This document shows, in pieces, positions 1 through 61,248 of a DNA stretch of 61,248 nucleotides. The stretch covers positions 1 through 61,248 of the forward strand of contig CAJAQB010000017.1 of assembly GCA_903943975.1 (NCBI GenBank), written 5' to 3'. The notes beneath the pieces are model-generated. The model was not told the origin of the DNA and searched no databases. It saw only the letters and a program-made list of their open reading frames with translations. The translations under genes were made by a program, and so were the position numbers. This stretch comes from Synechococcus lacustris (GTDB lineage Bacteria > Cyanobacteriota > Cyanobacteriia > PCC-6307 > Cyanobiaceae). How positions within the stretch are numbered: the first letter of the stretch is position 1; each line of letters starts with the position of its first letter.

Positions 1-1
1 C

Positions 2-1393
2 ATGGCCAACTTGGTGGCCCTGGGTAATGCTTCCCGGATCATCAAGGGCGGCGGTTTCATCAAGTATTCCAATGATGTGACCACCAATCCCTACACCGTG
101 GCGGCTAACGCAGCGGTGGGTGGTTTCACTAATGCCACCGGTAGCTTCACCAACCCGCTCGATCTCTCGATTGCGGAATACGGCTCCTTGAGCCCGCTGC
201 AACAAAACAGCCCCACCGTCAAGGCGGCTGCCCGCAAGTTCCTCAAGGGACTGGTGGAGGGCAAGGTGCCCCTGGGAGAAGCCGTGAGCTTCAACTACGA
301 CGTCAAATTAGATCTCAATACCAGTTTCAATGGCAAGGACCTGCTGCGCACTCGGCTGCGGGCCGGCAACTTCTCCGACAGCGTTTGGGCTGGCGCCCCT
401 TACCCCTCCCTCGGTGCTGAGGTGGCCTTTGACCAGTCCGCCTCCGGCAGCATCTGGAGTGTGGATCGGATCTTCTACCAGTTCCCGATCGGTTCCAACT
501 TCACTGTCACCGTTGGTCCCCGCGTCCGCCAGGACGACATGCTGGCCGTCTGGCCCAGCCAGTACCCAGCTGACACGATCCTCGACTTCTTCACCTACGC
601 CGGTGCACCGGGTGCTTACACCTCAGCCCTCGGCGCCGGTGCTGGCATCTGGTGGGCCCAGGACGGCTTCAGTGTGAGTGCCAACTATGTGGCTCAAAAC
701 GGCAGATCAAGCTATTCGGGTTCAAACAGCACCCTGGGCGTGATCGCTACTAACGGCCCCCTCGGCACCGATCCCGGCGGCATCGCCAACAACGAATCAG
801 GTGGCACAGGCACCGTACAGATCGGCTACACAGCTTCCAACTGGAACCTGACAGCCGCCTACGCCTACTCCCAGAGTGGCGGCGCCTACGACGGCACCGC
901 AGGCCTCGGTTACATCCCCGTGGGTACCCCCAAGGCCACCAACCCCTTTGCCGGCCTCAGCCAATTCGACGTAAATGCCCTGGCAATTAGCGGCTGGTGG
1001 AAACCGGAAAACAACGGCTGGATTCCGGCCATCAGTGCCGGCTGGGGCACCAACGCCTACAGCGCCAAACAAGCTGCCCAGATCTGGGGCGTGGAAGCCC
1101 ACCAGCAAGGTGCCAAGGCCCAGAGTCAATCTTGGTATGTGGGTTTGCAATGGGCTGACGCCCTGATCAAGGGCAACACCTTCGGGACCGCCGTGGGTCA
1201 ACCCACCTTTGTGACCAGTAACGACGGCTTCCTGGGCACCGACGAAAGCACCTTTGCCTGGGAAATCTGGTACAAATTCCAGGTCACCGACAACATCAGT
1301 GTGACGCCGGCCTTCTTTACGATCACAAACCCCGCTGGCATGGGCAGCAACAGCGCCTATGGCGGTGTGCTCAAAACCAGCCTGCTGTTCTGA
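2..1393 (+). CDS. OprB/SomA-type outer-membrane porin, 5' end outside window
   Basis: C-terminal about 463 residues of a cyanobacterial porin of the carbohydrate-selective OprB type. These form the main diffusion channels of the cyanobacterial outer membrane, and some members are iron-uptake porins. The visible part is Gly/Ala/Asn/aromatic-rich with alternating hydrophobic residues, as in a beta barrel. It includes the family-typical stretch NTSFNGKDLLRTRLRAGNF near residue 108 and ends in aromatic Leu-Leu-Phe, a usual outer-membrane protein terminus. The frame is open to the left edge and the signal peptide and N-terminal SLH domain are absent, so the ATG at base 2 is probably internal. The CobW gene starts 11 bases after the stop. 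The substrate cannot be read from the sequence. Confidence 0.85.
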   Translation: MANLVALGNASRIIKGGGFIKYSNDVTTNPYTVAANAAVGGFTNATGSFTNPLDLSIAEYGSLSPLQQNSPTVKAAARKFLKGLVEGKVPLGEAVSFNYDVKLDLNTSFNGKDLLRTRLRAGNFSDSVWAGAPYPSLGAEVAFDQSASGSIWSVDRIFYQFPIGSNFTVTVGPRVRQDDMLAVWPSQYPADTILDFFTYAGAPGAYTSALGAGAGIWWAQDGFSVSANYVAQNGRSSYSGSNSTLGVIATNGPLGTDPGGIANNESGGTGTVQIGYTASNWNLTAAYAYSQSGGAYDGTAGLGYIPVGTPKATNPFAGLSQFDVNALAISGWWKPENNGWIPAISAGWGTNAYSAKQAAQIWGVEAHQQGAKAQSQSWYVGLQWADALIKGNTFGTAVGQPTFVTSNDGFLGTDESTFAWEIWYKFQVTDNISVTPAFFTITNPAGMGSNSAYGGVLKTSLLF

Positions 1394-1404
1394 GCCTCTC
1401 CTTA

Positions 1405-2499
1405 ATGACAATTGCCCCCGATCGAGCACCCCTGCCCGTGACCATCCTCACGGGCTTTCTCGGGGCTGGCAAAACCACGCTGTTGAACCACATCCTCTCC
1501 AACCAGGAGGGGGTTAAAACAGCGGTGCTGGTGAATGAATTTGGCGAGATCGGCATCGACAACGAGCTGGTGGTGAAAACCGGCGAAGACATGGTGGAGC
1601 TCAGCAATGGCTGCATCTGCTGCACCATCAACGACGAACTGCTGCAGACCGTTTACAAGGTGCTGGACCGGCCCGATCCGGTGGATTACCTGGTGGTGGA
1701 AACCACAGGCCTGGCCGATCCCCTGCCGGTGGCGATGACCTTCCTGGGCAGCGACCTGCGCGACAGCACCCGGCTTGATTCGATCATCACCGTGATCGAT
1801 GCCGAGAATTTCAACGAGGAAATCCTCAGCACCGAGGTGGGCCGGGCCCAGGTGCTCTATGGCGACATCTTGCTGGTCAACAAAACCGACCTGGTGAGCC
1901 CCGAGCGGCTGCAGGAGCTGGAGGCCCAGCTGGCCAGCATCAAAAAGGATCCACGGCTGCTGCGGGCCGTGAAGGGCCAGGTGCCGCTGCCGTTGTTGCT
2001 CAGCGTGGGCCTCTTTGAATCCGACCGGGTGGTGGCCGAACAGAACGCCCAAAGCCACGACCATGACCACGATCACGCCCAAGACCATGACCACAGCAGC
2101 TGTGACCACGACCACGGCCACTGCCAGCACGACCACAGCCAGCACAGCCATGACCACCACGGCCATGCCCACAGCCACGACGAACCGGCCTCGATCGAAG
2201 GCTTCACCTCACTGTCTTTCCGCAGTGACAAGCCCCTGGGCCTGCGCAAATTCCAAAACTTCCTCGACAACCAGCTGCCCGCCGAAGTTTTCCGGGCCAA
2301 GGGCATCCTCTGGTTCAACGAAAGCGAACGGCGCCATGTGTTTCACCTGGCCGGCAAGCGCTTTTCGATCGATGACACCGATTGGGAAAGCCCCCGCAGC
2401 AACCAAATCGTGCTGATCGGCCGCGGCCTGAACCACGGGCGCCTGCGCCAGCAGCTCCAGGCCTGTGTGGCCCCGGATGCGGGCAAAGGTTTCGCCTGA
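1405..2499 (+). CDS. CobW/COG0523 GTP-dependent metallochaperone with His-rich loop
   Basis: A G3E-family GTPase of 364 residues that probably loads a divalent metal onto a target protein or cofactor. Walker A GFLGAGKTTLL lies near residues 13-23. The metal-binding CxCC motif (NGCICCTINDEL) is near residue 70, and the guanine-specificity NKTD is near residue 157. A dense His/Asp stretch at about residues 217-255 is a typical metal-storage loop between the GTPase and CobW C-terminal domains. The cobalamin riboswitch and hupE immediately downstream point to cobalt, though zinc or nickel is also possible for this family. The ATG at 1405 is the only reasonable start. Confidence 0.9.
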   Translation: MTIAPDRAPLPVTILTGFLGAGKTTLLNHILSNQEGVKTAVLVNEFGEIGIDNELVVKTGEDMVELSNGCICCTINDELLQTVYKVLDRPDPVDYLVVETTGLADPLPVAMTFLGSDLRDSTRLDSIITVIDAENFNEEILSTEVGRAQVLYGDILLVNKTDLVSPERLQELEAQLASIKKDPRLLRAVKGQVPLPLLLSVGLFESDRVVAEQNAQSHDHDHDHAQDHDHSSCDHDHGHCQHDHSQHSHDHHGHAHSHDEPASIEGFTSLSFRSDKPLGLRKFQNFLDNQLPAEVFRAKGILWFNESERRHVFHLAGKRFSIDDTDWESPRSNQIVLIGRGLNHGRLRQQLQACVAPDAGKGFA

Positions 2500-2519
2500 A
2501 CTAGCCAAGCGTTAGCAAG

Positions 2520-2655
2520 CGGCGATACTTATGCCAGTGGTTCCCCGGATTCAGCCCGGGGAGGTAACGAGGAAAGTCCGGTGCAAGTCCGGCACTGTCC
2601 CGCAGCTGTGAAGACCCCTCCGGGGTCCAGTCAGAACGCTCACCACCGCCTAGCC
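2520..2655 (+). promoter_or_regulatory. Cobalamin (adenosylcobalamin) riboswitch
   Basis: The leader of hupE carries the core features of a B12 riboswitch. There is a C/G-rich stem (CCCCGG...CCGGGG) followed by GAGGTAACGAGGAAAGTCCGG, then GTGCAAGTCCGGCACTG with CCCGCAGCTGTGAAG, and a B12-box-like CAGTCAGAACGCTCACCACC near 2629-2648. It ends about 35 bases before the hupE ATG, so control of ribosome access or of a nearby hairpin is plausible. Family knowledge: such switches turn genes off when cobalamin is plentiful. Regulation of hupE, and of clc translated with it, as a cobalt-uptake function follows. Confidence 0.9.
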
Positions 2656-2687
2656 CTCCTATTTCTCCGGCGCGGACCGAACTCCCA

Positions 2688-3302
2688 ATGAAACCCACTG
2701 CCCCCCAACTGCGCTCCCTGGGCCTAGCCCTCGCCGCCGGCCTTGGCTGCGCCGCCCTTTCGGCGCTACCGGTACAAGCCCACGGCAGCGCCAGCGGCCA
2801 CTTCCATGGGGGCGTGATCCATCCCCTGCTCGGCCTTGATCACCTGCTGTTGCTGGTGGGCGTGGGCACGGTGGCCTCCTACCTGGGCTGGCAGCTGTTG
2901 GCCTACGCCCTTGGGGGCGCCGTGGTGGGCGCCCTGATGGGGGCCAACGGCATCGGCCTGCCCCTGGCGGAATTACTGGCTGCTCTGTCTGTATCCCTGT
3001 TGGGCTTTTTGGTGCTGCAAGCCAGCCGCTCCGGCCAGCCCGTGGCGCTGCCCTTCAGCGGTGGCCTCGTGGCCCTAGCCGTGGGCGTCCATGGGCTGCT
3101 CCATGGCCAGGCCGCCAGTGGTGATGCTGGCTGGTGGCTCGGGGCCCTGGTGGCCTCCACTGCCGTGGTGGGCGTCACCTACCTGAGCTTGCACAAACTC
3201 GGCCTGGTGTGGACCCTGCGCCTAGCCCTCGGCCTGACGGTGGCCGGCTTCCTGCTGGCCCTTGGCCCGATTGGCCTGCTGGCAGGCGGCGCCGGCGCTT
3301 AA
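2688..3302 (+). CDS. hupE: HupE/UreJ-family Co2+/Ni2+ permease
   Basis: Membrane protein of 204 residues with an N-terminal signal-like segment ending near Val-Gln-Ala-His and about six hydrophobic helices. The HupE/UreJ hallmark is visible around residues 40-55: a His-rich stretch leading into HPLLGLDHLL. Family members import nickel or cobalt. The cobalamin riboswitch directly upstream argues for cobalt supply to B12 synthesis. The stop overlaps the start of the chloride-channel gene by one base (TAATG), so the two are translated from one message. Confidence 0.9.
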   Translation: MKPTAPQLRSLGLALAAGLGCAALSALPVQAHGSASGHFHGGVIHPLLGLDHLLLLVGVGTVASYLGWQLLAYALGGAVVGALMGANGIGLPLAELLAALSVSLLGFLVLQASRSGQPVALPFSGGLVALAVGVHGLLHGQAASGDAGWWLGALVASTAVVGVTYLSLHKLGLVWTLRLALGLTVAGFLLALGPIGLLAGGAGA

Positions 3303-4531
3303 TGGCTGCTGCGCAGCTGGGCCGAGGCCTTTCCAGCATTATTTCCAGTGGCCTGATCGGCGCCGTGGCCGGCAGTTTGGCCGCCCTGTTGATGGCGGCA
3401 ATCGCCGGCTTTACGGCCCTGGCCTGGGGTCCAGCAGTACTCAACGGCTTCCCTTCCCAGGCGCCAATGCTCTGGCAGGCCTTAGTGCCGATTGGCATCG
3501 GCCTGGCCATCGGTTTGCTGCGGCGCCGGGGTCTGGTGCCCTTGCCTGAACTGCACCAAACCCTTGGGGAATTGCACAGCAAGCAGGGGATGCCGCTTAA
3601 ACACACTGGCAGCCATCTGCTGCTGGGGCTGCTGGCCCTGGTGGGGGGCGGCAGCCTCGGCCCGGAGGCCCTACTCAGCCGTGCCTTAGCGGCCCTGGTG
3701 CTGGCCCAAAAGCGGCTGCGCTTGCCTAGTAGCTGCGCCGTTAGCGGCGCCCTGGGCTTCATCGGCTCCCCCTTGCTTGGGGGCGTGGCCCTGGCCGAAC
3801 GCCAGGACCAACCGCTGCCGGCGGGCCTCTGGAGCTGGTTGCCGGGCCTGGTGAGTGGCATGGCCGGATTTGCCGCCTTCCAGGGGTTCAGCCGTTTCGG
3901 TGGCGGCGAACAGGGGGTGGCCTACCAATGGCCCCACGACCTAGATCAATCGCTGGACTTCTTCGCCTGGAGCCTGCTCTGTGGCCTGCTGGGTGGCCTG
4001 CTGGGGATGCTGTTTCTGGGCCTACGCCAGCGCCTGGAGCAACTGATCACCCACTGGCAGCTGGCGGTGTTGCCCCAGGCCCTTGGCACCGGCGTGCTGC
4101 TGGCCCTGGTGAATCACTGGCAACCGCTGGCCCTGTTTTCTGGCGAACAACAGATCACAGCGCTGCTCCAGGGGAAATTGCTGCAGGGGGCCCTGCCAAT
4201 GCTGCTGTTGGGGCTATTGAAATTGCTGCTGGCAGCCCTCTGTCTCAGCACCGGCTGGGTGGGGGGCCTGTTCTTTCCTTTGATCTTTGGGGCTGCTGCC
4301 ATGGCCCAGGGCCTTGCCCTTGCCTTGCCCGGCAGCGTGCCTGCCCAGGTGGCCATTGGCGCCATGGCCTGCAGCATCCAAAGCGCCGTGTTGGGTCAGG
4401 CGCTGGTGCCAATCCTGGTGACGGCCACGGTGCTCAAGGCCCATGGGTTGGGGGCGGTGCTAGTGGGTAGCGTGATGGGCTTGGGGGTACGCAATCTGCT
4501 CATAAACGGCGACATCATCCCTAAAAATTGA
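3302..4531 (+). CDS. ClC-family chloride channel/antiporter
   Basis: Polytopic membrane protein of 409 residues with the two ClC selectivity motifs recognisable: GGGSLGPEALLSR near residues 116-128 and GWVGGLFFPLIFGAAAMAQG near residues 319-338. No CBS domains follow. The open frame reaches upstream to 3134, inside hupE, but the ATG at 3302 overlapping the hupE stop is the credible start. Co-transcription with hupE puts it under the cobalamin riboswitch. A plausible reason is charge or proton balance during cation uptake, but that is inference. Whether it is a channel or an H+/Cl- exchanger is not decided. Confidence 0.85.
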   Translation: MAAAQLGRGLSSIISSGLIGAVAGSLAALLMAAIAGFTALAWGPAVLNGFPSQAPMLWQALVPIGIGLAIGLLRRRGLVPLPELHQTLGELHSKQGMPLKHTGSHLLLGLLALVGGGSLGPEALLSRALAALVLAQKRLRLPSSCAVSGALGFIGSPLLGGVALAERQDQPLPAGLWSWLPGLVSGMAGFAAFQGFSRFGGGEQGVAYQWPHDLDQSLDFFAWSLLCGLLGGLLGMLFLGLRQRLEQLITHWQLAVLPQALGTGVLLALVNHWQPLALFSGEQQITALLQGKLLQGALPMLLLGLLKLLLAALCLSTGWVGGLFFPLIFGAAAMAQGLALALPGSVPAQVAIGAMACSIQSAVLGQALVPILVTATVLKAHGLGAVLVGSVMGLGVRNLLINGDIIPKN

Positions 4532-4560
4532 TTAGTATTCGGACAATTCTTGGACCGGCC

Positions 4561-4698
4561 ATGCTGGAGCTCACCCTGCTGGGCAGCATTGCTCTGTTAC
4601 TCGGGCTGGCCCTCTGGTTCACGGTGGATTCCGACGACGACGATTCCAACGGTGGCATCATGCAGCCCATCCCAATCCCCGTGCGTCGCAGCTATTGA
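4561..4698 (+). CDS. 45-residue single-helix membrane protein
   Basis: Short open frame from ATG 4561. An N-terminal hydrophobic helix of about 20 residues (TLLGSIALLLGLALWF) is followed by an acidic linker TVDSDDDDSN and a Pro/Ile tail ending in Arg-Arg-Ser-Tyr. It fills the gap between clc and the futA promoter and has ordinary codon use for this genome. The compact layout, one clear transmembrane segment and a strongly charged border look real. I do not recognise a family. It lies 29 bases after clc and could be the last gene of that unit. Confidence 0.55.
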   Translation: MLELTLLGSIALLLGLALWFTVDSDDDDSNGGIMQPIPIPVRRSY

Positions 4699-4734
4699 GA
4701 AGCACTTGCAAATAGCCCCAGCCCCTGCTTAGAT

Positions 4735-4749
4735 TGCGAATCATTCGCA
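4735..4749. promoter_or_regulatory. Perfect 7-1-7 palindrome, probable Fur box of futAB
   Basis: TGCGAATCATTCGCA is an exact inverted repeat of two 7-mers around a central C, 11 bases before the futA start codon. It has the 7-1-7 geometry of Fur sites (TGATAATnATTATCA) and keeps the AATnATT core. Its position in front of the ferric-iron binding protein fits iron repression. A Fur-family gene lies about 4 kb away at 8340-8798. Confidence 0.7.
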
Positions 4750-4760
4750 GCAAGTAGCTT

Positions 4761-5783
4761 TTGAGCCGCCCCTCCTTGGCCCTTTTGGCCCAAGCAGTCT
4801 TATTCCTTGGAGCTGGTCTTTTCCCAGCCAAGGCCCAGCCCCAAGCAAGCATCGGGGTTTATTCGGGCCGCCATTACAACAGCGATAAACAGCTATACCG
4901 GCAATTCACCAAGCAAACCGGCATTGAAGTGAAGCTGCTGGAAGCCAAGGACGATGCCCTTATCCAGCGCCTACAGGCAGAAGGGGGCAATAGCCCGGCC
5001 GATGTGCTTGTACTTGTGGATGTCGCCCGCCTTGAGAAGGCCTCAGAACTCGGCTTATTTCGCTCTACCAAATCAGCCCAGTTGCTGAGGGAGGTACCCG
5101 TGGGTTTGCGCGATAGTCGCGGCCGCTGGTTTGGACTCACCCGCAGGGTTAGGGCGGTGGTGGTTAATCCCCAAAAAGTGCCCCCCAGCAGCATCACCAC
5201 CTATGCCGACCTTGCAAGCCCCTCCCTGAAAGGCAAGCTTTGTCTCAGGGATCGCAAAAGCGTTTACAACCAGTCCCTAGTGGCTGATCAACTGGTCACT
5301 CGCGGCACAGCAGCCACCCAGGCCTGGATAAAAGGAATAGTGGCCAACCTCGCCCAACCGGTGTTCAGCTCAGACACCGCCCTGGCTAGAGCTGTTGCCA
5401 AAGGCGAATGCGGCGTTGGGCTAGTGAACACCTATTACGTGGCCCGGATGCTTAGTGGAGAGTCTGGCGCCGAGGACAAACGCCTGGCCAAAAATCTCAA
5501 GGTAATCCTGCCAAAGCCAGCCCATGTAAATATCAGCGGGGCTGGAGTTACGGCAAACGCCAATAATCCAGAGGGTGCCCAAAAACTGATTGAATTCCTT
5601 GCCTCCCCCACCGGCGGCCGAGGCTATGCAGAAGCCAACGATGAATACCCGCTTGTTGGTTACGGAGCTAACCCTTGGCTCAAGGGGTTTGGTCCCTTCA
5701 AGGGCAGCGGAGTCTCGGCCGAAACCCTTGGGGCCAACAACAAAAAAGCCGTGCAACTCATGGAAGCTAACGACTGGAACTGA
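4761..5783 (+). CDS. futA: Ferric iron ABC transporter, periplasmic binding protein (FutA/IdiA type)
   Basis: A 340-residue extracellular solute-binding protein of the FutA/FbpA family that captures Fe3+ for the FutBC permease. It has a signal peptide (hydrophobic LALLAQAVLFLGAGLF, cleavage near Ala-Lys-Ala-Gln). The mature start SIGVYSGRHYNSDKQLY is typical of FutA. Tyrosines expected in iron binding are present, including the Tyr pair in NTYYVARML near residue 225. The start is TTG at 4761; no ATG upstream fits. Two bases separate it from futB. The Fur-type palindrome just upstream predicts induction under iron limitation. Confidence 0.9.
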   Translation: MSRPSLALLAQAVLFLGAGLFPAKAQPQASIGVYSGRHYNSDKQLYRQFTKQTGIEVKLLEAKDDALIQRLQAEGGNSPADVLVLVDVARLEKASELGLFRSTKSAQLLREVPVGLRDSRGRWFGLTRRVRAVVVNPQKVPPSSITTYADLASPSLKGKLCLRDRKSVYNQSLVADQLVTRGTAATQAWIKGIVANLAQPVFSSDTALARAVAKGECGVGLVNTYYVARMLSGESGAEDKRLAKNLKVILPKPAHVNISGAGVTANANNPEGAQKLIEFLASPTGGRGYAEANDEYPLVGYGANPWLKGFGPFKGSGVSAETLGANNKKAVQLMEANDWN

Positions 5784-5785
5784 CA

Positions 5786-7360
5786 GTGCCTAATCCTTGG
5801 GGCCGCAGCGCATCAAATCTCAAAAAACTCAATTTCAATCGGTTTGACCTCACTTGCCTGGTCACCGCAACGGCATCCATCAACCTGCTGCCCCTCAGCG
5901 CCCTCCTTACTTACTGCCTCAGTCGCCCCGGAGGCCCATTCAGTGCCCTAGGCCCAGAGGGTTGGCAACAGCTCAACAACACAGTTTTGCTTCTACTGCT
6001 GGTAGGGGCTGGGGTAGGGCTACTGGGCACAGCCATCGGCTGGCTCACGGCGGGTTGTCGCTTTCGCGGCTGTAGGTGGCTCAGCATTGCCCAGTTCTTA
6101 CCGCTAGCCACCCCTGCTTATCTCCAGGCGGCAGTGCTCACAGATCTGGGCAGCCGCTCCGGTGAGCGGCTCCATGGCTTTGGCTGGACCACAGCGATTC
6201 TGATCCTCTCAACCCTTCCTTATGTGGTGCTGCTAAGTCGCGACAGCTTTCGTCAGAGCGGCCGCCGCCTGATAGATGCCAGCCGCAGCCTGGGCCTCGG
6301 CCCCTGGGCCAGTTTCCGGCGGGTGTCGCTTCCCATGGCCCTTCCCGCCATTGCAGGGGGAATCTCCCTGGCGGGAATGGAAGTACTAAATGAATTTGGA
6401 GCGGTGGAATTACTAGGGGTTCCCACCTTGTCCACAGGCTTAATCCAACGCTGGCAAGGGGAAGGCGATCCCCAAGGGGCCACATCCCTTGCCCTATGGG
6501 CGTTAGCGGTGGTTGCCTTGCTAGTGGCGGCAGAACGCTGGCAACGGCGACTTAACCGCCGCTGGGACCTGGGCGGCCCTGGGGAGCAGCTGGAGCCATG
6601 GCCCTTGCACGGGCTTAGGGCATTGGTTGCTCAGTTTGTTTGCTTACTACCTCCACTGATTAGTGGCGGGCTACCGCTGCTTTGGATCTGCACCAGCTGG
6701 GACCAATGGCGCAATGAAGACCTGAGAGAACTTCTGGCATTAACCGGTCGCAGCCTCGGCTTAGGCATTGGTGCAGCACTCCTAGCCACGGCCATGGCCC
6801 TAATGCTGGCGGTGGGCTGCCGTTGGCTCCCCATGGCCTGGTTGCAACGGCTTGTCTTTATGGCCGGCTTGGGTTATGCGGTGCCCGGGGCCGTATTGGC
6901 CTTGGCCCTGTTGCTGCTGTTTGCACCCCTGGGGATTCCACCGTTGTTATTGCTGATATTTGGCTACGGCAATCGCTTCCTGGCCGTGGCCAAAGGGGGC
7001 CTAGATGCCAGCCTCGAACGACTATCCCCCAACGTGGAAGAGGCAGCTACGAGCATGGGATTTCGCTGGCCTGCTGTATTGGGGCTCATTCATTTACCTT
7101 TGCTGCGAAGTCCTTTGTTCCTGGGGGGGTTATTAGTGTTCATAGACACAGTAAAAGAATTACCACTCACATTTGCCCTGCGCCCATTCGACTTTGACAC
7201 CTTGGCGGTGCGGGTATATCAATACTCTAGCGACGAAAGACTTGGGGCAGCCTTAGCTCCAGCTGTGCTGATTGTGATGCTAGGCCTAACGGCCTCCCTC
7301 ATCTTGATACCGAGACTGGGAGAGGAAGAAGTTGCGGGCGCCCCTCGCTCCTCAGGCTAA
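5786..7360 (+). CDS. futB: Ferric iron ABC transporter permease (FutB type)
   Basis: A 524-residue permease with two fused binding-protein-dependent transport domains and about twelve hydrophobic segments, the usual length for FutB/FbpB. Both ATPase-coupling loops are visible: DASRSLGLGPWASFRRVSLP near residue 165 and EAATSMGFRWPAV near residue 418. It is translated directly after futA. The last 62 bases overlap the 3' end of futC, which is encoded on the opposite strand, so the permease and ATPase messages are complementary at their ends. Confidence 0.9.
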   Translation: MPNPWGRSASNLKKLNFNRFDLTCLVTATASINLLPLSALLTYCLSRPGGPFSALGPEGWQQLNNTVLLLLLVGAGVGLLGTAIGWLTAGCRFRGCRWLSIAQFLPLATPAYLQAAVLTDLGSRSGERLHGFGWTTAILILSTLPYVVLLSRDSFRQSGRRLIDASRSLGLGPWASFRRVSLPMALPAIAGGISLAGMEVLNEFGAVELLGVPTLSTGLIQRWQGEGDPQGATSLALWALAVVALLVAAERWQRRLNRRWDLGGPGEQLEPWPLHGLRALVAQFVCLLPPLISGGLPLLWICTSWDQWRNEDLRELLALTGRSLGLGIGAALLATAMALMLAVGCRWLPMAWLQRLVFMAGLGYAVPGAVLALALLLLFAPLGIPPLLLLIFGYGNRFLAVAKGGLDASLERLSPNVEEAATSMGFRWPAVLGLIHLPLLRSPLFLGGLLVFIDTVKELPLTFALRPFDFDTLAVRVYQYSSDERLGAALAPAVLIVMLGLTASLILIPRLGEEEVAGAPRSSG

Positions 7361-8336
7361 CCCTACATTTATCTCCAGGGGCCAAGTCCTGCCCTAGGGG
7401 TACCCGCAAGCGCAGCAAATCTCCATGTAAATTCAGTTGATATAACCATTGATATCCCAAAAATTCCCTGGAAACAACTTGGGCTGGTCCTTCCCGATCG
7501 GGATGCAAAACCAGGGCCTCCTGACGCAATAAAACAGCCCTGCCTGGATCAGCCTCTAACCCAGCCACCCCAAGGGCCTTACCAGCATCAGGCAGGGCCT
7601 GAAGCCGCCCCAGGGGCAGGACATTGGCCTGGAGCACAAAACTTGCCACAAATTCGGTAGCGGGGAAAGCCACCAACTGACGGGGGCTAGAGCACTGATG
7701 CCATAGCCCCCCCTTAAGCACAGCCACCTGATCACAAATGGCCAAGGCCTCCTCGGGGTCGTGGGTAACAAGCACGCCAGTAACACCGCATTGGGCCAGC
7801 ACCGCTGGCAATTCACTGCGCAACCGCAGCCTTACCTCCACATCAAGGTTAGAAAAAGGTTCATCCAGTAACAAAAGCCTGGGCCCAGGCGCCAAGGCCC
7901 TCACCAGGGCCAGACGCTGGCGTTGGCCCCCCGATAACTCGTGGGGATAGCGACCATCAAGCCCAGTCAAACCCAATTGTTCAAGTAAAATCCTGGCCCG
8001 GCTTCTGTCCTGCTGGCAACGACATCCAAAACAGGCATTATCCCAAGCATTTAGATGCGGAAAGAGGGCGTAATCCTGAAAAACCATCCCCACACCCCTG
8101 CGTTCTGGAGGCAGCCAACGCTGGGGAGTAGCCAAGGGCCTTCCATCCAGTAGCAGGGTGCCTTTGTTAGGACGCTCAAATCCGGCAATCAATCTTAAAA
8201 GAGTAGTTTTGCCGCAACCTGATGGCCCCAATAGGCCCATTAGCTGCCCAGCCTCTAGCCCAAAGGAAATGTCCTGGAGAGACCACTCCCCAGGTCGATA
8301 GCTATGCCACAGCTGTTTTACTTCCAGAAAAGCCAT
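7299..8336 (-). CDS. futC: Ferric iron ABC transporter ATPase (FutC type)
   Basis: ABC ATPase of 345 residues. Walker A GPSGCGKTTLL is near residues 37-47, signature LSGGQRQRLALVRAL near 132, Walker B LLLLDEPFSNLD near 155, and the switch His in VTHDPEEAL. A C-terminal region of about 110 residues resembles the TOBE-like regulatory domain of iron and sulfate importers. Convergent placement against futAB makes it the likely ATPase partner. It lies 3 bases after the Fur-family gene, so regulator and ATPase should share a transcript. Confidence 0.88.
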   Translation of the reverse strand: MAFLEVKQLWHSYRPGEWSLQDISFGLEAGQLMGLLGPSGCGKTTLLRLIAGFERPNKGTLLLDGRPLATPQRWLPPERRGVGMVFQDYALFPHLNAWDNACFGCRCQQDRSRARILLEQLGLTGLDGRYPHELSGGQRQRLALVRALAPGPRLLLLDEPFSNLDVEVRLRLRSELPAVLAQCGVTGVLVTHDPEEALAICDQVAVLKGGLWHQCSSPRQLVAFPATEFVASFVLQANVLPLGRLQALPDAGKALGVAGLEADPGRAVLLRQEALVLHPDREGPAQVVSREFLGYQWLYQLNLHGDLLRLRVPLGQDLAPGDKCRVSLRSEGRPQLLPLPVSVSR

Positions 8337-8339
8337 GAC

Positions 8340-8798
8340 CTACTCAAGCCCTTGGTCCACTGCCGTGAACGCACAGGCGCCACAAAGCCCCCGCACAGTG
8401 AGACTGGAACTAAGCAAGCGGAAACCATGCTCGGCAGCGGCCTCCACCCCCGCTTTTACCACCAAGGGATTTTCAAACTCCTCGGTGCGGCCACAAACAG
8501 CGCAGACCAAATGATGGTGGTCATGGTCCTCTGCCGTGGCTAGCTCAAAGCGGCGACTGCCCTCGGGCAATTCGAGCTCCCTCAGGAGATCCATGGAACT
8601 GAGCAGCCGCAGGGTGCGATAAACCGTGGCCAAGGACACCTTGTTATCGGCCCTCAACAACTGCAGGTGCACATCTTCTGCGCTCAGGTGATGGCCGCCG
8701 CCAATGCGCTCAAATAAATCCAACACCCGCTGCCGCTGGGGGGTGAGTCGCTGGCCGCGATGGTGTAGGTCGTGGCGCAAGCTGCCGGAAACGGCCAC
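8340..8798 (-). CDS. Fur-family metalloregulator
   Basis: Fur/Zur/PerR-type repressor of about 152 residues. It has the winged-helix DNA-binding start QRLTPQRQRVLDLFE, the recognition-helix region VSLATVYRTLRLL, the metal site DHDHHHLVCAVCG, and a second Cys pair near the C terminus (GLCGACAF), giving a structural CxxC...CxxC zinc site. An ATG at 8885 is in frame but would overlap the upstream gene by 62 bases with atypical sequence. GTG 8798 (or TTG 8801) gives a normal N terminus, so I use it. Whether it senses iron, zinc or peroxide cannot be told; linkage to futC favours iron. Confidence 0.88.
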   Translation of the reverse strand: MAVSGSLRHDLHHRGQRLTPQRQRVLDLFERIGGGHHLSAEDVHLQLLRADNKVSLATVYRTLRLLSSMDLLRELELPEGSRRFELATAEDHDHHHLVCAVCGRTEEFENPLVVKAGVEAAAEHGFRLLSSSLTVRGLCGACAFTAVDQGLE

Positions 8799-8823
8799 CA
8801 AACCAGGGCGGTGATTCTCAAGA

Positions 8824-9774
8824 CTAAGGCTTATTGCGAGAATCCGCGGCCGCCCCAGCCGCCGCCAACAGTTCGGCCAGCCCACTGATCAGCCGATAAC
8901 TCACCAATACCGCCAGCAACTCCGGCTCCGGCACCTGGCCCCGCAAGCGGGTGAGCAGCACCAGCTCAAACACCCCCAGTCCCCCTGGCGCCCCCGGCAC
9001 CACCAGGCCAGCGGTCCAGGCCAAGGCAAAGGCCGCCAGCCATACCCCCCAACCAGGCCCCACTGGTTCGCTGAAGCAGAGCACACAACTGGCGAAACCA
9101 GCAAAACGCAGGCCAAGAAAGGGAAATTCCAGCAGCAGCGGCTGCCAGGGGGGGCCCTGCAGGCGCGGGGGAGCTCCGTTGGCGCCAGCAGTGACAGTGG
9201 CAGCTTCCCCAGGGTCCTCCCCAGCGCCCAGCAGGCTCTGCTTCTGGCGCAACAGCCGTTCCAGCAGTGGATTGAGCCAGGCAGGCCGCAACAACAGCAA
9301 GGCAAAGGGGGTAAGCAGCCCCAGCCCCCCCTGAATGCCCCCAAGCGGCACCAGGCAGAGGGCGGCGATCGCCATCAGCAACGGTTCCAACAACACCGCC
9401 ACAAGGGCCTGGCGACCGCTGCTGCCCCGTTGGCGCAGCAAGCGCAGGCGGCCCACCAGATGCCACACCCCGCCGGGCAGGTACTTGAGCAAATTGGTGC
9501 GCACATAAAGCGGCAGCGCCTCCTGCCAGGGCAACGGCAACGACAGCCACCGCAACAGCCCCCACCAGGCGAGGCCATTGAGCCACTGGGCCGCCACCGT
9601 GAGGCTGAGGCCGATCAGCAACAGGGCCCAGCCCCGTTGGTCAGGGGCGAGATCCAGCACCTGGCGGCCATGGCTTACCAGGGCCCAGAGCACAAACAAC
9701 AGGCTGCCGCCCGCCACCCAGGGGCGCAGCCCCCCCGGCAAGCGCAAGCGCCGCCCTAGCTCAAACACCCGCAT
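8824..9774 (-). CDS. UPF0104/LPG-synthase-type integral membrane protein
   Basis: About 316 residues with seven to eight hydrophobic helices. It shows the pattern of the membrane domain of lysylphosphatidylglycerol synthase/flippase-like proteins: YVRTNLLKYLPGGVWHLVGR near residues 85-105 and GGLGVFELVLL near residue 270. There is no soluble aminoacyl-transfer domain, so a lipid-flippase-like or unknown role is more likely than lysyl transfer. The ATG at 9774 overlaps the larC stop by 14 bases; a longer frame runs back to 9843 inside larC and is disfavoured. It belongs to the compact larC-fur-futC run. Confidence 0.75.
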   Translation of the reverse strand: MRVFELGRRLRLPGGLRPWVAGGSLLFVLWALVSHGRQVLDLAPDQRGWALLLIGLSLTVAAQWLNGLAWWGLLRWLSLPLPWQEALPLYVRTNLLKYLPGGVWHLVGRLRLLRQRGSSGRQALVAVLLEPLLMAIAALCLVPLGGIQGGLGLLTPFALLLLRPAWLNPLLERLLRQKQSLLGAGEDPGEAATVTAGANGAPPRLQGPPWQPLLLEFPFLGLRFAGFASCVLCFSEPVGPGWGVWLAAFALAWTAGLVVPGAPGGLGVFELVLLTRLRGQVPEPELLAVLVSYRLISGLAELLAAAGAAADSRNKP

Positions 9775-11002
9775 CCGCACCTCCGGCAACCTGTTGCAGG
9801 GCAGCCCGCAGCTCCGCCCAGCCCAGCCCATGCTCCAGGGCAAGGCGGGCCAGCTCCTCGGCCTCTGGCTTGCAGCGCCCCCCCCCTGGTCCGCCGCTGC
9901 GCTTGGCGGCCACGGGCCCCCAGGGGCTGGCCAGGCTGGTGGCCGAGCGGGGCAACACCCAACGCTGCTCCAGATTCTCCCGCAGCCCCAGGCTGCTGGA
10001 ATGGCGCCACCAGAGTTGACGCAGGGCCTCCGCCTGGTCCGGGGCCACCAGGGCGGTGAGCTGCAGCCCCGGCCGGCCTTTCTTCATCTGCAAGGGCTGG
10101 GCATAAACCTCAAGGGCGCCGCCGGCCCGCAGTTGTTCCTGGAGGAAGCCGAGGGCCTCGCCATCCATGTCGTCGATCTGGCACTGCTGCACCACCAACC
10201 ACTCCAGGCTGGCGCCGCCAGGGTCAGGACCAGGGTCAGAACCTGGCTCTGGCCCCGGGGCCATCGGTTGCCAGAGCCGCAGCAGGTTGGGGCGATCCAG
10301 CTGCCGCTGGCCCAGGCCAATCCCCACGGCGGCGGGGGTGTGGGCCGGAGCAGCGCCAAACTGGCGCACCCATACCGCCAGCAGCGCCAGGCCGGTGGGG
10401 GTGCTGAGTTCCCCGGCGGGAAAGCCCTCGCTGGAAGCCAGCGGCATCTGCCAGCGGCGGGCCAACTCCAACACCGCTGGAGCCGGCAGGGGCAGGGTGC
10501 CGTGGGCGGTGGTCACCCGGCCGTGGCCCGCCGGCGGCGGCGAGGCCAGCAGGTGATCGATACCGAAATAAAGCAACCCGGCACAGACCCCCACCACATC
10601 CACCAGGGCATCCACGGCCCCCACCTCATGGAAATGCACCTGTTCCGGGGGGCAGCCATGCACCGTGGCCTCCGCCTGCGCCAAGCACTCAAACACCGCC
10701 AACACCCGCTGGCGCAGGGGCTCCGGCCAGGGGGCCGCCTCTAATTGGGGTCGCAGCTGGGCCCAATGGCGTTCCGGGGGCGGGGCCTCCAGCAGATGCA
10801 CCTGGAGCCTTTGGCCCCGCAGGCCGGCGCTGCGGGCCTCCTGAAGTTCCAGCCGAAAGGCAGCGGCCAGGCCCAGGGCCGCCAGCGGTTCCAACACCAC
10901 CGACTCGGGCAGGCCCAGGTCAAACAGGGCCGCCAGCAACATGTCTCCAGCCACCCCCGTGGGCAGGTCTAGATAGGCCCAGCGCCCTGCTTCCGGTGTC
11001 AC
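9761..11002 (-). CDS. larC: LarC-type nickel-pincer cofactor protein (DUF111)
   Basis: About 413 residues. Family motifs appear in order: LPTGVAGDMLLAALFDLG near the N terminus, HFHEVGAVDALVDVVG near residue 127, HGTLPLPAPAVLEL near 170, and ELSTPTGLALLAVW near 200. LarC inserts nickel into the pyridinium-dithio pincer cofactor first described for lactate racemase. LarB and LarE are not in this window. A frame continues to ATG 11092 but overlaps the preceding gene by 83 bases; GTG 11002, 8 bases after that gene, is preferred. D-lactate/2-hydroxyacid enzymes lie 7 kb away, but no racemase (LarA) is seen. Confidence 0.85.
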   Translation of the reverse strand: MTPEAGRWAYLDLPTGVAGDMLLAALFDLGLPESVVLEPLAALGLAAAFRLELQEARSAGLRGQRLQVHLLEAPPPERHWAQLRPQLEAAPWPEPLRQRVLAVFECLAQAEATVHGCPPEQVHFHEVGAVDALVDVVGVCAGLLYFGIDHLLASPPPAGHGRVTTAHGTLPLPAPAVLELARRWQMPLASSEGFPAGELSTPTGLALLAVWVRQFGAAPAHTPAAVGIGLGQRQLDRPNLLRLWQPMAPGPEPGSDPGPDPGGASLEWLVVQQCQIDDMDGEALGFLQEQLRAGGALEVYAQPLQMKKGRPGLQLTALVAPDQAEALRQLWWRHSSSLGLRENLEQRWVLPRSATSLASPWGPVAAKRSGGPGGGRCKPEAEELARLALEHGLGWAELRAALQQVAGGADAGV

Positions 11003-11009
11003 GGCCGCT

Positions 11010-11642
11010 TCATTTGGCGGCGGCTGGGCGCCGCTGGGGCCGCTTGCCACCGCCCCCGCCACCGCGGCGGTCGCTGCGCTGGGGTAAGGCACCGATCACC
11101 TCAAAGTGCTCCAGCTCCAACTGCTGGCCGCTGCGGCGCAGGTCTAGGGCAACGAAATGGCGCAGGTGCTCCAGGGGGATGCTGCCCTTGAGCTGCAACT
11201 TGAAGGGCTGGGGGCGGCTGCCATCGGCCCGGGGCTGCTGGCGGATTTTCACCACCACATCATTGGTTTCCGGCCGCGTGAAGATCAATTCACCACGCAC
11301 GGAGAAGTAGCCATCCCCCTCCGGCAGGCTGTCCACCAGGTCGGGTTCCTCCGTGGCCAGGGTGCTGGGTTCCCAGATCCCCACCACCTGCAGGTGCAGC
11401 TTCTCCTCATCGCGGCTGCGGGGATAAACCACCCAAAGGTGCGGCTGCTCCAGGCTGAGATGGCGCTTTACCAGGCTTAATACCCGGCCTAGCAGCACGG
11501 CTTCTATTTCCACCCCATCGGCGCTACGCAGGTGGCCGCGGGTGAGGGTGTCGGCTTCGGTGGGCACATAGGTGCCTTCCACAAGACCGATCGCCCGGTA
11601 TTGCATCGGTTCGGTAACCGGGGGGATCGGGTGCTGACGCAT
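11010..11642 (-). CDS. Conserved hypothetical protein with basic Gly/Arg tail
   Basis: About 210 residues, starting at ATG 11642 (or 11606, MQYRAIG). The N-terminal part looks like a compact beta-rich domain: Tyr-Arg-Ala-Ile-Gly-Leu-Val-Glu-Gly-Thr-Tyr, then strands with repeated acidic/hydrophobic alternation. The last 25 residues are a low-complexity Arg/Gly/Lys tail that could bind nucleic acid or membrane phosphate. It is the first gene of the larC-UPF0104-fur-futC run, 8 bases before larC. I do not recognise a family and give no function. Confidence 0.7.
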   Translation of the reverse strand: MRQHPIPPVTEPMQYRAIGLVEGTYVPTEADTLTRGHLRSADGVEIEAVLLGRVLSLVKRHLSLEQPHLWVVYPRSRDEEKLHLQVVGIWEPSTLATEEPDLVDSLPEGDGYFSVRGELIFTRPETNDVVVKIRQQPRADGSRPQPFKLQLKGSIPLEHLRHFVALDLRRSGQQLELEHFEVIGALPQRSDRRGGGGGGKRPQRRPAAAK

Positions 11643-11729
11643 CAGAAAGGCAGGTCCACCCGTGAATCTAGCGATGCCGCTGGCAGGCCCCTGTAGCCAG
11701 GGTTTACTGGACCCAGCCATGGGCATGCG

Positions 11730-12587
11730 GTGCGTCTGGGTAGCTTCAACTTGCTGACCTCCCGTTGGGTACTGCTGGGGGCTGGCGCCTTGGCCCTGGC
11801 GGGCTGCGGCGGTTGGTGGCTTGGTCGGATCAGCCCCAAGGCCGCAGCCCCTCCAGCGGCCGAGGAGCAGCTGAGCCTGGAACGGCGCCGGGCGCAGCTG
11901 GAAAAGCGGCTGCTCCAGGGCAGCGCCAGCGAGGCCGAACAACTCCAGCTGTTGAAACTGCGCCTGGCCCTCGATGACCAGAAGGGGGCAATCGCCCTGC
12001 TGGAACCCCTCAGTGACCAACGGCCGGAGCAATGGAACCTGCGGCTGCTGCTGGCCGAGTTACGGCGGGGTCAACGGGATGCGGCGGGGGCGGAACGGGA
12101 ATTGCGCCAGATTTTGAATGTGCAGCCGTTCCAGGCCGATGCCCAGCAGCAACTGGTCCGGCTGCAACTGGAACAAAACCGGGGCGAGCAGGCGGAACAG
12201 CAACTCAAAGCCACGCTTCTGGCCAGCAAGGGCAAAGCCGAAGCCCTGCCCCTGGGCTTGCTGCTGGCAGACCTCCAGCAGCGACGCCAGAAGCCAGGGG
12301 AGGCCGAAGCCACCTACAAACAACTGATCAACAATCACCCAGAAGACCCGAGGCCCCTAGTGGCCCTGGCCCTGCTCCAGCAGGAGAAAGGCGCTGGTGA
12401 CCAGGCCATAAAGCTGTTGCGGGAGGCAAAGCTGCACAGCACGGCTGCAGCCAAACCGGTGCTGGACCAAGTGGCCAGCAGCTGGTCCCTGGCCCAGCTA
12501 CGCCAGGCCAAACCAACAGCCAAAAACCCCTGTCAGGGTTTAACGGGCACCACCTTGCCGGCGGGGGCTGAAGGCTGCTCCAACTGA
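11730..12587 (+). CDS. TPR-repeat protein with N-terminal lipobox
   Basis: A 285-residue, Gln/Leu/Ala-rich helical protein. An N-terminal hydrophobic segment ends in LALAGC, a good lipoprotein cleavage box, so it is probably anchored to the outer face of the plasma membrane. Residues 50-270 are repeated helical pairs of the tetratricopeptide type (AEREL...P...A...L), consistent with a protein-protein scaffold. The start is GTG 11730. Its final 55 bases overlap the 3' end of the small secreted-protein gene on the other strand. No partner is identified. Confidence 0.7.
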   Translation: MRLGSFNLLTSRWVLLGAGALALAGCGGWWLGRISPKAAAPPAAEEQLSLERRRAQLEKRLLQGSASEAEQLQLLKLRLALDDQKGAIALLEPLSDQRPEQWNLRLLLAELRRGQRDAAGAERELRQILNVQPFQADAQQQLVRLQLEQNRGEQAEQQLKATLLASKGKAEALPLGLLLADLQQRRQKPGEAEATYKQLINNHPEDPRPLVALALLQQEKGAGDQAIKLLREAKLHSTAAAKPVLDQVASSWSLAQLRQAKPTAKNPCQGLTGTTLPAGAEGCSN

Positions 12588-12850
12588 CGCAGGGCCGCAT
12601 CGATGGCGTCCTTGGGGTTGGTGGCGTTGTCCATGGCGCTGGAATTACGCAGCCGGTTCATCAACTCCATCGGATTGGTTACATCCATCAGCGAGTTGCT
12701 GGGCTTGCTGGTGCCGTAGTTGTAAAGGTTCTGTTCTTGCAGCGGTTCATTGGGGGCCGCCTGGGCCCCAGGGGGCAGGCCCAGAAGGGCGATGGCCACG
12801 GCAGCAGCTGGCATGGCCCCCAGCAGGGATCGGAAGCCAAGGGAGAGCAT
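12533..12850 (-). CDS. Small secreted hypothetical protein
   Basis: 105 residues from ATG 12850. A clear signal peptide (FRSLLGAMPAAAVAIALLG, cleavage near Ala-Gln-Ala-Ala) is followed by a short Asn/Met/Leu-rich polar mature region and a Pro-rich end. Small secreted proteins of this sort are frequent in picocyanobacteria, but I recognise no domain. It converges with and overlaps the TPR gene, and it is divergent from xthA with about 40 bases between the starts. Confidence 0.6.
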   Translation of the reverse strand: MLSLGFRSLLGAMPAAAVAIALLGLPPGAQAAPNEPLQEQNLYNYGTSKPSNSLMDVTNPMELMNRLRNSSAMDNATNPKDAIDAALRQLEQPSAPAGKVVPVKP

Positions 12851-12891
12851 GGCCAAACTTATAGATCCTCTGAGTTTAGGGGGCTGCTTCG

Positions 12892-13737
12892 GTGCGCATT
12901 GCCAGCTGGAATCTGAACTCGATCCGCAGCCGCGAAGCCCATCTGCTGCGCTGGCTGGGGGAGGCCAAGCCCGATCTGGTGGGGCTCCAGGAAACCAAGG
13001 TGGAAGACAGCCTCTTTCCGCGGGCGGGCCTGGAGGCCGCCGGCTACCAGGCGGCCATCAGTGGCCAGAAGAGTTACAACGGCGTTGCCCTGCTCAGCCG
13101 CCAGCCGCTGGAAGACCTGCGCATCGGCTTTGAGGCTTTGTTACCTGGCGATAGCGAAGCCCAGCAGCTGGGGGAACAAAAGCGAGTGATCAGTGGCTCG
13201 CTGGAAGGGGTGCGAATTATCAATCTCTATGTGCCCAATGGTTCCGATCTGAAATCCGATAAGTACAGCTACAAGCTGGCCTGGCTGGCCTGCCTAAAGC
13301 GATATCTCGCGGTGCAAAGACAGCAGGGGGAAGCTTTCTGCCTGGTGGGAGATTTCAACATCGCCCTGGAGGACCGCGACCTGCACAACCCGGCCCGACT
13401 GACTGGCGGCATCATGGCCAGCGAACCCGAACGCCAGGCCCTACGGGCCTGCCTAGATGACGACCTGCACGATGCCTTCCGCCTATTTGAACCGGATACA
13501 GGCCACTGGAGCTGGTGGGATTACCGCTCCGGCGCCTGGGACCGGGACCGCGGCTGGCGCATCGATCACCTCTACCTATCAGAGGAGCTCCAAGCCAGGG
13601 CACTGCGATCTGTAATTCACAAGCAAGAAAGGGGCCAGGAAAAACCCAGCGACCACGCACCAGTTAGCGTTGATATCAGTGACGAAGTGGATGACGAAGC
13701 TGACGAAGAAGCTGATGATGGATTTATGGATCAATAG
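12892..13737 (+). CDS. xthA: Exodeoxyribonuclease III (AP endonuclease) with acidic repeat-derived tail
   Basis: A 281-residue enzyme of the exonuclease III/AP-endonuclease family, which cleaves abasic sites and trims 3' ends in base excision repair. Catalytic motifs are intact: ASWNLNSIRSR, GLQETKVED near residue 37, LYVPNG near 105, GDFNIALEDRD near 150, and WRIDHLYLS and KPSDHAPVSVDI near 220 and 245. The start is GTG 12892. The last 20 residues are almost all Asp/Glu/Ala and are not part of the family fold. The final 17 bases are already inside the octamer repeat array that follows, so the array seems to have invaded or grown from the end of the gene. Confidence 0.92.
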   Translation: MRIASWNLNSIRSREAHLLRWLGEAKPDLVGLQETKVEDSLFPRAGLEAAGYQAAISGQKSYNGVALLSRQPLEDLRIGFEALLPGDSEAQQLGEQKRVISGSLEGVRIINLYVPNGSDLKSDKYSYKLAWLACLKRYLAVQRQQGEAFCLVGDFNIALEDRDLHNPARLTGGIMASEPERQALRACLDDDLHDAFRLFEPDTGHWSWWDYRSGAWDRDRGWRIDHLYLSEELQARALRSVIHKQERGQEKPSDHAPVSVDISDEVDDEADEEADDGFMDQ

Positions 13738-13880
13738 ATCAATGGATCAATGGATCAATGGATCAATGGATCAATAGATTAATGGATTGATAGATTAATG
13801 GATTAATGGATTAATGGATTTATGGATTAATAGATTTATGGATTAATAGATTTATGGATTAATAGATCAATTGATTAATG
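13721..13880. repeat. Tandem octamer array, 20 units of GATYAATR
   Basis: Twenty consecutive 8-base units in perfect register from 13721 to 13880. The first block is GATCAATG/GATCAATA, followed by GATTAATG/GATTAATA and GATTTATG variants. The first two units lie in the exonuclease III reading frame and supply its stop codon. There are no unique spacers, so it is not a CRISPR array. It starts a 535-base stretch (13738-14272) without a gene. Confidence 0.95.
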
Positions 13881-13968
13881 GCACCTCAAAAAATGCCGAG
13901 CAGCCTTGGGCTCTCGTTCTGCGGCCAGGGATCCGTGAGGCTCCCGTGGCAAAACAAGGTTTCGTCTA

Positions 13969-14018
13969 CTCTCTTGAAAATGACTAGGGTCAAGTGACTA
14001 GGGTCATTTTCAAGAGAG
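13969..14018. repeat. 16-bp perfect inverted repeat with doubled TGAC-N4-GTCA core
   Basis: Arms CTCTCTTGAAAATGAC (13969-13984) and GTCATTTTCAAGAGAG (14003-14018) are exact complements around an 18-base centre. Overlapping the inner ends are two direct copies of TGACTAGGGTCA (13981-13992 and 13995-14006). There is no T-run after either arm, so it is a poor fit to an intrinsic terminator. A related copy lies at 30169-30206. Confidence 0.9.
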
Positions 14019-14050
14019 CATCTAGGTCAACGCCCAACAGCACCAACCCT

Positions 14051-14170
14051 GCAGCAATAGCCAAGCAGTCCTACAGCATTAACCAAACAGCATTAACCAA
14101 ACAGCATTAACCAAACAGCATTAGCCAAGCAGCACTGGCTAAGCGACACTGGCTAAGCAGCATCAAACAA
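14051..14170. repeat. Degenerate 14-bp tandem repeat
   Basis: Units of consensus ACAGCATTAACCAA occur back to back: three identical copies (14073-14114), one with a single change (14115-14128), then three more diverged units ending near 14170. An isolated related unit lies at 14051-14064. This is non-coding; nothing else is visible between here and the devA stop at 14273. Confidence 0.85.
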
Positions 14171-14272
14171 GAAACATAAACCCAGCGAAAGTAAAATGTT
14201 ATATCATCAAAATCACCACCAGACAGAATCAAATCAAGGGGCAATTTTTAGTGGTAACAGTAGAACTATAAA

Positions 14273-15022
14273 TCAATGGGAGTCATCCCTCATTTTGCTC
14301 ACAAAAGCCTCCTCTTCCTCCTTGCCAGCAAGGCGGCCATCTTCCACAATGATAATGCGATCGGCCACATCTAAAATCTTGTTATCATGGGTAACCATGA
14401 TGATCGTGGTTTTTTCGGTTTCAGCCAGTTCCTTCATCAAGTTCACCACCGTTCGGCCCGATTCCTTATCCAAGGCGGCTGTGGGTTCATCCCCCAACAG
14501 AATCTTTGGCCTACTCACCAACGCCCGGGCAATCGCCACCCGTTGGCGCTGGCCGCCCGACAGGTTGGCCGGAAAATAATCGACTCGATCGCCTAGGCCC
14601 AGCTTGCAAAGCATTTCTTCAGCCAACAGATCCATATCTGATTCGTAGTACTTGTCATGCAACTCGAGGGAGAGCCGCACATTTTTCCGGGCATTAAGAA
14701 ACATCATTAGGTTATGGGCCTGGAAGATAAAACCAACATTCAATCTCAACTTGGCCAATTGTTCTTTACTGGCGCCATTCAGCTCCTCCCCAAGGATTTT
14801 TAAACTGCCATCCTGGCAGGAACGCAAACCGCCCAGCATCGTAAGCAAGGTGGTTTTGCCAGAGCCGGAGGGGCCAGTGCAGATCACCAGTTGCCCAGGA
14901 TAAATATCCAGCGAAATATCCTTAAGTGCATGCTTGCGCTCCTCGCCAGTGCCGAACCAGTGGTTCACATGCTTGAGGGAAATCAGCGGCTGCAGAGGCG
15001 GCAGCGCCTGTTCAGAAAACAT
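14273..15022 (-). CDS. devA: DevA-family ABC exporter ATPase
   Basis: A 249-residue ATPase of the MacB/LolD/DevA group. Walker A is GPSGSGKTTLL, signature LSGGQRQRVAIARAL, Walker B ILLGDEPTAALD, and switch His VTHDNK. It energises the DevC permease; with DevB and an outer-membrane TolC-like duct, such systems export glycolipids or other envelope molecules. ATG 15022 overlaps the devC stop by 11 bases; the frame extends to 15076 but that part lies inside devC. In filamentous species DevBCA builds the heterocyst envelope. No heterocysts are implied here, and the substrate is unknown. Confidence 0.88.
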   Translation of the reverse strand: MFSEQALPPLQPLISLKHVNHWFGTGEERKHALKDISLDIYPGQLVICTGPSGSGKTTLLTMLGGLRSCQDGSLKILGEELNGASKEQLAKLRLNVGFIFQAHNLMMFLNARKNVRLSLELHDKYYESDMDLLAEEMLCKLGLGDRVDYFPANLSGGQRQRVAIARALVSRPKILLGDEPTAALDKESGRTVVNLMKELAETEKTTIIMVTHDNKILDVADRIIIVEDGRLAGKEEEEAFVSKMRDDSH

Positions 15023-16187
15023 CGGCCGGATCCAATTGCACAAGTTTGCGGGTGGCCAGGGCCCCGGAGCCCACACACATCACAAAGGTGAGACCCAGCA
15101 CCTGGAGGGCGCGACCGGTGGTCATAAACACCGACAACTTAGTAACGGCCGCCAACAGCGCATAGAGGCCCAGGGAACTGAGCACCCCAGGGATAAAGCC
15201 AATCACCGCCAGAATTGCCGACTGCTGAATCACCACCCCGATCACATAGGCATCGGTGTAACCCATCGCCTTGAGCGTGGCGTACTGGGGCAGGGAATTC
15301 ATCACATCCCCAAACAGAATCTGATAAACAATTATGCTTCCAACCACAAATCCCACCAACACTCCCAGCGAGAAAATAAAGCCCACCGAGGAATTCTTCT
15401 TCCAGTAGTTCACCTCCAGCTGGGCCAGCTCATCACGGCTAAGCACCTTCACATCCTTGGGCATCAACGGTTGCAGCTCTGCCTTAACTGCCGCCAGGGA
15501 AGCGCCAGGCAGCAACTGGATCAGACCAAGCTGGATCAAGCGGGGATCCTGCTTCGGAAACAGGTATAGAAACGTACTATCGCTGGTGATTAGATTGGCC
15601 TCCGCAGCAAAGGTGGCCCCCATCGAAAAAGTATCAACAATCCGAATCGAGCGACCGTTCACCTCCAGGGGCAGCACCCCATCGCGGGCCACAGCCTTTG
15701 CCACATCGCCATATTGCTTTTTCGAATTGCGATCAAATAGGGCATTTCGCAGCGGTTGCAGCCGGGCGGGGTCCTGCTCCAACTCCGGAAAAGCCAGGGA
15801 GGGCCTACTGGGATTCACTCCAAACACGTACACATCAAACGACTCCCGGGTGGCCGGCGTGATCCAGGTGGCCCTAGAGATCCGCAGGGGCGACACCCCC
15901 GCCACCACCTGCACCCCCAGGGCCTGATACAAACGACTGCGCTGAAAATCCTGCAGGGAACCCATGTTGCTGTAACCAGCACTCACCAGCACCAGATCAG
16001 CGCGCAGGCGATCAATGGGCTTGCGCTGGCTGTTGTAGATGCTATCGAGCAAACCGAGCTGAAAAAACATCAGCAGATTTGAAAAACTCACCCCCGCCAG
16101 GGCAATGCCCATCTTCACGGGATTGTTGGTTACCTGGAGCCAGGCCACCGGGGTGCGTTTCAACCATTTAGCCAGACGCTTGTTCAT
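15012..16187 (-). CDS. devC: DevC-family ABC exporter permease
   Basis: A 391-residue FtsX/MacB-type permease. An N-terminal transmembrane helix (residues ~25-45) is followed by a large extracytoplasmic domain (~50-260). Three more helices follow at the C terminus, including SVGFIFSLGVLVGFVVGSII and the conserved YATLKAMGYTDAYV loop near residue 305. It overlaps devB by 4 bases (ATGA) and devA by 11, so the three subunits are translated together. Confidence 0.88.
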   Translation of the reverse strand: MNKRLAKWLKRTPVAWLQVTNNPVKMGIALAGVSFSNLLMFFQLGLLDSIYNSQRKPIDRLRADLVLVSAGYSNMGSLQDFQRSRLYQALGVQVVAGVSPLRISRATWITPATRESFDVYVFGVNPSRPSLAFPELEQDPARLQPLRNALFDRNSKKQYGDVAKAVARDGVLPLEVNGRSIRIVDTFSMGATFAAEANLITSDSTFLYLFPKQDPRLIQLGLIQLLPGASLAAVKAELQPLMPKDVKVLSRDELAQLEVNYWKKNSSVGFIFSLGVLVGFVVGSIIVYQILFGDVMNSLPQYATLKAMGYTDAYVIGVVIQQSAILAVIGFIPGVLSSLGLYALLAAVTKLSVFMTTGRALQVLGLTFVMCVGSGALATRKLVQLDPADVF

Positions 16188-17365
16188 GGCTTCAGACCCG
16201 GCTGCCCATTGGCCGGCTGCCCCTTTGGATCAAAGACCACATTTACCTGCAGATTTGAGCCATAACGCAGCTTTAGTTGCTGCTCCGAAGTGGTCTCAAG
16301 GCGAATCTTCACCTCGAAAACCCGCTGGTCCAAATTTTCGCCAGGCTGGCCAGTAAATACCGTTTGCCGCTGTACCTGGGAAAGCACCTGATAAACCTTG
16401 CCCTTGAGGCTACCTTCAAAGCCATCGGCAGTGATCGTTGCTGTTTGCCCTTCAAACAACTTCGGCAGATCAGTTTGATATACCTCCGCGCTAACAATCA
16501 TGTGGCTGGTATCTGCCATCTCCAGGATGCCATCTTCACCCACCTTGTCGCCAGGGCGCACAACTATTCGCAGAATCTGACCATTCTGGGGGGCCCGCAC
16601 CGTAGCAAAGTCAAATTCCTGACGGGCGCGGTTACGGGAGGCAATCGCCTTACGCAATTCGTTGTTGGCGGTGGTTACATCCTCCGGCCGCACCTCCTTG
16701 ATCTGGGCCAAGGTTTGGCGGGCACTTTCAATGTCGGCCCGCAGGGTGCTGAGCGTGCCGGCACGGGTTTCAATCGCCTTGGCCAGGTCAGCTGTGGTGG
16801 TATCAGCCCGGGTGCGATAGCGGTCGCGCTGCAGCTCCGACACCCCCCCGGCCTTGAATAACTGGTCATAGCGCTGGGTTTCCAGCTTGGCTTCACTGGC
16901 GGTAGATCGGGCCGCCTTCACAGACTGATCCTGGGATAACTGCTCACCGGCCAGTTGTCTTTCCAGGCTCTGCACCTTGTATTCCTGGGCGCGAATTTCC
17001 CCCTGCTTAGCCCCCGCCTTCACCTGGGCAAGTTTGCTTTCGGCCACGGCCACCAGTTCATTGGCCTCCTCCAGGGAGGCCTTGAGCGTGCCGTAGCTAT
17101 TCAGGATCGCCAATGGCGTCCCCTCCTTCACCACCTGGTTTTCCAGCACCAGGATTTTCTCGATCCGATCACCACTGAGGGAACTGGGCACCGAGACCTT
17201 ACGGATCTTCGTTTCCGGCTCCAGCCGTCCCAGGGCCGACACCTTTCTGGGGGCCAACTGGGGTGGTGGCTCCACGGGTTTGGGCTGACAGGCCACCAGC
17301 AAACTGCTGCCGGCCAGCAGGCTGAGGCCGCAGACGCCCAGTAGGGCCACACGTAAACGACTCAT
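16184..17365 (-). CDS. devB: DevB-type HlyD/membrane-fusion adaptor
   Basis: A 393-residue periplasmic adaptor with an N-terminal signal-anchor ending in LVACQ, a possible lipobox. Next comes a biotinyl-lipoyl-like half motif (GRLEPETKIRKVSVPSSL near residue 45) and a long coiled coil from about 100 to 240. A beta-barrel half follows, with VRAPQNGQILRIVVRPGDKV near 255. It links DevAC to an outer-membrane channel that is not encoded here. Its start overlaps the stop of the hydroxyacid dehydrogenase gene by 4 bases. Confidence 0.85.
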   Translation of the reverse strand: MSRLRVALLGVCGLSLLAGSSLLVACQPKPVEPPPQLAPRKVSALGRLEPETKIRKVSVPSSLSGDRIEKILVLENQVVKEGTPLAILNSYGTLKASLEEANELVAVAESKLAQVKAGAKQGEIRAQEYKVQSLERQLAGEQLSQDQSVKAARSTASEAKLETQRYDQLFKAGGVSELQRDRYRTRADTTTADLAKAIETRAGTLSTLRADIESARQTLAQIKEVRPEDVTTANNELRKAIASRNRARQEFDFATVRAPQNGQILRIVVRPGDKVGEDGILEMADTSHMIVSAEVYQTDLPKLFEGQTATITADGFEGSLKGKVYQVLSQVQRQTVFTGQPGENLDQRVFEVKIRLETTSEQQLKLRYGSNLQVNVVFDPKGQPANGQPGLKP

Positions 17366-18372
17366 GGGCGGGGCAGCACCAAGTTTGGGCAGGCCAAACC
17401 TGCCTCCATGGCATCAAGATTATCAAGGGTGGTGGCGGCAATGGCAGCCAGGGCCTCATGGGTAAGGAATGCCTGGTGGCCAGTGATCAACACATTAGGA
17501 AAACTCTTGAGTTGATGGAAAAGATCATCGCCGATAATATCTTCGCTGTGATCTGCAAAGAACAGAGCCTTTTCCCCCTCATACACATCAATTGCCAAGC
17601 CGCCCAGGTGGCGGCTGCGCAGGGCCCTGATCACCGCCGGGGTGTCGATCAGGCCCCCACGGCTGGAATTGATCAACAACGCCCCAGCCTTCATCAAGGC
17701 CAAAGACTCTTCATTAATCAGATGGTGGGTACTTGGCAGCAAAGGGCAATGGAGACTCACCACCTCAGACTGCTGCAGCAACTCAGGTAATTCCAGATAT
17801 GTAACCCCCGCCGCCACCAGGTCTGGCACTTGACCCACCGGATCACTGGCCAGCACCTTCATGCCAAGGCCCAGCAACAGCCGGGCGGTGGCGGCCCCAA
17901 TCAAACCGGTGCCCACCACCCCAACGCTGCGGCCCCGCAGCTGGATTCCCACCAGGCCAGAGAGATCAAAATTATTTTCGCGGATGCGGCTATGGCTGCG
18001 GTGCACCCGCCGGGCCAGGCCAAACAGCAGGGCCAGCGTAAATTCGGCCACGGAATCGGCGCCATAGGCGGGCACCCGTGCCACTGAAACGCCCCAACGG
18101 CTGGCCGCCTCAATGTCTACCTGGTTGCTGCCGGCACAGCGCAGGGCCAGAAAACGCACGCCCTGGGCTGCGATCCGCTCCAGGGTGAGCGCTGAAAGGT
18201 CGTCGTTTACGAAGGCACAAACCGCCTCGTGGCCCGCCACGATCCCAGCGGTGCTGGCTTCAAGCCGCGCCGAGGAATAGGTGAAGGTGTGGGGGCTGGA
18301 CTGCCGTTCCCCCAGTTGGCTGGCGAAGCTGGCCCGGTCATAGGACCGGGCGCTGGTCATCAACACGCGCAT
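17362..18372 (-). CDS. D-2-hydroxyacid dehydrogenase (D-lactate dehydrogenase type)
   Basis: About 336 residues of the NAD-dependent D-isomer-specific 2-hydroxyacid dehydrogenase family. The Rossmann motif VGVVGTGLIGAATARLL is near residue 146. The catalytic Arg and surroundings are in INSSRGGLIDTPAVI near 235, and the active-site His is in TGHQAFLTHEAL near 298. Overall pattern and length are closest to fermentative D-lactate dehydrogenases (pyruvate to D-lactate). ATG 18372 is preferred over GTG 18378. It heads the translationally coupled devBCA set, an unusual partner for an envelope exporter. Confidence 0.85.
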   Translation of the reverse strand: MRVLMTSARSYDRASFASQLGERQSSPHTFTYSSARLEASTAGIVAGHEAVCAFVNDDLSALTLERIAAQGVRFLALRCAGSNQVDIEAASRWGVSVARVPAYGADSVAEFTLALLFGLARRVHRSHSRIRENNFDLSGLVGIQLRGRSVGVVGTGLIGAATARLLLGLGMKVLASDPVGQVPDLVAAGVTYLELPELLQQSEVVSLHCPLLPSTHHLINEESLALMKAGALLINSSRGGLIDTPAVIRALRSRHLGGLAIDVYEGEKALFFADHSEDIIGDDLFHQLKSFPNVLITGHQAFLTHEALAAIAATTLDNLDAMEAGLACPNLVLPRP

Positions 18373-18434
18373 GGTCACAGGCCTTGGGCAACCTAAGTAA
18401 ATACTCAGGCCCAGTGATCAAAACAGCGATTGTG

Positions 18435-18472
18435 AGCTAATGCTGGCCCCCTCTAGGGGGGCGGCATTAGCT
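18435..18472 (-). terminator. Strong hairpin at the glcD stop
   Basis: AGCTAATGC (18435-18443) and GCATTAGCT (18464-18472) are exact complements, and inside them CCCCCT pairs with AGGGGG around a two-base loop. The hairpin starts within the glcD stop codon and lies between glcD and the dehydrogenase gene. No U-tract follows, so it may be a processing or partial termination site rather than a full intrinsic terminator. Confidence 0.55.
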
Positions 18473-19934
18473 AAAATGCCTTCACCTGGGCCGGTAATTC
18501 TAACTGCTGGGCGCGGCGGCTGGATTCAGCACAGCCCACTGGAGTGGGAAATAATTTTCCGGGATTGGCCCGTTGATCCGGGTCAAAGGCCCTTCGTACC
18601 AATTGCATTGTTTCCAGATCATCGGCGTTAAACATCCAATCCATAAAGCAACGCTTATCAGCACCGATCCCATGTTCGCCACTGATGCTGCCGCCGGCAT
18701 CAACGCAGAGCCTCAGGATCGCCGCCCCCAGCTCCTTTACCCTTTGCTTTACCCCAGCCTCGCTGGCGTTGTAGAGAATCAACGGGTGCAGGTTGCCATC
18801 CCCGGCATGGAAAACATTGGCCACCGGTAAACCATGCTGCTCAGATAATTCAGCAATGGCGGCCAGCACCCGGGGCAGGGCGCTGCGGGGTACCACCCCG
18901 TCTTGGAGGTAATAGCTGGGATACATGCGCCCCAGGGCGGAGATGGCGCTCTTACGCCCCAACCAGAGCCGCGCCCGATCCTCGGGGGCCACGGCCTGCT
19001 GCACCTGGCGGGCCCCGGCCTGACGACAGAGCCGTTCGCTCAGCTCCGCCGCCACCGCCACCTCCCGGCCACTGCCATCCAGTTCAATCAGCAGGGCCGC
19101 AGCCGCATCACTGGGATAAAGCTCCTGCTCGAGCATGGCGTCCACGGCGCGGATCGTGAAGTTGTCCATGATTTCCATCCCCGCCGGCAACACCCCCGCC
19201 GCCGTGATCGCCCGCACCGCCTCCCCGGCGGCCTCCATCGAGCTGAAATCCGCCAAAAGCACCGCCACCGCCTCCGGCTCCCGCAACAGCCGCAGGGTGA
19301 TCGCCGTGGTGATCCCGAGGGTGCCCTCACTGCCAATGAATACGCCCCGCAGGTCAAGCCCGGGCGCCTCCGCCAGCGGTCCCCCCAGGGTGGTGACCGT
19401 GCCATCGGGCAAGACCACCTCCAGCTCGAGCACATGGTTGCTGGTTACCCCGTACTTAAGGCAGTGCACCCCACCGGAGTTTTCGGCCACGTTGCCCCCC
19501 ACGCTGCACACCACCTGGCTGGAAGGGTCTGGGGCGTAATAGAAACCAGCGCCGCTCACGGCCCGGGTCACCCAGCTATTGATCACCCCGGGCTGCACGC
19601 GAATGCGTTGGTTATCAATATCCACCGCCAGCACCTGACGCATGCGGCTGGTGATCACCAGCAGGGCCGGCTGCTCCACCAAGGCCCCGCCGGATAACCC
19701 CGTGCCACTGCCGCGGGCCACGAAGGCCACCCCCAGCTCATGGCAAAGCCCCAACACCGCCGCCACCTGCTCGGTGCTTTCCGGCAGCACCGCCAAGGGG
19801 GGCAGGTGCCGGTCCATGGTGAGGCCGTCACAGTCGTAGCTGAGCAGCTCCTGGCGTTTGCTCAATACCGCCTTGGCGGGCAGTAAACGGCGGAGACGGC
19901 GCTCAAGTTCAGCCCAGTCAATCCGCTGCACCAC
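18471..19934 (-). CDS. glcD: FAD-linked oxidase, GlcD/D-lactate dehydrogenase type
   Basis: About 487 residues. The N-terminal FAD-binding domain (PCMH type) shows VARGSGTGLSGGA near residue 75 and SVGGNVAENSGGVHCLKYG near 130. The C-terminal FAD-oxidase domain shows HAGDGNLHPLILYN near 385 and SGEHGIGADKRCFM near 425. Members oxidise glycolate or D-lactate, feeding photorespiratory glyoxylate or pyruvate. A TTG at 19979 is in frame, but GTG 19934 gives the usual N terminus and leaves room for the promoter between it and the divergent hemL. The iron-sulfur and GlcE subunits are not visible nearby. Confidence 0.85.
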   Translation of the reverse strand: MVQRIDWAELERRLRRLLPAKAVLSKRQELLSYDCDGLTMDRHLPPLAVLPESTEQVAAVLGLCHELGVAFVARGSGTGLSGGALVEQPALLVITSRMRQVLAVDIDNQRIRVQPGVINSWVTRAVSGAGFYYAPDPSSQVVCSVGGNVAENSGGVHCLKYGVTSNHVLELEVVLPDGTVTTLGGPLAEAPGLDLRGVFIGSEGTLGITTAITLRLLREPEAVAVLLADFSSMEAAGEAVRAITAAGVLPAGMEIMDNFTIRAVDAMLEQELYPSDAAAALLIELDGSGREVAVAAELSERLCRQAGARQVQQAVAPEDRARLWLGRKSAISALGRMYPSYYLQDGVVPRSALPRVLAAIAELSEQHGLPVANVFHAGDGNLHPLILYNASEAGVKQRVKELGAAILRLCVDAGGSISGEHGIGADKRCFMDWMFNADDLETMQLVRRAFDPDQRANPGKLFPTPVGCAESSRRAQQLELPAQVKAF

Positions 19935-19993
19935 TGGCTTGCTGCCGTAACAAAACAGTGTTGCCAGGCTAGGGGGCAAGGTTCTAGGTAAGG

Positions 19994-21328
19994 ATGGGGG
20001 CTTGTGATTTGCTGAACGCTCCCTTGGTTACCGCCGCCGCCCTGAACACCAGCCGCTCCGATGCGTTGTTCGCGGCCGCCCAAAAGCTGATGCCAGGTGG
20101 GGTGAACTCACCGGTGCGGGCCTTCCGTTCCGTGGGCGGTCAACCGATCGTGTTTGACCGGGTGGAAGGGGCCTACGCCTGGGATGTGGACGGCAACCGC
20201 TATATCGATTACATCGGCAGCTGGGGGCCGGCCATCTGCGGCCACGCCCACCCCGAAGTAATCGAGGCCCTGCACCAGGCCCTGGCCAAGGGCACCAGCT
20301 TTGGCGCCCCCTGCGCCCTGGAAAACGACTTGGCCCAGCTGGTGATCGATGCGGTGCCCAGCGTTGAGATGGTGCGCTTTGTGAACAGCGGCACCGAGGC
20401 CTGCATGGCCGTGCTGCGGCTGATGCGCGCCTACACCGGCCGCGAAAAGCTGATCAAGTTTGAAGGCTGCTACCACGGCCACGCCGACATGTTCCTGGTG
20501 AAGGCCGGCTCCGGGGTGGCCACCCTCGGCCTGCCCGACTCCCCCGGCGTGCCCAGCAGCACCACCGCCAGCACCCTCACCGCCCCCTACAACGATCTGG
20601 AGGCGGTAAAGGCGCTGTTTGCCGCCAACCCCGATTCGATCTCCGGGGTGATCCTGGAGCCGGTAGTGGGTAACGCCGGCTTCATCCCCCCCGACTTCGG
20701 CTTCCTCGAGGGCCTGCGGGAACTGACCAAGGAATACGGCGCCCTGCTGGTTTTTGACGAAGTCATGACCGGCTTCCGCATCGCCTACGGCGGCGCCCAG
20801 TCGAAGTTCGGCATCACCCCAGACCTCACCACCATGGGCAAGGTGATCGGCGGCGGCCTGCCCGTGGGGGCCTACGGCGGCCGGGCCGAAATCATGGCGA
20901 TGGTGGCCCCGGCGGGGCCGATGTATCAGGCGGGCACCCTGAGCGGCAATCCCCTGGCGATGACCGCCGGCATTAAAACCCTGGAAATCCTCAAGCGCCC
21001 AGGTAGCTACGAGCAACTGGAAGAGCGCACCAAGCGCCTTTCAAACGGCATCCAGGCGGCGGCCAAGGCGGCGGGCCTGCCGATCTGCGGCAGCAGCATC
21101 AGCGCCATGTTTGGTTTCTTCCTCACCGAAGGCCCCGTGCGCAACTTTGAAGAGGCCAAGGCGGCAGACACCGCCCGTTTTGCCAAGTTGCACCGGGCAA
21201 TGCTGGAACGGGGGGTTTACCTCGCCCCCAGTGCCTTCGAGGCCGGCTTCACCTCCCTGGCCCACTCCGAAGCCGACATCGACGCCACCATCGAGGCCTT
21301 CCGTGAAAGCTTTGCCGCCATCGCCTGA
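19994..21328 (+). CDS. hemL: Glutamate-1-semialdehyde 2,1-aminomutase
   Basis: A 444-residue PLP enzyme that converts glutamate-1-semialdehyde to 5-aminolevulinate, the precursor of haem, chlorophyll and phycobilins. Conserved elements are [13 protein letters not shown] near the N terminus, the cofactor region [27 protein letters not shown] near residue 255, and the PLP lysine in [18 protein letters not shown] near 280. The start at 19994 is taken; TTG 20024 would give a shorter N terminus closer to relatives. It is divergent from glcD. Confidence 0.95.
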
Positions 21329-22523
21329 ACTGCGGCGGCGCCAGGGCTGGGCCCTCAGCCGGGCGGCCTGCCTGCCAATCCTGCTGCTACTAAACGCCTG
21401 CGGTGGCTCCAACGGCAACCAGCCGGTGAACCTGAAGGGGGGCCTGCCGGTGGGGGCGGTGCTGTCGCTCACTGGCAACGCCAATGTGTATGGGCAAGAC
21501 CAGAAAATCGGCCTGGAGCTGGCCCAGGCGGCCCTCAAGCCCGGCAGCCCCCTGCCGCTGCAGCTGCGCATCGAAGACGGCGGCAGTGATGAGGCGGGCG
21601 CCACCAGTGCCTTCAACCTGTTGATCAAGGGGGGCAGCGCCGCCTTGATCGGTCCCACCCTTTCCCAGCAGGCCTTCGCCGCCGATCCGATCGCCCAACG
21701 CCGCGGCGTGGCGGTGCTGGCCCCCTCCAACACCGCCACGGGCATCCCCGAACTGGGCAGCTTCATTAGTCGGGTGTCGGCCCAAAGCTCGGTGATTGCC
21801 CCCCTCTCGATCGCCAAGGCCCTGGAACTCCATCCCCAGATCAAGCGGGCGGCGGTGTTCTATGCCCAAGACGATGCTTACAGCACCGCCGAAACCACAA
21901 TCTTCCAGAAGGCATTAACAGAGAAGGGGCTCAAACCGATCACGGTGCAGCGCACCCAGCTCAACGACCAAGACTTCCTTAATCAGATCACCGCCGCCCT
22001 CCAACTCAAGCCCGACCTGGTGGTGCTTTCCCTACAGGCGGTGGATGGCGGCAACCTGATTCGTCAACTGCGGGAACTGGGTTACAAGGGCACGATCGTG
22101 GTTGGCAACGGCATGAATACGCCGAACATCTATCCGATCTGCCAACGGGCCTGTGATGGCATCTTGATCGCCCAGGCCTACAGCCCCGAACTACCCAGCG
22201 CCGCCAACCGCGCCTTTGTGGCCAGTTACAAGGCCAAACAGGGGGGCGCCATCCCGCCGCAGCTCACTGCCCAGGCCTATGCCGCCTACCAGGTGATCGC
22301 CGAAGCCGCCGCCCGGCTCAACCAACAACAACCGCTGCAGGGCAAGTCCCTGCGCCAGGTGCGCCTGCTGCTGAACAAAGAAATCCTCAGCGGCAGCTAC
22401 GACACCCCCCTGGGCCGCATCAGCTTCAGCCCCGCGGGGGAAGTGCAGCAGGAAAGCTTCTTTGTGGCCCAGGTGCGGATGAATACCGACGGCCGCAGCG
22501 GGCGCTTTGCCCTGCTGAACTAA
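21303..22523 (+). CDS. Amino-acid ABC transporter binding lipoprotein (LivJ/NatB type)
   Basis: A type I periplasmic binding protein of about 406 residues. The start codon is inferred as GTG 21303, overlapping hemL by 26 bases; the open frame itself reaches further upstream inside hemL. The hydrophobic leader ends in LLLLNAC-GG, a good lipobox. The mature protein begins with the family-typical [19 protein letters not shown] and GLELAQAAL, with [22 protein letters not shown] mid-protein. It is the first gene of a five-gene Liv/Nat set. Branched-chain or neutral amino acids are the most likely cargo; urea is a less likely alternative. Confidence 0.85.
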
Positions 22524-22532
22524 AGCGCGCCG

Positions 22533-23468
22533 ATGGAAGTGTTGGCGCAACTGCTGATCAATGGCCTTTCGGTGGGGGCCGTTTATGCCCTATTTGCCCT
22601 GGGTTACACCCTGGTTTTTTCGGTGCTGGGGGTAATCAACTTCGCCCACGGCGCCCTGTTCACCCTTGGGGCCTATCTCACCTATCTGCTGCTGGGGGGG
22701 GCGGTGGGCAGCAACGGCGCCCTGGCCGGCCTACAGCTGCCCCTGGCCCTGCCCCTCTGGGCGGCCCTGCCCCTGGCGGGTCTCGGCACCGCCGCCGCCA
22801 GCCTGGTGGTGGAGGCCGTGGCCTTCCGACCGCTGCGGCGCCGCGGCGCTGAACCTTTGCTTTATTTGATCACCAGCTTGGGGGCTGGGGTGATCCTTGT
22901 GAACCTGATCCAGTTGCTAATGGGGGCCGAGGCCTATGCCCTCCCCGGCCAGCTGCTGGGGGCCCTGCCAGCGGTGTTGGCCCTGGGGGATGGCCTGCAA
23001 ATCCGCACCGTGCAATTGCTATTGCTGCTGGTGGCCGCACTGGTGATGCTCTTGCTAAGCCTCTGGCTCAACCGCAGCCGCGCCGGCAAGGCCCTGCAGG
23101 CCGTGGCGGAAGACGCCACCACCGCCCGGCTGCTGGGCATCAACAGTGGCGCCATGGTCCAGCTGGCCTTTGCTTTGGCCGGCTTCCTGGCGGGCTTAGC
23201 CGGCGGTTTGGTGGCCCTGAGCGTGAGCATCGCCGGGCCCTATTTCGGCATCAGCTACGGGCTCAAGGGGCTGGGGGTGTTGGTGCTGGGGGGCCTGGGC
23301 AGCGTGCCGGGGGCGGTGTTGGGGGGGCTGATCGTGGGCATCGCCGAGGCCTGCGTACCCGGCAACCTCTCGGGCTACAAAGACGCCGTGGCTTTTGCCT
23401 TTCTGTTTGTGGTGTTGCTGCTGCGGCCCCAGGGGCTACTGGGGCGGCGGCTGGTGGAGAAGGTGTAG
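22533..23468 (+). CDS. livH: Amino-acid ABC transporter permease (LivH/NatD type)
   Basis: A 311-residue permease with about eight hydrophobic helices. The LivH start is clear: LLINGLSVGAVYALFALGYT and VLGVINFAHGALFTLGAY. The C-terminal GLKGLGVLVLGGLGSVPGA loop contacts the ATPase. It follows the binding protein by 9 bases and forms the channel heterodimer with the LivM-type protein downstream. Confidence 0.92.
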   Translation: MEVLAQLLINGLSVGAVYALFALGYTLVFSVLGVINFAHGALFTLGAYLTYLLLGGAVGSNGALAGLQLPLALPLWAALPLAGLGTAAASLVVEAVAFRPLRRRGAEPLLYLITSLGAGVILVNLIQLLMGAEAYALPGQLLGALPAVLALGDGLQIRTVQLLLLLVAALVMLLLSLWLNRSRAGKALQAVAEDATTARLLGINSGAMVQLAFALAGFLAGLAGGLVALSVSIAGPYFGISYGLKGLGVLVLGGLGSVPGAVLGGLIVGIAEACVPGNLSGYKDAVAFAFLFVVLLLRPQGLLGRRLVEKV

Positions 23469-23475
23469 GCAATAA

Positions 23476-24342
23476 ATGCTCGACGTCTCCCTACTGGTGC
23501 AGATGCTGCTGGGGGCCCTGCTGGCCCTGGCGGTGTACCTGCCCCTGCGGGCCGGTCAGCTGTCGCTGGCCACCCCCGGTTTTTATGCCATCGGCGGCAC
23601 CGTGGCGGCGCTGCTCTCCACCCGCGCACCGGCGCTGGCGGGGGACGGCGAGCTCTATCCGCTCAGTTCGGTGTTGCTGGAATTGCTACTCGCCCTGCTG
23701 CTGGCTGGGGCTCTGGCCCTGGTGATCGGCGGACCAGTGTTGCGGCTGCAGGGCATCTACCTGGCGATCGCCACGATCGCCCTGGTGGAAATCCTGCGGG
23801 TGTTGCTACTCAATAGTTCTTGGTTTGGTGGGGCGGTGGGGATTTTTGCGATCCCCCAGCCCTTCGATGGTCCCGAGGGCTATCTCGGCGCCTATGGGCT
23901 GCTGCTGGCGCTGGTCTGTTGGGGCTGCCACTGGCTCGAACAACAGCCCCTGGGCCGGGCCATGGCCGCCATCCGCGATGACGAACTGGCGGCCCGCTGC
24001 ATGGGCGTAGATACAGATCGGGTGAAACTGCTGGCCTTTTTATTCAGTGCCCTAGTCGCTGCCGCCGCCGGGGTCTTGGCGGCCCATTACTTCAACAGTT
24101 GGAATGCCCGTCAGGCCAGCTTTGACGCCAGCATCACCAGCCTGGCCTTTGTGGTGTTGGGCGGCAGTCGCACCTGGTTGGGCCCCGTGCTGGGGGGCCT
24201 GCTGCTCACCGCCCTGCCGGAACTATTGCGGCCGGTGGGCGACCTGCGCCTGATCGTGTTTGGCCTGGTGATCCTGCTGGGACCGGTGTTAATTCCCCAG
24301 GGTCTGATTCCCCGGGGCTTGATCAACCCCAAACGGCCATGA
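23476..24342 (+). CDS. livM: Amino-acid ABC transporter permease (LivM/NatC type)
   Basis: A 288-residue membrane protein, near the short end of the LivM range. It has GQLSLATPGFYAIGGTVAA near residue 20, GPVLRLQGIYLAIATIAL near 85, and the ATPase-contact loop MAAIRDDELAARCMGVD near 160. It starts 7 bases after livH and its stop overlaps the livG start (ATGA). Confidence 0.92.
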   Translation: MLDVSLLVQMLLGALLALAVYLPLRAGQLSLATPGFYAIGGTVAALLSTRAPALAGDGELYPLSSVLLELLLALLLAGALALVIGGPVLRLQGIYLAIATIALVEILRVLLLNSSWFGGAVGIFAIPQPFDGPEGYLGAYGLLLALVCWGCHWLEQQPLGRAMAAIRDDELAARCMGVDTDRVKLLAFLFSALVAAAAGVLAAHYFNSWNARQASFDASITSLAFVVLGGSRTWLGPVLGGLLLTALPELLRPVGDLRLIVFGLVILLGPVLIPQGLIPRGLINPKRP

Positions 24343-25052
24343 CAACTGCAGCATTGCTGGAGCTGGATCAAGTGAGCCGGCGCTTTGGCGGCCTGCAGGC
24401 CCTTGATGGGGTGAGCCTGGAGGTGCAGCAGGGGGAGATCCTCGGCCTGATCGGCCCGAATGGGGCCGGCAAAACCACCCTTTTCAATGTGATCACCGGC
24501 CTCACCGCCCCCAGCAGCGGCAGCGTGCGCTGGCGGGGTAAGGCGATTGAAGGGCAACGGCCGGACCTGCTCTGCCGACTGGGCCTGGCCCGCACCTTTC
24601 AGAACCTGCGCCTATTTCGCCAACTCAGCTGCCTCGACAACCTGCAGGTGGCCATGGGCCGCAACGACCGCCGCGGCGCCCTGGAGCTCTTGGCCCTGGT
24701 GCAGCTGCAGGGGCGGGCCGAGGCGGCCGCCGGCTCCCTGGCCTATGGCGACCAGCGCCGGCTTGAAATCGCCCGGGCCCTGGCCACCGGCCCCCAGCTG
24801 TTGCTGCTGGATGAACCGGCCGCGGGGCTCAACCCAGTGGAAAAGCAGGCATTACGGGAGCTGGTGCAGCTGCTGCGCGACCAGTTCCAGCTAACGGTGT
24901 TGATAATTGAGCACCATGTGCCGCTGATGATGCAGCTCTGTGACCGACTAGCGGTGCTGAATTTCGGCCGGCGCATTGCCCTCGGCAGCCCCGAACAGGT
25001 GCGTCGCGATCCCCTGGTGATCGAGGCCTACCTGGGCAAGGGGGCCCCATGA
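24339..25052 (+). CDS. livG: Amino-acid ABC transporter ATPase (LivG/NatA type)
   Basis: A 237-residue ATPase. Walker A is GPNGAGKTTLFNVITGL, Walker B LLLLDEPAAGLNPVE, followed by the LivG-typical C terminus EQVRRDPLVIEAYLG. The usual signature LSGG is replaced by SLAYGDQRRLEIARAL, which is normal for this branch. Its stop lies in GGCCCCATGAGC (25043-25054), and the same 12 bases recur at the livF start (26511-26522), suggesting livG and livF once overlapped directly. Confidence 0.93.
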   Translation: MTTAALLELDQVSRRFGGLQALDGVSLEVQQGEILGLIGPNGAGKTTLFNVITGLTAPSSGSVRWRGKAIEGQRPDLLCRLGLARTFQNLRLFRQLSCLDNLQVAMGRNDRRGALELLALVQLQGRAEAAAGSLAYGDQRRLEIARALATGPQLLLLDEPAAGLNPVEKQALRELVQLLRDQFQLTVLIIEHHVPLMMQLCDRLAVLNFGRRIALGSPEQVRRDPLVIEAYLGKGAP

Positions 25053-26342
25053 GCGCCCGCCGCAATCGTCGGAGCGGAATCCTTGCTGCCGGCCTACTTT
25101 TTGCTTCTCTATGCGGTGCTCCGATCTTCGCCGCCGACACCACCCCCGATGATCTCGCGGGCCGGCAGGGGGCGACGCCCTGTGATGGTTCAGGCAGCAG
25201 GGTTGTGGAGCAGGCCGGTGTCCAGTGGATTCACCTCTGCACCTATACGCGGGATCGACTCAATCGCATCCTTACGGGTGAACGGGAAACCTACGGGCCC
25301 TGGGAGAAGAAGTTCCCTGGTAATTCCAGCTACGACGTTGATCTCTACAGGGTGATCTACCCCTCGGTGATTCCTGAAACGGGCAAGGCGACCATGGCTT
25401 CTGGTCTATTGGCTTTGCCCCACGGAGGCCAACGTGTACTGCCCTTTGTTTCCTATCAGCACGGCACAACCTTCGGCAGAAAGGAAGTTCCCAGCTTCCC
25501 TGAAAACTCCTACGAAACACGCCTGATCCTCGCCCGCTTTGCCAGCCATGGCTACGGCGTCATTGCAGCGGATTATTTCGGGCAGGGCATCTCTACTGAG
25601 CCCAATAGCTTTGTTGTCAAGGCCAGCACCCAGCAAGCCTGCCTGGATCTGCTCAAGGCTGTTCGCCTTATCCTTCCCCCCCCTCGGGCGTTCGATGGAC
25701 CAGTTGTTCCTCAGCGGTTGGTCCCAGGGAGGCTGGGCCACGATGGCGTTCCTGAATCGCCTTGAGGAGGAGGGGATTAAGGTCACTGCCGTCGCGACGG
25801 CCAGTGCCTTCAACGACCTGTTCGCCACGATCAACAATTGGATCCACGCCCCAGGGCCCAATGCAGCCGTTTGGCTGCCGGCAATTATTTCAAACCAGAT
25901 CTTTGCAAATTCGCGCTACTACAACATTCCAGACCTGCCCGGTCAGGCGATCCGACCACAGTATTTAGCTGCGGCGCGGCGATTTGCAGACTTTGAGATC
26001 GACTATGGGGAACTGAGCAAGATCATTCCAACTAAAGTTTCCGATTTCCTAACGCCAGAGTTCATAGCCATGAGTTCCCTTGGCAAGGGGAGCTACTGGG
26101 AGAGGGTTCAGGCCAATCAGGTGTATCGATGGCGCAGTGTTACTCCTCTCCGCAGCTACTACGGAGCGATGGATGAGGCCACGCCCCCCTACGTCGCCCA
26201 GTTACCAGTGGGCTGGCAGAAGGTGATGAACGGTGCAACAACTAGCGCAGTTCCTACCGGTGCCCATGCCGACCACCGCAAGACGTTCTTTGGGATGGTT
26301 TTTGAAAGCAAACCCTGGTTCGACAGCTTGCTCCGGCGCTGA
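25049..26342 (+). pseudogene. Frameshifted secreted alpha/beta hydrolase inserted in the transporter operon
   Basis: Two frames together encode one hydrolase of about 430 residues. Frame A (25049-25765) carries a signal peptide (ILAAGLLFASLCGAPIFA) and the N-terminal half, including YDVDLYRVIYPSVIPETG. Frame B continues with DQLFLSGWSQGG and runs to 26342. The shift falls at a run of eight C (25676-25683); with seven C the reading is continuous (LILPPLGRSMDQLFLSGWSQGG region). The Ser (GWSQGG), Asp (GAMDEATP) and His (ADHRKTF) of the triad are all kept, so the break is recent, a sequencing error, or a slippage switch. Related to the 27546-29813 protein. It overlaps livG by 4 bases. Confidence 0.8.
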
Positions 26343-26479
26343 GCCAACAGCCAAAGCTCAGCTGTTGCTGGAGCTGCTGGCCGAGAACCCCTACCAACAT
26401 CCAGCACCGGCTTGTTTATCAGCTGCTGGATGAGCAGCGGCTGGTGAAGGTGTTGCGGATGGGGAGCCATTACGATTGA
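26341..26479 (+). pseudogene. Relic of a RelE/YoeB-type toxin gene
   Basis: Two short frames in the gap before livF read as pieces of a Txe/YoeB-like ribonuclease toxin. AKAQLLLELLAENPYQHPAP matches the mid-domain helix and the NPxQxPxP turn. In another frame, NIQHRLVYQLLDEQRLVKVL plus RMGSHYD and a stop matches the C-terminal catalytic end (HRLVYxV...R...HY). The segment between (expected to hold the GxxSRRI strand) and the N-terminal third are missing. No antitoxin remnant is recognised. It is non-functional as it stands. Confidence 0.65.
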
Positions 26480-26516
26480 GTTATATAAAGGGGCTTGGGA
26501 AAATGACGGAGGCCCC

Positions 26517-27236
26517 ATGAGCCCACCGCTGCTGCGGCTCGAGCAACTGGGGGTGCGCTATGGCGCCCTCTGGGGGGTGCGGCAGCTGAGCCTGGAGGTG
26601 GGGGCCGGCGAATGTGTAGCCCTGCTCGGATCTAATGGGGCCGGCAAAAGCACCACATTGAGGGCCATCTCCCGCCTGGTGCCCGCCAGTGAAGGCCAGC
26701 TGTACTGGGGGGAACGCAGCCTCAGGGGCCTAAGCACCGAGGCCACCGTGCGCCTAGGCATTAGCCATTGTCCAGAGGGGCGGCGGGTGCTAGCCCAACA
26801 AACCGTGGTCGACAACCTGCAACTGGGGGCCTGGCTGCGGCGCGATCGCGCGGCCATCGCCGCAGATCTGGAGCGCTGCTACGGCCTATTCCCGCGGCTG
26901 GCGGAACGGCGCCAACAATTAGCCGGCAGCCTCAGCGGCGGCGAGCAGCAAATGCTGGCCATCGCCCGGGCCTTGATGGCCCGCCCCACCCTGCTACTGC
27001 TGGATGAACCCAGCCTGGGCCTGGCGCCCCTGCTGGTGGAGGAACTGATGCAAAGCCTGGCCCAGTTGCACCGGGAAGGGCTCAGCCTGCTGCTGGTGGA
27101 ACAGAACGTCTACGCGGCGCTCGCCATTGCCCAGCGGGGCTATGTGCTGGAGGCGGGACAGCTGGTGCTGGAGGGCAGCGCCTCAGAACTTCGCGGCAAC
27201 GAAGCCCTAAGAAAATCGTATCTAGGCAGTGAATAA
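26517..27236 (+). CDS. livF: Amino-acid ABC transporter ATPase (LivF/NatE type)
   Basis: A 239-residue ATPase of the LivF branch. Walker A is GSNGAGKSTTLRAISRL, the family loop ISHCPEGRRVLAQQTVVDNL is near residue 80, signature SLSGGEQQMLAIARAL, and Walker B LLLLDEPSLGLAPLLVEEL. It is separated from livG by 1.46 kb of inserted material. A GGAGG ribosome site ends 5 bases before the start. A TATATA box at about 26482 in the gap might provide an internal promoter, since the four upstream genes are otherwise tightly linked. Confidence 0.93.
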   Translation: MSPPLLRLEQLGVRYGALWGVRQLSLEVGAGECVALLGSNGAGKSTTLRAISRLVPASEGQLYWGERSLRGLSTEATVRLGISHCPEGRRVLAQQTVVDNLQLGAWLRRDRAAIAADLERCYGLFPRLAERRQQLAGSLSGGEQQMLAIARALMARPTLLLLDEPSLGLAPLLVEELMQSLAQLHREGLSLLLVEQNVYAALAIAQRGYVLEAGQLVLEGSASELRGNEALRKSYLGSE

Positions 27237-27545
27237 TCAATATTTAGGCGAAAACTATAGAAGGAAAGAATCATCAATAGTCACCCTAAAAGGCTAATCA
27301 CCCTAAAATATTGATCACCCTAAAAAGCCAATCGCAGGAAAGATCTAATCAGAGACAAGAACTAATCACAATAGAAAATCAATTGTCAGATGTCGATCGG
27401 GGAAATGTGCAAATTGACTATATTGATCACACATAAACTCGCTTCAATACCAAAGAACTTTGCAACCCTAAACAGATCATGCGCTGCCATAGGCGCTTCA
27501 TACTTCAGCGGGATCAAAACTTAAATGTTTATCAATTTGCCGAGG
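27237..27545. other. AT-rich gene-free stretch with short repeats
   Basis: 309 bases between livF and the large hydrolase gene (their 3' ends face each other). TCACCCTAAAA occurs three times near 27281, 27298 and 27315, with partly conserved flanks (AGGCTAA/AGCCAAT). No T-run hairpin, tRNA or credible small frame is visible. The composition is markedly AT-richer than the transporter operon. Confidence 0.6.
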
Positions 27546-29813
27546 CTAACTAGCCATAGACGCCTTCAAAATGATCAGCACCTGCAGCACTTTTAAAATA
27601 TTGGAATCCCAGCCCCTGGCGACGCCAAGCGCTAGGAAACAGAAAAACCACTGATCCCAACCTGATGCAAACATGGGCTGGCCTGCCGCCGGATCCTCCG
27701 GCTGATCGGGATAGACAAGCTTCCCATTAAACCAATCTAATGAATCGGCCATCATGCTTAAGAATGCCGCCCGATGGTTGGCGGAATCAACAACATTCAA
27801 GCTAATATTTTCTTTGCCAAAACCAATACTTTGTCGCTCAAAAAATGTAGTAGCCAACTTAGGACTCATTAGCTCATCCTGCCCGCCGTAAACCATCATT
27901 ACATCGCCAGATAGAGGGATATTTCCTGAACTTGCATCCCTCAATAACTGAGCATAGGCGGATTTAGCAAAAGCCGCCGGATCAGAGCTATATTTCTCCG
28001 GCAAGATCTTGCCGATTTGGTTCGGAAGATATTCCTCATCAATGAAGATGCCCTGCCTCTGTCCATCCTTATCATTGTCATTACTTTTTCTTAGCTCCTT
28101 ATACTCTCTAGTGTATAGCTTTCTGGCCGCTTCATAGTATTTACCAAGCACATCTTCTGCAATATAAGCTTTTTCATTATAGCCAGAAAGTGAAAATGCT
28201 GTGTAAACCAGTAAGTAGTTGAGCCAGTCAGCATCTGGTGTATTCCCGTCTGCTCCGTCCCGAGGGCTAAAGATGGCAGAATTCATCAACATTACCTGGT
28301 CCCATGGTCCTGCGGCTATCGCAGCGCCTTGAACCTTGATTTCTTTACTCTCCAGTTCTTCAAGAAATCCGGCAACCGTAACCCCCCCACCAGACCAACC
28401 AGCCAAAAACAAATCTGAACTGCTTTTACCAAGGGACTTAATTAAATCTAATGATTTAGAATAAAGATCAAAACTAGCCTGTTGATTACTCCTCTTAACC
28501 TGATAAGCATAATCTTCAGTAGAATTACCGAGGCCAAATTGATCGGCACTAATCACAGCATAACCTTGGCCTGCATAATGGGCAAATTTGAGACGGGTAG
28601 ACAATGCTTGGCCATATTCAGGATCTGTTGGCTTGTAACTAAAAGCCTGGGAAGCAGCATTTGCTTTGTAGAATGAAGTTTGATGCTCCCATGAAACCAC
28701 TGGCACTGATTTAGCGGTGGTTTTTGGGATTCCAGCAATTCCATAGGCAGTAACAAAACGATCCTGCTCAGGGATACTTGAGCGAAATGCAATTCGATAA
28801 AGATCTACATCATTAGCCGCTGGGGTAAACGGAGGGATCTTATAATCTCTAAGATAATCTTTAATATTACTTGGCTCAACTGGCTTGTTGGTGTCAATAA
28901 CAGCACCGCTTAAATACCATTCTTTCTCCTTTCCCATATTTTGATCAAGAGCTTCTCGCTTGATCGTTTCAAGATACTCGTAATGTGCACCCATTACAAC
29001 AACCCTGTTGCCATCCTCAATCAATGTTTTATTATAGTTTGATCCAAGCAACTCAATACTGTTCCCCAGTTGATCATTAATATTTACGCCTTCTGGTAAA
29101 TATATCACCTGTCCTGTCATTTTCCTGAAGCCAAGGTCATTTATCTCCATAGGCCCAGGCACTGTTGCAGCGAATATTAATGTTTTAGAACCTGATCCAG
29201 ATTTGTAGTTCAAATACCCAGGAGTGGCTCCAAGTTGCACGGGAACCAATGGCTCTCCGGTAACATGAACATCTTGGCCAAAATTCACCTCAAGCACAGC
29301 CTGGAGACTAATCTCGCTCGGTTGCAGCATCAAATTGCCATAGCTCACGATTTCCGGACCTTTGGCATCAATAAGAATTTTACTAGTATTTAAAGCTGGA
29401 ATTGTGTCGCTGGCAGAATTACCCCATATGTCGGTGATTGACGAGGAAAAATCAAAATCCCTGAGACCAGTAATCGAATCTACAACGCCGATACTAATAC
29501 CATCTAAATCCAGATCGCTAGGTGTAATATTTAATGCAAAATCTAATATATTTGTGCCTGACCCCGCCAGATATTCAGCATGGCGCATGCGATATCCAAT
29601 CTCAACCGGCAGTTGCGGAGTAGCCTGCCCTACAAAAACATTATCATTAAAATTTAGGGAAAAAATCAACTGCTCAGACCCTCCATGCACCCCGTCGCTT
29701 GGCAAAGCAATTGCCTTAACCCAGGGATTCAAATTGGCCATACTTCGATGCCGGACAAATTTAAATATTTTATCATAAAAACGCAGTGGACCGCCCCATC
29801 CGCTGACCAGCAT
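27546..29813 (-). CDS. 755-residue alpha/beta hydrolase with two N-terminal Ig-like repeats
   Basis: The N-terminal region (~25-260) holds two beta-rich repeats of the kind found in surface adhesin-like proteins. Each has LxFxxxFxxxVxVxGxPxLPVxxG, then YxSGSGTxxLxF, then a late DxxGN. Residues ~300-730 form an alpha/beta hydrolase: DVDLYRIAFRSSIPEQD, VISADQFGLGNS, nucleophile LFLAGWSGGG near 470, Asp in VYGGQDELM and His in NHRAAF. It shares order and wording with the broken hydrolase at 25049-26342. There is no signal peptide; the start may be ATG 29741. Base composition is much more AT-rich than neighbours, suggesting transfer. Substrate unknown; secretory-lipase-like at best. Confidence 0.8.
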   Translation of the reverse strand: MLVSGWGGPLRFYDKIFKFVRHRSMANLNPWVKAIALPSDGVHGGSEQLIFSLNFNDNVFVGQATPQLPVEIGYRMRHAEYLAGSGTNILDFALNITPSDLDLDGISIGVVDSITGLRDFDFSSSITDIWGNSASDTIPALNTSKILIDAKGPEIVSYGNLMLQPSEISLQAVLEVNFGQDVHVTGEPLVPVQLGATPGYLNYKSGSGSKTLIFAATVPGPMEINDLGFRKMTGQVIYLPEGVNINDQLGNSIELLGSNYNKTLIEDGNRVVVMGAHYEYLETIKREALDQNMGKEKEWYLSGAVIDTNKPVEPSNIKDYLRDYKIPPFTPAANDVDLYRIAFRSSIPEQDRFVTAYGIAGIPKTTAKSVPVVSWEHQTSFYKANAASQAFSYKPTDPEYGQALSTRLKFAHYAGQGYAVISADQFGLGNSTEDYAYQVKRSNQQASFDLYSKSLDLIKSLGKSSSDLFLAGWSGGGVTVAGFLEELESKEIKVQGAAIAAGPWDQVMLMNSAIFSPRDGADGNTPDADWLNYLLVYTAFSLSGYNEKAYIAEDVLGKYYEAARKLYTREYKELRKSNDNDKDGQRQGIFIDEEYLPNQIGKILPEKYSSDPAAFAKSAYAQLLRDASSGNIPLSGDVMMVYGGQDELMSPKLATTFFERQSIGFGKENISLNVVDSANHRAAFLSMMADSLDWFNGKLVYPDQPEDPAAGQPMFASGWDQWFFCFLALGVARGWDSNILKVLQVLIILKASMAS

Positions 29814-29966
29814 GAAGACTATTGAAAATATTGCTTCAGATATTGCTTCATGTAATACCTAAGGCATCACCCAAAGCATTACTTCAAACTAAAGCTGCCG
29901 GCAACATTGCCAACCTTGCCCTTGCTCCATCATCAACCACTGGAGCGAAGGCCATGCACCCAACCT

Positions 29967-30044
29967 TTGAGCCTGAGCATTAGGCCTAAAAGTTGAGCCT
30001 GAGCATTAGGCCTAAAAGTTGCGCCTGAGTAATGCAGTTACAAA
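29967..30044. repeat. 26-bp tandem direct repeat
   Basis: Two identical 26-base units (29967-29992 and 29993-30018), each beginning TTGAGCCTGAGCATTAGG, are followed by a third decayed unit to about 30044. Non-coding. Confidence 0.9.
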
Positions 30045-30168
30045 TTATCATTGGTGCCCTAGGTGAATCTTCTCCTTTAAGGAGCAGCTCAGCAACTCAA
30101 GAGCACATCCGCCCAGCAGACCGGAATCCTAAAAGCCAGCAGAGCAGAACCCTAAAAACCAGCCGAGC

Positions 30169-30206
30169 CTCTCTTGAATATGACCCTAGTCATATGACCC
30201 TGGTCA
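30169..30206. repeat. Second copy of the TGAC-N4-GTCA palindromic element
   Basis: CTCTCTTGAATATGAC (30169-30184) matches the left arm of the element at 13969 with one change. It is followed by TGACCCTAGTCA (30181-30192) and TGACCCTGGTCA (30195-30206), with the same 14-base spacing between the two 12-mers as in the first copy, then TTTTCAT. The first 12-mer is the exact reverse complement of the one at 13981. The right outer arm has decayed. Confidence 0.85.
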
Positions 30207-30284
30207 TTTTCATTAGGGTCAACTTTGCTGTCCATGCCCGGCGCCGCTGGTTCGAAAGCAAAAGCCCCCGCAGGGCTGGACTCC

Positions 30285-32045
30285 CTAGGGCCGTTCTGGC
30301 ACCGCCGCCCCCTCCGGTCGACGCGGATCGGCTACCCCAAGGCTGCCGCCAGCGGGCAGCAGTTCCACGCTGTTGGCCGAGCCCATCGCCGCCGTACGCA
30401 GCAGCTGATGGCCCCTAGCCTCCAGCAACCGTTGGGTATCTGGGCTGATCCCCTCCTCAAGGCTGAGCTGATCGGGCCAGAGCTGGCTATGCACCCGGGG
30501 GGCAAGCACCGCACTGGCCAGGTTGAGGCCATGCAAGATCCGGTTCAGCAACACCTGCAGCACGGTGGTAATGATGCGGCTGCCCCCCGGGCTGCCGGTG
30601 GCCAGCCAAGGACTGCCCTCGGCATTGAGCACAAGCGTGGGGGCCATCGAGCTCAAGGGCCGGCGGCCCGGCGCAATCGCATTGCGTTCCCCTTGCACTA
30701 GGCCATAGGCATTGGCCACCCCTGGTTTGGCGGTGAAATCGTCCATCTCGTTATTGAGCAGGAAGCCGGCCCCGGGCACGGCAATGCCATTGCCATAGGC
30801 GAAGTTGAGGGTGGTAGTAAGCGCCACCAACGACCCCTGGCGATCGGCCACCGACAGATGCGTTGTGTTGGTGCTGTTGCTGGGTAAAGGGGCTAACCCC
30901 GCCAGTTGGGCGCTGGGGGTATGGCGATCGGAGCGGATCAGGGGGCGCAAGCTCTCGGCATAGGCCTTACTGGTGAGCCGTTCCACCGGGATCGTCATCT
31001 GGTCGGGATCGCCGAGTTCGCTATTGCGGTCGCGGTAGGCCAGGTTCATGGCCTCCACCATGGTGTGAATGGTGGAGGCACTGTTGAGCCCCGCCAGGGC
31101 CAGGTCAAAGGGTTCCAACAGGTTCAGCAGCTGCACCAGGGTCACGCCACCGCTGCTGGGGGGTGGCATCGACAACACCGTGAGACCGCGGAAACTGCCC
31201 CGCACCGGCTCCACCCAGGGGGCGGTGTAGGCCGCCAAATCCTTTCGGTCGATCAGGCCACCGCCCTTGGCCATCAGGGCTTCGAGCTGTTGGGCCAAGC
31301 GTCCCCGGTAGAAACCAGCAGCCCCCTGGTGGCTAATCAGCCGCAGGGTTGCCCCCAGCTGCGGCTGCCGCAAGATCTCCCCAACGCGATAGAAGCGCAC
31401 TCCAGTGGATCCCCTGCCCCCGGGCGTCACCGGCGCTGAATCAATTCGGAAAAAGAGCCGTTTGGCGGTGGGATCACTCTGCAACTGCGGCGCAGCCTGC
31501 CGCAACGACGCCGCCAGCTCGGGATAAACCGGAAAACCGCGCTCCGCCAACTCGATGGCTGGGGTGAGCACCTCTTGACGGGAAAGGCGCCCAAAGCGCT
31601 CCTGGGCCGCCAACAAGCCAGCCACCGAACCAGGCACCGCTGTGCTCAAAAGGCTGCGGGTGGCCTTGGCGCGGTCCACATCCCCCGCCCCATTCAGAAA
31701 CATCTGCGCCGTGGCCCGGCGGGGGGCCCTTTCCCTGAAATTCAGGGCATAGGCCCGCCGCTGGGGCCCATGCCAAAACAACAGAAAGCCACCGCCCCCC
31801 AGGTTGCCGGCCTGGGGCAGGGTCACCCCCAGGGCAAAGGCCGTGGCCACCGCCGCATCGATTGCATTGCCCCCCCGCCGCAGGATTGCAGCCCCCACGC
31901 CACTGGCGAGGGCCTCCTGGCTAACCACCATCCCCGCGGAGGAGGCCACGGGCTGCACCCGTTGGCCCTGCTCCTGCAGGGGATTGGCCAGAACGGCCAG
32001 GCAAAGTAAAGCGGCTGAAACTGCCAACCCATGGGCTGCAACCAC
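30285..32045 (-). CDS. ggt: Gamma-glutamyltransferase
   Basis: A 586-residue N-terminal-nucleophile enzyme that hydrolyses glutathione and other gamma-glutamyl compounds in the periplasm. A signal peptide (LAVSAALLCLAVLANPL) precedes the conserved ASGVGAAILRRGGNAIDAAV and GNLGGGGFLLFWHG. The autoprocessing site and catalytic Thr lie in NTTHLSVADRQGSLVALTTT near residue 395. The substrate loop MAPTLVLNAEG and GSPGGSRIITTV follow. The start is GTG 32045; it overlaps by 15 bases, head to head, with the small secreted-protein gene. Confidence 0.93.
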   Translation of the reverse strand: MVAAHGLAVSAALLCLAVLANPLQEQGQRVQPVASSAGMVVSQEALASGVGAAILRRGGNAIDAAVATAFALGVTLPQAGNLGGGGFLLFWHGPQRRAYALNFRERAPRRATAQMFLNGAGDVDRAKATRSLLSTAVPGSVAGLLAAQERFGRLSRQEVLTPAIELAERGFPVYPELAASLRQAAPQLQSDPTAKRLFFRIDSAPVTPGGRGSTGVRFYRVGEILRQPQLGATLRLISHQGAAGFYRGRLAQQLEALMAKGGGLIDRKDLAAYTAPWVEPVRGSFRGLTVLSMPPPSSGGVTLVQLLNLLEPFDLALAGLNSASTIHTMVEAMNLAYRDRNSELGDPDQMTIPVERLTSKAYAESLRPLIRSDRHTPSAQLAGLAPLPSNSTNTTHLSVADRQGSLVALTTTLNFAYGNGIAVPGAGFLLNNEMDDFTAKPGVANAYGLVQGERNAIAPGRRPLSSMAPTLVLNAEGSPWLATGSPGGSRIITTVLQVLLNRILHGLNLASAVLAPRVHSQLWPDQLSLEEGISPDTQRLLEARGHQLLRTAAMGSANSVELLPAGGSLGVADPRRPEGAAVPERP

Positions 32046-32384
32046 GCCAGGCTGCCATTAGATCGATTCCGGCATCGATCAAGGCCCGGCCAGCGACTGG
32101 TTCTAGCCCTCGCCTTAGGGCTGGGGCTGACGGGCGCACCGCTGGCGGCCCAGCCCGGCGGCGGCGCCTTCCGCTCCGAGCAGCCCACGCCCCGCTGCTC
32201 CGATGAGGTCACCGCCCTGCTGCAAACCCGCCTCAACCGCACCCGCAAGGAACTAGAAACCGCCAACCCCAAAGCCAACGACTTCGAGCTGGAATCCCAG
32301 CAGATGAGCCTGGTGGTGAAAGAGGAATCGCTGAAGGCCCTGGCTAGCCGTAAATACAAGTGCGACCTGGAACTTCAGCGCTGA
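32031..32384 (+). CDS. Small secreted hypothetical protein
   Basis: 117 residues. A basic N terminus and hydrophobic LVLALALGLGLTGAPLAA give a signal peptide cleaved near Ala-Ala-Gln. The mature part is polar and helical (LLQTRLNRTRKELETANPKA) with two Cys, one at each end. No family is recognised. The start at 32031 lies inside the ggt 5' end; a slightly later start is possible. Confidence 0.55.
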   Translation: MGCNHARLPLDRFRHRSRPGQRLVLALALGLGLTGAPLAAQPGGGAFRSEQPTPRCSDEVTALLQTRLNRTRKELETANPKANDFELESQQMSLVVKEESLKALASRKYKCDLELQR

Positions 32385-32432
32385 ACGCCGCTCTCTCACT
32401 GGGTTCTGCCCCTTGCTAAGGCAGTGGTTGAG

Positions 32433-32681
32433 CTAACGGGCGGCGTAGTTGATCCCCTCCTGGGTTTGGATAATCGCCTGATCCACCAGGCCAATCGCCC
32501 GTTCCCGATGGCCGCCTTTATTCGGGGTGGCCAGCACCAGGGAGGCCCGGGCGTTGCGCAGGGCATTCAGGGCGTTGAGCATGTTGTCTTGCTGGGCTTG
32601 GGCCAGGGAGGCGCCGAGGATGCCAAGGCCAAGGCCGAGGCTGAGGCAAAGCAGCGGCAGGCGCGGAAAGCAGCGGCCCAT
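32433..32681 (-). CDS. Small secreted hypothetical protein
   Basis: 82 residues from ATG 32681. A signal peptide (LPLLCLSLGLGLGILGASLAQA) is followed by a short helical region with NALNALRNARASL and an acidic-basic helix ending INYAAR. An upstream in-frame start at 32786 would run into the neighbouring gene and destroys the signal peptide pattern, so I reject it. Function unknown. Confidence 0.6.
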   Translation of the reverse strand: MGRCFPRLPLLCLSLGLGLGILGASLAQAQQDNMLNALNALRNARASLVLATPNKGGHRERAIGLVDQAIIQTQEGINYAAR

Positions 32682-32784
32682 GGCGAAGGGAAAGCAAAGA
32701 CTCCCTTTTCTAATCAGCCTCGCTGGCTTCGTCAGAGCGCTTGAGGCGCCGCCAGGGCAAACTGGTCGCAAACAAGCGTTCCCC

Positions 32785-33567
32785 ATGATGCTGCGCCCCC
32801 TGCGCTCTGCCCTTCGGTCGTCCGCCCTGGCAGCGCTGCTATTGGCTGTTGGGATTGGCGTTGCCCAAACCCCCGCAGCGGTTCAGGCCCAGGCCGGCGC
32901 CGCCAGCGGCCCCCAGGCGACCCCAGCCCTCGGCAAGGCGGAGGCCAGCGCCGCGGCGACACGCATCCTTGAGGCCATCAAAAATCGTGATGCCAATACC
33001 CGCTACAGCCAGTTTTCCGACGAGCTGAAGCAAACCAGCAGCCCGAGCATGGTGGACAGCACCCTGCAAACCCAGCCCGCCCTCCTCAGCTGGACCATCC
33101 TGCGGGTAACACCTGGGCTGAAAAACACCACGGTGGAGGCCATCCTCAACACCGCCGCTGGCCAAAAGGATCTGTTTATGGTGCTCAACCGCCAGGGGCA
33201 GCTGCTGGGTCAGCTCTATGACGCCAGTAAGCAGCCCTCCACCAAGGTGGCCCTGGCTTTTGTGAACGCGCTCAGCACTGGTCAATTCATCAGCGCCCGC
33301 AGTTTCCTGAGCTTGGATATGCAAAAGGAACTGCCCCCAATGGCCCTACAGGCCAAGTGGCTGAATCTGCAGAAAGAAACCGGTAACTTTGTAAAAGTAG
33401 ACAAGGCCGTTGAAGCGGAACAAAGCAAAGATGGCAAGCTGGTGCTTGTGAATACGGAATTCAACCGCCTCACCGACACTCTATTTGTGATTCTGAATAA
33501 CAAAAATCAGATCATCGGCGTTGATTTTCCTAACGAACCTGCCAAGCCCCAGAAGGTGCAGCATTAA
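32785..33567 (+). CDS. Secreted DUF3887-like protein
   Basis: 260 residues from ATG 32785 (a second ATG follows at 32788). A signal peptide (SSALAALLLAVGIGVAQ...VQAQA) is followed by two tandem alpha+beta units. Each begins with a helix of the type AxxxxxAIxxRDxxxxYSQFSxELK and continues with a beta sheet (LVLVNTEFNRLTDTLFVILN). This resembles the small periplasmic DUF3887 domain, which has no known reaction. It is divergent from the 32433-32681 gene. Confidence 0.65.
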   Translation: MMLRPLRSALRSSALAALLLAVGIGVAQTPAAVQAQAGAASGPQATPALGKAEASAAATRILEAIKNRDANTRYSQFSDELKQTSSPSMVDSTLQTQPALLSWTILRVTPGLKNTTVEAILNTAAGQKDLFMVLNRQGQLLGQLYDASKQPSTKVALAFVNALSTGQFISARSFLSLDMQKELPPMALQAKWLNLQKETGNFVKVDKAVEAEQSKDGKLVLVNTEFNRLTDTLFVILNNKNQIIGVDFPNEPAKPQKVQH

Positions 33568-33600
33568 GCAGCTAAACAGGGGGGTACTGGCCGCCGCCCG

Positions 33601-33996
33601 ATGAGGCACCCCTCAGCCCTGATCGCCCTCAGCTACTTGCTAGCCCTTGGGCTCCCCTGCCACGCCGCTGAACCGCAATGGCAAAAGGCCCTCTGCAAGA
33701 TCTGGAGTGGCAAGGAATCCAGCGCCTCCATGGTTGGTTGCGAAAAAATCAACAATGCCCCGCCCGCCGGAGCCTTTGCCCTGAGGGGGCCTGAAATCCT
33801 GCGGCGCTATGGGGTCACAGACCTGAGCGTGACCCCAATCAGTCCGGGCAAAGCCGAGGTGCGCGGCCTCACCGAACGGGCCAACAATTCCCGCTGGGGT
33901 GAGGCACGCCATCGGGTTGGCCTATGGGACTGCTGGGTGGGCGAAGACTTCGGCATCTGTGTGCGCCCCCAGGTGCAACCCAATACACCTCGCTAA
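33601..33996 (+). CDS. Small secreted Cys-containing hypothetical protein
   Basis: 131 residues. A short signal peptide (LIALSYLLALGLPCHAAE) precedes a mature domain with four Cys and several Trp, including the closing DCWVGEDFGICVRP, suggesting disulfides in the periplasm. No family is recognised. It lies 33 bases after the DUF3887-like gene on the same strand. Confidence 0.6.
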   Translation: MRHPSALIALSYLLALGLPCHAAEPQWQKALCKIWSGKESSASMVGCEKINNAPPAGAFALRGPEILRRYGVTDLSVTPISPGKAEVRGLTERANNSRWGEARHRVGLWDCWVGEDFGICVRPQVQPNTPR

Positions 33997-34013
33997 ATTC
34001 ACCCCCCTGAGCT

Positions 34014-34505
34014 TCAGCGGTAGTTCTCAAACTGCAGCGGCACCTCCAGATCCTCGCCCCGCAACAACTGGATGGCCCCCTGCAGATCGTCCTTGTTTTT
34101 GCCGGTGATCCGCAGGCTGTCCCCCTGGATCGACACGCTGACCTTCTTCAATTCATCCCGCACCTTCTTGCTCAATTGCTTTGCCAACTCCTGGCTAAGC
34201 CCCTTACGCAGCTTGATCACCTGCTTCACCCGGTTACCGCCCACCGCTTCGGGGGGCTGGAGGTCAAAGATCTTCAAGGAAAGGTCACGTTTGGTGGCCT
34301 TCTGGCGCAACACATCAAGCACCGCCTCCAGGGTCATATCGCTGGCGGTGGTGATCTCAATGCTGGCTTCCTCTAGCTCGATCTCAGTGTTGGAATCCTT
34401 GAGATCGTAGCGCTGGCCTACATCACGCCGCACCTGGTCCACCGCGTTCAGCAGCTCCTGGCGGTCGAAGTCTGAAACCACATCAAAGCTGTAGCTATCG
34501 GCCAT
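34014..34505 (-). CDS. yajQ: YajQ-family nucleotide/c-di-GMP-binding protein
   Basis: 163 residues from ATG 34505. The N terminus SYSFDVVSDFDRQELLNAVDQ is diagnostic. The protein then shows two duplicated ferredoxin-like halves with the KQVIKLRKGLSQELAK segment near residue 100 and the closing VSIQGDSLRITGKNKDDLQ region. Relatives bind RNA, nucleotides or cyclic di-GMP; the physiological role in cyanobacteria is uncertain. Confidence 0.92.
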   Translation of the reverse strand: MADSYSFDVVSDFDRQELLNAVDQVRRDVGQRYDLKDSNTEIELEEASIEITTASDMTLEAVLDVLRQKATKRDLSLKIFDLQPPEAVGGNRVKQVIKLRKGLSQELAKQLSKKVRDELKKVSVSIQGDSLRITGKNKDDLQGAIQLLRGEDLEVPLQFENYR

Positions 34506-34568
34506 GGGGCGTGATCTGGGCAACACTCCCCAGCCTAGAAAGGGGAGCAACACCCTTCCTAGGTACCA

Positions 34569-35012
34569 GTGAGCAGTTTCGCAACCCTTGGCCTGACGGC
34601 AATTGGCACCCCCTTTGCCGCCTCCCTGGTGCTGGCCGCTCTGGTGGTGGTGCTGAGCGTGGTGCCCCTGGGCGCGGCCCGATCCCAGTCCAACTTCACC
34701 ATGGCGGACCTGCAGGCGCCCAGGGCGATGTTTGAGCGCTTACCCGCCTGGGGCAAACGGGCCAGCTGGGCCCACCAGAACAGCTTCGAGGCCTTCAGCC
34801 TGCACGCCCCCGCCTGCCTGCTCTGCCTGCTGGCGGGGGTGGATGCCCCCCTGGCGGTGCTGGTGGCCTGGCTGCATCCGCTGCTGCGGCTGATCTACAT
34901 CCCTGCCTTCGTCGCCAACGTGCCGCCCCTGCGGGCCCTCTGCTGGGCCACGGGGCTGGTGTGCAGCGCCGTGCTCTACCTGGAGGGCCTCAGGGCGGTG
35001 CTCGCCAGTTGA
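34569..35012 (+). CDS. MAPEG-family membrane protein
   Basis: 147 residues with four hydrophobic helices. It has the bacterial MAPEG pattern, including RLPAWGKRASWAHQNSFEAF near residue 55 and a later RLIYIPAFVANVPPLRAL. Family members are glutathione- and eicosanoid-related membrane enzymes, but the cyanobacterial substrates are not known. The start is GTG 34569, divergent from yajQ. Confidence 0.8.
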   Translation: MSSFATLGLTAIGTPFAASLVLAALVVVLSVVPLGAARSQSNFTMADLQAPRAMFERLPAWGKRASWAHQNSFEAFSLHAPACLLCLLAGVDAPLAVLVAWLHPLLRLIYIPAFVANVPPLRALCWATGLVCSAVLYLEGLRAVLAS

Positions 35013-35028
35013 GCGGCGGGGCTGCTGG

Positions 35029-35541
35029 TCAGTCGAAGTACAGCAAGGTGACCACCTTGCCCATTTCCTCTGCCCCCCGGCAACTCTCAATCAGGGTTTC
35101 GCTGTCGTGGAAGGCGAAACAAATCAACTGATCGCAACGGCTAACGATCTCGCGATTGCAGAAGGCGCTGGCCTCCACCAAGGGCAGATCGTCGTGCTCA
35201 GGTTTTTCCACCAAGTGCAAGACCCGATCCAGCTGTTCCCGCGATTCAACCGATTGACGCTCAAGGCTCTGGGGAAGGATCACCGTGAGCTTGCTGGCGT
35301 CCACGGCGATGGCACCCCGGATCACCGCTGCATTCACCCCTTGGCCGCCAGAAGTAACCAGGCTGTGGCCCTCCTGCACCAGGGAACGGGTCACCAGCTC
35401 CACCAGATGCACCGAGACCACGGGCACATGGCGGGTGCCAAGGATGGCGATGCGCCGCTTTCCAGTGTCCTGGAGAAGAGCCAACTCCTGGGCAAGGGTG
35501 TCAACCCGGTCAAGCGCCGGCAAATCAAGGGACCGGGTCAC
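35029..35541 (-). CDS. SLOG/DprA-like nucleotide-binding-fold protein
   Basis: 170 residues forming one Rossmann-like domain related to DprA/LOG/YpsA. Motifs are RRIAILGTRHVPVV near residue 28, the SLVTSGGQGVNAAVIRGAI glycine loop near 60, and TVILPQSLERQS near 85. Such domains bind nucleotides or single-stranded DNA. It lacks the extra domains of true DprA, so a role in competence should not be assumed. Start ATG/ATG-like at 35541. Confidence 0.7.
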   Translation of the reverse strand: MTRSLDLPALDRVDTLAQELALLQDTGKRRIAILGTRHVPVVSVHLVELVTRSLVQEGHSLVTSGGQGVNAAVIRGAIAVDASKLTVILPQSLERQSVESREQLDRVLHLVEKPEHDDLPLVEASAFCNREIVSRCDQLICFAFHDSETLIESCRGAEEMGKVVTLLYFD

Positions 35542-35603
35542 AGGCAGCGCCAGCGCTCAGCGAAGCCTCAGACCGTAGCAGCGACGCCCCTGAAAAGTGG
35601 AGG

Positions 35604-36692
35604 TCAGCCCAGGCCAAGCAACGCAAACAGAGAATCAAAACAGCAGTGCTCCGCCACCATCCGTGAGGCGTAGCTGGCCTTCACCGCCTCATGGAGGCGC
35701 ACATGGCCGAAGGCTTTTTCAATCACCGCCACGGTGGTGAGCGTGTCGTGCTCCACCTTCAAGATGGGCACATCCAGCTCCTGGGCCCGGCTAATCAGCT
35801 GGGGCAAGGGGTCTGCCGCGCCGGTGAGGATCAGGCACTGGGTGGAGGCCTCCAGGGCCGCCAGTTGAATATCGGTGCGATCTGCGCCGGTAACCACGGC
35901 CATGTTGCGTTGGCGCCGGAAGAACTCCATGGCGGAATTCACATTCATGGCGCCAATGCTGAGGGTTTCCACCAGCAGGTCCTTGCGTTCGCGGCAACAA
36001 AGCACCTCGGCCCCGAGCCGTTGCACCAGTTCCCCCACCGTGACGCTGCGCAACAGCGGACTGCGGGGCAGCAGGCCATAAACCGGCAACCCCAGGGCCT
36101 CCAGGCTCGGCACCAGCTCCTGGCGCAGCAGCGCCAGCTTCTCGGGCTCCACGTTGTTGAGCACCACCCCCACCAGGTGGTCGCCCAGCAGCGCCTGGGC
36201 CTGCAACAGGGGCTCAACGCTGCGGGCATCCTCCCAGGCATGGGCGAGTAACACCGGGGCACCAAGACCCCGGGCCAGTTGCGGCAGGCTCAGGCCAAAC
36301 AGCAGGCCCTCACTGAGGGAACCAGCGGCCTCCAGCAGGGTCACCCCCTCCGCCGTAGCCAGCAGCTGCTGGAGTTCCAGCAGGGCCTGCTCCGCCGGCA
36401 CCGGCACCCCGGAGCGCAGCTGGCGCAGGGCCGTGGCCGGGGCGATCGCCCGCAGGGAGGGCAGCAAGGCCCCCTGGGGCAGGTCAAAGATTTCCCCCAG
36501 GAAGCGCACGTCGTCGTCGATCAACGGCCCCGGGGCTGCCCCCTGGTGCTCGAGGCTGGTGGCCAGCGGCTTGCCATAACGGAGCGGTATGCCCTTGCTG
36601 CGGAACTGCGAAACCAGCCCCATCACCAGGGCCGACTTACCGCTGAAGGGTTCACAGGAGCCCACCAAAAGGGTGGAGCTGGGATATCCCAT
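35604..36692 (-). CDS. Phosphotransacetylase-like protein (P-loop BioD-type + DRTGG)
   Basis: 362 residues. The N-terminal half is an AAA/BioD-like P-loop domain: LLVGSCEPFSGKSALVMGL gives a GKS Walker motif near residue 18. The second half carries a DRTGG domain with MAVVTGADRTDIQLAALEAS near residue 248. This fusion is the N-terminal architecture of bacterial phosphate acetyltransferases, but the catalytic PTA domain is absent, so it is more likely regulatory or of unknown function. Confidence 0.8.
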   Translation of the reverse strand: MGYPSSTLLVGSCEPFSGKSALVMGLVSQFRSKGIPLRYGKPLATSLEHQGAAPGPLIDDDVRFLGEIFDLPQGALLPSLRAIAPATALRQLRSGVPVPAEQALLELQQLLATAEGVTLLEAAGSLSEGLLFGLSLPQLARGLGAPVLLAHAWEDARSVEPLLQAQALLGDHLVGVVLNNVEPEKLALLRQELVPSLEALGLPVYGLLPRSPLLRSVTVGELVQRLGAEVLCCRERKDLLVETLSIGAMNVNSAMEFFRRQRNMAVVTGADRTDIQLAALEASTQCLILTGAADPLPQLISRAQELDVPILKVEHDTLTTVAVIEKAFGHVRLHEAVKASYASRMVAEHCCFDSLFALLGLG

Positions 36693-36741
36693 GGCAGCGG
36701 GGCCGGAGAGTGGGAAAATCTAACGGCCGAGCGGGGGGCAA

Positions 36742-37458
36742 TTGGGGCAGTCGTCTGGCTTTGCTGGCCTACGCATCGGCGTTACCGGCGCCGGCGGCAG
36801 CTTTGGGCAGGCGCTACTGAGGCAACTTCATCAGCAGGGGGCCTCGCTGGTGGCCCTGCGCCACAGCGCCGGCAGCCTTGATCTGCGCGACGCCGCCGGG
36901 GGGCAGATCCCAGTTCAGACCGTGACCTGGCAGGTGGGGGAAGAGGAGCAGCTAACAGCGCTGCTGGCGGAGCTGCAGATCCTGGTGATCAACCACGGCA
37001 TCAACGTGATGGGGGCCCGCGATCGCGAGGCCACCCGGCTCAGCCTTGAGGTGAACACCCTCAGCGCCCTGCGACTGCTGGAACTATTTCTGGCCAGCCC
37101 CAACCCCAGCGGCCAACGGCGGGAAATCTGGGTAAACACCTCGGAGGCGGAGGTGAATCCGGCCTTCAGTCCCCTCTATGAGATCAGCAAGCGCACCCTG
37201 GGGCAGCTGCTGAGCCTGCGCAGCCTTGATGCCCCCTGGCCAGTGCGGCGCCTGGTGCTGGGGCCGTTCCGTTCGGCCCTCAACCCCTATGGGTTTATGG
37301 ATGCTGATCGGGTGGCAGCCGCCGTGGTGGCCCAGGTGCTGGCCGGCAGGGAACTGGTGATTGTGAGCCCAAACCCACTCACCTGGCTACTGATGCCCCT
37401 GGCCGCCTGGGGGCGCCGCCTCTATTTCAGCTGGTTCACACGGCATCGCGATCCGTAA
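36742..37458 (+). CDS. Short-chain dehydrogenase/reductase
   Basis: 238 residues of the classical SDR fold. The cofactor loop is [19 protein letters not shown] at the N terminus, with [11 protein letters not shown] near residue 92 and the catalytic pair Tyr-x-x-x-Lys in [10 protein letters not shown] near 146. Substrate unknown. The last helix is hydrophobic ([20 protein letters not shown]), suggesting membrane association. Its final 23 bases overlap the end of map on the opposite strand. Confidence 0.8.
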
Positions 37459-38269
37459 GGATTTCGCAGCCGCTGTCGGTGACCAGCACCGTGTGTTCCC
37501 ACTGGGCCGAGAGGCTGCCATCGGCGGTGACCACGGTCCAGCGGTCCTTAAGGGTGCGGCAGCCCTTGATGCCGGCATTGAGGATCGGTTCCACCGCCAG
37601 GGTCATGCCGGAGCGCAGGGTCACATTGGGCAGATCACTGGTGCGGAAGTTGAACACCGAGGGCTCCTCGTGCAAGTTGCGACCCACGCCGTGGCCGGTG
37701 TAGTCCTCCACCACCGCATAGCCATGGGCTTCCACGTGGTCTTGGACGGCGCCGGCGATGTCGAGCAAAGTGTTGCCGGCTTTGATCTGGCTTAGCCCCT
37801 GCATCAGCGCTTCCTGGGCCACCCGGGACAACTGGCGGGCCTCCGCTGGCACCTCGCCCACGCAGATGGTCACGCAGCTGTCGCCGTGATAACCCTCAAA
37901 GCAGGCACCGGTATCCACCTTCAGCAGGTCCCCATCGCGGATTACCCGCTTGGCGCTGGGGATGCCATGCACCACTTCGTTATTGATGCTGGCGCAAATG
38001 GTGCCGCTAAAGCCGTGGTAGCCCTTAAAACTGGGCACCGCCCCAAGGCTGCGGATCCGATCTTCGGCGTAGGCATCCAGGTCTGCGGTGGTCATGCCGG
38101 GCTTCACCAGGCCCATGATTTCCTTGAGCACCGTTGCCACAATGCGGCTGGAACGGCGCATGATCTCGATTTCCCGCGGTGATTTCAGCTCCACCCCGCG
38201 GCGGTTCTGACTGATGCGGGGTCCGGTTTGGGGTCGGGAGGAAGCAAGCAGCTCAGCAAACAAATTCAT
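37436..38269 (-). CDS. map: Methionine aminopeptidase, type I
   Basis: A 277-residue metalloprotease that removes initiator Met. It shows [20 protein letters not shown] near residue 83, the metal ligands in [17 protein letters not shown] near 115, the [11 protein letters not shown] His-containing loop near 190, and MTLAVEPIL and WEHTVLV with the last acidic ligands. An extra N-terminal stretch of about 25 residues precedes the catalytic domain, as in chloroplast-type relatives. Confidence 0.95.
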
Positions 38270-38340
38270 TCCCTTAAGAACCGATCCCGTTCCATCAAAC
38301 TATCAACGTTGTCGCCCCTGCGGGGGGGAGCCCCCATTCG

Positions 38341-38643
38341 GTGACCGCGCTGCTGCCCCTGCTCCCCGTGTTGCGCCGCTGGCATGGCCGCCTGGCCCCG
38401 GTGGTGCTGGCCCCGCTGCTGCTTACCGCCTGCAGCGGCATGGGCTATCGGTTGCTGCGGGACTGGGGGGGCCTCAGCCGCGACCAAACCCACCTGCTGA
38501 TGCAGCTGCACGAGGGGGAATGGCTGGGGGAGCAGGGCAAAAGCATCTACGTTTTATTGAATGGGCTGGGGCTGCTCTGGATGCTCAGCACCGGGGCCCT
38601 CATGCTGGTTCAGAAACTGCTAGCCCGGGCCAAGGCGGGTTGA
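38341..38643 (+). CDS. PepSY-associated membrane-helix protein
   Basis: 100 residues from GTG 38341. An N-terminal RRWHGRLAPVVLAPLLLTACSG helix is followed by a short loop with LMQLHEGEWLG and a second helix (NGLGLLWMLSTGALMLV). This matches the paired transmembrane segments of PepSY-TM proteins, seen in many cyanobacteria as a short stand-alone form. No function is established. It is divergent from map and followed by rplS. Confidence 0.7.
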   Translation: MTALLPLLPVLRRWHGRLAPVVLAPLLLTACSGMGYRLLRDWGGLSRDQTHLLMQLHEGEWLGEQGKSIYVLLNGLGLLWMLSTGALMLVQKLLARAKAG

Positions 38644-38703
38644 GCTGAGGGGGTAAGCTGGTTGTTTGGCCTGCCACGGCAACACGGGGTTGTCTCAATC
38701 GCA

Positions 38704-39159
38704 ATGACAGCAGAGGAAAAAGCCGTAGAAAACGCTAATGAGTCCGCCGTAGTCGAGGCCCCTGCCGTCGAGACCGCCGTGACTAAAGCCCCTGGCCGCA
38801 AGTTGAGCGCCGAGGAACTGATTCGCTCCTTTGAGGAGGGTCAGCTGAAGAGCGACCTCCCCGAGATCTATGTGGGCGACACCGTAAAGGTGGGTGTGCG
38901 GATTCGGGAAGGCACCAAGGAACGGGTGCAGCCCTACGAGGGTGTCGTCATCGCCAAGCGCCATGGCGGCATGCATGAAACGATCACCGTGCGCCGGATC
39001 TTCCAGGGCATCGGGGTGGAACGGGTCTTCATGCTCCACAGCCCCCAAGTGGCCTCCATCAATGTGGAGCGCCGCGGCAAGGTGCGCCGGGCCAAGCTCT
39101 TCTATCTGCGCGATCGCGTAGGTAAGGCCACCCGGGTGAAGCAGCGCTTCGATCGCTGA
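38704..39159 (+). CDS. rplS: Ribosomal protein L19
   Basis: 151 residues from ATG 38704. The L19 core ([19 protein letters not shown] to the basic [19 protein letters not shown]) is preceded by a 35-residue acidic, Ala/Glu-rich extension that is common in picocyanobacterial L19 and absent from enterobacterial L19. An in-frame start at 38662 is upstream of any sensible ribosome site. The HIP1 octamer GCGATCGC lies within the gene at 39110. Confidence 0.95.
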
Positions 39160-39224
39160 AGCCTGTAGCCCATCGTTCTTCGCCGGTGTCTAAAGTTGCA
39201 CCGGCCGGGGGTGCATCGCCACCT

Positions 39225-39297
39225 GCGCCGTTAGTTCAGTTGGTAGAACGCAGGTCTCCAAAACCTGATGTCGGGGGTTCAAGTCCTCCACGGCGCG
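39225..39297 (+). tRNA. trnW: tRNA-Trp (CCA)
   Basis: 73-base cloverleaf. The acceptor GCGCCGT pairs with ACGGCGC, the D-arm is GTTCAGTTGGTAGAAC, anticodon CCA is at 39258-39260 in the loop TCTCCAAAA, and the T-arm GGGGGTTCAAGTCCTCC. CCA is not encoded at the 3' end. Confidence 0.97.
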
Positions 39298-39334
39298 TCC
39301 GATGCCCCCCGTTCCATTTTTGAGGTTCATAAAC

Positions 39335-39523
39335 ATGGAATTGGATCTTCAACCCGGTGATGTGGTCAAAGTTCTCGAGTCTGCTGCCCTTGGCTGGGTG
39401 CGGGCACGGGTCATACGAGTCAAGTCGGGGGGCCGTGTGGTGGTCCAAAGCGACCAGGGCCGTGAATTCACGGCCCGCGGCAATCAAGTGCGCCTGATTG
39501 AGCCCGCCGGCTTTCGTCCCTAA
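39335..39523 (+). CDS. 62-residue hypothetical protein (SH3-like)
   Basis: Small protein from ATG 39335 with a compact beta-strand pattern: LQPGDVVKVLES, GWVRARVIRVKSGGRVVVQS, QGREFTARGNQVRLIEPA. It resembles a single small beta barrel of SH3/OB type. The leading residues of the longer frame (from 39302) run from the tRNA end and are unlikely to be translated. Function unknown. Confidence 0.65.
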   Translation: MELDLQPGDVVKVLESAALGWVRARVIRVKSGGRVVVQSDQGREFTARGNQVRLIEPAGFRP

Positions 39524-39807
39524 GGACTGCTGCTGAGCGCTGCCTATTTCCAGCATCAGCAGGCCAAAAGCCTTGCTGAAATCAACTACGGCAGCTCAGT
39601 TACTGGGCTGCTGGCTTCTATCGGGCAAACCCCAGGCCCCCTTCCAGAAAATTGACTCCAATCAGTTGGCGAACGCAGTTGACGAACGGCACCTCTGACC
39701 CTGATACTGGTTCTTCCCCAACAGGGGAGATGACCAGGACCAAGGGCGCCAGCTAACAACGCACTTTAAGGTGTTTTGTTATTGTCAACGCTTCGAATCC
39801 AGGCCAT
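39524..39807. other. Intergenic stretch, nothing assigned
   Basis: 284 bases between the 62-residue protein and tRNA-Asp. It contains a small hairpin (CCCCAACAGGGG near 39717) and the near-duplicate words GGCGAACGCAGTTGACGAACG. No frame, tRNA or recognisable structured RNA is seen. Confidence 0.5.
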
Positions 39808-39881
39808 GGGACTGTAGTTCAATCGGTTAGAGCACCGCCCTGTCACGGCGGAAGTTGCGGGTTCGAACCCCGTCAGTCCCG
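39808..39881 (+). tRNA. trnD: tRNA-Asp (GTC)
   Basis: 74-base cloverleaf. Acceptor GGGACTG pairs with CAGTCCC, D-arm GTTCAATCGGTTAGAGC, anticodon GTC at 39842-39844 in CTGTCAC, T-arm GCGGGTTCGAACCCCGT, discriminator G. The gltX start follows 11 bases later, so the two may be transcribed together. Confidence 0.97.
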
Positions 39882-39892
39882 TTCACACTTAA

Positions 39893-41353
39893 ATGCAAAC
39901 CATTGTTTCCGGTGCGGTGACAGGGCCCGTTCGTGTGCGGCTTGCCCCCAGCCCCACCGGCACCCTTCATATCGGCACGGCCCGTACAGCTGTATTCAAT
40001 TGGCTGTTTGCCAAGCGCCACGGCGGCCAGTTCCTACTGCGCATCGAAGACACCGACAAGGAACGCAGCCAGGAGGCCTACACCGTCAACATCCTGGATG
40101 GGCTCCAGTGGCTCGGGCTCCAGTGGGATGGGGAGCCGGTGATCCAGAGCAGCCGCCTGGCGGAGCACCAAGCGGCGATTAAACAGCTGCTGGCCAGCGG
40201 CCATGCCTATCGCTGCTACGCCACGGAGGCCGAACTGGAGGCCATGCGCGAGGCCCAGAAAGCCAGCCACCAGGCCCCCCGCTACGACAACCGCCACCGG
40301 CAGCTCAGCGCTGAACAGGAGCAGGCCTTCATCGCTGAAGGTCGCCAGGCCACGGTGCGTTTCCGCATCGACGACGGCGCCAGCATCACCTGGACCGACC
40401 TGGTGCGGGGTGAAATGAGCTGGGCCGGGGCCGACCTCGGTGGCGACATGGTGATTGCCCGCCGGGCCGCCGCCGATCAAATTGGTGATCCCCTCTACAA
40501 CCTGGTGGTGGTGGTGGATGACGCGGCAATGGCGATCAGCCACGTGATCCGCGGTGAAGACCACATCGCCAACACCGCCAAGCAACTGCTGCTGTATCAA
40601 GCCCTGGGCCTGCCCATACCGCAATTCGCCCACACGCCCCTGATCCTGAACAAAGAAGGCAAGAAGCTGTCGAAACGCGATGGGGTGACCTCCGTGTCCG
40701 ACTTCCGCGAGCTGGGCTACGCCGCCAGCGCCCTGGCCAATTACATGACCCTGTTGGGCTGGTCTGCACCGGAGGGCATGGGGGAACGCTTCAGCCTCGA
40801 GCAGGCCGCCAGCGTCTTTGATTTCGAGCGGGTAAATAAAGCTGGCGCCCGCTTTGACTGGGACAAGCTCAACTGGCTCAACGGCCAGGTGCTGCACGAA
40901 CTCAGCCCCGCTGCCCTGGAAAGCCAGCTGCAGCCCCTTTGGGTCCAGGCCGGCTATCCCCTGGAAAGCCATACCGGCGATTGGCTGCAACAGCTCTGCA
41001 CCCTGATCGGCCCCTCGCTCACCCTGCTGGCCGATGGGGTGGACCAGGCCCAGCCCTTTTTCCAGCGGCCCGACCTCGGCGCCGATGCCCTTGCCCAGCT
41101 AGATCAACCGAGCGCCCGCGACGCCCTGGCGGCCCTGCTGGCGTTGTTGCCGACTGCTGAACTCAGCGCAGATAGCGCTAAAGCCCTGCTGGCCCAGGCC
41201 TGCGAAGCCGCTGGGGTCAAGAAAGGTTTGCTGATGAAAAGCCTGCGGGCAGCCCTGCTGGGCAAGATGCAGGGCCCCGACCTGATCGATAGCTGGCTGT
41301 TGCTACACGCCAGCGGAGAGGACCGGCTCCGGCTCGAGCGTTGCCTCGGCTAA
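39893..41353 (+). CDS. gltX: Glutamyl-tRNA synthetase
   Basis: A 486-residue class I synthetase. HIGH-type motif in [19 protein letters not shown] near residue 23, KMSKS-type [15 protein letters not shown] near 258, and the DEP-like stretch [20 protein letters not shown] near 202. It charges tRNA-Glu, which in cyanobacteria also feeds 5-aminolevulinate synthesis (see hemL at 19994). Its last 51 bases overlap the antiporter gene on the opposite strand. Confidence 0.96.
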
Positions 41354-42550
41354 AGGCGGTTCCACCAGGCCCAGCCGTTGGGCCAGCAGGGGGGCCGTGA
41401 GGCCCTGGATGCCCACGGTCATCAGGATCGTTAGGAACACCAGGCCCTGTAAGCGCCCTGCCCCCAACACCCCCGCCTGTTCGAGCCGAATGGCAAACAG
41501 GCTGGCCACCGCAGCGGTAACGATGCCCCGGGGGGCCAACCAGGTGAGCATCAGCCGCTGGGGCCCATCAAGGGGCAAACCAAAGGTGGCTACGGCGATC
41601 GCCACCGGTCGGATCAGCAACATCAACACCAGCACGCAGGCCACGCCCCCCAAGCCCAGGGGGCTTAATTCCGCCCACGACACATCGGCGGCCAGCAGCG
41701 GAAACAGCAGCGTGATCGCCAGTTGGGCCAGCTGACGGATCAGGCCATCCAGTTCCGTTGGATTGGAAGCTGGCCTGCGGCCCACCACCAGCCCGGCCGC
41801 CACCGCCGCCGGCAGCCCCGCCTCCGGCAACTGGGCCTCACAGGCGGTAAACATCAGAAACAACATCCCAAGGGTGAGCTGCAGCCGCAGCCCCAGGGCA
41901 GCGGACTCCTCTGGCAGGCGACGCAGCAGTTCAGACAACAGCAGCCCCGTGAGCAGGCCCACCCCCACCCCAAAGCCCAGGCGCAGCAGCAGCCCTTCCA
42001 CCACCCCTTGGAGCCCCTGCAGCTGGCCCAAAACCAGTTCCAACAGCATCAGCGCCAGCACAGCACCCACCGGTTCCAGCACCAGCCCCTCCCCCTCCAG
42101 CAGCTCGCCCAAGGGGGGGCTGAGGCGTATCTGTTGCACGAGCGGGGTGACCACCGTTGGGCCGGTGCCCAGCACGATGGCGCTATAAACCGCCGCCAGG
42201 GACCAATTCAGGCCCGCCAGCCAGTGGGCCGCCAGCAGACCGGCCCCTAGGCCCAAAACCAGCCGCACCAGCACGATGCGCAGCACCGCGGTCTTGAGTT
42301 CGCCGCCGGGCAGCCGCAGGTTGAGGCCGCCATCAAACAGCACCAGGCTCACCAGCAGACCCACCACCGTGCCGAGGCCATCGCCTAGGTCGAGGGGTTC
42401 CACCCAATGGAAACCGGCCCGGCCCACCACCAGGCCAATGGCCAGGAGCAGCACTACACCGGGCAAGTTGCAGAGTCTCGCCAGCAGTTGGGCAAAGGCC
42501 CCGGAGGCAATCGTGATGCCCCACAACAGGCTGAGCCGTTCCTCGCTCAT
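41303..42550 (-). CDS. Monovalent cation:proton antiporter (CPA1, NhaP type)
   Basis: 415 residues with about twelve hydrophobic helices and no C-terminal TrkA domain. CPA1 features are [20 protein letters not shown] near residue 35, the acidic [17 protein letters not shown] near 67, an unwound-helix region with [14 protein letters not shown] near 128, and [20 protein letters not shown] near 333. It would exchange Na+ or K+ for H+ across the plasma or thylakoid membrane. The gene starts 4 bases inside the upstream small gene. Confidence 0.85.
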
Positions 42551-42786
42551 TCCAACCCCGTGAATTGCGGTTCCACATGCACGGCCAGCACCGCCCGGGG
42601 ACGCACCACCAGATATTCCCCCTCTAGGTCAGCAATCGGCACGTTTATAAACGCCTGGGCATCGGGCTTATTGAGGTTTTCCCCGTACCACTGCTGAAAG
42701 GCTTCGATGCTGGGAAAATGCACGGAGTGGCGATGGCCCCCCTCCAGGAGCAGATGCACGGCATAGCGACTGGGCCGTCGCGTCAT
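42547..42786 (-). CDS. 79-residue hypothetical protein, translationally coupled to the antiporter
   Basis: Compact soluble protein: RRPSRYAVHLLLEGGHRHSV, HFPSIEAFQQWYGENL, QAFINVPIADLEGEYLVVRP. This alternation of strands and helices suggests a small alpha+beta domain. It ends in an ATGA overlap with the antiporter start, and such coupling hints at a regulatory or accessory role. No family name is certain. Confidence 0.65.
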   Translation of the reverse strand: MTRRPSRYAVHLLLEGGHRHSVHFPSIEAFQQWYGENLNKPDAQAFINVPIADLEGEYLVVRPRAVLAVHVEPQFTGLE

Positions 42787-42863
42787 CGGTGGATCGCAGC
42801 TGCCCTAAGAATGGCTGATCCCTGGCCATCAGATGACAGGCTGGGCCTTACTCGCCCCAGGCC

Positions 42864-45800
42864 ATGGCCTCCCCTAAACCACTACTGCTGTTGGTGGATG
42901 GGCATTCCTTGGCCTTCCGCAGCTTCTATGCCTTCGCCAAGGGCGGTGATGGCGGCCTGGCCACCAAGGAGGGCATTCCCACCAGCGTTACCTACGGCTT
43001 CCTCAAGGCCCTGCTGGACAACTGCAAAGGTCTGCAGCCCCAGGGCTTGGTGATCGCCTTTGACACGGCCGAACCCACCTTCCGCCACGAGGCAGACGAG
43101 GCCTACAAGGCCCACCGGGATGTGGCCCCAGAGCACTTTTTCCAGGACCTCCACAACCTCCAGGGGATCCTGAGCAGCAGCCTGGACCTGCCCCTCTGCA
43201 TGGCACCCGGCTACGAAGCCGATGACGTGCTTGGCACCCTGGCCAACCGGGCCGCCAACACTGGCTGGCAAGTGCGCATCCTCACCGGCGACCGCGACCT
43301 ATTCCAATTGGTGGATGACCAGCGTCAAATCGCTGTGCTGTACATGGGTGGTGGCCCCTACGCCAAGAACAGCGGGCCCACGGAAATCCGCGAGGAGGGG
43401 GTGCTGGCCAAACTCGGGGTGCGGCCCACTGAGGTGGTGAAGCTCAAGGCCCTCACCGGTGACAGCAGCGACAACATCCCAGGCGTAAAGGGGGTGGGGC
43501 CAAAAACCGCCATCAGCCTGCTCAAGGAAAATGGTGACCTCGACGGCATCTACGCCGCCCTCGAGGCCTTAGAAGACGAAAAGGCCAGCAAGGGGGTGCT
43601 TAAGGGGGCCCTCAAAGCGAAACTGACCGCCGGCAAGGAAAACGCCTATCGCTCCCTGATGCTGGCGGAAATCCTGGTGGACATCCCCCTACCCACGGAG
43701 CCGCGGCTGGAGTTGGGCAGGGTGCAGGCAGACCAGCTGGCGGCCCAGCTGCATGAACTGGAATTACACAGCCTCGCCAAGCAGGTGAATCGTTTTGCCG
43801 AGATTTTCTCAGCTGGCGACAGCGGAGCTGTGGCTGGCGCTGGTGGGGTTGGCGCAAATGTTGCTGGGATTGGAGCTGAGGCTGGAGTTCGCACAGAGGT
43901 GGCGGGTGTTGGTAGTCATGTTCAGCTCGGCTTGGGATCGATCGGGCAAGCGTTGAACGCCCAGGCGATCGATCCCTCTGACTCCACCAAGGCAACCTCC
44001 CCCCAGGCCCGGGCCCTACAAGAAGACCTGGCATTACCAAAAGCCCCGGCATCGCCAGCAATGCCGCAGCTCCAGCCCCAACTAATCAGCAGCAGCGCCC
44101 AGCTCAACACCCTGTTGCAGCTGCTGCTGGCCCAAACCAATCCTGCGGCGCCGGTGGCCCTAGACACCGAAACCACAGACCTCAACCCCTTCAAAGCCCA
44201 GCTGGTAGGGGTGGGCTTGGCCTGGGGCGCAGGCCTGGCGGAGTTGGCCTACATCCCGATCGGCCATCACCTGCCCCTGGAAGAGGTGCTCGCTGCGCTG
44301 GCCCCCTGGCTGGCCAGTGCCAGCCACCCAAAGGCGCTGCAAAACGCCAAATACGACCGTCTGGTGCTGTTGCGCCATGGCCTGCCGCTGCAGGGGGTGG
44401 TGATGGACACCCTGCTGGCCGATTACCTGCGGGATGCCGGCGATCGCCACAGCCTCGATGAATTGGCCCAGCGGCATTTCGGCTTCACACCCACGGGCTT
44501 TAGCGACCTGGTGGCTAAGGGCGAGAACTTCGCCTCCGTTCCCGTTGCTGCTGCCGCCCTCTATTGCGGCATGGACGTACATCTCACCTATCGCCTGGCC
44601 TCAATCCTGAGAGAGCAACTAAACGCCATGGGGCCGGAGCTGTCCCGCTTGCTCGATGAATTGGAGCTACCCCTGGAACCAGTGTTGGCCCAGATGGAAG
44701 CCACCGGCATCCGCATCGATATCCCCTACCTGCAGGAGTTGGGCCAGGCCATGGGCGAACAGTTGCAGATTTTGGAGCAGCAGGCCCGCCAGGCGGCCGG
44801 GGTGGACTTCAACCTCGCCTCACCAAAACAATTGGGGGAATTGTTGTTTGACAAGCTCGGCCTAGACCGCAAAAAATCGCGCAAAACAAAAACAAGTTGG
44901 AGCACCGATGCGGCCGTGCTGGAGAAACTCGAGGCCGATCACCCGGTGGTGGCCCTGGTGTTGGAACACCGCACCCTGAGCAAATTAAAGAGCACCTATG
45001 TGGATGCCCTACCCCTGCTGGTGGAACCAGAAACCGGCCGGGTACACACAGACTTCAACCAAGCGGTGACCGCCACCGGACGGCTCTCCAGCAGCAATCC
45101 CAACCTCCAGAACATCCCCATCCGCACGGCCTACAGCCGTCAGATCCGCAAGGCCTTCCTGCCCCAGGAGGGTTGGCAACTGCTCAGCGCCGACTACAGC
45201 CAGATAGAACTGCGCATCCTCACCCACCTCAGCGGTGAAGAAGTACTGGTGGAGGCCTACAACCATGGCGACGATGTGCATGCCCTCACCGCTCGGCTGT
45301 TGCTCGATAAAGAGGAGATCAGCGCCGATGAACGGCGCCTGGGCAAAACAATCAACTTCGGGGTGATCTACGGCATGGGCGCCCAGCGTTTCGCCCGGGA
45401 GACCGGCGTGGGCCAGGCGGAGGCCAAGCAGTTCCTAAGCAAGTACAAGGAGCGCTATCCCAAGGTGTTTGGCTTCCTCGAACAACAGGAACGGCTGGCC
45501 CTGAGCCGCGGCTACGTGGAAACGCTGATGGGCCGTCGGCGGCCGTTCCACTTCGATCCCCATGGGCTGGGGCGGCTGAGGGGTAAGGCGCCGGAGGAAA
45601 TCGATCTGGCGGTGGCCCGCCGCGGCGGCATGGAGGCCCAGCAATTGCGCGCCGCCGCCAATGCGCCGATCCAGGGCTCCAGCGCAGACATCATCAAGAA
45701 AGCGATGGTGCAGCTGGACCAGAAGCTCAGCGCCACTGGGCTACCGGCGAGACTGCTGCTGCAGGTGCATGACGAACTGGTGCTGGAATGCGATCCCATC

Positions 45801-45914
45801 GCCCAACGGGAGGTGATGGCCCTGGTCAAGGAGACGATGGAACAGGCTGTAACGCTCTCGGTCCCCCTGCTGGTGGAAATTGGCGCCGGCCCCAACTGGA
45901 TGGAGGCGAAGTGA
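42864..45914 (+). CDS. polA: DNA polymerase I
   Basis: 1016 residues. The 5' nuclease (1-~300) begins [20 protein letters not shown]. The 3'-5' exonuclease (~415-590) keeps its acidic residues ([13 protein letters not shown] and [14 protein letters not shown]). In the polymerase domain, motif A is [18 protein letters not shown], motif [17 protein letters not shown], and motif [12 protein letters not shown]. Longer than the 930-residue enterobacterial enzyme, mainly because of an Ala/Gly/Val-rich linker of about 80 residues between the nuclease domains (~315-400). Confidence 0.97.
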
Positions 45915-45915
45915 G

Positions 45916-47445
45916 ATGAGTAAGCAACCACAAAACAGCCTGCACCTGTTCAACAGCCTGCACCGGCGGCTGGAATTATTTGAGCCCCTGGAAACCGGAA
46001 AGGTATCGATTTACTGCTGCGGCGTCACCGTTTACGACCTCTGCCACCTGGGCCATGCCCGCAGCTACATCGCCTGGGATGTGTTGCGGCGCTACCTGCG
46101 CTGGAGTGGCTACGCCGTGACCTTTGTGCAGAACTACACCGACATCGACGACAAGATCCTCAACCGCGCCGCGGCCGAGGGCACCAGCATGGAAGTGGTG
46201 AGCGATCGCAATATCGAGGCCTACGAAGCCGACATGGCCTTGCTCAACATTCTCCCCGCCGATCGCATGCCCCGGGCCACCCGCTGTCTTGATGGCATCC
46301 GCCACCTGATCGCTGAACTGGAAGCAAAAGGTGCCGCCTACAGCGCCGATGGCGATGTCTATTTCGCCGTGGCCAAGGCCCAGGGCTACGGTCAACTCAG
46401 TGGTCGTGATCCAAACGACCAGCAGCAGGGGGCCAGTGGCCGCACCAGCAGCAGTGAAGATGCCCGCAAACAGCACCCCTTTGACTTTGCCCTTTGGAAG
46501 GGCAGCAAACCAGGGGAGCCAAGTTTTCCTTCCCCCTGGGGTCCAGGGCGGCCCGGCTGGCACATTGAATGTTCAGCGATGGTGCGCCAGGAACTGGGCG
46601 AAACCATCGACATTCACCTGGGCGGTGCCGACCTGATCTTTCCGCACCACGAAAACGAAATTGCCCAATCAGAAACCGCCAGCGGTAAACCCCTGGCGCG
46701 CTACTGGTTGCACAACGGCATGGTGAATGTGGGCGGCACAAAGATGTCGAAATCGCTCGGCAACTTCACCACAATCCGCGGCCTATTGGAAAGCGGCGTT
46801 TCAGCCATGACCCTGAGGTTGTTTGTGCTGCAGGCCCATTACCGCAAGCCGCTGGATTTCAGCGCCGAGGCCTTGGATGCGGCCGCCACCGGCTGGAAGG
46901 GCCTGAATGCCGCCTTGCTGCTGGGGGAACGCCAGCAGCAGGCCCTGGGCTGGGCTGCCGCCAGCGCCAGCGATCCAACCAGCCATGGGCAGATCGATCC
47001 GATTGAGGAGCCCTGGCTGAGCGCCAACCGGGATCGCTTCACGGCAGCCATGGACGATGACCTAAATAGTTCAGCCGCCCTGGCGGTGTTGTTTGAACTG
47101 GCCCGCCCCCTGCGCGCCCTTGCCAATCGACTGGAACGGGGTGATGCCCCCAACCAAGAAGACCGCAGCCTTGAGCCCCAATGGCAACTGCTGCAGGAGC
47201 TAACGGCGGTGCTGGGGTTGAGACCCGAGGGGGCTGGGGCCAGCCAGGCAAACCCTGAAGCCAGCGCCAACAGCGGGGCCACTGGGGAAATTCAAGCGGA
47301 GATTCAACAGCAGATCGAGGCCCGTCGCATCGCCAAGGCTGCCAAGAATTTTGTGGAAGCAGACCGCATCCGTGATGAATTCCGAGCCCGGGGCATTGAA
47401 CTGATCGACCGTCCCGGCGGCCTTACCGACTGGATCCAGCGTTAG
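45916..47445 (+). CDS. cysS: Cysteinyl-tRNA synthetase
   Basis: 509 residues from ATG 45916, one base after the polA stop. Zinc-binding [21 protein letters not shown] includes the HIGH motif; the KMSKS motif is [16 protein letters not shown] near residue 272. A polar insertion with [18 protein letters not shown] lies near residue 175, and the C-terminal anticodon-binding end is [17 protein letters not shown] frame continuing to 45880 lies inside polA and is not used. Confidence 0.96.
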
Positions 47446-47449
47446 CTCC

Positions 47450-47695
47450 CTAATCATTGGGGCTGCGGTCTTTCATCGTGGCTTCGATCTTGCGGATCCG
47501 CCGCAGGCATTCGCTCCACACCTCGAGCCGAAACCGCTCAAAGGGTGCGGTTTCAGCGCTGGGGTCCTCCAGGCGGTTACGTAATTCGGTTACCAACCGC
47601 TCCAGGTCTTGGCCCTGCTCAAAGGCATCCCAAAGCTGCCGCTCGAGCTTCGCCCGTTCAATGAAGTTCCAGCGCTGCAGCCAGAGCAGGTCCAT
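47450..47695 (-). CDS. 81-residue helical hypothetical protein
   Basis: Almost wholly helical, rich in Arg/Glu/Leu (RAKLERQLWDAFEQGQDLER, RFRLEVWSECLRRIRKIEAT). Nearly all of it could form a coiled coil. It is convergent with cysS, 4 bases apart. Soluble; no signal peptide or domain recognised. Confidence 0.65.
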   Translation of the reverse strand: MDLLWLQRWNFIERAKLERQLWDAFEQGQDLERLVTELRNRLEDPSAETAPFERFRLEVWSECLRRIRKIEATMKDRSPND

Positions 47696-47803
47696 AGGTC
47701 CGCACCAAGGGGGCTGAGCCTAGGCAGCAACCAAAATTGAAACGCTCTGATTGCGGACCCCAACGGTGGGAGACTGACCAAAAGCCAGGGCCGGGAGTCG
47801 CGA

Positions 47804-49042
47804 GTGAAAGCCATCAGTGTGCTGGGATCCACCGGCTCGATCGGCACCCAAACCCTGGAAATCGTTGATGATTTCCCCGAGCGCTTCCGGGTGGTGGCCC
47901 TCAGCGCCGGCCGCAACCTTGATCTGTTAGTACGCCAAATCGAGCGCTATCAACCGGAAGCGGTGGCCCTCGCCGATCCAGCCTTGCTGCCGGAATTGCA
48001 GCAACGGCTGGCGGCCCTAGCAACAGAGACCGCCGCCGCCCCCCTGCCAGTGCTGCTGGCCGGCCCCGAGGGGCTCTGTGCCGTGGCGGCCTGGGCCAGC
48101 GCCGATCTAGTGGTTACGGGCATCGTGGGCTGTGCCGGCCTGCTGCCCACCCTGGCGGCGATCGAGGCGGGCAAAGACCTGGCCCTGGCCAACAAGGAAA
48201 CGCTGATCGCCGCCGGGCCGGTGGTGTTGCCGGCCCTGAAACGCAGTGGCAGCCGCCTGTTGCCAGCGGATTCTGAACACTCAGCCATTTTCCAATGCCT
48301 GCAGGGCACCCCCTGGGCTGACAGCGCCCGACTCTCCACCGGCATTCCAACGCCGGGCCTGCGCCGCATCCAGCTCACCGCCTCCGGCGGTGCCTTCCGC
48401 GACTGGGCGGCCGCCGACCTGGTGAACGCCACCGTGGCCGATGCCACCAGTCACCCCAACTGGAGCATGGGCCGCAAGATCACCGTTGATTCCGCCACCT
48501 TGATGAACAAGGGGCTGGAGGTGATCGAAGCCCACTACCTATTCGGCCTCGACTACGACCACATCGAGATCGTTATCCACCCCCAGAGCATCATCCATTC
48601 GCTGGTGGAATTGGCCGATTCCTCGGTGCTGGCCCAGCTGGGTTGGCCCGACATGAAGCTGCCAATCTTGTACTGCCTCAGCTGGCCCGAACGGCTGGAA
48701 ACCCCCTGGCGGCGCCTGGATCTCACCGAAGTGGGTCAACTCAACTTTCGGGCCCCGGATCGGGCTAAATACCCCTGCATGGAGCTGGCCTACGCCGCCG
48801 GTCGGGCTGGCGGCACCATGCCCGCCGTGATGAATGCCGCCAATGAACAGGCGGTGGCGCTGTTCCTGGAGGAGCAGATCCATTTCCTTGATATTCCAAA
48901 GCTGATCGAACGCACCTGTGACCGGCACCGCCAGGACCTGCGGCCGGATCCCAGCCTGGAGGATGTGCTGGCCGTAGACGCTTGGGCCCGCCAGGCAGTG
49001 GTGGAATTAAGCCAGCAGGCCTTGCAGCCAACGCACCGTTAA
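47804..49042 (+). CDS. dxr: 1-deoxy-D-xylulose-5-phosphate reductoisomerase
   Basis: A 412-residue enzyme of the MEP isoprenoid pathway, forming 2-C-methyl-D-erythritol 4-phosphate for carotenoids, phytol and quinones. NADPH loop [16 protein letters not shown] at the start, [15 protein letters not shown] near residue 125, metal and substrate site [17 protein letters not shown] near 150, [20 protein letters not shown] near 220. GTG start at 47804. The last 36 bases overlap the following convergent hydrolase gene. Confidence 0.96.
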
Positions 49043-50041
49043 TTGATCAGACCAGCAGGCGAGGGGCCGATCGCCGCAGCCATGGAAACCGTTGTGGCCA
49101 CCGCCGCGGCTGAGCAGCAGCTCAAGCCCCCCAGGGGCTGGGCCAGCGGCGAGGGAGCGAACGCTAGAGGCTGGCACCCAGGAATCATCCTCCGCCTGGA
49201 GTAACAGGGTGGGGCAGGGGAGGGAAGCGGGGGGAAGATTGCCATCGGCCCCTGGCAAGAGCCGATGGATAGGACTCGCCTCTTGGTAGTAGTGATCAAC
49301 ACTGCTAAACCCCCAGCGGGGTGCCGTAATCGCAGCATCAAAGCCGCGGATATTGCGCACTTGGGCGAGGGCCTGGCGTTCCGCCGGCGTTACCGAGCCG
49401 GGGTCCCCCAGGGTTTGCTGCACCAGCCGCCGCAGCAACCAACGCTGGTAGATGTGATTGCGGGGGCGATCAATCGAGGTGGCACAGAGGGCCAGATCGA
49501 GGGGACTGCTAATGCAAACAAGGCCATCCAGCAATCCAACAGCTGAAAGCTCAGCAGCTGAAAGTCCATCTGCATTTCCCCCCAGGCATGCGTTGAGCAG
49601 AACCGTGCCCCCCAGGGAAAGACCTGCCCCAAACAAGGGCCGTCCCGCCGCCAATTGCCGGGCGAAGGCCAGGGCCGGCAAGAGGTCGCGGTTGCAATGG
49701 GCCGCATAGGTGCCCGGGGCCAGGGGCCGGCCACGGCCAGCCCCCCGCAGGTTGAGCCGCAGCACCGCAAAGCCAGCGGCCTGCAGCGCTAGCCCCAGGC
49801 GCCGCAGGCCCTCGCGATCACTGGAGCCGCCAAGACCATGGACCAGCAGCACCAAGCCCAGCGGCTCAGCCAAAGGGTCGTGAACAGCGAGTAGGGCAGA
49901 GCCGTCGGCCAAGCCGATCGTCAAAGGAATCCCTTGGTCCGGCGGCAGCCGCGGCGGCCTGAGGGTGTCGCGCAGGGTCTGTAGATCAGCGCCCCACCAG
50001 GGGAAACGCCCCCGGAATTCAGGCTCGGGTGTCAGCAACAC
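49007..50041 (-). CDS. YheT-type alpha/beta hydrolase
   Basis: 344 residues. [23 protein letters not shown] near residue 85 holds the oxyanion HG motif, the nucleophile is in [19 protein letters not shown] near 140, and the closing catalytic His is in [10 protein letters not shown] near 315. Relatives (YheT/Emb8) act as esterases or protein depalmitoylase-like enzymes; the substrate is unknown. Confidence 0.85.
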
Positions 50042-50046
50042 GCCGC

Positions 50047-50727
50047 TCAGGCCGGATTAGTGGCCAGCCAGTCGCTAAGCCCCTGGGCTGGTTGATCGGC
50101 GCCACTGGTGATTTCGATAATCCGCCCCACGGCGGCCGGATCCGTAAGGGCATCTAGGCAAACCCGGGCCACCAGCCGGCGGGGGATGCTGTTGCTCTCC
50201 TGCTGATCAGGCCCGCTGAAGCGGATGCCCTGCTGGTCTAGCTGCTCCTCGCTTTCCTTGAGGCCCCCGGGACGGATGATCGTCCAGGCGAGGCCACTGG
50301 CCTCCAGCCACTGCTCCCCGAGCCGCTTCCAAACCAGGATCAAGCCAAACAGGTTGAGCGGATGCAGCCAGCGGCCACTGCAGAGGGAGCTAACCAGCAG
50401 CACCCGGCCCACCCCCGCCGCCCTGCAGGCGGCGATCTGAGCACGGATGGCCAGGGCATCCACCTTGAGTGGACCCGCCAAATCCACCGACGGTCGCGCC
50501 CCGGTGGCGATCACCAGGGCATCACAGCCCTGCAGGGCCTTGGTGAGGGCGGCCCGGTCGTGGAGTTCCAGCCTTTGCACCGCGGGCCCCAGGCCGGCGG
50601 CCTCTAATTCAGGCGGCAGCAGTGATCCCGGCCGCAGGATCGGCACCAGTTCGTAACCCCGGCGCTGGGCCTCTTCCACCAGCCGCCAACCGGTTTTGCC
50701 GGAGGCTCCGGTCACAGCCAGGCGCAT
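50047..50727 (-). CDS. NAD(P)-binding SDR-like protein
   Basis: About 226 residues from ATG 50727. The NAD(P) loop VTGASGKTGWRLVEEAQRRG at the start, then LVIATGARPSVDLAGPLKVD near residue 77 and the atypical-SDR stretch GLAWTIIRPGGLKESEEQL near 140. NmrA/ycf39-like atypical SDRs in cyanobacteria are often chaperones or reductases of pigment metabolism, but nothing specific is readable here. It starts about 75 bases from the divergent helicase gene. Confidence 0.75.
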   Translation of the reverse strand: MRLAVTGASGKTGWRLVEEAQRRGYELVPILRPGSLLPPELEAAGLGPAVQRLELHDRAALTKALQGCDALVIATGARPSVDLAGPLKVDALAIRAQIAACRAAGVGRVLLVSSLCSGRWLHPLNLFGLILVWKRLGEQWLEASGLAWTIIRPGGLKESEEQLDQQGIRFSGPDQQESNSIPRRLVARVCLDALTDPAAVGRIIEITSGADQPAQGLSDWLATNPA

Positions 50728-50801
50728 CAGCTCAGGGGCAACAGCTCCTGTTCTAGGCAATCAGGCGCTGGCAGGTACCAGCCGGCGTAAAAACACGCAA
50801 A

Positions 50802-52280
50802 ATGCGCGCCATGGGTTCCCTTTCCTTCGCCATCCGCCAGGCCAACGGCTCCGCCGCCGGCACCCTGCGCCCCCGTAGCTGGCAACAACGGCTGCTGGCA
50901 CTGTTGCGCCGCCGCCTCAGCACCCCGACCCAAAACCCCGCCAAGAGCATCGATGTGCTGATCCATGCGGGGCCCGGGGCGGGGAAAACCCTGGGCAGCC
51001 TCTATGCCTTTCGGCAACTGCGCCAGGAGGGGCTGCTGCAAGGTCTTTGCGTTTGCAGCCACCGCAGCTCGATCACCGCCCAATGGCTCAAGGCCGCCGC
51101 CAGCCTGCAACTGGAGCTGGGGGAAGGGGAGCTGGGCCGAGATGGCCTGATCTGCAGCTACCAGGGGGCCAACCGCGACCCGCTGCTGCTGCGTCAAACC
51201 CTGGAGAGCCGCTGGCCCCTGCAGGCCTGGCTGGTGGTGGCCGATGAGGTGCACCACCTGGGGCTCGACCCCCAATTGCCAGACCAAAGCGGCTGGGGTC
51301 TGACCTTTGAGCAACTAAGTGAGGGCAGTCGCCTGCGCCTAGGGCTCACTGGCACCCCCTTCCGGGCCGACCAACTGGGCTTCTGTGCCGCCAGCCAAAA
51401 GCTGGTGGAGCTAGACGGCAGCCGCCAACGGGTGATTGCCCCTGATCTTTGTGTGGAACCCCAGGAGTTGATCGCCTCCGGCGATGTGCGGCCCCTGCAA
51501 TTCCGCTTTCAAGACGGCTGGATCGACCACGCCCGCGAAGGGGATGGCGATGCTGAACGCTCGCCCATGTCGGCGGAGCAACGGGAAACCTGGCGGGCCC
51601 GCAACCTGCGCCGGGCCGTGCGCCTGGGGGATCCGAGCAGCATCGGGCTGCGGGTGCTGCTGGAGGCGCGGCGGCGGCGGGAAGCCCTGCAGCAGCAACA
51701 TCCTGGGGCGGCCGGGCTGGTGGTGGCCCGCAACATCAAACACGCCCGCGGCATTGGCGGCTTGCTGGAGGAGGAAGGCGACCGGGTGGTGCTGGTCCAT
51801 TCCCAGGACCCGCGGGCGGCGGAGGCCCTGGTGCGCTTCCAGCAGGGGGAAGGGGATTGGCTGGTGAGTGTGGACATGTGCGCCGAGGGCTTTGATGCCC
51901 CCCGGCTACGGGTGGTGGCCTACCTCACCACTGTGGTGACCCGCAGCCGTTTCCTCCAGGCGATCACCAGGGCGGTGCGCATGGATGGCCAGCGCAGTGC
52001 CCTGGAGCCGGTGCCCCGGCTGCCCTCCTACATCTATGCCCCCGCCGACCCCCTACTGATGGGCTACGCCAATAACTGGAGCCTCAGCACCCCCTACCTG
52101 CTGCGGCCGCCGGAAAGCGCTGAGTCGCTAGATATAGGGGGATCCCCCAGCGCTTGGCGGGCCAGCCACCGGGCGGTGGCCGATGGGGCCGGGGATGTGA
52201 TCGAGCTAAAAGGACCGCAATTGCCAGGTTTTACGGGCGGCAGACGGGGTTCAGTCACATTTGGTCAGGGTGTGAACTGA
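50802..52280 (+). CDS. Superfamily 2 DEAD/DEAH-like helicase
   Basis: 492 residues, one helicase core. Motif I HAGPGAGKTLGSLYAF near residue 55, motif II VVADEVHHLGLD (DEVH) near 145, motif III LGLTGTPFRADQLG, and motifs V-VI VDMCAEGFDAPRLRVVAYL and RFLQAITRAVRMDG near 365-400. No nuclease or accessory domain is seen, so DNA or RNA remodelling of unknown purpose is the limit of inference. The N terminus SFAIRQANGS precedes a basic region. ATG 50802 or 50811 could start it. Confidence 0.85.
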   Translation: MRAMGSLSFAIRQANGSAAGTLRPRSWQQRLLALLRRRLSTPTQNPAKSIDVLIHAGPGAGKTLGSLYAFRQLRQEGLLQGLCVCSHRSSITAQWLKAAASLQLELGEGELGRDGLICSYQGANRDPLLLRQTLESRWPLQAWLVVADEVHHLGLDPQLPDQSGWGLTFEQLSEGSRLRLGLTGTPFRADQLGFCAASQKLVELDGSRQRVIAPDLCVEPQELIASGDVRPLQFRFQDGWIDHAREGDGDAERSPMSAEQRETWRARNLRRAVRLGDPSSIGLRVLLEARRRREALQQQHPGAAGLVVARNIKHARGIGGLLEEEGDRVVLVHSQDPRAAEALVRFQQGEGDWLVSVDMCAEGFDAPRLRVVAYLTTVVTRSRFLQAITRAVRMDGQRSALEPVPRLPSYIYAPADPLLMGYANNWSLSTPYLLRPPESAESLDIGGSPSAWRASHRAVADGAGDVIELKGPQLPGFTGGRRGSVTFGQGVN

Positions 52281-52284
52281 TCCA

Positions 52285-52400
52285 GTCACAGTTCTGTCTC
52301 CCCGGCGGTCCTTAATAGTGGAGCGGAAAGAAAGGAGCCCGGAGCCCACCGCGAGCACGTCACCCTGAACTCCACTGCCGGGCAGTGGGGTTTTTTTTTG
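52285..52400 (+). ncRNA. Candidate small RNA ending in an intrinsic terminator
   Basis: About 115 bases between the helicase and the next gene. It holds GC stems (GGAGCCCGGAGCCC region) and ends with a textbook terminator. A TAATAGT box near 52313 could be a -10 element of a shorter transcript. Size and layout are like the Yfr-type small RNAs of picocyanobacteria, but I cannot assign a family. It could simply be the helicase 3' UTR. Confidence 0.4.
52372..52399 (+). terminator. Intrinsic terminator
   Basis: CCACTGC (52372-52378) pairs with GCAGTGG (52382-52388) around a CGG loop, followed by GG and nine T (52391-52399). One of the two clear Rho-independent terminators in the window. Confidence 0.92.
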
Positions 52401-52453
52401 CTTTGGCGGCGCTGCAGGCTTGCACCGGCGGCCCAAGGCGATACCTTCCGCCC

Positions 52454-52768
52454 ATGAGCGGATTTCACCTCGCAGCGGCCCTAGGCGCTAGCTCTTTACT
52501 GGCCCTGGCCCCGATCGCCAGCCAGGCGGAAGCCGTGCGCCTGGAGGTGGTGCCTATGCAAAAACAACAGGAGCTCTGGAGCCCCGTGTTCAGGCCCCAA
52601 CCCCAGGTCCAGACCCAAAGTCAATTCCAACTCCAACTCCAGCCCCAAAGCCAAATTCAGCCCCGGGTTGACCCCTGGTTGCGGCTACCGGCCGCCCTGC
52701 AACAGGGCCCCAGCCTGCCGCGCTCCCTGCAGGTGGATCCCTATCCAGAGGGAATTCAGCGGCTCTAA
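52454..52768 (+). CDS. Small secreted Gln/Pro-rich protein
   Basis: 104 residues from ATG 52454. A signal peptide (HLAAALGASSLLALAPIASQAEA) is followed by a low-complexity Gln/Pro stretch of about 30 residues with a two-residue periodicity (VQTQSQFQLQLQPQSQIQP) and a short Pro/Leu tail. It looks like an envelope or extracellular protein. No family recognised. The start avoids the terminator upstream. Confidence 0.55.
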   Translation: MSGFHLAAALGASSLLALAPIASQAEAVRLEVVPMQKQQELWSPVFRPQPQVQTQSQFQLQLQPQSQIQPRVDPWLRLPAALQQGPSLPRSLQVDPYPEGIQRL

Positions 52769-52862
52769 AGACTTGTCCCTGACTGGCTAGGTGTTCAGGA
52801 TTAGTCGATCTGGTGACAGTGACTACATTGCGGCCATTTGAAAAGTGCGACGTTCTGCGAAA

Positions 52863-52917
52863 CCCACCTACCGGAGTAAACCGCTCCGACCAACGTGGGC
52901 CCCATCCGGAGGTTGCC
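52863..52917 (+). promoter_or_regulatory. Two-state leader of the 66-residue protein
   Basis: CCCAC (52863-52867) pairs with GTGGG (52895-52899), and inside it CGGAG (52872-52876) with CTCCG (52884-52888). The same CTCCG can instead pair with CGGAG at 52907-52911, which is part of the Shine-Dalgarno GGAGG just 5 bases from the ATG. One fold leaves the ribosome site free, the other hides it. Candidate riboswitch or thermosensor; no known class matches by eye. Confidence 0.45.
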
Positions 52918-53118
52918 ATGGACGCTAAATCGTCTCCGCACCCCAGCATCAACGGCACCCTGGCCTGGCTAGGTCGCCGCCTTGAACAGCTGGAGGCCAT
53001 CAAGGACTACGAGGGCAGCTTTGCCCTCACCTCAGAGTTTGCCGACTGGCTGTTGGAATGTCCCCAGCCAAACTTAAAACCCCTCAGCCTGCCCTCATTA
53101 ACTGATGGGGTTGCCTAG
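52918..53118 (+). CDS. 66-residue hypothetical protein
   Basis: From ATG 52918 with a perfect GGAGG at 5 bases; an upstream GTG (52813) would translate the structured leader and is rejected. Mainly one long helix (LAWLGRRLEQLEAIKDYEGS, FALTSEFADWLLE). Soluble, acidic-amphipathic. It is followed by a strong terminator, so the message is monocistronic. Function unknown. Confidence 0.65.
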   Translation: MDAKSSPHPSINGTLAWLGRRLEQLEAIKDYEGSFALTSEFADWLLECPQPNLKPLSLPSLTDGVA

Positions 53119-53158
53119 GCCTTAACAATCCAGCCCTGATCAAATCCAAACATTTCTC

Positions 53159-53194
53159 AGCCATGGGTGCCGCAGCCGCGCCCATGGCTTTTTT
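53159..53194 (+). terminator. Intrinsic terminator
   Basis: AGCCATGGG (53159-53167) pairs exactly with CCCATGGCT (53181-53189) and is followed by a T-run (53189-53194). It closes the 66-residue protein gene before the trxB-type gene. Confidence 0.9.
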
Positions 53195-53284
53195 GTGGGC
53201 AGGCTTCAAGCAAAGCAACGGCCCCAACGGCCCCAACCGCCCAGGCCGCTAAGCTAAGTCATACTCAGTCCGCATAAGCCAGCC

Positions 53285-54664
53285 ATGGTCACCCCGCAGC
53301 CAGCAATCGAAAACCTAGTGGTGGTCGGTTCCGGTCCGGCCGGTTACACCGCCGCCCTCTACGCCGCCCGGGCCAACCTCAACCCGCTGCTGATCACCGG
53401 CTACCAAGACGGCGGCATCGCCGGTGGCCAACTGATGACCACCACCCATGTGGAAAATTTCCCCGGCTTCCCCGATGGGATCCTCGGCCCCGACCTGATG
53501 GATCGCATGAAGGCCCAGGCCGTGCGCTGGGGCACCCGCCTGATCGAAGCCGACGCCGAGGCGATTGATTTATCCCAACGGCCCTATCGGCTGCAGGTGG
53601 AAGGCCAAACCATCAACAGCCATTCCCTGATCATCGCCACCGGCGCCAGCGCCAACCGGCTGCAGATCGCCGGGGAAGATCACTTTTGGAACAAAGGCAT
53701 CAGTGCCTGCGCCATCTGCGATGGCGCCACCCCCCAGTTCCGCAATGAACAGCTGGCCGTGCTGGGCGGTGGCGACTCCGCCTGCGAAGAGGCGGTGTAT
53801 CTCACCAAATACGGCAGCCAGGTGCATCTGATCGTGCGCCGCCAGGAGCTGCGGGCCAGCCGGGCCATGGCCGATCGGGTGTTGGCCAACCCCCAGATAA
53901 CGGTGCATTGGAATCGCCAGATCGCTGGCTTTAGCGGCAATGGCTGGCTGGAGGGGGTGCAATTACTAAACGGGGAGGGGGCCGTCGCCGAAACCCTGGC
54001 GGTGCGGGGCCTCTTCTATGCCATAGGCCATACGCCCAACACCCGCCTGCTGCGCGGTCAGCTGGAGCTGGATGGCAAGGGCTATCTGCTTACCCAACCG
54101 GGCTCCCCGGCCACCAGCCGTGAGGGGGTATATGCCGCCGGTGATGTGGCCGACCCCCACTGGCGCCAGGCGATTACCGCCGCCGCCAGCGGCTGCCAGG
54201 CGGCCCTGGCGGCGGAACGCTGGCTCAGTGAGCAAAACTTGGCGGTGACGGTGGAACGCCAGCCCGTGGATCCGGTGGCGGCGGAGCTGCCCAAGGAAAC
54301 AGCAAACACCACGGAAACGGACTTCGATGCTGAGGCCCTTTGGCAGGGGGGCAGTTATGCCCTGCGCAAGCTGTACCACGACAGCAGCAAGCCCCTACTG
54401 GTGGTGTACACCTCCCCCAGCTGCGGCCCCTGCCACGTATTCAAGCCCCAGCTCAAGCGGGTCCTAAACGAACTAGAGGGGGCCGCCCAAGGGGTGGAGA
54501 TCAACCTGGAAACCGATCCGGAGATCGCAACCCAAGCCGGGGTTACCGGCACCCCCACGGTGCAGCTGTTTTTGCAAAAGGAACTGAAACAGCAATGGCG
54601 GGGGGTGCAGCAACGCAGCACCGTAAAAGCAGCAATCGAAGCGCTCTTAACCCAGGCTGCTTAG
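53285..54664 (+). CDS. NADPH-thioredoxin reductase fused to thioredoxin (NTRC)
   Basis: 459 residues. The N-terminal flavoprotein has FAD loop VVGSGPAGYTAALYAARANL, redox pair CAICDGA near residue 140 and NADPH loop VLGGGDSACEEAVYL near 158. The C-terminal thioredoxin (from ~355) has CGPC in SPSCGPCHVFKP near 380. NTRC reduces 2-Cys peroxiredoxin and regulates chlorophyll and starch/glycogen enzymes in cyanobacteria and chloroplasts. The stop overlaps the end of the IF-1 gene by 4 bases on the other strand. Confidence 0.95.
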   Translation: MVTPQPAIENLVVVGSGPAGYTAALYAARANLNPLLITGYQDGGIAGGQLMTTTHVENFPGFPDGILGPDLMDRMKAQAVRWGTRLIEADAEAIDLSQRPYRLQVEGQTINSHSLIIATGASANRLQIAGEDHFWNKGISACAICDGATPQFRNEQLAVLGGGDSACEEAVYLTKYGSQVHLIVRRQELRASRAMADRVLANPQITVHWNRQIAGFSGNGWLEGVQLLNGEGAVAETLAVRGLFYAIGHTPNTRLLRGQLELDGKGYLLTQPGSPATSREGVYAAGDVADPHWRQAITAAASGCQAALAAERWLSEQNLAVTVERQPVDPVAAELPKETANTTETDFDAEALWQGGSYALRKLYHDSSKPLLVVYTSPSCGPCHVFKPQLKRVLNELEGAAQGVEINLETDPEIATQAGVTGTPTVQLFLQKELKQQWRGVQQRSTVKAAIEALLTQAA

Positions 54665-54936
54665 CGGCGCCGGGGACCGCCGGGGCGGTTACCGCCGCCG
54701 GGGGGGCGACCGCCGGGGGCGGAGGCATTACGTTCCCGATAGGTGATCCGGCCGCGGGTGAGGTCATAGGGGCTGATCTCAACCAGCACCTTGTCGCCAG
54801 CCAGTAATTTGATCCGGAATTTGGTGAGCTTGCCGGCGGCGCGACAAAGGCATTGGTGGCCGGCCGGTTGCTCCAGAGTGACCAGATAGAACCCGTTCCC
54901 CTGCTCTTTCTCAATCACGCCAGAGGTTTCAATCAT
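54661..54936 (-). CDS. infA: Translation initiation factor IF-1 with basic Gly/Pro/Arg tail
   Basis: 91 residues from ATG 54936. The S1-type fold is complete: IETSGVIEKEQGNGFYLVTL, then KFRIKLLAGDKVLVEISPYD and LTRGRITYRERN. IF-1 normally ends right there at about 71 residues, but here another 20 residues rich in Gly, Pro and Arg follow. The N-terminal half also differs from usual IF-1 (HQCLCRAAGKL replaces the normal strand). Whether it is the sole IF-1 of the cell or an extra copy cannot be told from this window. Confidence 0.85.
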   Translation of the reverse strand: MIETSGVIEKEQGNGFYLVTLEQPAGHQCLCRAAGKLTKFRIKLLAGDKVLVEISPYDLTRGRITYRERNASAPGGRPPGGGNRPGGPRRR

Positions 54937-54980
54937 GCAGGGATGGGGCCAGATCAACAGTTGTTTTTCATTTTAGGGCG

Positions 54981-55598
54981 ATGGCGGATCCAGCCCCCCC
55001 CACCCTGCTGCTGCACAAGCCCTACGGGGTGCTGAGCCAATTCACCCCTGAGCCGGGAAGCCGCTGGGGTTGCTTGGCCCCACTGGTGCCAGTGCCTGGG
55101 GTTTATGCGGCCGGCCGCCTTGATGGCGACAGCGAAGGTTTGCTGCTACTCACCGCCCAGGGCCGGCTGCAGCAACGGCTCACTGATCCCCGCTGGGGCC
55201 ACTGGCGCCGCTACTGGGTGCAGGTGGAGGGGGAGCTGAGCCAGGGGGCCCTGGCGGAGCTAACCAAGGGCCTGCCACTCAAGGACGGCCCCACCCGGCC
55301 GGCCAGGGCCCGGGCCCTGGCGGCGGCGGCGGTGGCCCAGCTGGCGGAACGGGATCCGCCAATCCGCCAGCGGCTCACGGTGCCCACCAGCTGGTTGGAG
55401 CTGGAACTGCGGGAGGGCCGCAACCGCCAGGTGCGCCGCATGACCGCGGCGGTGGGCTTTCCCACCCTGAGGCTGCTGCGGGTGGCCCTCGACCTGATGG
55501 ATGGCGGACCGCCCCTGGATTTGCAGGGGCTGGCCCCCGGCCAGTGGCGCCTGGTCAACGGCGAGGAACAGCGGCGCCTGGCCGCGCTACTGGCTTAA
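54981..55598 (+). CDS. RsuA/RluE-type 23S or 16S rRNA pseudouridine synthase
   Basis: 205 residues, a bare catalytic domain without S4. Catalytic Asp is in AAGRLDGDSEGLLLLTAQG near residue 48; ELREGRNRQVRRMTAAVGFP near 140 completes the active-site signature. The size and lack of S4 favour RluE or RluF-like stand-alone enzymes. It ends 4 bases inside the convergent small gene. Confidence 0.85.
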   Translation: MADPAPPTLLLHKPYGVLSQFTPEPGSRWGCLAPLVPVPGVYAAGRLDGDSEGLLLLTAQGRLQQRLTDPRWGHWRRYWVQVEGELSQGALAELTKGLPLKDGPTRPARARALAAAAVAQLAERDPPIRQRLTVPTSWLELELREGRNRQVRRMTAAVGFPTLRLLRVALDLMDGGPPLDLQGLAPGQWRLVNGEEQRRLAALLA

Positions 55599-55810
55599 CC
55601 GAGGGCGTCCTGCAGCTCGCGCACGGTTTGCAACTGGCCGTAGTAGTAGTTGGCCCGGGCCCGGTCGGCGGGGTTCTCCAGGGCATCGATTACATCCGGG
55701 CCAACGCTGGCCCAAAGGCTGTTGCCACAAACCCGATCCAACTCGGTGGTGGCCTCCTGCTCCAGGTTTGTGAGTCGCCGCTGCAGGTTCTTGAACTGGG
55801 CAATGGCCAT
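55595..55810 (-). CDS. 71-residue helical hypothetical protein
   Basis: Helical soluble protein with an N-terminal coiled-coil-like stretch (NLQRRLTNLEQEATTELDRV) and a short end (ARANYYYGQLQTVRELQDAL). I cannot name a family. It lies between the pseudouridine synthase and the ycf39-like gene, on the same strand as the latter. Confidence 0.6.
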   Translation of the reverse strand: MAIAQFKNLQRRLTNLEQEATTELDRVCGNSLWASVGPDVIDALENPADRARANYYYGQLQTVRELQDALG

Positions 55811-55858
55811 GGGGGATCGGGGGGCTGGTTTTGCCCATTGTTCCCCCCTACCCCCAAC

Positions 55859-56821
55859 TCAGAACGGCAACTTCCGCTTGGCGTCCTTATCAAGGTCGGC
55901 CTCCAGCTCGCGCAGGCGCTTGAGGATGCCGCTGTAGTACTCCTTGAGGTAAGCCTCCAGGCCAGTGGTTTCAGCGGGATCGAGGCCGAAAGCGCCATAG
56001 CTTTCTTCCATGGGGGCATCGAGGCTGAGGCCTCCGCCGGTGACCTCGGCAAAGGCGAGCCGCTCGGCCACGTTTACCCCTGGCTCAAAAAAGGCCGCAA
56101 AACTCTGCATCAACTTCAGCAGCAAGGGCTGCACCCGGATCACCCGGGCCTCCTTGCCGCTGAAGCGTTCACATAACTGCACCACTTCACCGCTGTTCCA
56201 GGCCCTAGGCCCTACCACTGGGAAACTGCGGCGGCTGGTTTCCGGCCGCCCGAGGGCGGCCACGGCAAAGCGGGCCACATCCTGGGTGTTCATGTAGGCA
56301 ATCGGCGTGGAGCTGCCGCTCACCCAAACGGTTTGGCTCTCCAGCACAGGGATTGCAAACTGGCCGATCACCCCCTGCATGAAGGCACAGCTGCGCAGGA
56401 TCGTGTAATCAAGGTCGGAATCCGCCAGCAGCTGCTCAGTGCAGTACTTGATATCCATCAGCGGCACGGAGCGAAACCGTTCGGCCTCCAGCAGCGATAC
56501 AAACACCAGCCGCTTAAGGCCCGCCCGGCGGCATTCGTTAAAGAGATTGAGCTTGCCGTCCCAGTCGATCCGATAAACGCTTTCGCTATCGGTGGGCCGG
56601 GCCGTGGCGGCATCAATTACCGCCTCCTGGCCCTCCAGGGCGTAGGCCAGAGAATCAGGTTGGAGCAGGTTGCCGCGGGTGAGCTCACAGCCCCACTCCT
56701 GCAGAAAGGCGGCTTTGCGGGGCGAACGCACCAGGCAACGCACCTGGTGACCAGCGTCTAAGGCCCTACGGGCGATCTGCCGACCGAGGGTTCCCGTTCC
56801 ACCGAGCACCAGAACCTGCAT
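55859..56821 (-). CDS. ycf39: Ycf39/HCF244-like atypical SDR for photosystem II assembly
   Basis: 320 residues from ATG 56821. NAD(P) loop VLVLGGTGTLGRQIARRALD, then the Ycf39-typical HQVRCLVRSPRKAAFLQEWG and ELTRGNLLQPDSL, the inner VFVSLLEAERFRSVPLMDIK stretch and LDYTILRSCAFMQGVIGQF near residue 150. Ycf39 delivers chlorophyll or helps D1 synthesis during PSII assembly. It sits beside petM. Confidence 0.88.
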   Translation of the reverse strand: MQVLVLGGTGTLGRQIARRALDAGHQVRCLVRSPRKAAFLQEWGCELTRGNLLQPDSLAYALEGQEAVIDAATARPTDSESVYRIDWDGKLNLFNECRRAGLKRLVFVSLLEAERFRSVPLMDIKYCTEQLLADSDLDYTILRSCAFMQGVIGQFAIPVLESQTVWVSGSSTPIAYMNTQDVARFAVAALGRPETSRRSFPVVGPRAWNSGEVVQLCERFSGKEARVIRVQPLLLKLMQSFAAFFEPGVNVAERLAFAEVTGGGLSLDAPMEESYGAFGLDPAETTGLEAYLKEYYSGILKRLRELEADLDKDAKRKLPF

Positions 56822-56875
56822 GGCCCCCTTCAAGCAAAGGCGAGCCTAGGGACTTGCGGCCGGGAGCGCGCCCGC

Positions 56876-56974
56876 TCAGTCCCCCTGGAGCTTGAGCAGC
56901 AGGGCGCCACCGGCGAGGCCGAGGGGGATCAGTACCCAGAAGATCGCAGCGGTGCCAAAGATCTCCGAAGCCAT
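56876..56974 (-). CDS. petM: Cytochrome b6f complex subunit PetM
   Basis: A 32-residue single-helix protein from ATG 56974: [19 protein letters not shown] followed by [13 protein letters not shown]. It is a small stabilising subunit of the cytochrome b6f complex in thylakoids. Sequence, length and helix border match known PetM closely. It lies between trm1 (27 bases upstream on the same strand) and ycf39. A longer in-frame reading extends into trm1 and is not used. Confidence 0.93.
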
Positions 56975-56999
56975 GGAAAACGGTCGCAGTGCTGGCAGC

Positions 57000-58154
57000 T
57001 TATCCGTCGCTGCCGCCGCTCTGCAGCCGGGCCGCAGTGGCCAGCAGTTCTGGCCAGGGGGCATCGGAGCGGAACTGCTGCGCTTGCACCCCACTGGCGC
57101 TGGCCCGCCAGCCGGCCTGGCGCAGGGCCCCCAGCAGGGCCGCCAAGGGCGGCGGGCCACCGCCCAGCTGCCGCCCCAGATCAGCCAGGGCACTGGCCTC
57201 CGGCGGCAAGCCGTCATCGGCCAGCAGCCGCAGCAATAGCCGCTGGGCCGCCGGCGCCAGCAGCGGCCGCTGGGGATCCTCCAGGCTCAAGGCCTCCTGC
57301 AACAGCGCTGGCGCCTGGAGGGGCCCCCGCCACAGTGGGCCGCTCAACACCGGTTCGGCCCCACAACTGCAAGCGCCCAAACCCTTCCAGCGCAGCAGCG
57401 GTTGCCCCCAATGGTTGCCGCAGCGGTGGCAGTAGGCCTGCAAGCCCAACTGCAGCTCCTCAGCGGCGGCAGGCTGGCGGCTCACCCGCACGGCGGTGCG
57501 AAAGGTGCGGCCCTCACTGAAACTCAACAATGGCTCCACCCCACGCCCCAGGCTCCAGGCCGCCCGGGCGATCGCCCCCAGCTGTAGGCGTAGGGCCAAT
57601 TCCCAGCTGCAGGGTTGGGCCCGCACCGCTGCCCCCAGCCGCCGCACCGCCGCGGCGCGGTCGTGGCCGGTGAAGGAACGGCCATCGCTGCTGGCCAGAT
57701 AAAGAATGCCGCCAAAGCGCACCGCCTCCAGGGCCGCCGGCACCAGGGCCGTGGCCGCCCCGAAGCCATCAAGATCCACCAGGTCAAAGCGCCGCTCCTC
57801 CAGCAACAGCTGGGCCAGCAGTTTCTGAATGGTGAGGGCCGTGCAGTTGAGGCTCAGCCCTTGGGCCCGCAAGGGGGCAAGGTTTTTTGTGAGCAGGGGC
57901 AGGCGATCTGGATCGGCATCGTTGGCCCAAACCGCCGTGGCGCCGGCCTCCAGGCCATAGCGCAGGCCGCGAATGCCACAGCCGGCCAGCCCATCCAGCA
58001 CCGTCAGGGGCTGGGAGGCAGCGGTTCCCTGGGCCAACCAGCGCAGCAACAACACACCAAAATCCCGGGCCGGCCGGGAATCCGCCCGAAAAAAACCTGA
58101 GCCCAGCTCCACAGAGGCGCCGGCTTCGCAATAGTGAGAGTGGTTCGCCTGCAT
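57000..58154 (-). CDS. trm1: tRNA (guanine-N2)-dimethyltransferase Trm1
   Basis: 384 residues. [17 protein letters not shown] near the N terminus, the SAM site [20 protein letters not shown] near residue 52, catalytic [20 protein letters not shown] near 125 (the DxDxFG motif) and a zinc pair CHRCG...CSCG near 245-265. It makes m2,2G26 in tRNA, a mainly archaeal/eukaryotic modification found also in Aquifex and cyanobacteria. Confidence 0.9.
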
Positions 58155-58281
58155 TGCCGTTACCCGCGCCCTTCCCCCCCTAACGATCCCCCTTGAGCAG
58201 CGGTCATTTGGCAGCGACTGGGGGGAACACAGCAGTTGTCAGTTTGAGGGTTGGAGTTGCCACTGGCGGCGGCTGGGGCCG

Positions 58282-59109
58282 GTGGGGGGGCCAGCGCTGG
58301 TGCTAATCCATGGCTTCGGGGCCGCCAGCGGCCACTGGCGCCAGAACGCCGGGGGCCTGGCCGAAGCCGGTTACTGCGTTTATGCCATCGACCTGCTCGG
58401 TTTTGGCCAGTCAGACCAGCCCGGCATTCCCCTAGACAACCGCCTCTGGAGCCGCCAGCTGCAGCACTTCCTGCGGGAGGTGGTGCAGGTACCGGCGGTG
58501 CTGGTGGGTAATTCCATCGGTGGCCTGGTGGCCCTCACCACCGCCGTGTTTGCCCCAGAGCTGGTGCATTCCCTGGTGGCCGCCCCGCTGCCGGATCCCA
58601 CCCTGCTGCTGCCCCTGCGGCGGCGGCGGGCCCCCTGGCGGCGGCGCCTGCACCGCTGGCTGGTGAAATTCTTCACCTGGCTGGTGCCATTGCGGCCGCT
58701 GCTGGCCCTGCTGCGCCAGCCGTGGCCCCTGCGGCTGGGCATCGGCAGCGCCTACCACCGCCCCCAGCGCATCGACGCCGAACTGATTCGCTTGATCCAA
58801 CGGCCCGCCAGCCGCCCCACCGCCGCCCGCGCCCTGGCCGGCATGGTGCGAGGCATGGGCCTGCGGCCGGCCCAGGCCACCGCCCCGGCCTTGCTGCCGC
58901 GCTTAAGCCAGCCGTTGCTACTGCTCTGGGGCCGCCAGGACCGGCTGGTGCCGCCGGCCATTGCCCAGCAGGTGCTGCAACGGGCCCCCGCTGGGCTCTG
59001 CCAATTGGAATGGCTGGAGGAGCTGGGCCATTGCCCCCACGACGAGGATCCCGAACAGTTCAACCGGGTGCTGCTGCGTTGGCTGCGGCAACAGCCCACC
59101 GGCGCGTAG
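58282..59109 (+). CDS. Alpha/beta hydrolase
   Basis: 275 residues from GTG 58282, although family-like residues (EGWSCHWRRLGPVGGPALVL) run upstream in the same frame with no ATG, GTG or TTG before the stop at 58132-58134. Oxyanion loop LIHGFGAASGHWRQN, nucleophile VLVGNSIGGLVALTTAV near residue 75, acid in LWGRQDRLVPP near 215 and closing His ELGHCPHDED near 245. The usual cyanobacterial annotation is a soluble hydrolase of unknown substrate. Confidence 0.85.
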   Translation: MGGPALVLIHGFGAASGHWRQNAGGLAEAGYCVYAIDLLGFGQSDQPGIPLDNRLWSRQLQHFLREVVQVPAVLVGNSIGGLVALTTAVFAPELVHSLVAAPLPDPTLLLPLRRRRAPWRRRLHRWLVKFFTWLVPLRPLLALLRQPWPLRLGIGSAYHRPQRIDAELIRLIQRPASRPTAARALAGMVRGMGLRPAQATAPALLPRLSQPLLLLWGRQDRLVPPAIAQQVLQRAPAGLCQLEWLEELGHCPHDEDPEQFNRVLLRWLRQQPTGA

Positions 59110-59133
59110 GTTTGGCGGGGCCCTGGTGAGGCA

Positions 59134-59664
59134 ATGAAGCACACCCTTTCGGTGTTGGTGGAAGATGAATCCGGAGCTTTGAGCCGGATTTCAGGCCTGT
59201 TTGCCAGGCGTGGTTACAACATCGAAAGTCTGGCCGTGGGTCCCACGGAACAGGGCGGTGTTTCGCGGCTCACCATGGTGGTGGGCGGCGATGACCGCGT
59301 GCTGGAGCAGATGACAAAGCAACTGCTCAAACTGGTGAATGTGTTGGAGGTGATCGACCTCTCCACGATTCCGGCGGTGGAACGCGAGTTAATGCTGCTG
59401 AAGGTGAAAGCCAACAGCGAAACCCGCGGGGCCGTGTTTGATCTGGTGCAGGTGTTCCGCGCCAAGGTGGTGGATGTGGCCGATGAGGCCCTCACCCTGG
59501 AAGTGGTGGGTGACCCCGGCAAACTCGTGGCCCTCGAACAGCTGCTGCGACCCTTCGGCATTCTCGAAATCGCCCGCACCGGCAAGGTGGCGCTGCAGCG
59601 GGCCTCCGGGGTGAATTCGGAACTGCTGAAACTGCTCAGCTCCGATTCCCACGTGCCCGCCTGA
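59134..59664 (+). CDS. ilvH: Acetolactate synthase small (regulatory) subunit
   Basis: 176 residues. ACT domain [20 protein letters not shown] and [20 protein letters not shown], followed by the second domain with REL(M)LLKVKAN and [15 protein letters not shown]. It stimulates IlvB and gives valine feedback. Branched-chain amino acids are also the likely cargo of the Liv/Nat system at 21303-27236. Confidence 0.95.
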
Positions 59665-59677
59665 GCCGAAAGCTGGC

Positions 59678-60370
59678 CTAGGGCTTCACCACTTCGGCCT
59701 TGAGCAGCCGTTCCCCCTGGTTGATCTGATCAACCACGGGCATACCTTCGATCACATGGCCGAAAACGGCATAGCGACCGTCCAGTTCCGGTAGATCGGT
59801 AAGGGCGATATAGAACTGGGCACTGGCCGAATTTGGATCCTGGGAACGGGCCATCGCCACCGAGCCCCGGTGGTGGGGCAGGGCCAACTGCTCACTGACC
59901 CGGGCGCCGCTTTGGGGCGTGCCATAGCGGGGGCTGGCCTCGTTCTTCAACTTCACCTCGAGGGGGATGTAACGGGGGGCACCACTGGCTGGATCAAGGA
60001 AATTGCCTGAGCCGTACTGACTTACCGGCACATTCGGACGGCTGCTCTGGGGGTCACCGCCCTGGACCACAAAGGGGGTGGGATCCTTCACCACCCGGTG
60101 AAACACCGTGTTGGTATAGGCGCCGCGCCGCACCAGATCTAGGAAATTACCGGCGGTGAGCGGGGCGTTTTTGCCATCTAGCTCAATAAGTACCTTGCCC
60201 TTGGCGGTGCTGAGCAGCACCCGGGCCGTGCCCTGGAGGCAGGGGATGTTGCTCTGGCCGCAGCCGAGATCGCTATGGGCGGCGGGCGGGGTGCAGGCAG
60301 GCAGCAGCACTAGGGCCGCCAGCAGGCCAAGGGTGCCGCCCCAGCGCAGCAAGCAATTGGGCCAGTTCAT
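59678..60370 (-). CDS. Cyclophilin-type peptidyl-prolyl isomerase, lipoprotein
   Basis: 230 residues with a signal peptide ending LLPAC (lipobox), so it should be anchored outside the membrane or on the lumen side. Cyclophilin core: [20 protein letters not shown] near residue 58, [20 protein letters not shown] near 88, [20 protein letters not shown] near 170 and [17 protein letters not shown] near 205. It overlaps ycf4 by 4 bases. Confidence 0.92.
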
Positions 60371-60900
60371 ACGCCCTCCAGGGGAACCCCCAGATAACGG
60401 GCCAGTTCGGCACCACTGCGTTCCAATTCGGCCAGGGCCACCGGTTCCCCCACCTGGGTAAGGGGCAGATCACGGCGACCGCGCAACTTGAGGGCGAGGC
60501 GGCGGCGGGGATTGAGGCCATCGCGCACCTCCACTTTCACCGACAGCACCTCACTGCAGGGAATTGTGAAATTAATAAGTTGGCGGAAACCGCGACGGCG
60601 GATCGTGATCGCGTCGGTCTCCTTGTCGAAATGATTGCTGCCGGCGCCCACGTCAATGCCGATTACCACCCAGAGATAACTGGCCAGCAGCAGGGCGGCG
60701 ATGCCATAGGCCCCCATGATCAGGCCCTGGGGCACCCACAACAGCGCGGCGGGGTGACCCAGCGGCAACAGGTCTTTGCCGAAATAACTGGAGGCACTGG
60801 CAAGCAGGAAGCCCAGGCCACCGATTGACACCAGCACGGCCATCAGCAGATTGGACAGTCGGCGGGAACCAAGCACCGGCTGATCAATGGGGTCGGCCAT
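60367..60900 (-). CDS. ycf4: Photosystem I assembly protein Ycf4
   Basis: 177 residues with two N-terminal helices ([20 protein letters not shown] and [20 protein letters not shown]) and a soluble C-terminal domain with [19 protein letters not shown]. It helps assemble PSI in thylakoids. It is divergent from psbD, an arrangement seen in many cyanobacteria. Confidence 0.95.
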
Positions 60901-61098
60901 AGGGAGCCCGGTCTAGAACTGCTGGCATCCTGCCGGAGCGTCGCCAGGGCAGAAAAGGTCAATTGTGAATAAATACCTAGAACCCTTTGATGCCAAAGGA
61001 TTTCAGCCCATTTCCTTTTGCCTCTGTAGCCATGCAAACGTTGTTACGATCGCGCGGTATCCGACCTCTCAGCGGGGATTCCCTCGCGCATCTCTCCG

Positions 61099-61248
61099 AT
61101 GACGATTGCTGTAGGGCGGGCGCCGGCAGGCCGGGGATGGTTCGACGTCCTCGATGACTGGCTGAAGCGCGACCGCTTCGTGTTTGTGGGCTGGTCCGGC
61201 CTGTTGCTATTCCCCACCGCCTACCTGGCGCTGGGCGGCTGGCTCACC
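61099..61248 (+). CDS. psbD: Photosystem II D2 protein, 3' part outside window
   Basis: The first 50 residues ([20 protein letters not shown], then [19 protein letters not shown]) are unmistakable D2, the second reaction-centre subunit of photosystem II. The window ends in the first transmembrane helix. There is no Shine-Dalgarno before ATG 61099, and a hairpin (61072-61087, GCGGGG pairing with CCCTCGC) lies 11 bases upstream, which may matter for light-controlled translation. Confidence 0.97.

Follow-up and report, generated by a model that had tools for sequence, protein, structure and literature searches.

Short tandemly repeated repetitive (STRR) heptamers are found in filamentous cyanobacteria. 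The octamer array that we examined at the 3' end of xthA in Synechococcus lacustris resembles them in being a short-unit intergenic array in a cyanobacterium, but it has a unit of 8, occupies a single locus and belongs to a genome in which no unit is shared between loci. For the element next to this array, the closest match is BrickBuilt, an IS5-type MITE of Porphyromonas gingivalis with a minisatellite of one 23-nt unit inside the MITE (PMC4596501). As far as its description goes, the likeness lies in terminal repeats that an IS5-family element of the genome has as well, and in the minisatellite inside the MITE. Unlike BrickBuilt as described there, the arrays inside or beside copies in our genome differ from copy to copy, and the genome has a hairpin family that lies mostly outside the MITE.

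That hairpin family recalls the REP/REPIN elements with their RAYT transposases (PMC3116915, PMC3733652), as those accounts present them, in being species-specific, dispersed and intergenic, in a doublet structure with a clover as a possible alternative fold, in its frequent position at gene 3' ends, and in the presence of one tyrosine transposase of that type in the same genome. It differs in that the stem-end tag is rare (GTAG in 1 and CGTC in 0 of 24 hairpins) and in that the arrays beside the hairpins have unrelated units, whereas REP clusters, in the same accounts, repeat the REP itself. Archaeal Borg tandem repeats are perfect, A-rich and, as described, not tied to a dispersed hairpin (PMC9879509), while our octamer array is imperfect and our arrays lie in a bacterial genome, beside a dispersed hairpin. 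In a search of the open-licence literature we recognised no bacterial case in which tandem arrays with unrelated units are linked to a dispersed palindrome.

The octamer array and the xthA gene end

Positions below refer to the window, the whole stretch of 61,248 nucleotides that was analysed, unless a contig of the 23-contig, 2.47-Mb draft genome (G000) is named.

12892 to 13737, plus strand: xthA, exonuclease III family, 281 aa, with an acidic C-terminal tail and its last 17 bases in the array (gene calling, Exo_endo_phos domain match)
13721 to 13880, plus strand: octamer array, 20 units (unit split, Tandem Repeats Finder, shuffles)
14273 to 15076, minus strand: ABC transporter ATPase gene, convergent to xthA, which we take to be DevA-like (gene calling, domain match)
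15012 to 18378, minus strand: genes for an FtsX-type permease, an HlyD-type fusion protein and a D-2-hydroxyacid dehydrogenase (gene calling, domain match, gene order in relatives)

A unit-by-unit split of the window divides 13721-13880 into exactly 20 octamers in unbroken register, as an earlier note on this DNA had read it. The units run GATTTATG, GATCAATA, four copies of GATCAATG, GATCAATA and GATTAATG (units 1-8), followed by GATTGATA, three copies of GATTAATG, the pair GATTTATG GATTAATA three times, GATCAATT and GATTAATG (units 9-20), with unit positions 1-3 and 6-7 invariant across all 20. The consensus GATYAATR, proposed for every unit in the earlier note, matches 14 of the 20 but not the other six (GATTTATG four times, GATTGATA and GATCAATT once each). 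Tandem Repeats Finder scores the array at 195 (period 8) and 223 (period 32), against a maximum of 57 in 300 dinucleotide shuffles of 13701-13900. Homogeneous blocks make up units 3-6 and 10-12 and a 16-bp alternation units 13-18; these identical or alternating blocks fit stepwise expansion and support the previous suggestion that they record successive expansions.

As had also been read from the sequence, the array begins within the end of xthA and supplies its stop: it starts inside codon GGA (13720-13722), its first 17 bases belong to the gene, and the TAG stop (13735-13737) is formed by unit 2 and the first base of unit 3. The proposed genome search for other GATYAATR arrays returned none besides 13721-13880, and we found no second octamer array in the whole draft; outside the array there are only three single 16-mers, with one mismatch each, on contigs C11, C18 and C19. 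The array was likewise not found in three other genomes of the same genus. Of the two observations that the earlier note thought would mark it as a one-off without dynamics, absence from relatives and constant length within the strain, the former is thus what these three genomes show. Its fold is no better than that of shuffles (z -0.24 for the first 148 of 160 bases). We propose that the array is a lineage-specific noncoding minisatellite at the xthA 3' end, set against a MITE terminal repeat, and that it grew by slippage and unequal exchange.

The xthA gene itself is present in 37 of 40 genomes (own included), and its end was read in 30 loci, our own and those of 29 relatives. When the XthA C-terminus is compared with these relatives, as had been recommended, a D/E-rich acidic tail is seen by eye in 20 of 21 from the same family (within the genus, e.g. 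EEEDNF and EENDD) and is missing in 8 from other families; its length and sequence vary across the family. Because 20 of 21 same-family relatives carry such a tail, it is old, and the view that it was newly acquired was wrong; only about the last residues, GFMDQ, derive from the array. The further idea that changes at the first units alter the protein end applies to units 1 and 2, whose loss or gain would, by computation, lengthen the protein from 281 to 288-304 residues, but not from unit 3 onward, where losing one or two units still leaves 281 aa (computed). Since these losses are without effect and slippage is likeliest in the homogeneous blocks, which are past the stop, the array would make a poor protein switch.

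An FAD-linked oxidase gene lies no more than 104 bp from the xthA stop in 10 of 20 same-family relatives examined, including both same-genus ones. In the same-genus relatives it is the very next gene after xthA; here the two are kept apart by an ABC exporter operon and the D-2-hydroxyacid dehydrogenase gene (14273-18378), and the octamer array sits at that junction. Rfam gave three matches in the window, namely two tRNAs and a cobalamin riboswitch (2521-2661, RF00174, 49 bits), and none at the hairpin described below.

A MITE-like element and a dispersed hairpin family

13879 to 14262 (end about 14260), plus strand: decayed MITE-like element of about 384 bp, its left end abutting the octamer array (terminal repeats, sibling copies)
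13879 to 13897, plus strand: left terminal repeat TGGCACCTCAAAAAATGCC (family: GGGCACCTCGAAAAATNCC), 17/19 positions with N counted as a match, 0/200 shuffles
13968 to 14018, no strand given: 51-bp hairpin with two direct 12-mers TGACTAGGGTCA, member of a dispersed family, inside the MITE (repeat search, alignment, covariance model, fold)
14073 to 14162, no strand given: 14-bp array (ACAGCATTAACCAA and variants) inside the MITE-like element (Tandem Repeats Finder)
14237 to 14259, plus strand: degraded right terminal repeat, 16/23 positions, 0/2000 shuffles reach 16
29967 to 30168, no strand given: two unrelated arrays beside the second hairpin copy, a 26-mer at 29967-30029 and a 23-mer at 30113-30168 (Tandem Repeats Finder)
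30157 to 30230, minus strand: second hairpin copy in the window (covariance model)

Judged by its sequence, the stretch from 13879 to about 14260 is a decayed member of an IS5-type MITE family, because the same terminal repeat, in the form GGGC[A/C]CCTCGAAAAAT, flanks broken reading frames of an IS5-family transposase at C6:63758 (NF033581, 72.1 bits, below the cut-off of 140). Terminal inverted repeats are common to the window's element and this fuller IS5-family element (left 17/19, right 16/23), and, with up to 2 mismatches allowed, the left one is found at 11 genomic positions. Copies or ends of the IS5-family element with the MITE terminal repeat are found at C6:63758, C5:21713 and C8:238935, two of the three at contig ends. 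Sibling MITEs are present on C4 (171 bp), C21 (346 bp) and C14 (111 bp, without the hairpin), and a further copy is divided between the ends of C16 and C18. By eye, putative 4-bp target duplications flank the siblings on C4 (TAAA), C14 (ATAA) and C16/C18 (TTAA, across two contig ends); the C21 flanks, CTCA and ATCA, differ by one mismatch, and the window copy shows only a left TTAA flank. Since the siblings have 4-bp duplications, we dropped the idea that the octamer is an 8-bp target-site duplication produced by repeated insertion and excision. A unit-like ATCAATGG to the right of the MITE (14272-14279, at the ABC gene end) is a single match and proves nothing. Similar DNA was found neither in plasmids (query 13721-14272) nor in phages (query 13881-14272).

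The hairpin is built as TGACTAGGGTCA-NN-TGACTAGGGTCA within a 16-17-bp stem, and the genome has 36 occurrences of the 12-mer compared with 3 of the reversed pattern. With a covariance model built on an alignment of 19 copies, we identified 24 strong copies and some partial ones in this genome, no strong copy in three same-genus genomes, and weaker matches in three others of 151 family genomes, own included (G122, G009 and G109). In the alignment 84.0% of cells pair, four pairs have changes in both partners, and the pairing breaks when the partners are shifted against each other; as DNA the fold is strong on both strands (z -9.1). All but one of the 24 copies lie fully outside called genes, the exception overlapping one by 37 bases. 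Seven were classed as MITE type by terminal repeats or shared flank (C4, C18, C17, C21 twice, C22 and C2) and 17 were not, the terminal repeats being clear on both sides only in C4, C21:18934 and the window. Doublets of the form TGACNNNNGTCA occur in 7 of 300 family genomes, with many copies only in G000 (19) and G122 (12). In other collections, from which records near our genome may be absent, the doublet was found in three stretches of genome_contigs, all from unrelated bacteria, and nowhere in viral_contigs. At G009:C10:52805-52879 there is a 15-bp array, TCATGACCATAGTCA repeated 4.7 times, which repeats a TGAC..GTCA unit.

Assignment of the family to the REPINs was considered and rejected. 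The dispersed extragenic hairpin or doublet is there (24 copies), but neither the GTAG/CGTC tag as a family feature nor a RAYT flanked by the repeat was found. The single Y1_Tnp match of the genome (L224, G000:C18:12559-12792; IS200-like/REP-type) is partial, probably decayed and near a contig end, and scores 39 bits with the NCBIfam REP transposase model, whose cut-off is 80. No hairpin unit above chance lies beside it in the 2,102 bases searched, of which about 370 bases are 3' before the contig end.

Tandem arrays crowd around the hairpins

Spacers were compared over 842,745 bases of the genome that include all 24 strong hairpin copies; the hairpin stretches were chosen for holding hairpins, and the hairpin-free spacers came from the same stretches and from C19, C11 and C13. 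The counts leave out any array of which more than half the length overlapped a hairpin. The gene caller was a simple codon-usage script that did not report the ABC ATPase gene, one that overlaps the gene next to it, and the window spacer was therefore counted as 1274 bp instead of 535.

Arrays scoring at least 50 are present in 20 of 24 hairpin spacers and in 27 of 291 others (Fisher 3.5e-15), leaving four hairpin spacers without one; at a score of at least 80 the numbers are 15 of 24 and 11 of 291 (Fisher 4.5e-13). In all there are 42 arrays in hairpin spacers and 32 in the others, or 3.23 versus 0.30 per kb. When spacers are matched by length, hairpin versus other, an array is found in 0/1 versus 6/138 (60-200 bp), 8/9 versus 7/70 (200-400 bp), 10/10 versus 11/59 (400-800 bp) and 2/4 versus 3/23 (over 800 bp), and among element-free spacers of at least 200 bp within 10 kb, in 9 of 59. 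The hairpin copies outside the MITE type have an array in 14 of 17 cases. Arrays also lie close to the hairpin, at a mean distance of 97.5 bp, where placing them at random within their spacers gives 146.0 bp (p 0.002); at a score of at least 80 the means are 86.5 and 135.3 bp (p 0.005). Seventeen of the 42 are within 22 bp, with 6.8 expected (p 0.0002), while for scores of at least 80 the excess at this range is not significant (8/27 versus 5.1 expected, p 0.08). As to other genomes, intergenic arrays number 2 (G012) and 6 (G007) per 400 kb versus 22 on C19 of our genome, and same-genus G001 has 11 in 461 kb.

The hairpin spacers lie in variable regions: their flanking genes are informative in the sampled relatives for 2 of 21, against 104 of 273 other spacers. 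With 2 of 21 informative, we drew no conclusion about a synteny break at the hairpins. Among pairs of flanking genes that are non-informative, an array is present in 17 of 169 hairpin-free and 17 of 21 hairpin pairs. Hairpin spacers are also more often convergent (9/21 versus 37/273, p 0.0018). Other hairpins were considered as array sites and set aside, as only three hairpin-free spacers have a stem score of at least 14, two of them with arrays, which is too few.

Array units are mostly unrelated to one another and to the element, and in general they are not built from element sequence (Mann-Whitney p 0.90 versus other arrays). The one clear exception is a 27-mer array at C16/C18, which repeats the inner left end of its MITE copy; because this stretch is single in the C4 sibling, the array clearly post-dates its element. 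At C21, array-like units lie on both sides of the MITE.

A genome of another genus in the same family, G122, has its own dispersed doublet hairpin (TGACCATGGTCA twice without a spacer) at about 20 places, with doublets located on its contigs C3, C12, C18, C22, C49, C96 and others. Within 500 bp of the hairpin, an array is found at 3 of 16 G122 loci examined, all classed as coding, compared with 21 of 24 in G000. Since the G122 doublets are mostly without arrays, a hairpin alone is insufficient; stem length, host repair background or age may account for the contrast.

Possible origins of the arrays

The explanation that we favour, tentatively, is that the hairpin provokes tandem duplication in its vicinity and that slippage follows. 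Once extruded, or exposed on the lagging strand, the hairpin would stall replication, the stalled ends would realign on nearby short matches and leave small local tandem duplications, and these would later expand by slippage. The array, the element, the association, the closeness and the absence from relatives are observed, and the causal role of the hairpin and the part played by replication are inferred; the proposal does without any effect on xthA. Because most units have no relation to one another or to the element, the element carries no repeat but seems to make its neighbourhood repeat. The broader formulation, somewhat more doubtful, is that a dispersed lineage-specific hairpin acts as a minisatellite nursery, with neighbouring unique DNA duplicating wherever the hairpin lands, and that it may have given rise to dozens of arrays with unrelated units, the xthA octamer being one.

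The main rival, possible though we would not expect it to hold, dispenses with any causal tie and supposes that the elements prefer array-bearing or variable spacers, such as convergent gene ends, accessory regions and AT-rich TTAA-like targets. The convergent bias and the rarity in relatives of the genes flanking hairpin spacers are what such tolerant sites or target choice would give, as are the duplications TAAA, ATAA and TTAA of the MITE family, given that unit GATTAATG offers a TTAA and the window MITE has TTAA at its left flank. At C21, the array-like units to either side of the MITE fit insertion into an existing array and thereby speak against hairpin-caused arrays. Against shared site preference, arrays are few even in hairpin-free spacers that are length-matched, local or non-conserved, the hairpin copies not of MITE type also have arrays in 14 of 17 cases, and the C16/C18 array formed inside its element.

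It is improbable that the array, or the hairpin with the array, serves as a functional 3' end, either as an mRNA stabiliser or as a terminator that acts in both directions between xthA and the ABC gene convergent to it. Such a role would suit a hairpin that is strong on both strands and lies between convergent genes, as in the window and at 9 of 21 hairpin spacers, but a consensus scan detected no T-run terminator at the hairpin, the array folds like its shuffles, and relatives that have the same gene are without the array. We give very little credence to a slippage switch of the XthA C-terminus, the reading of the earlier note: loss or gain of unit 1 or 2 does alter the computed tail, yet these two units lie outside the homogeneous blocks, all of which are past the stop, and the tail varies in length and sequence across the family anyway. 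An assembly artefact, with the array or its length wrong, is just as hard to credit. The genome is a 23-contig draft whose contig ends fall in such repeats (C2, C16, C18 and C21), but the octamer units differ in an ordered way and the array is inside a contig with single-copy flanks, although its exact length may be off.

If hairpin-provoked duplication is the right reading, it bears on the birth of minisatellites, a long-standing open question, since most are known only once grown. A genome with arrays of different units around one hairpin makes the birth step directly testable, by comparing filled with empty sites and by a reporter. A further suggestion is that, where a repeat array lies at the end of a gene, it can have arisen as a by-product of an element close by and need not be a regulatory switch.
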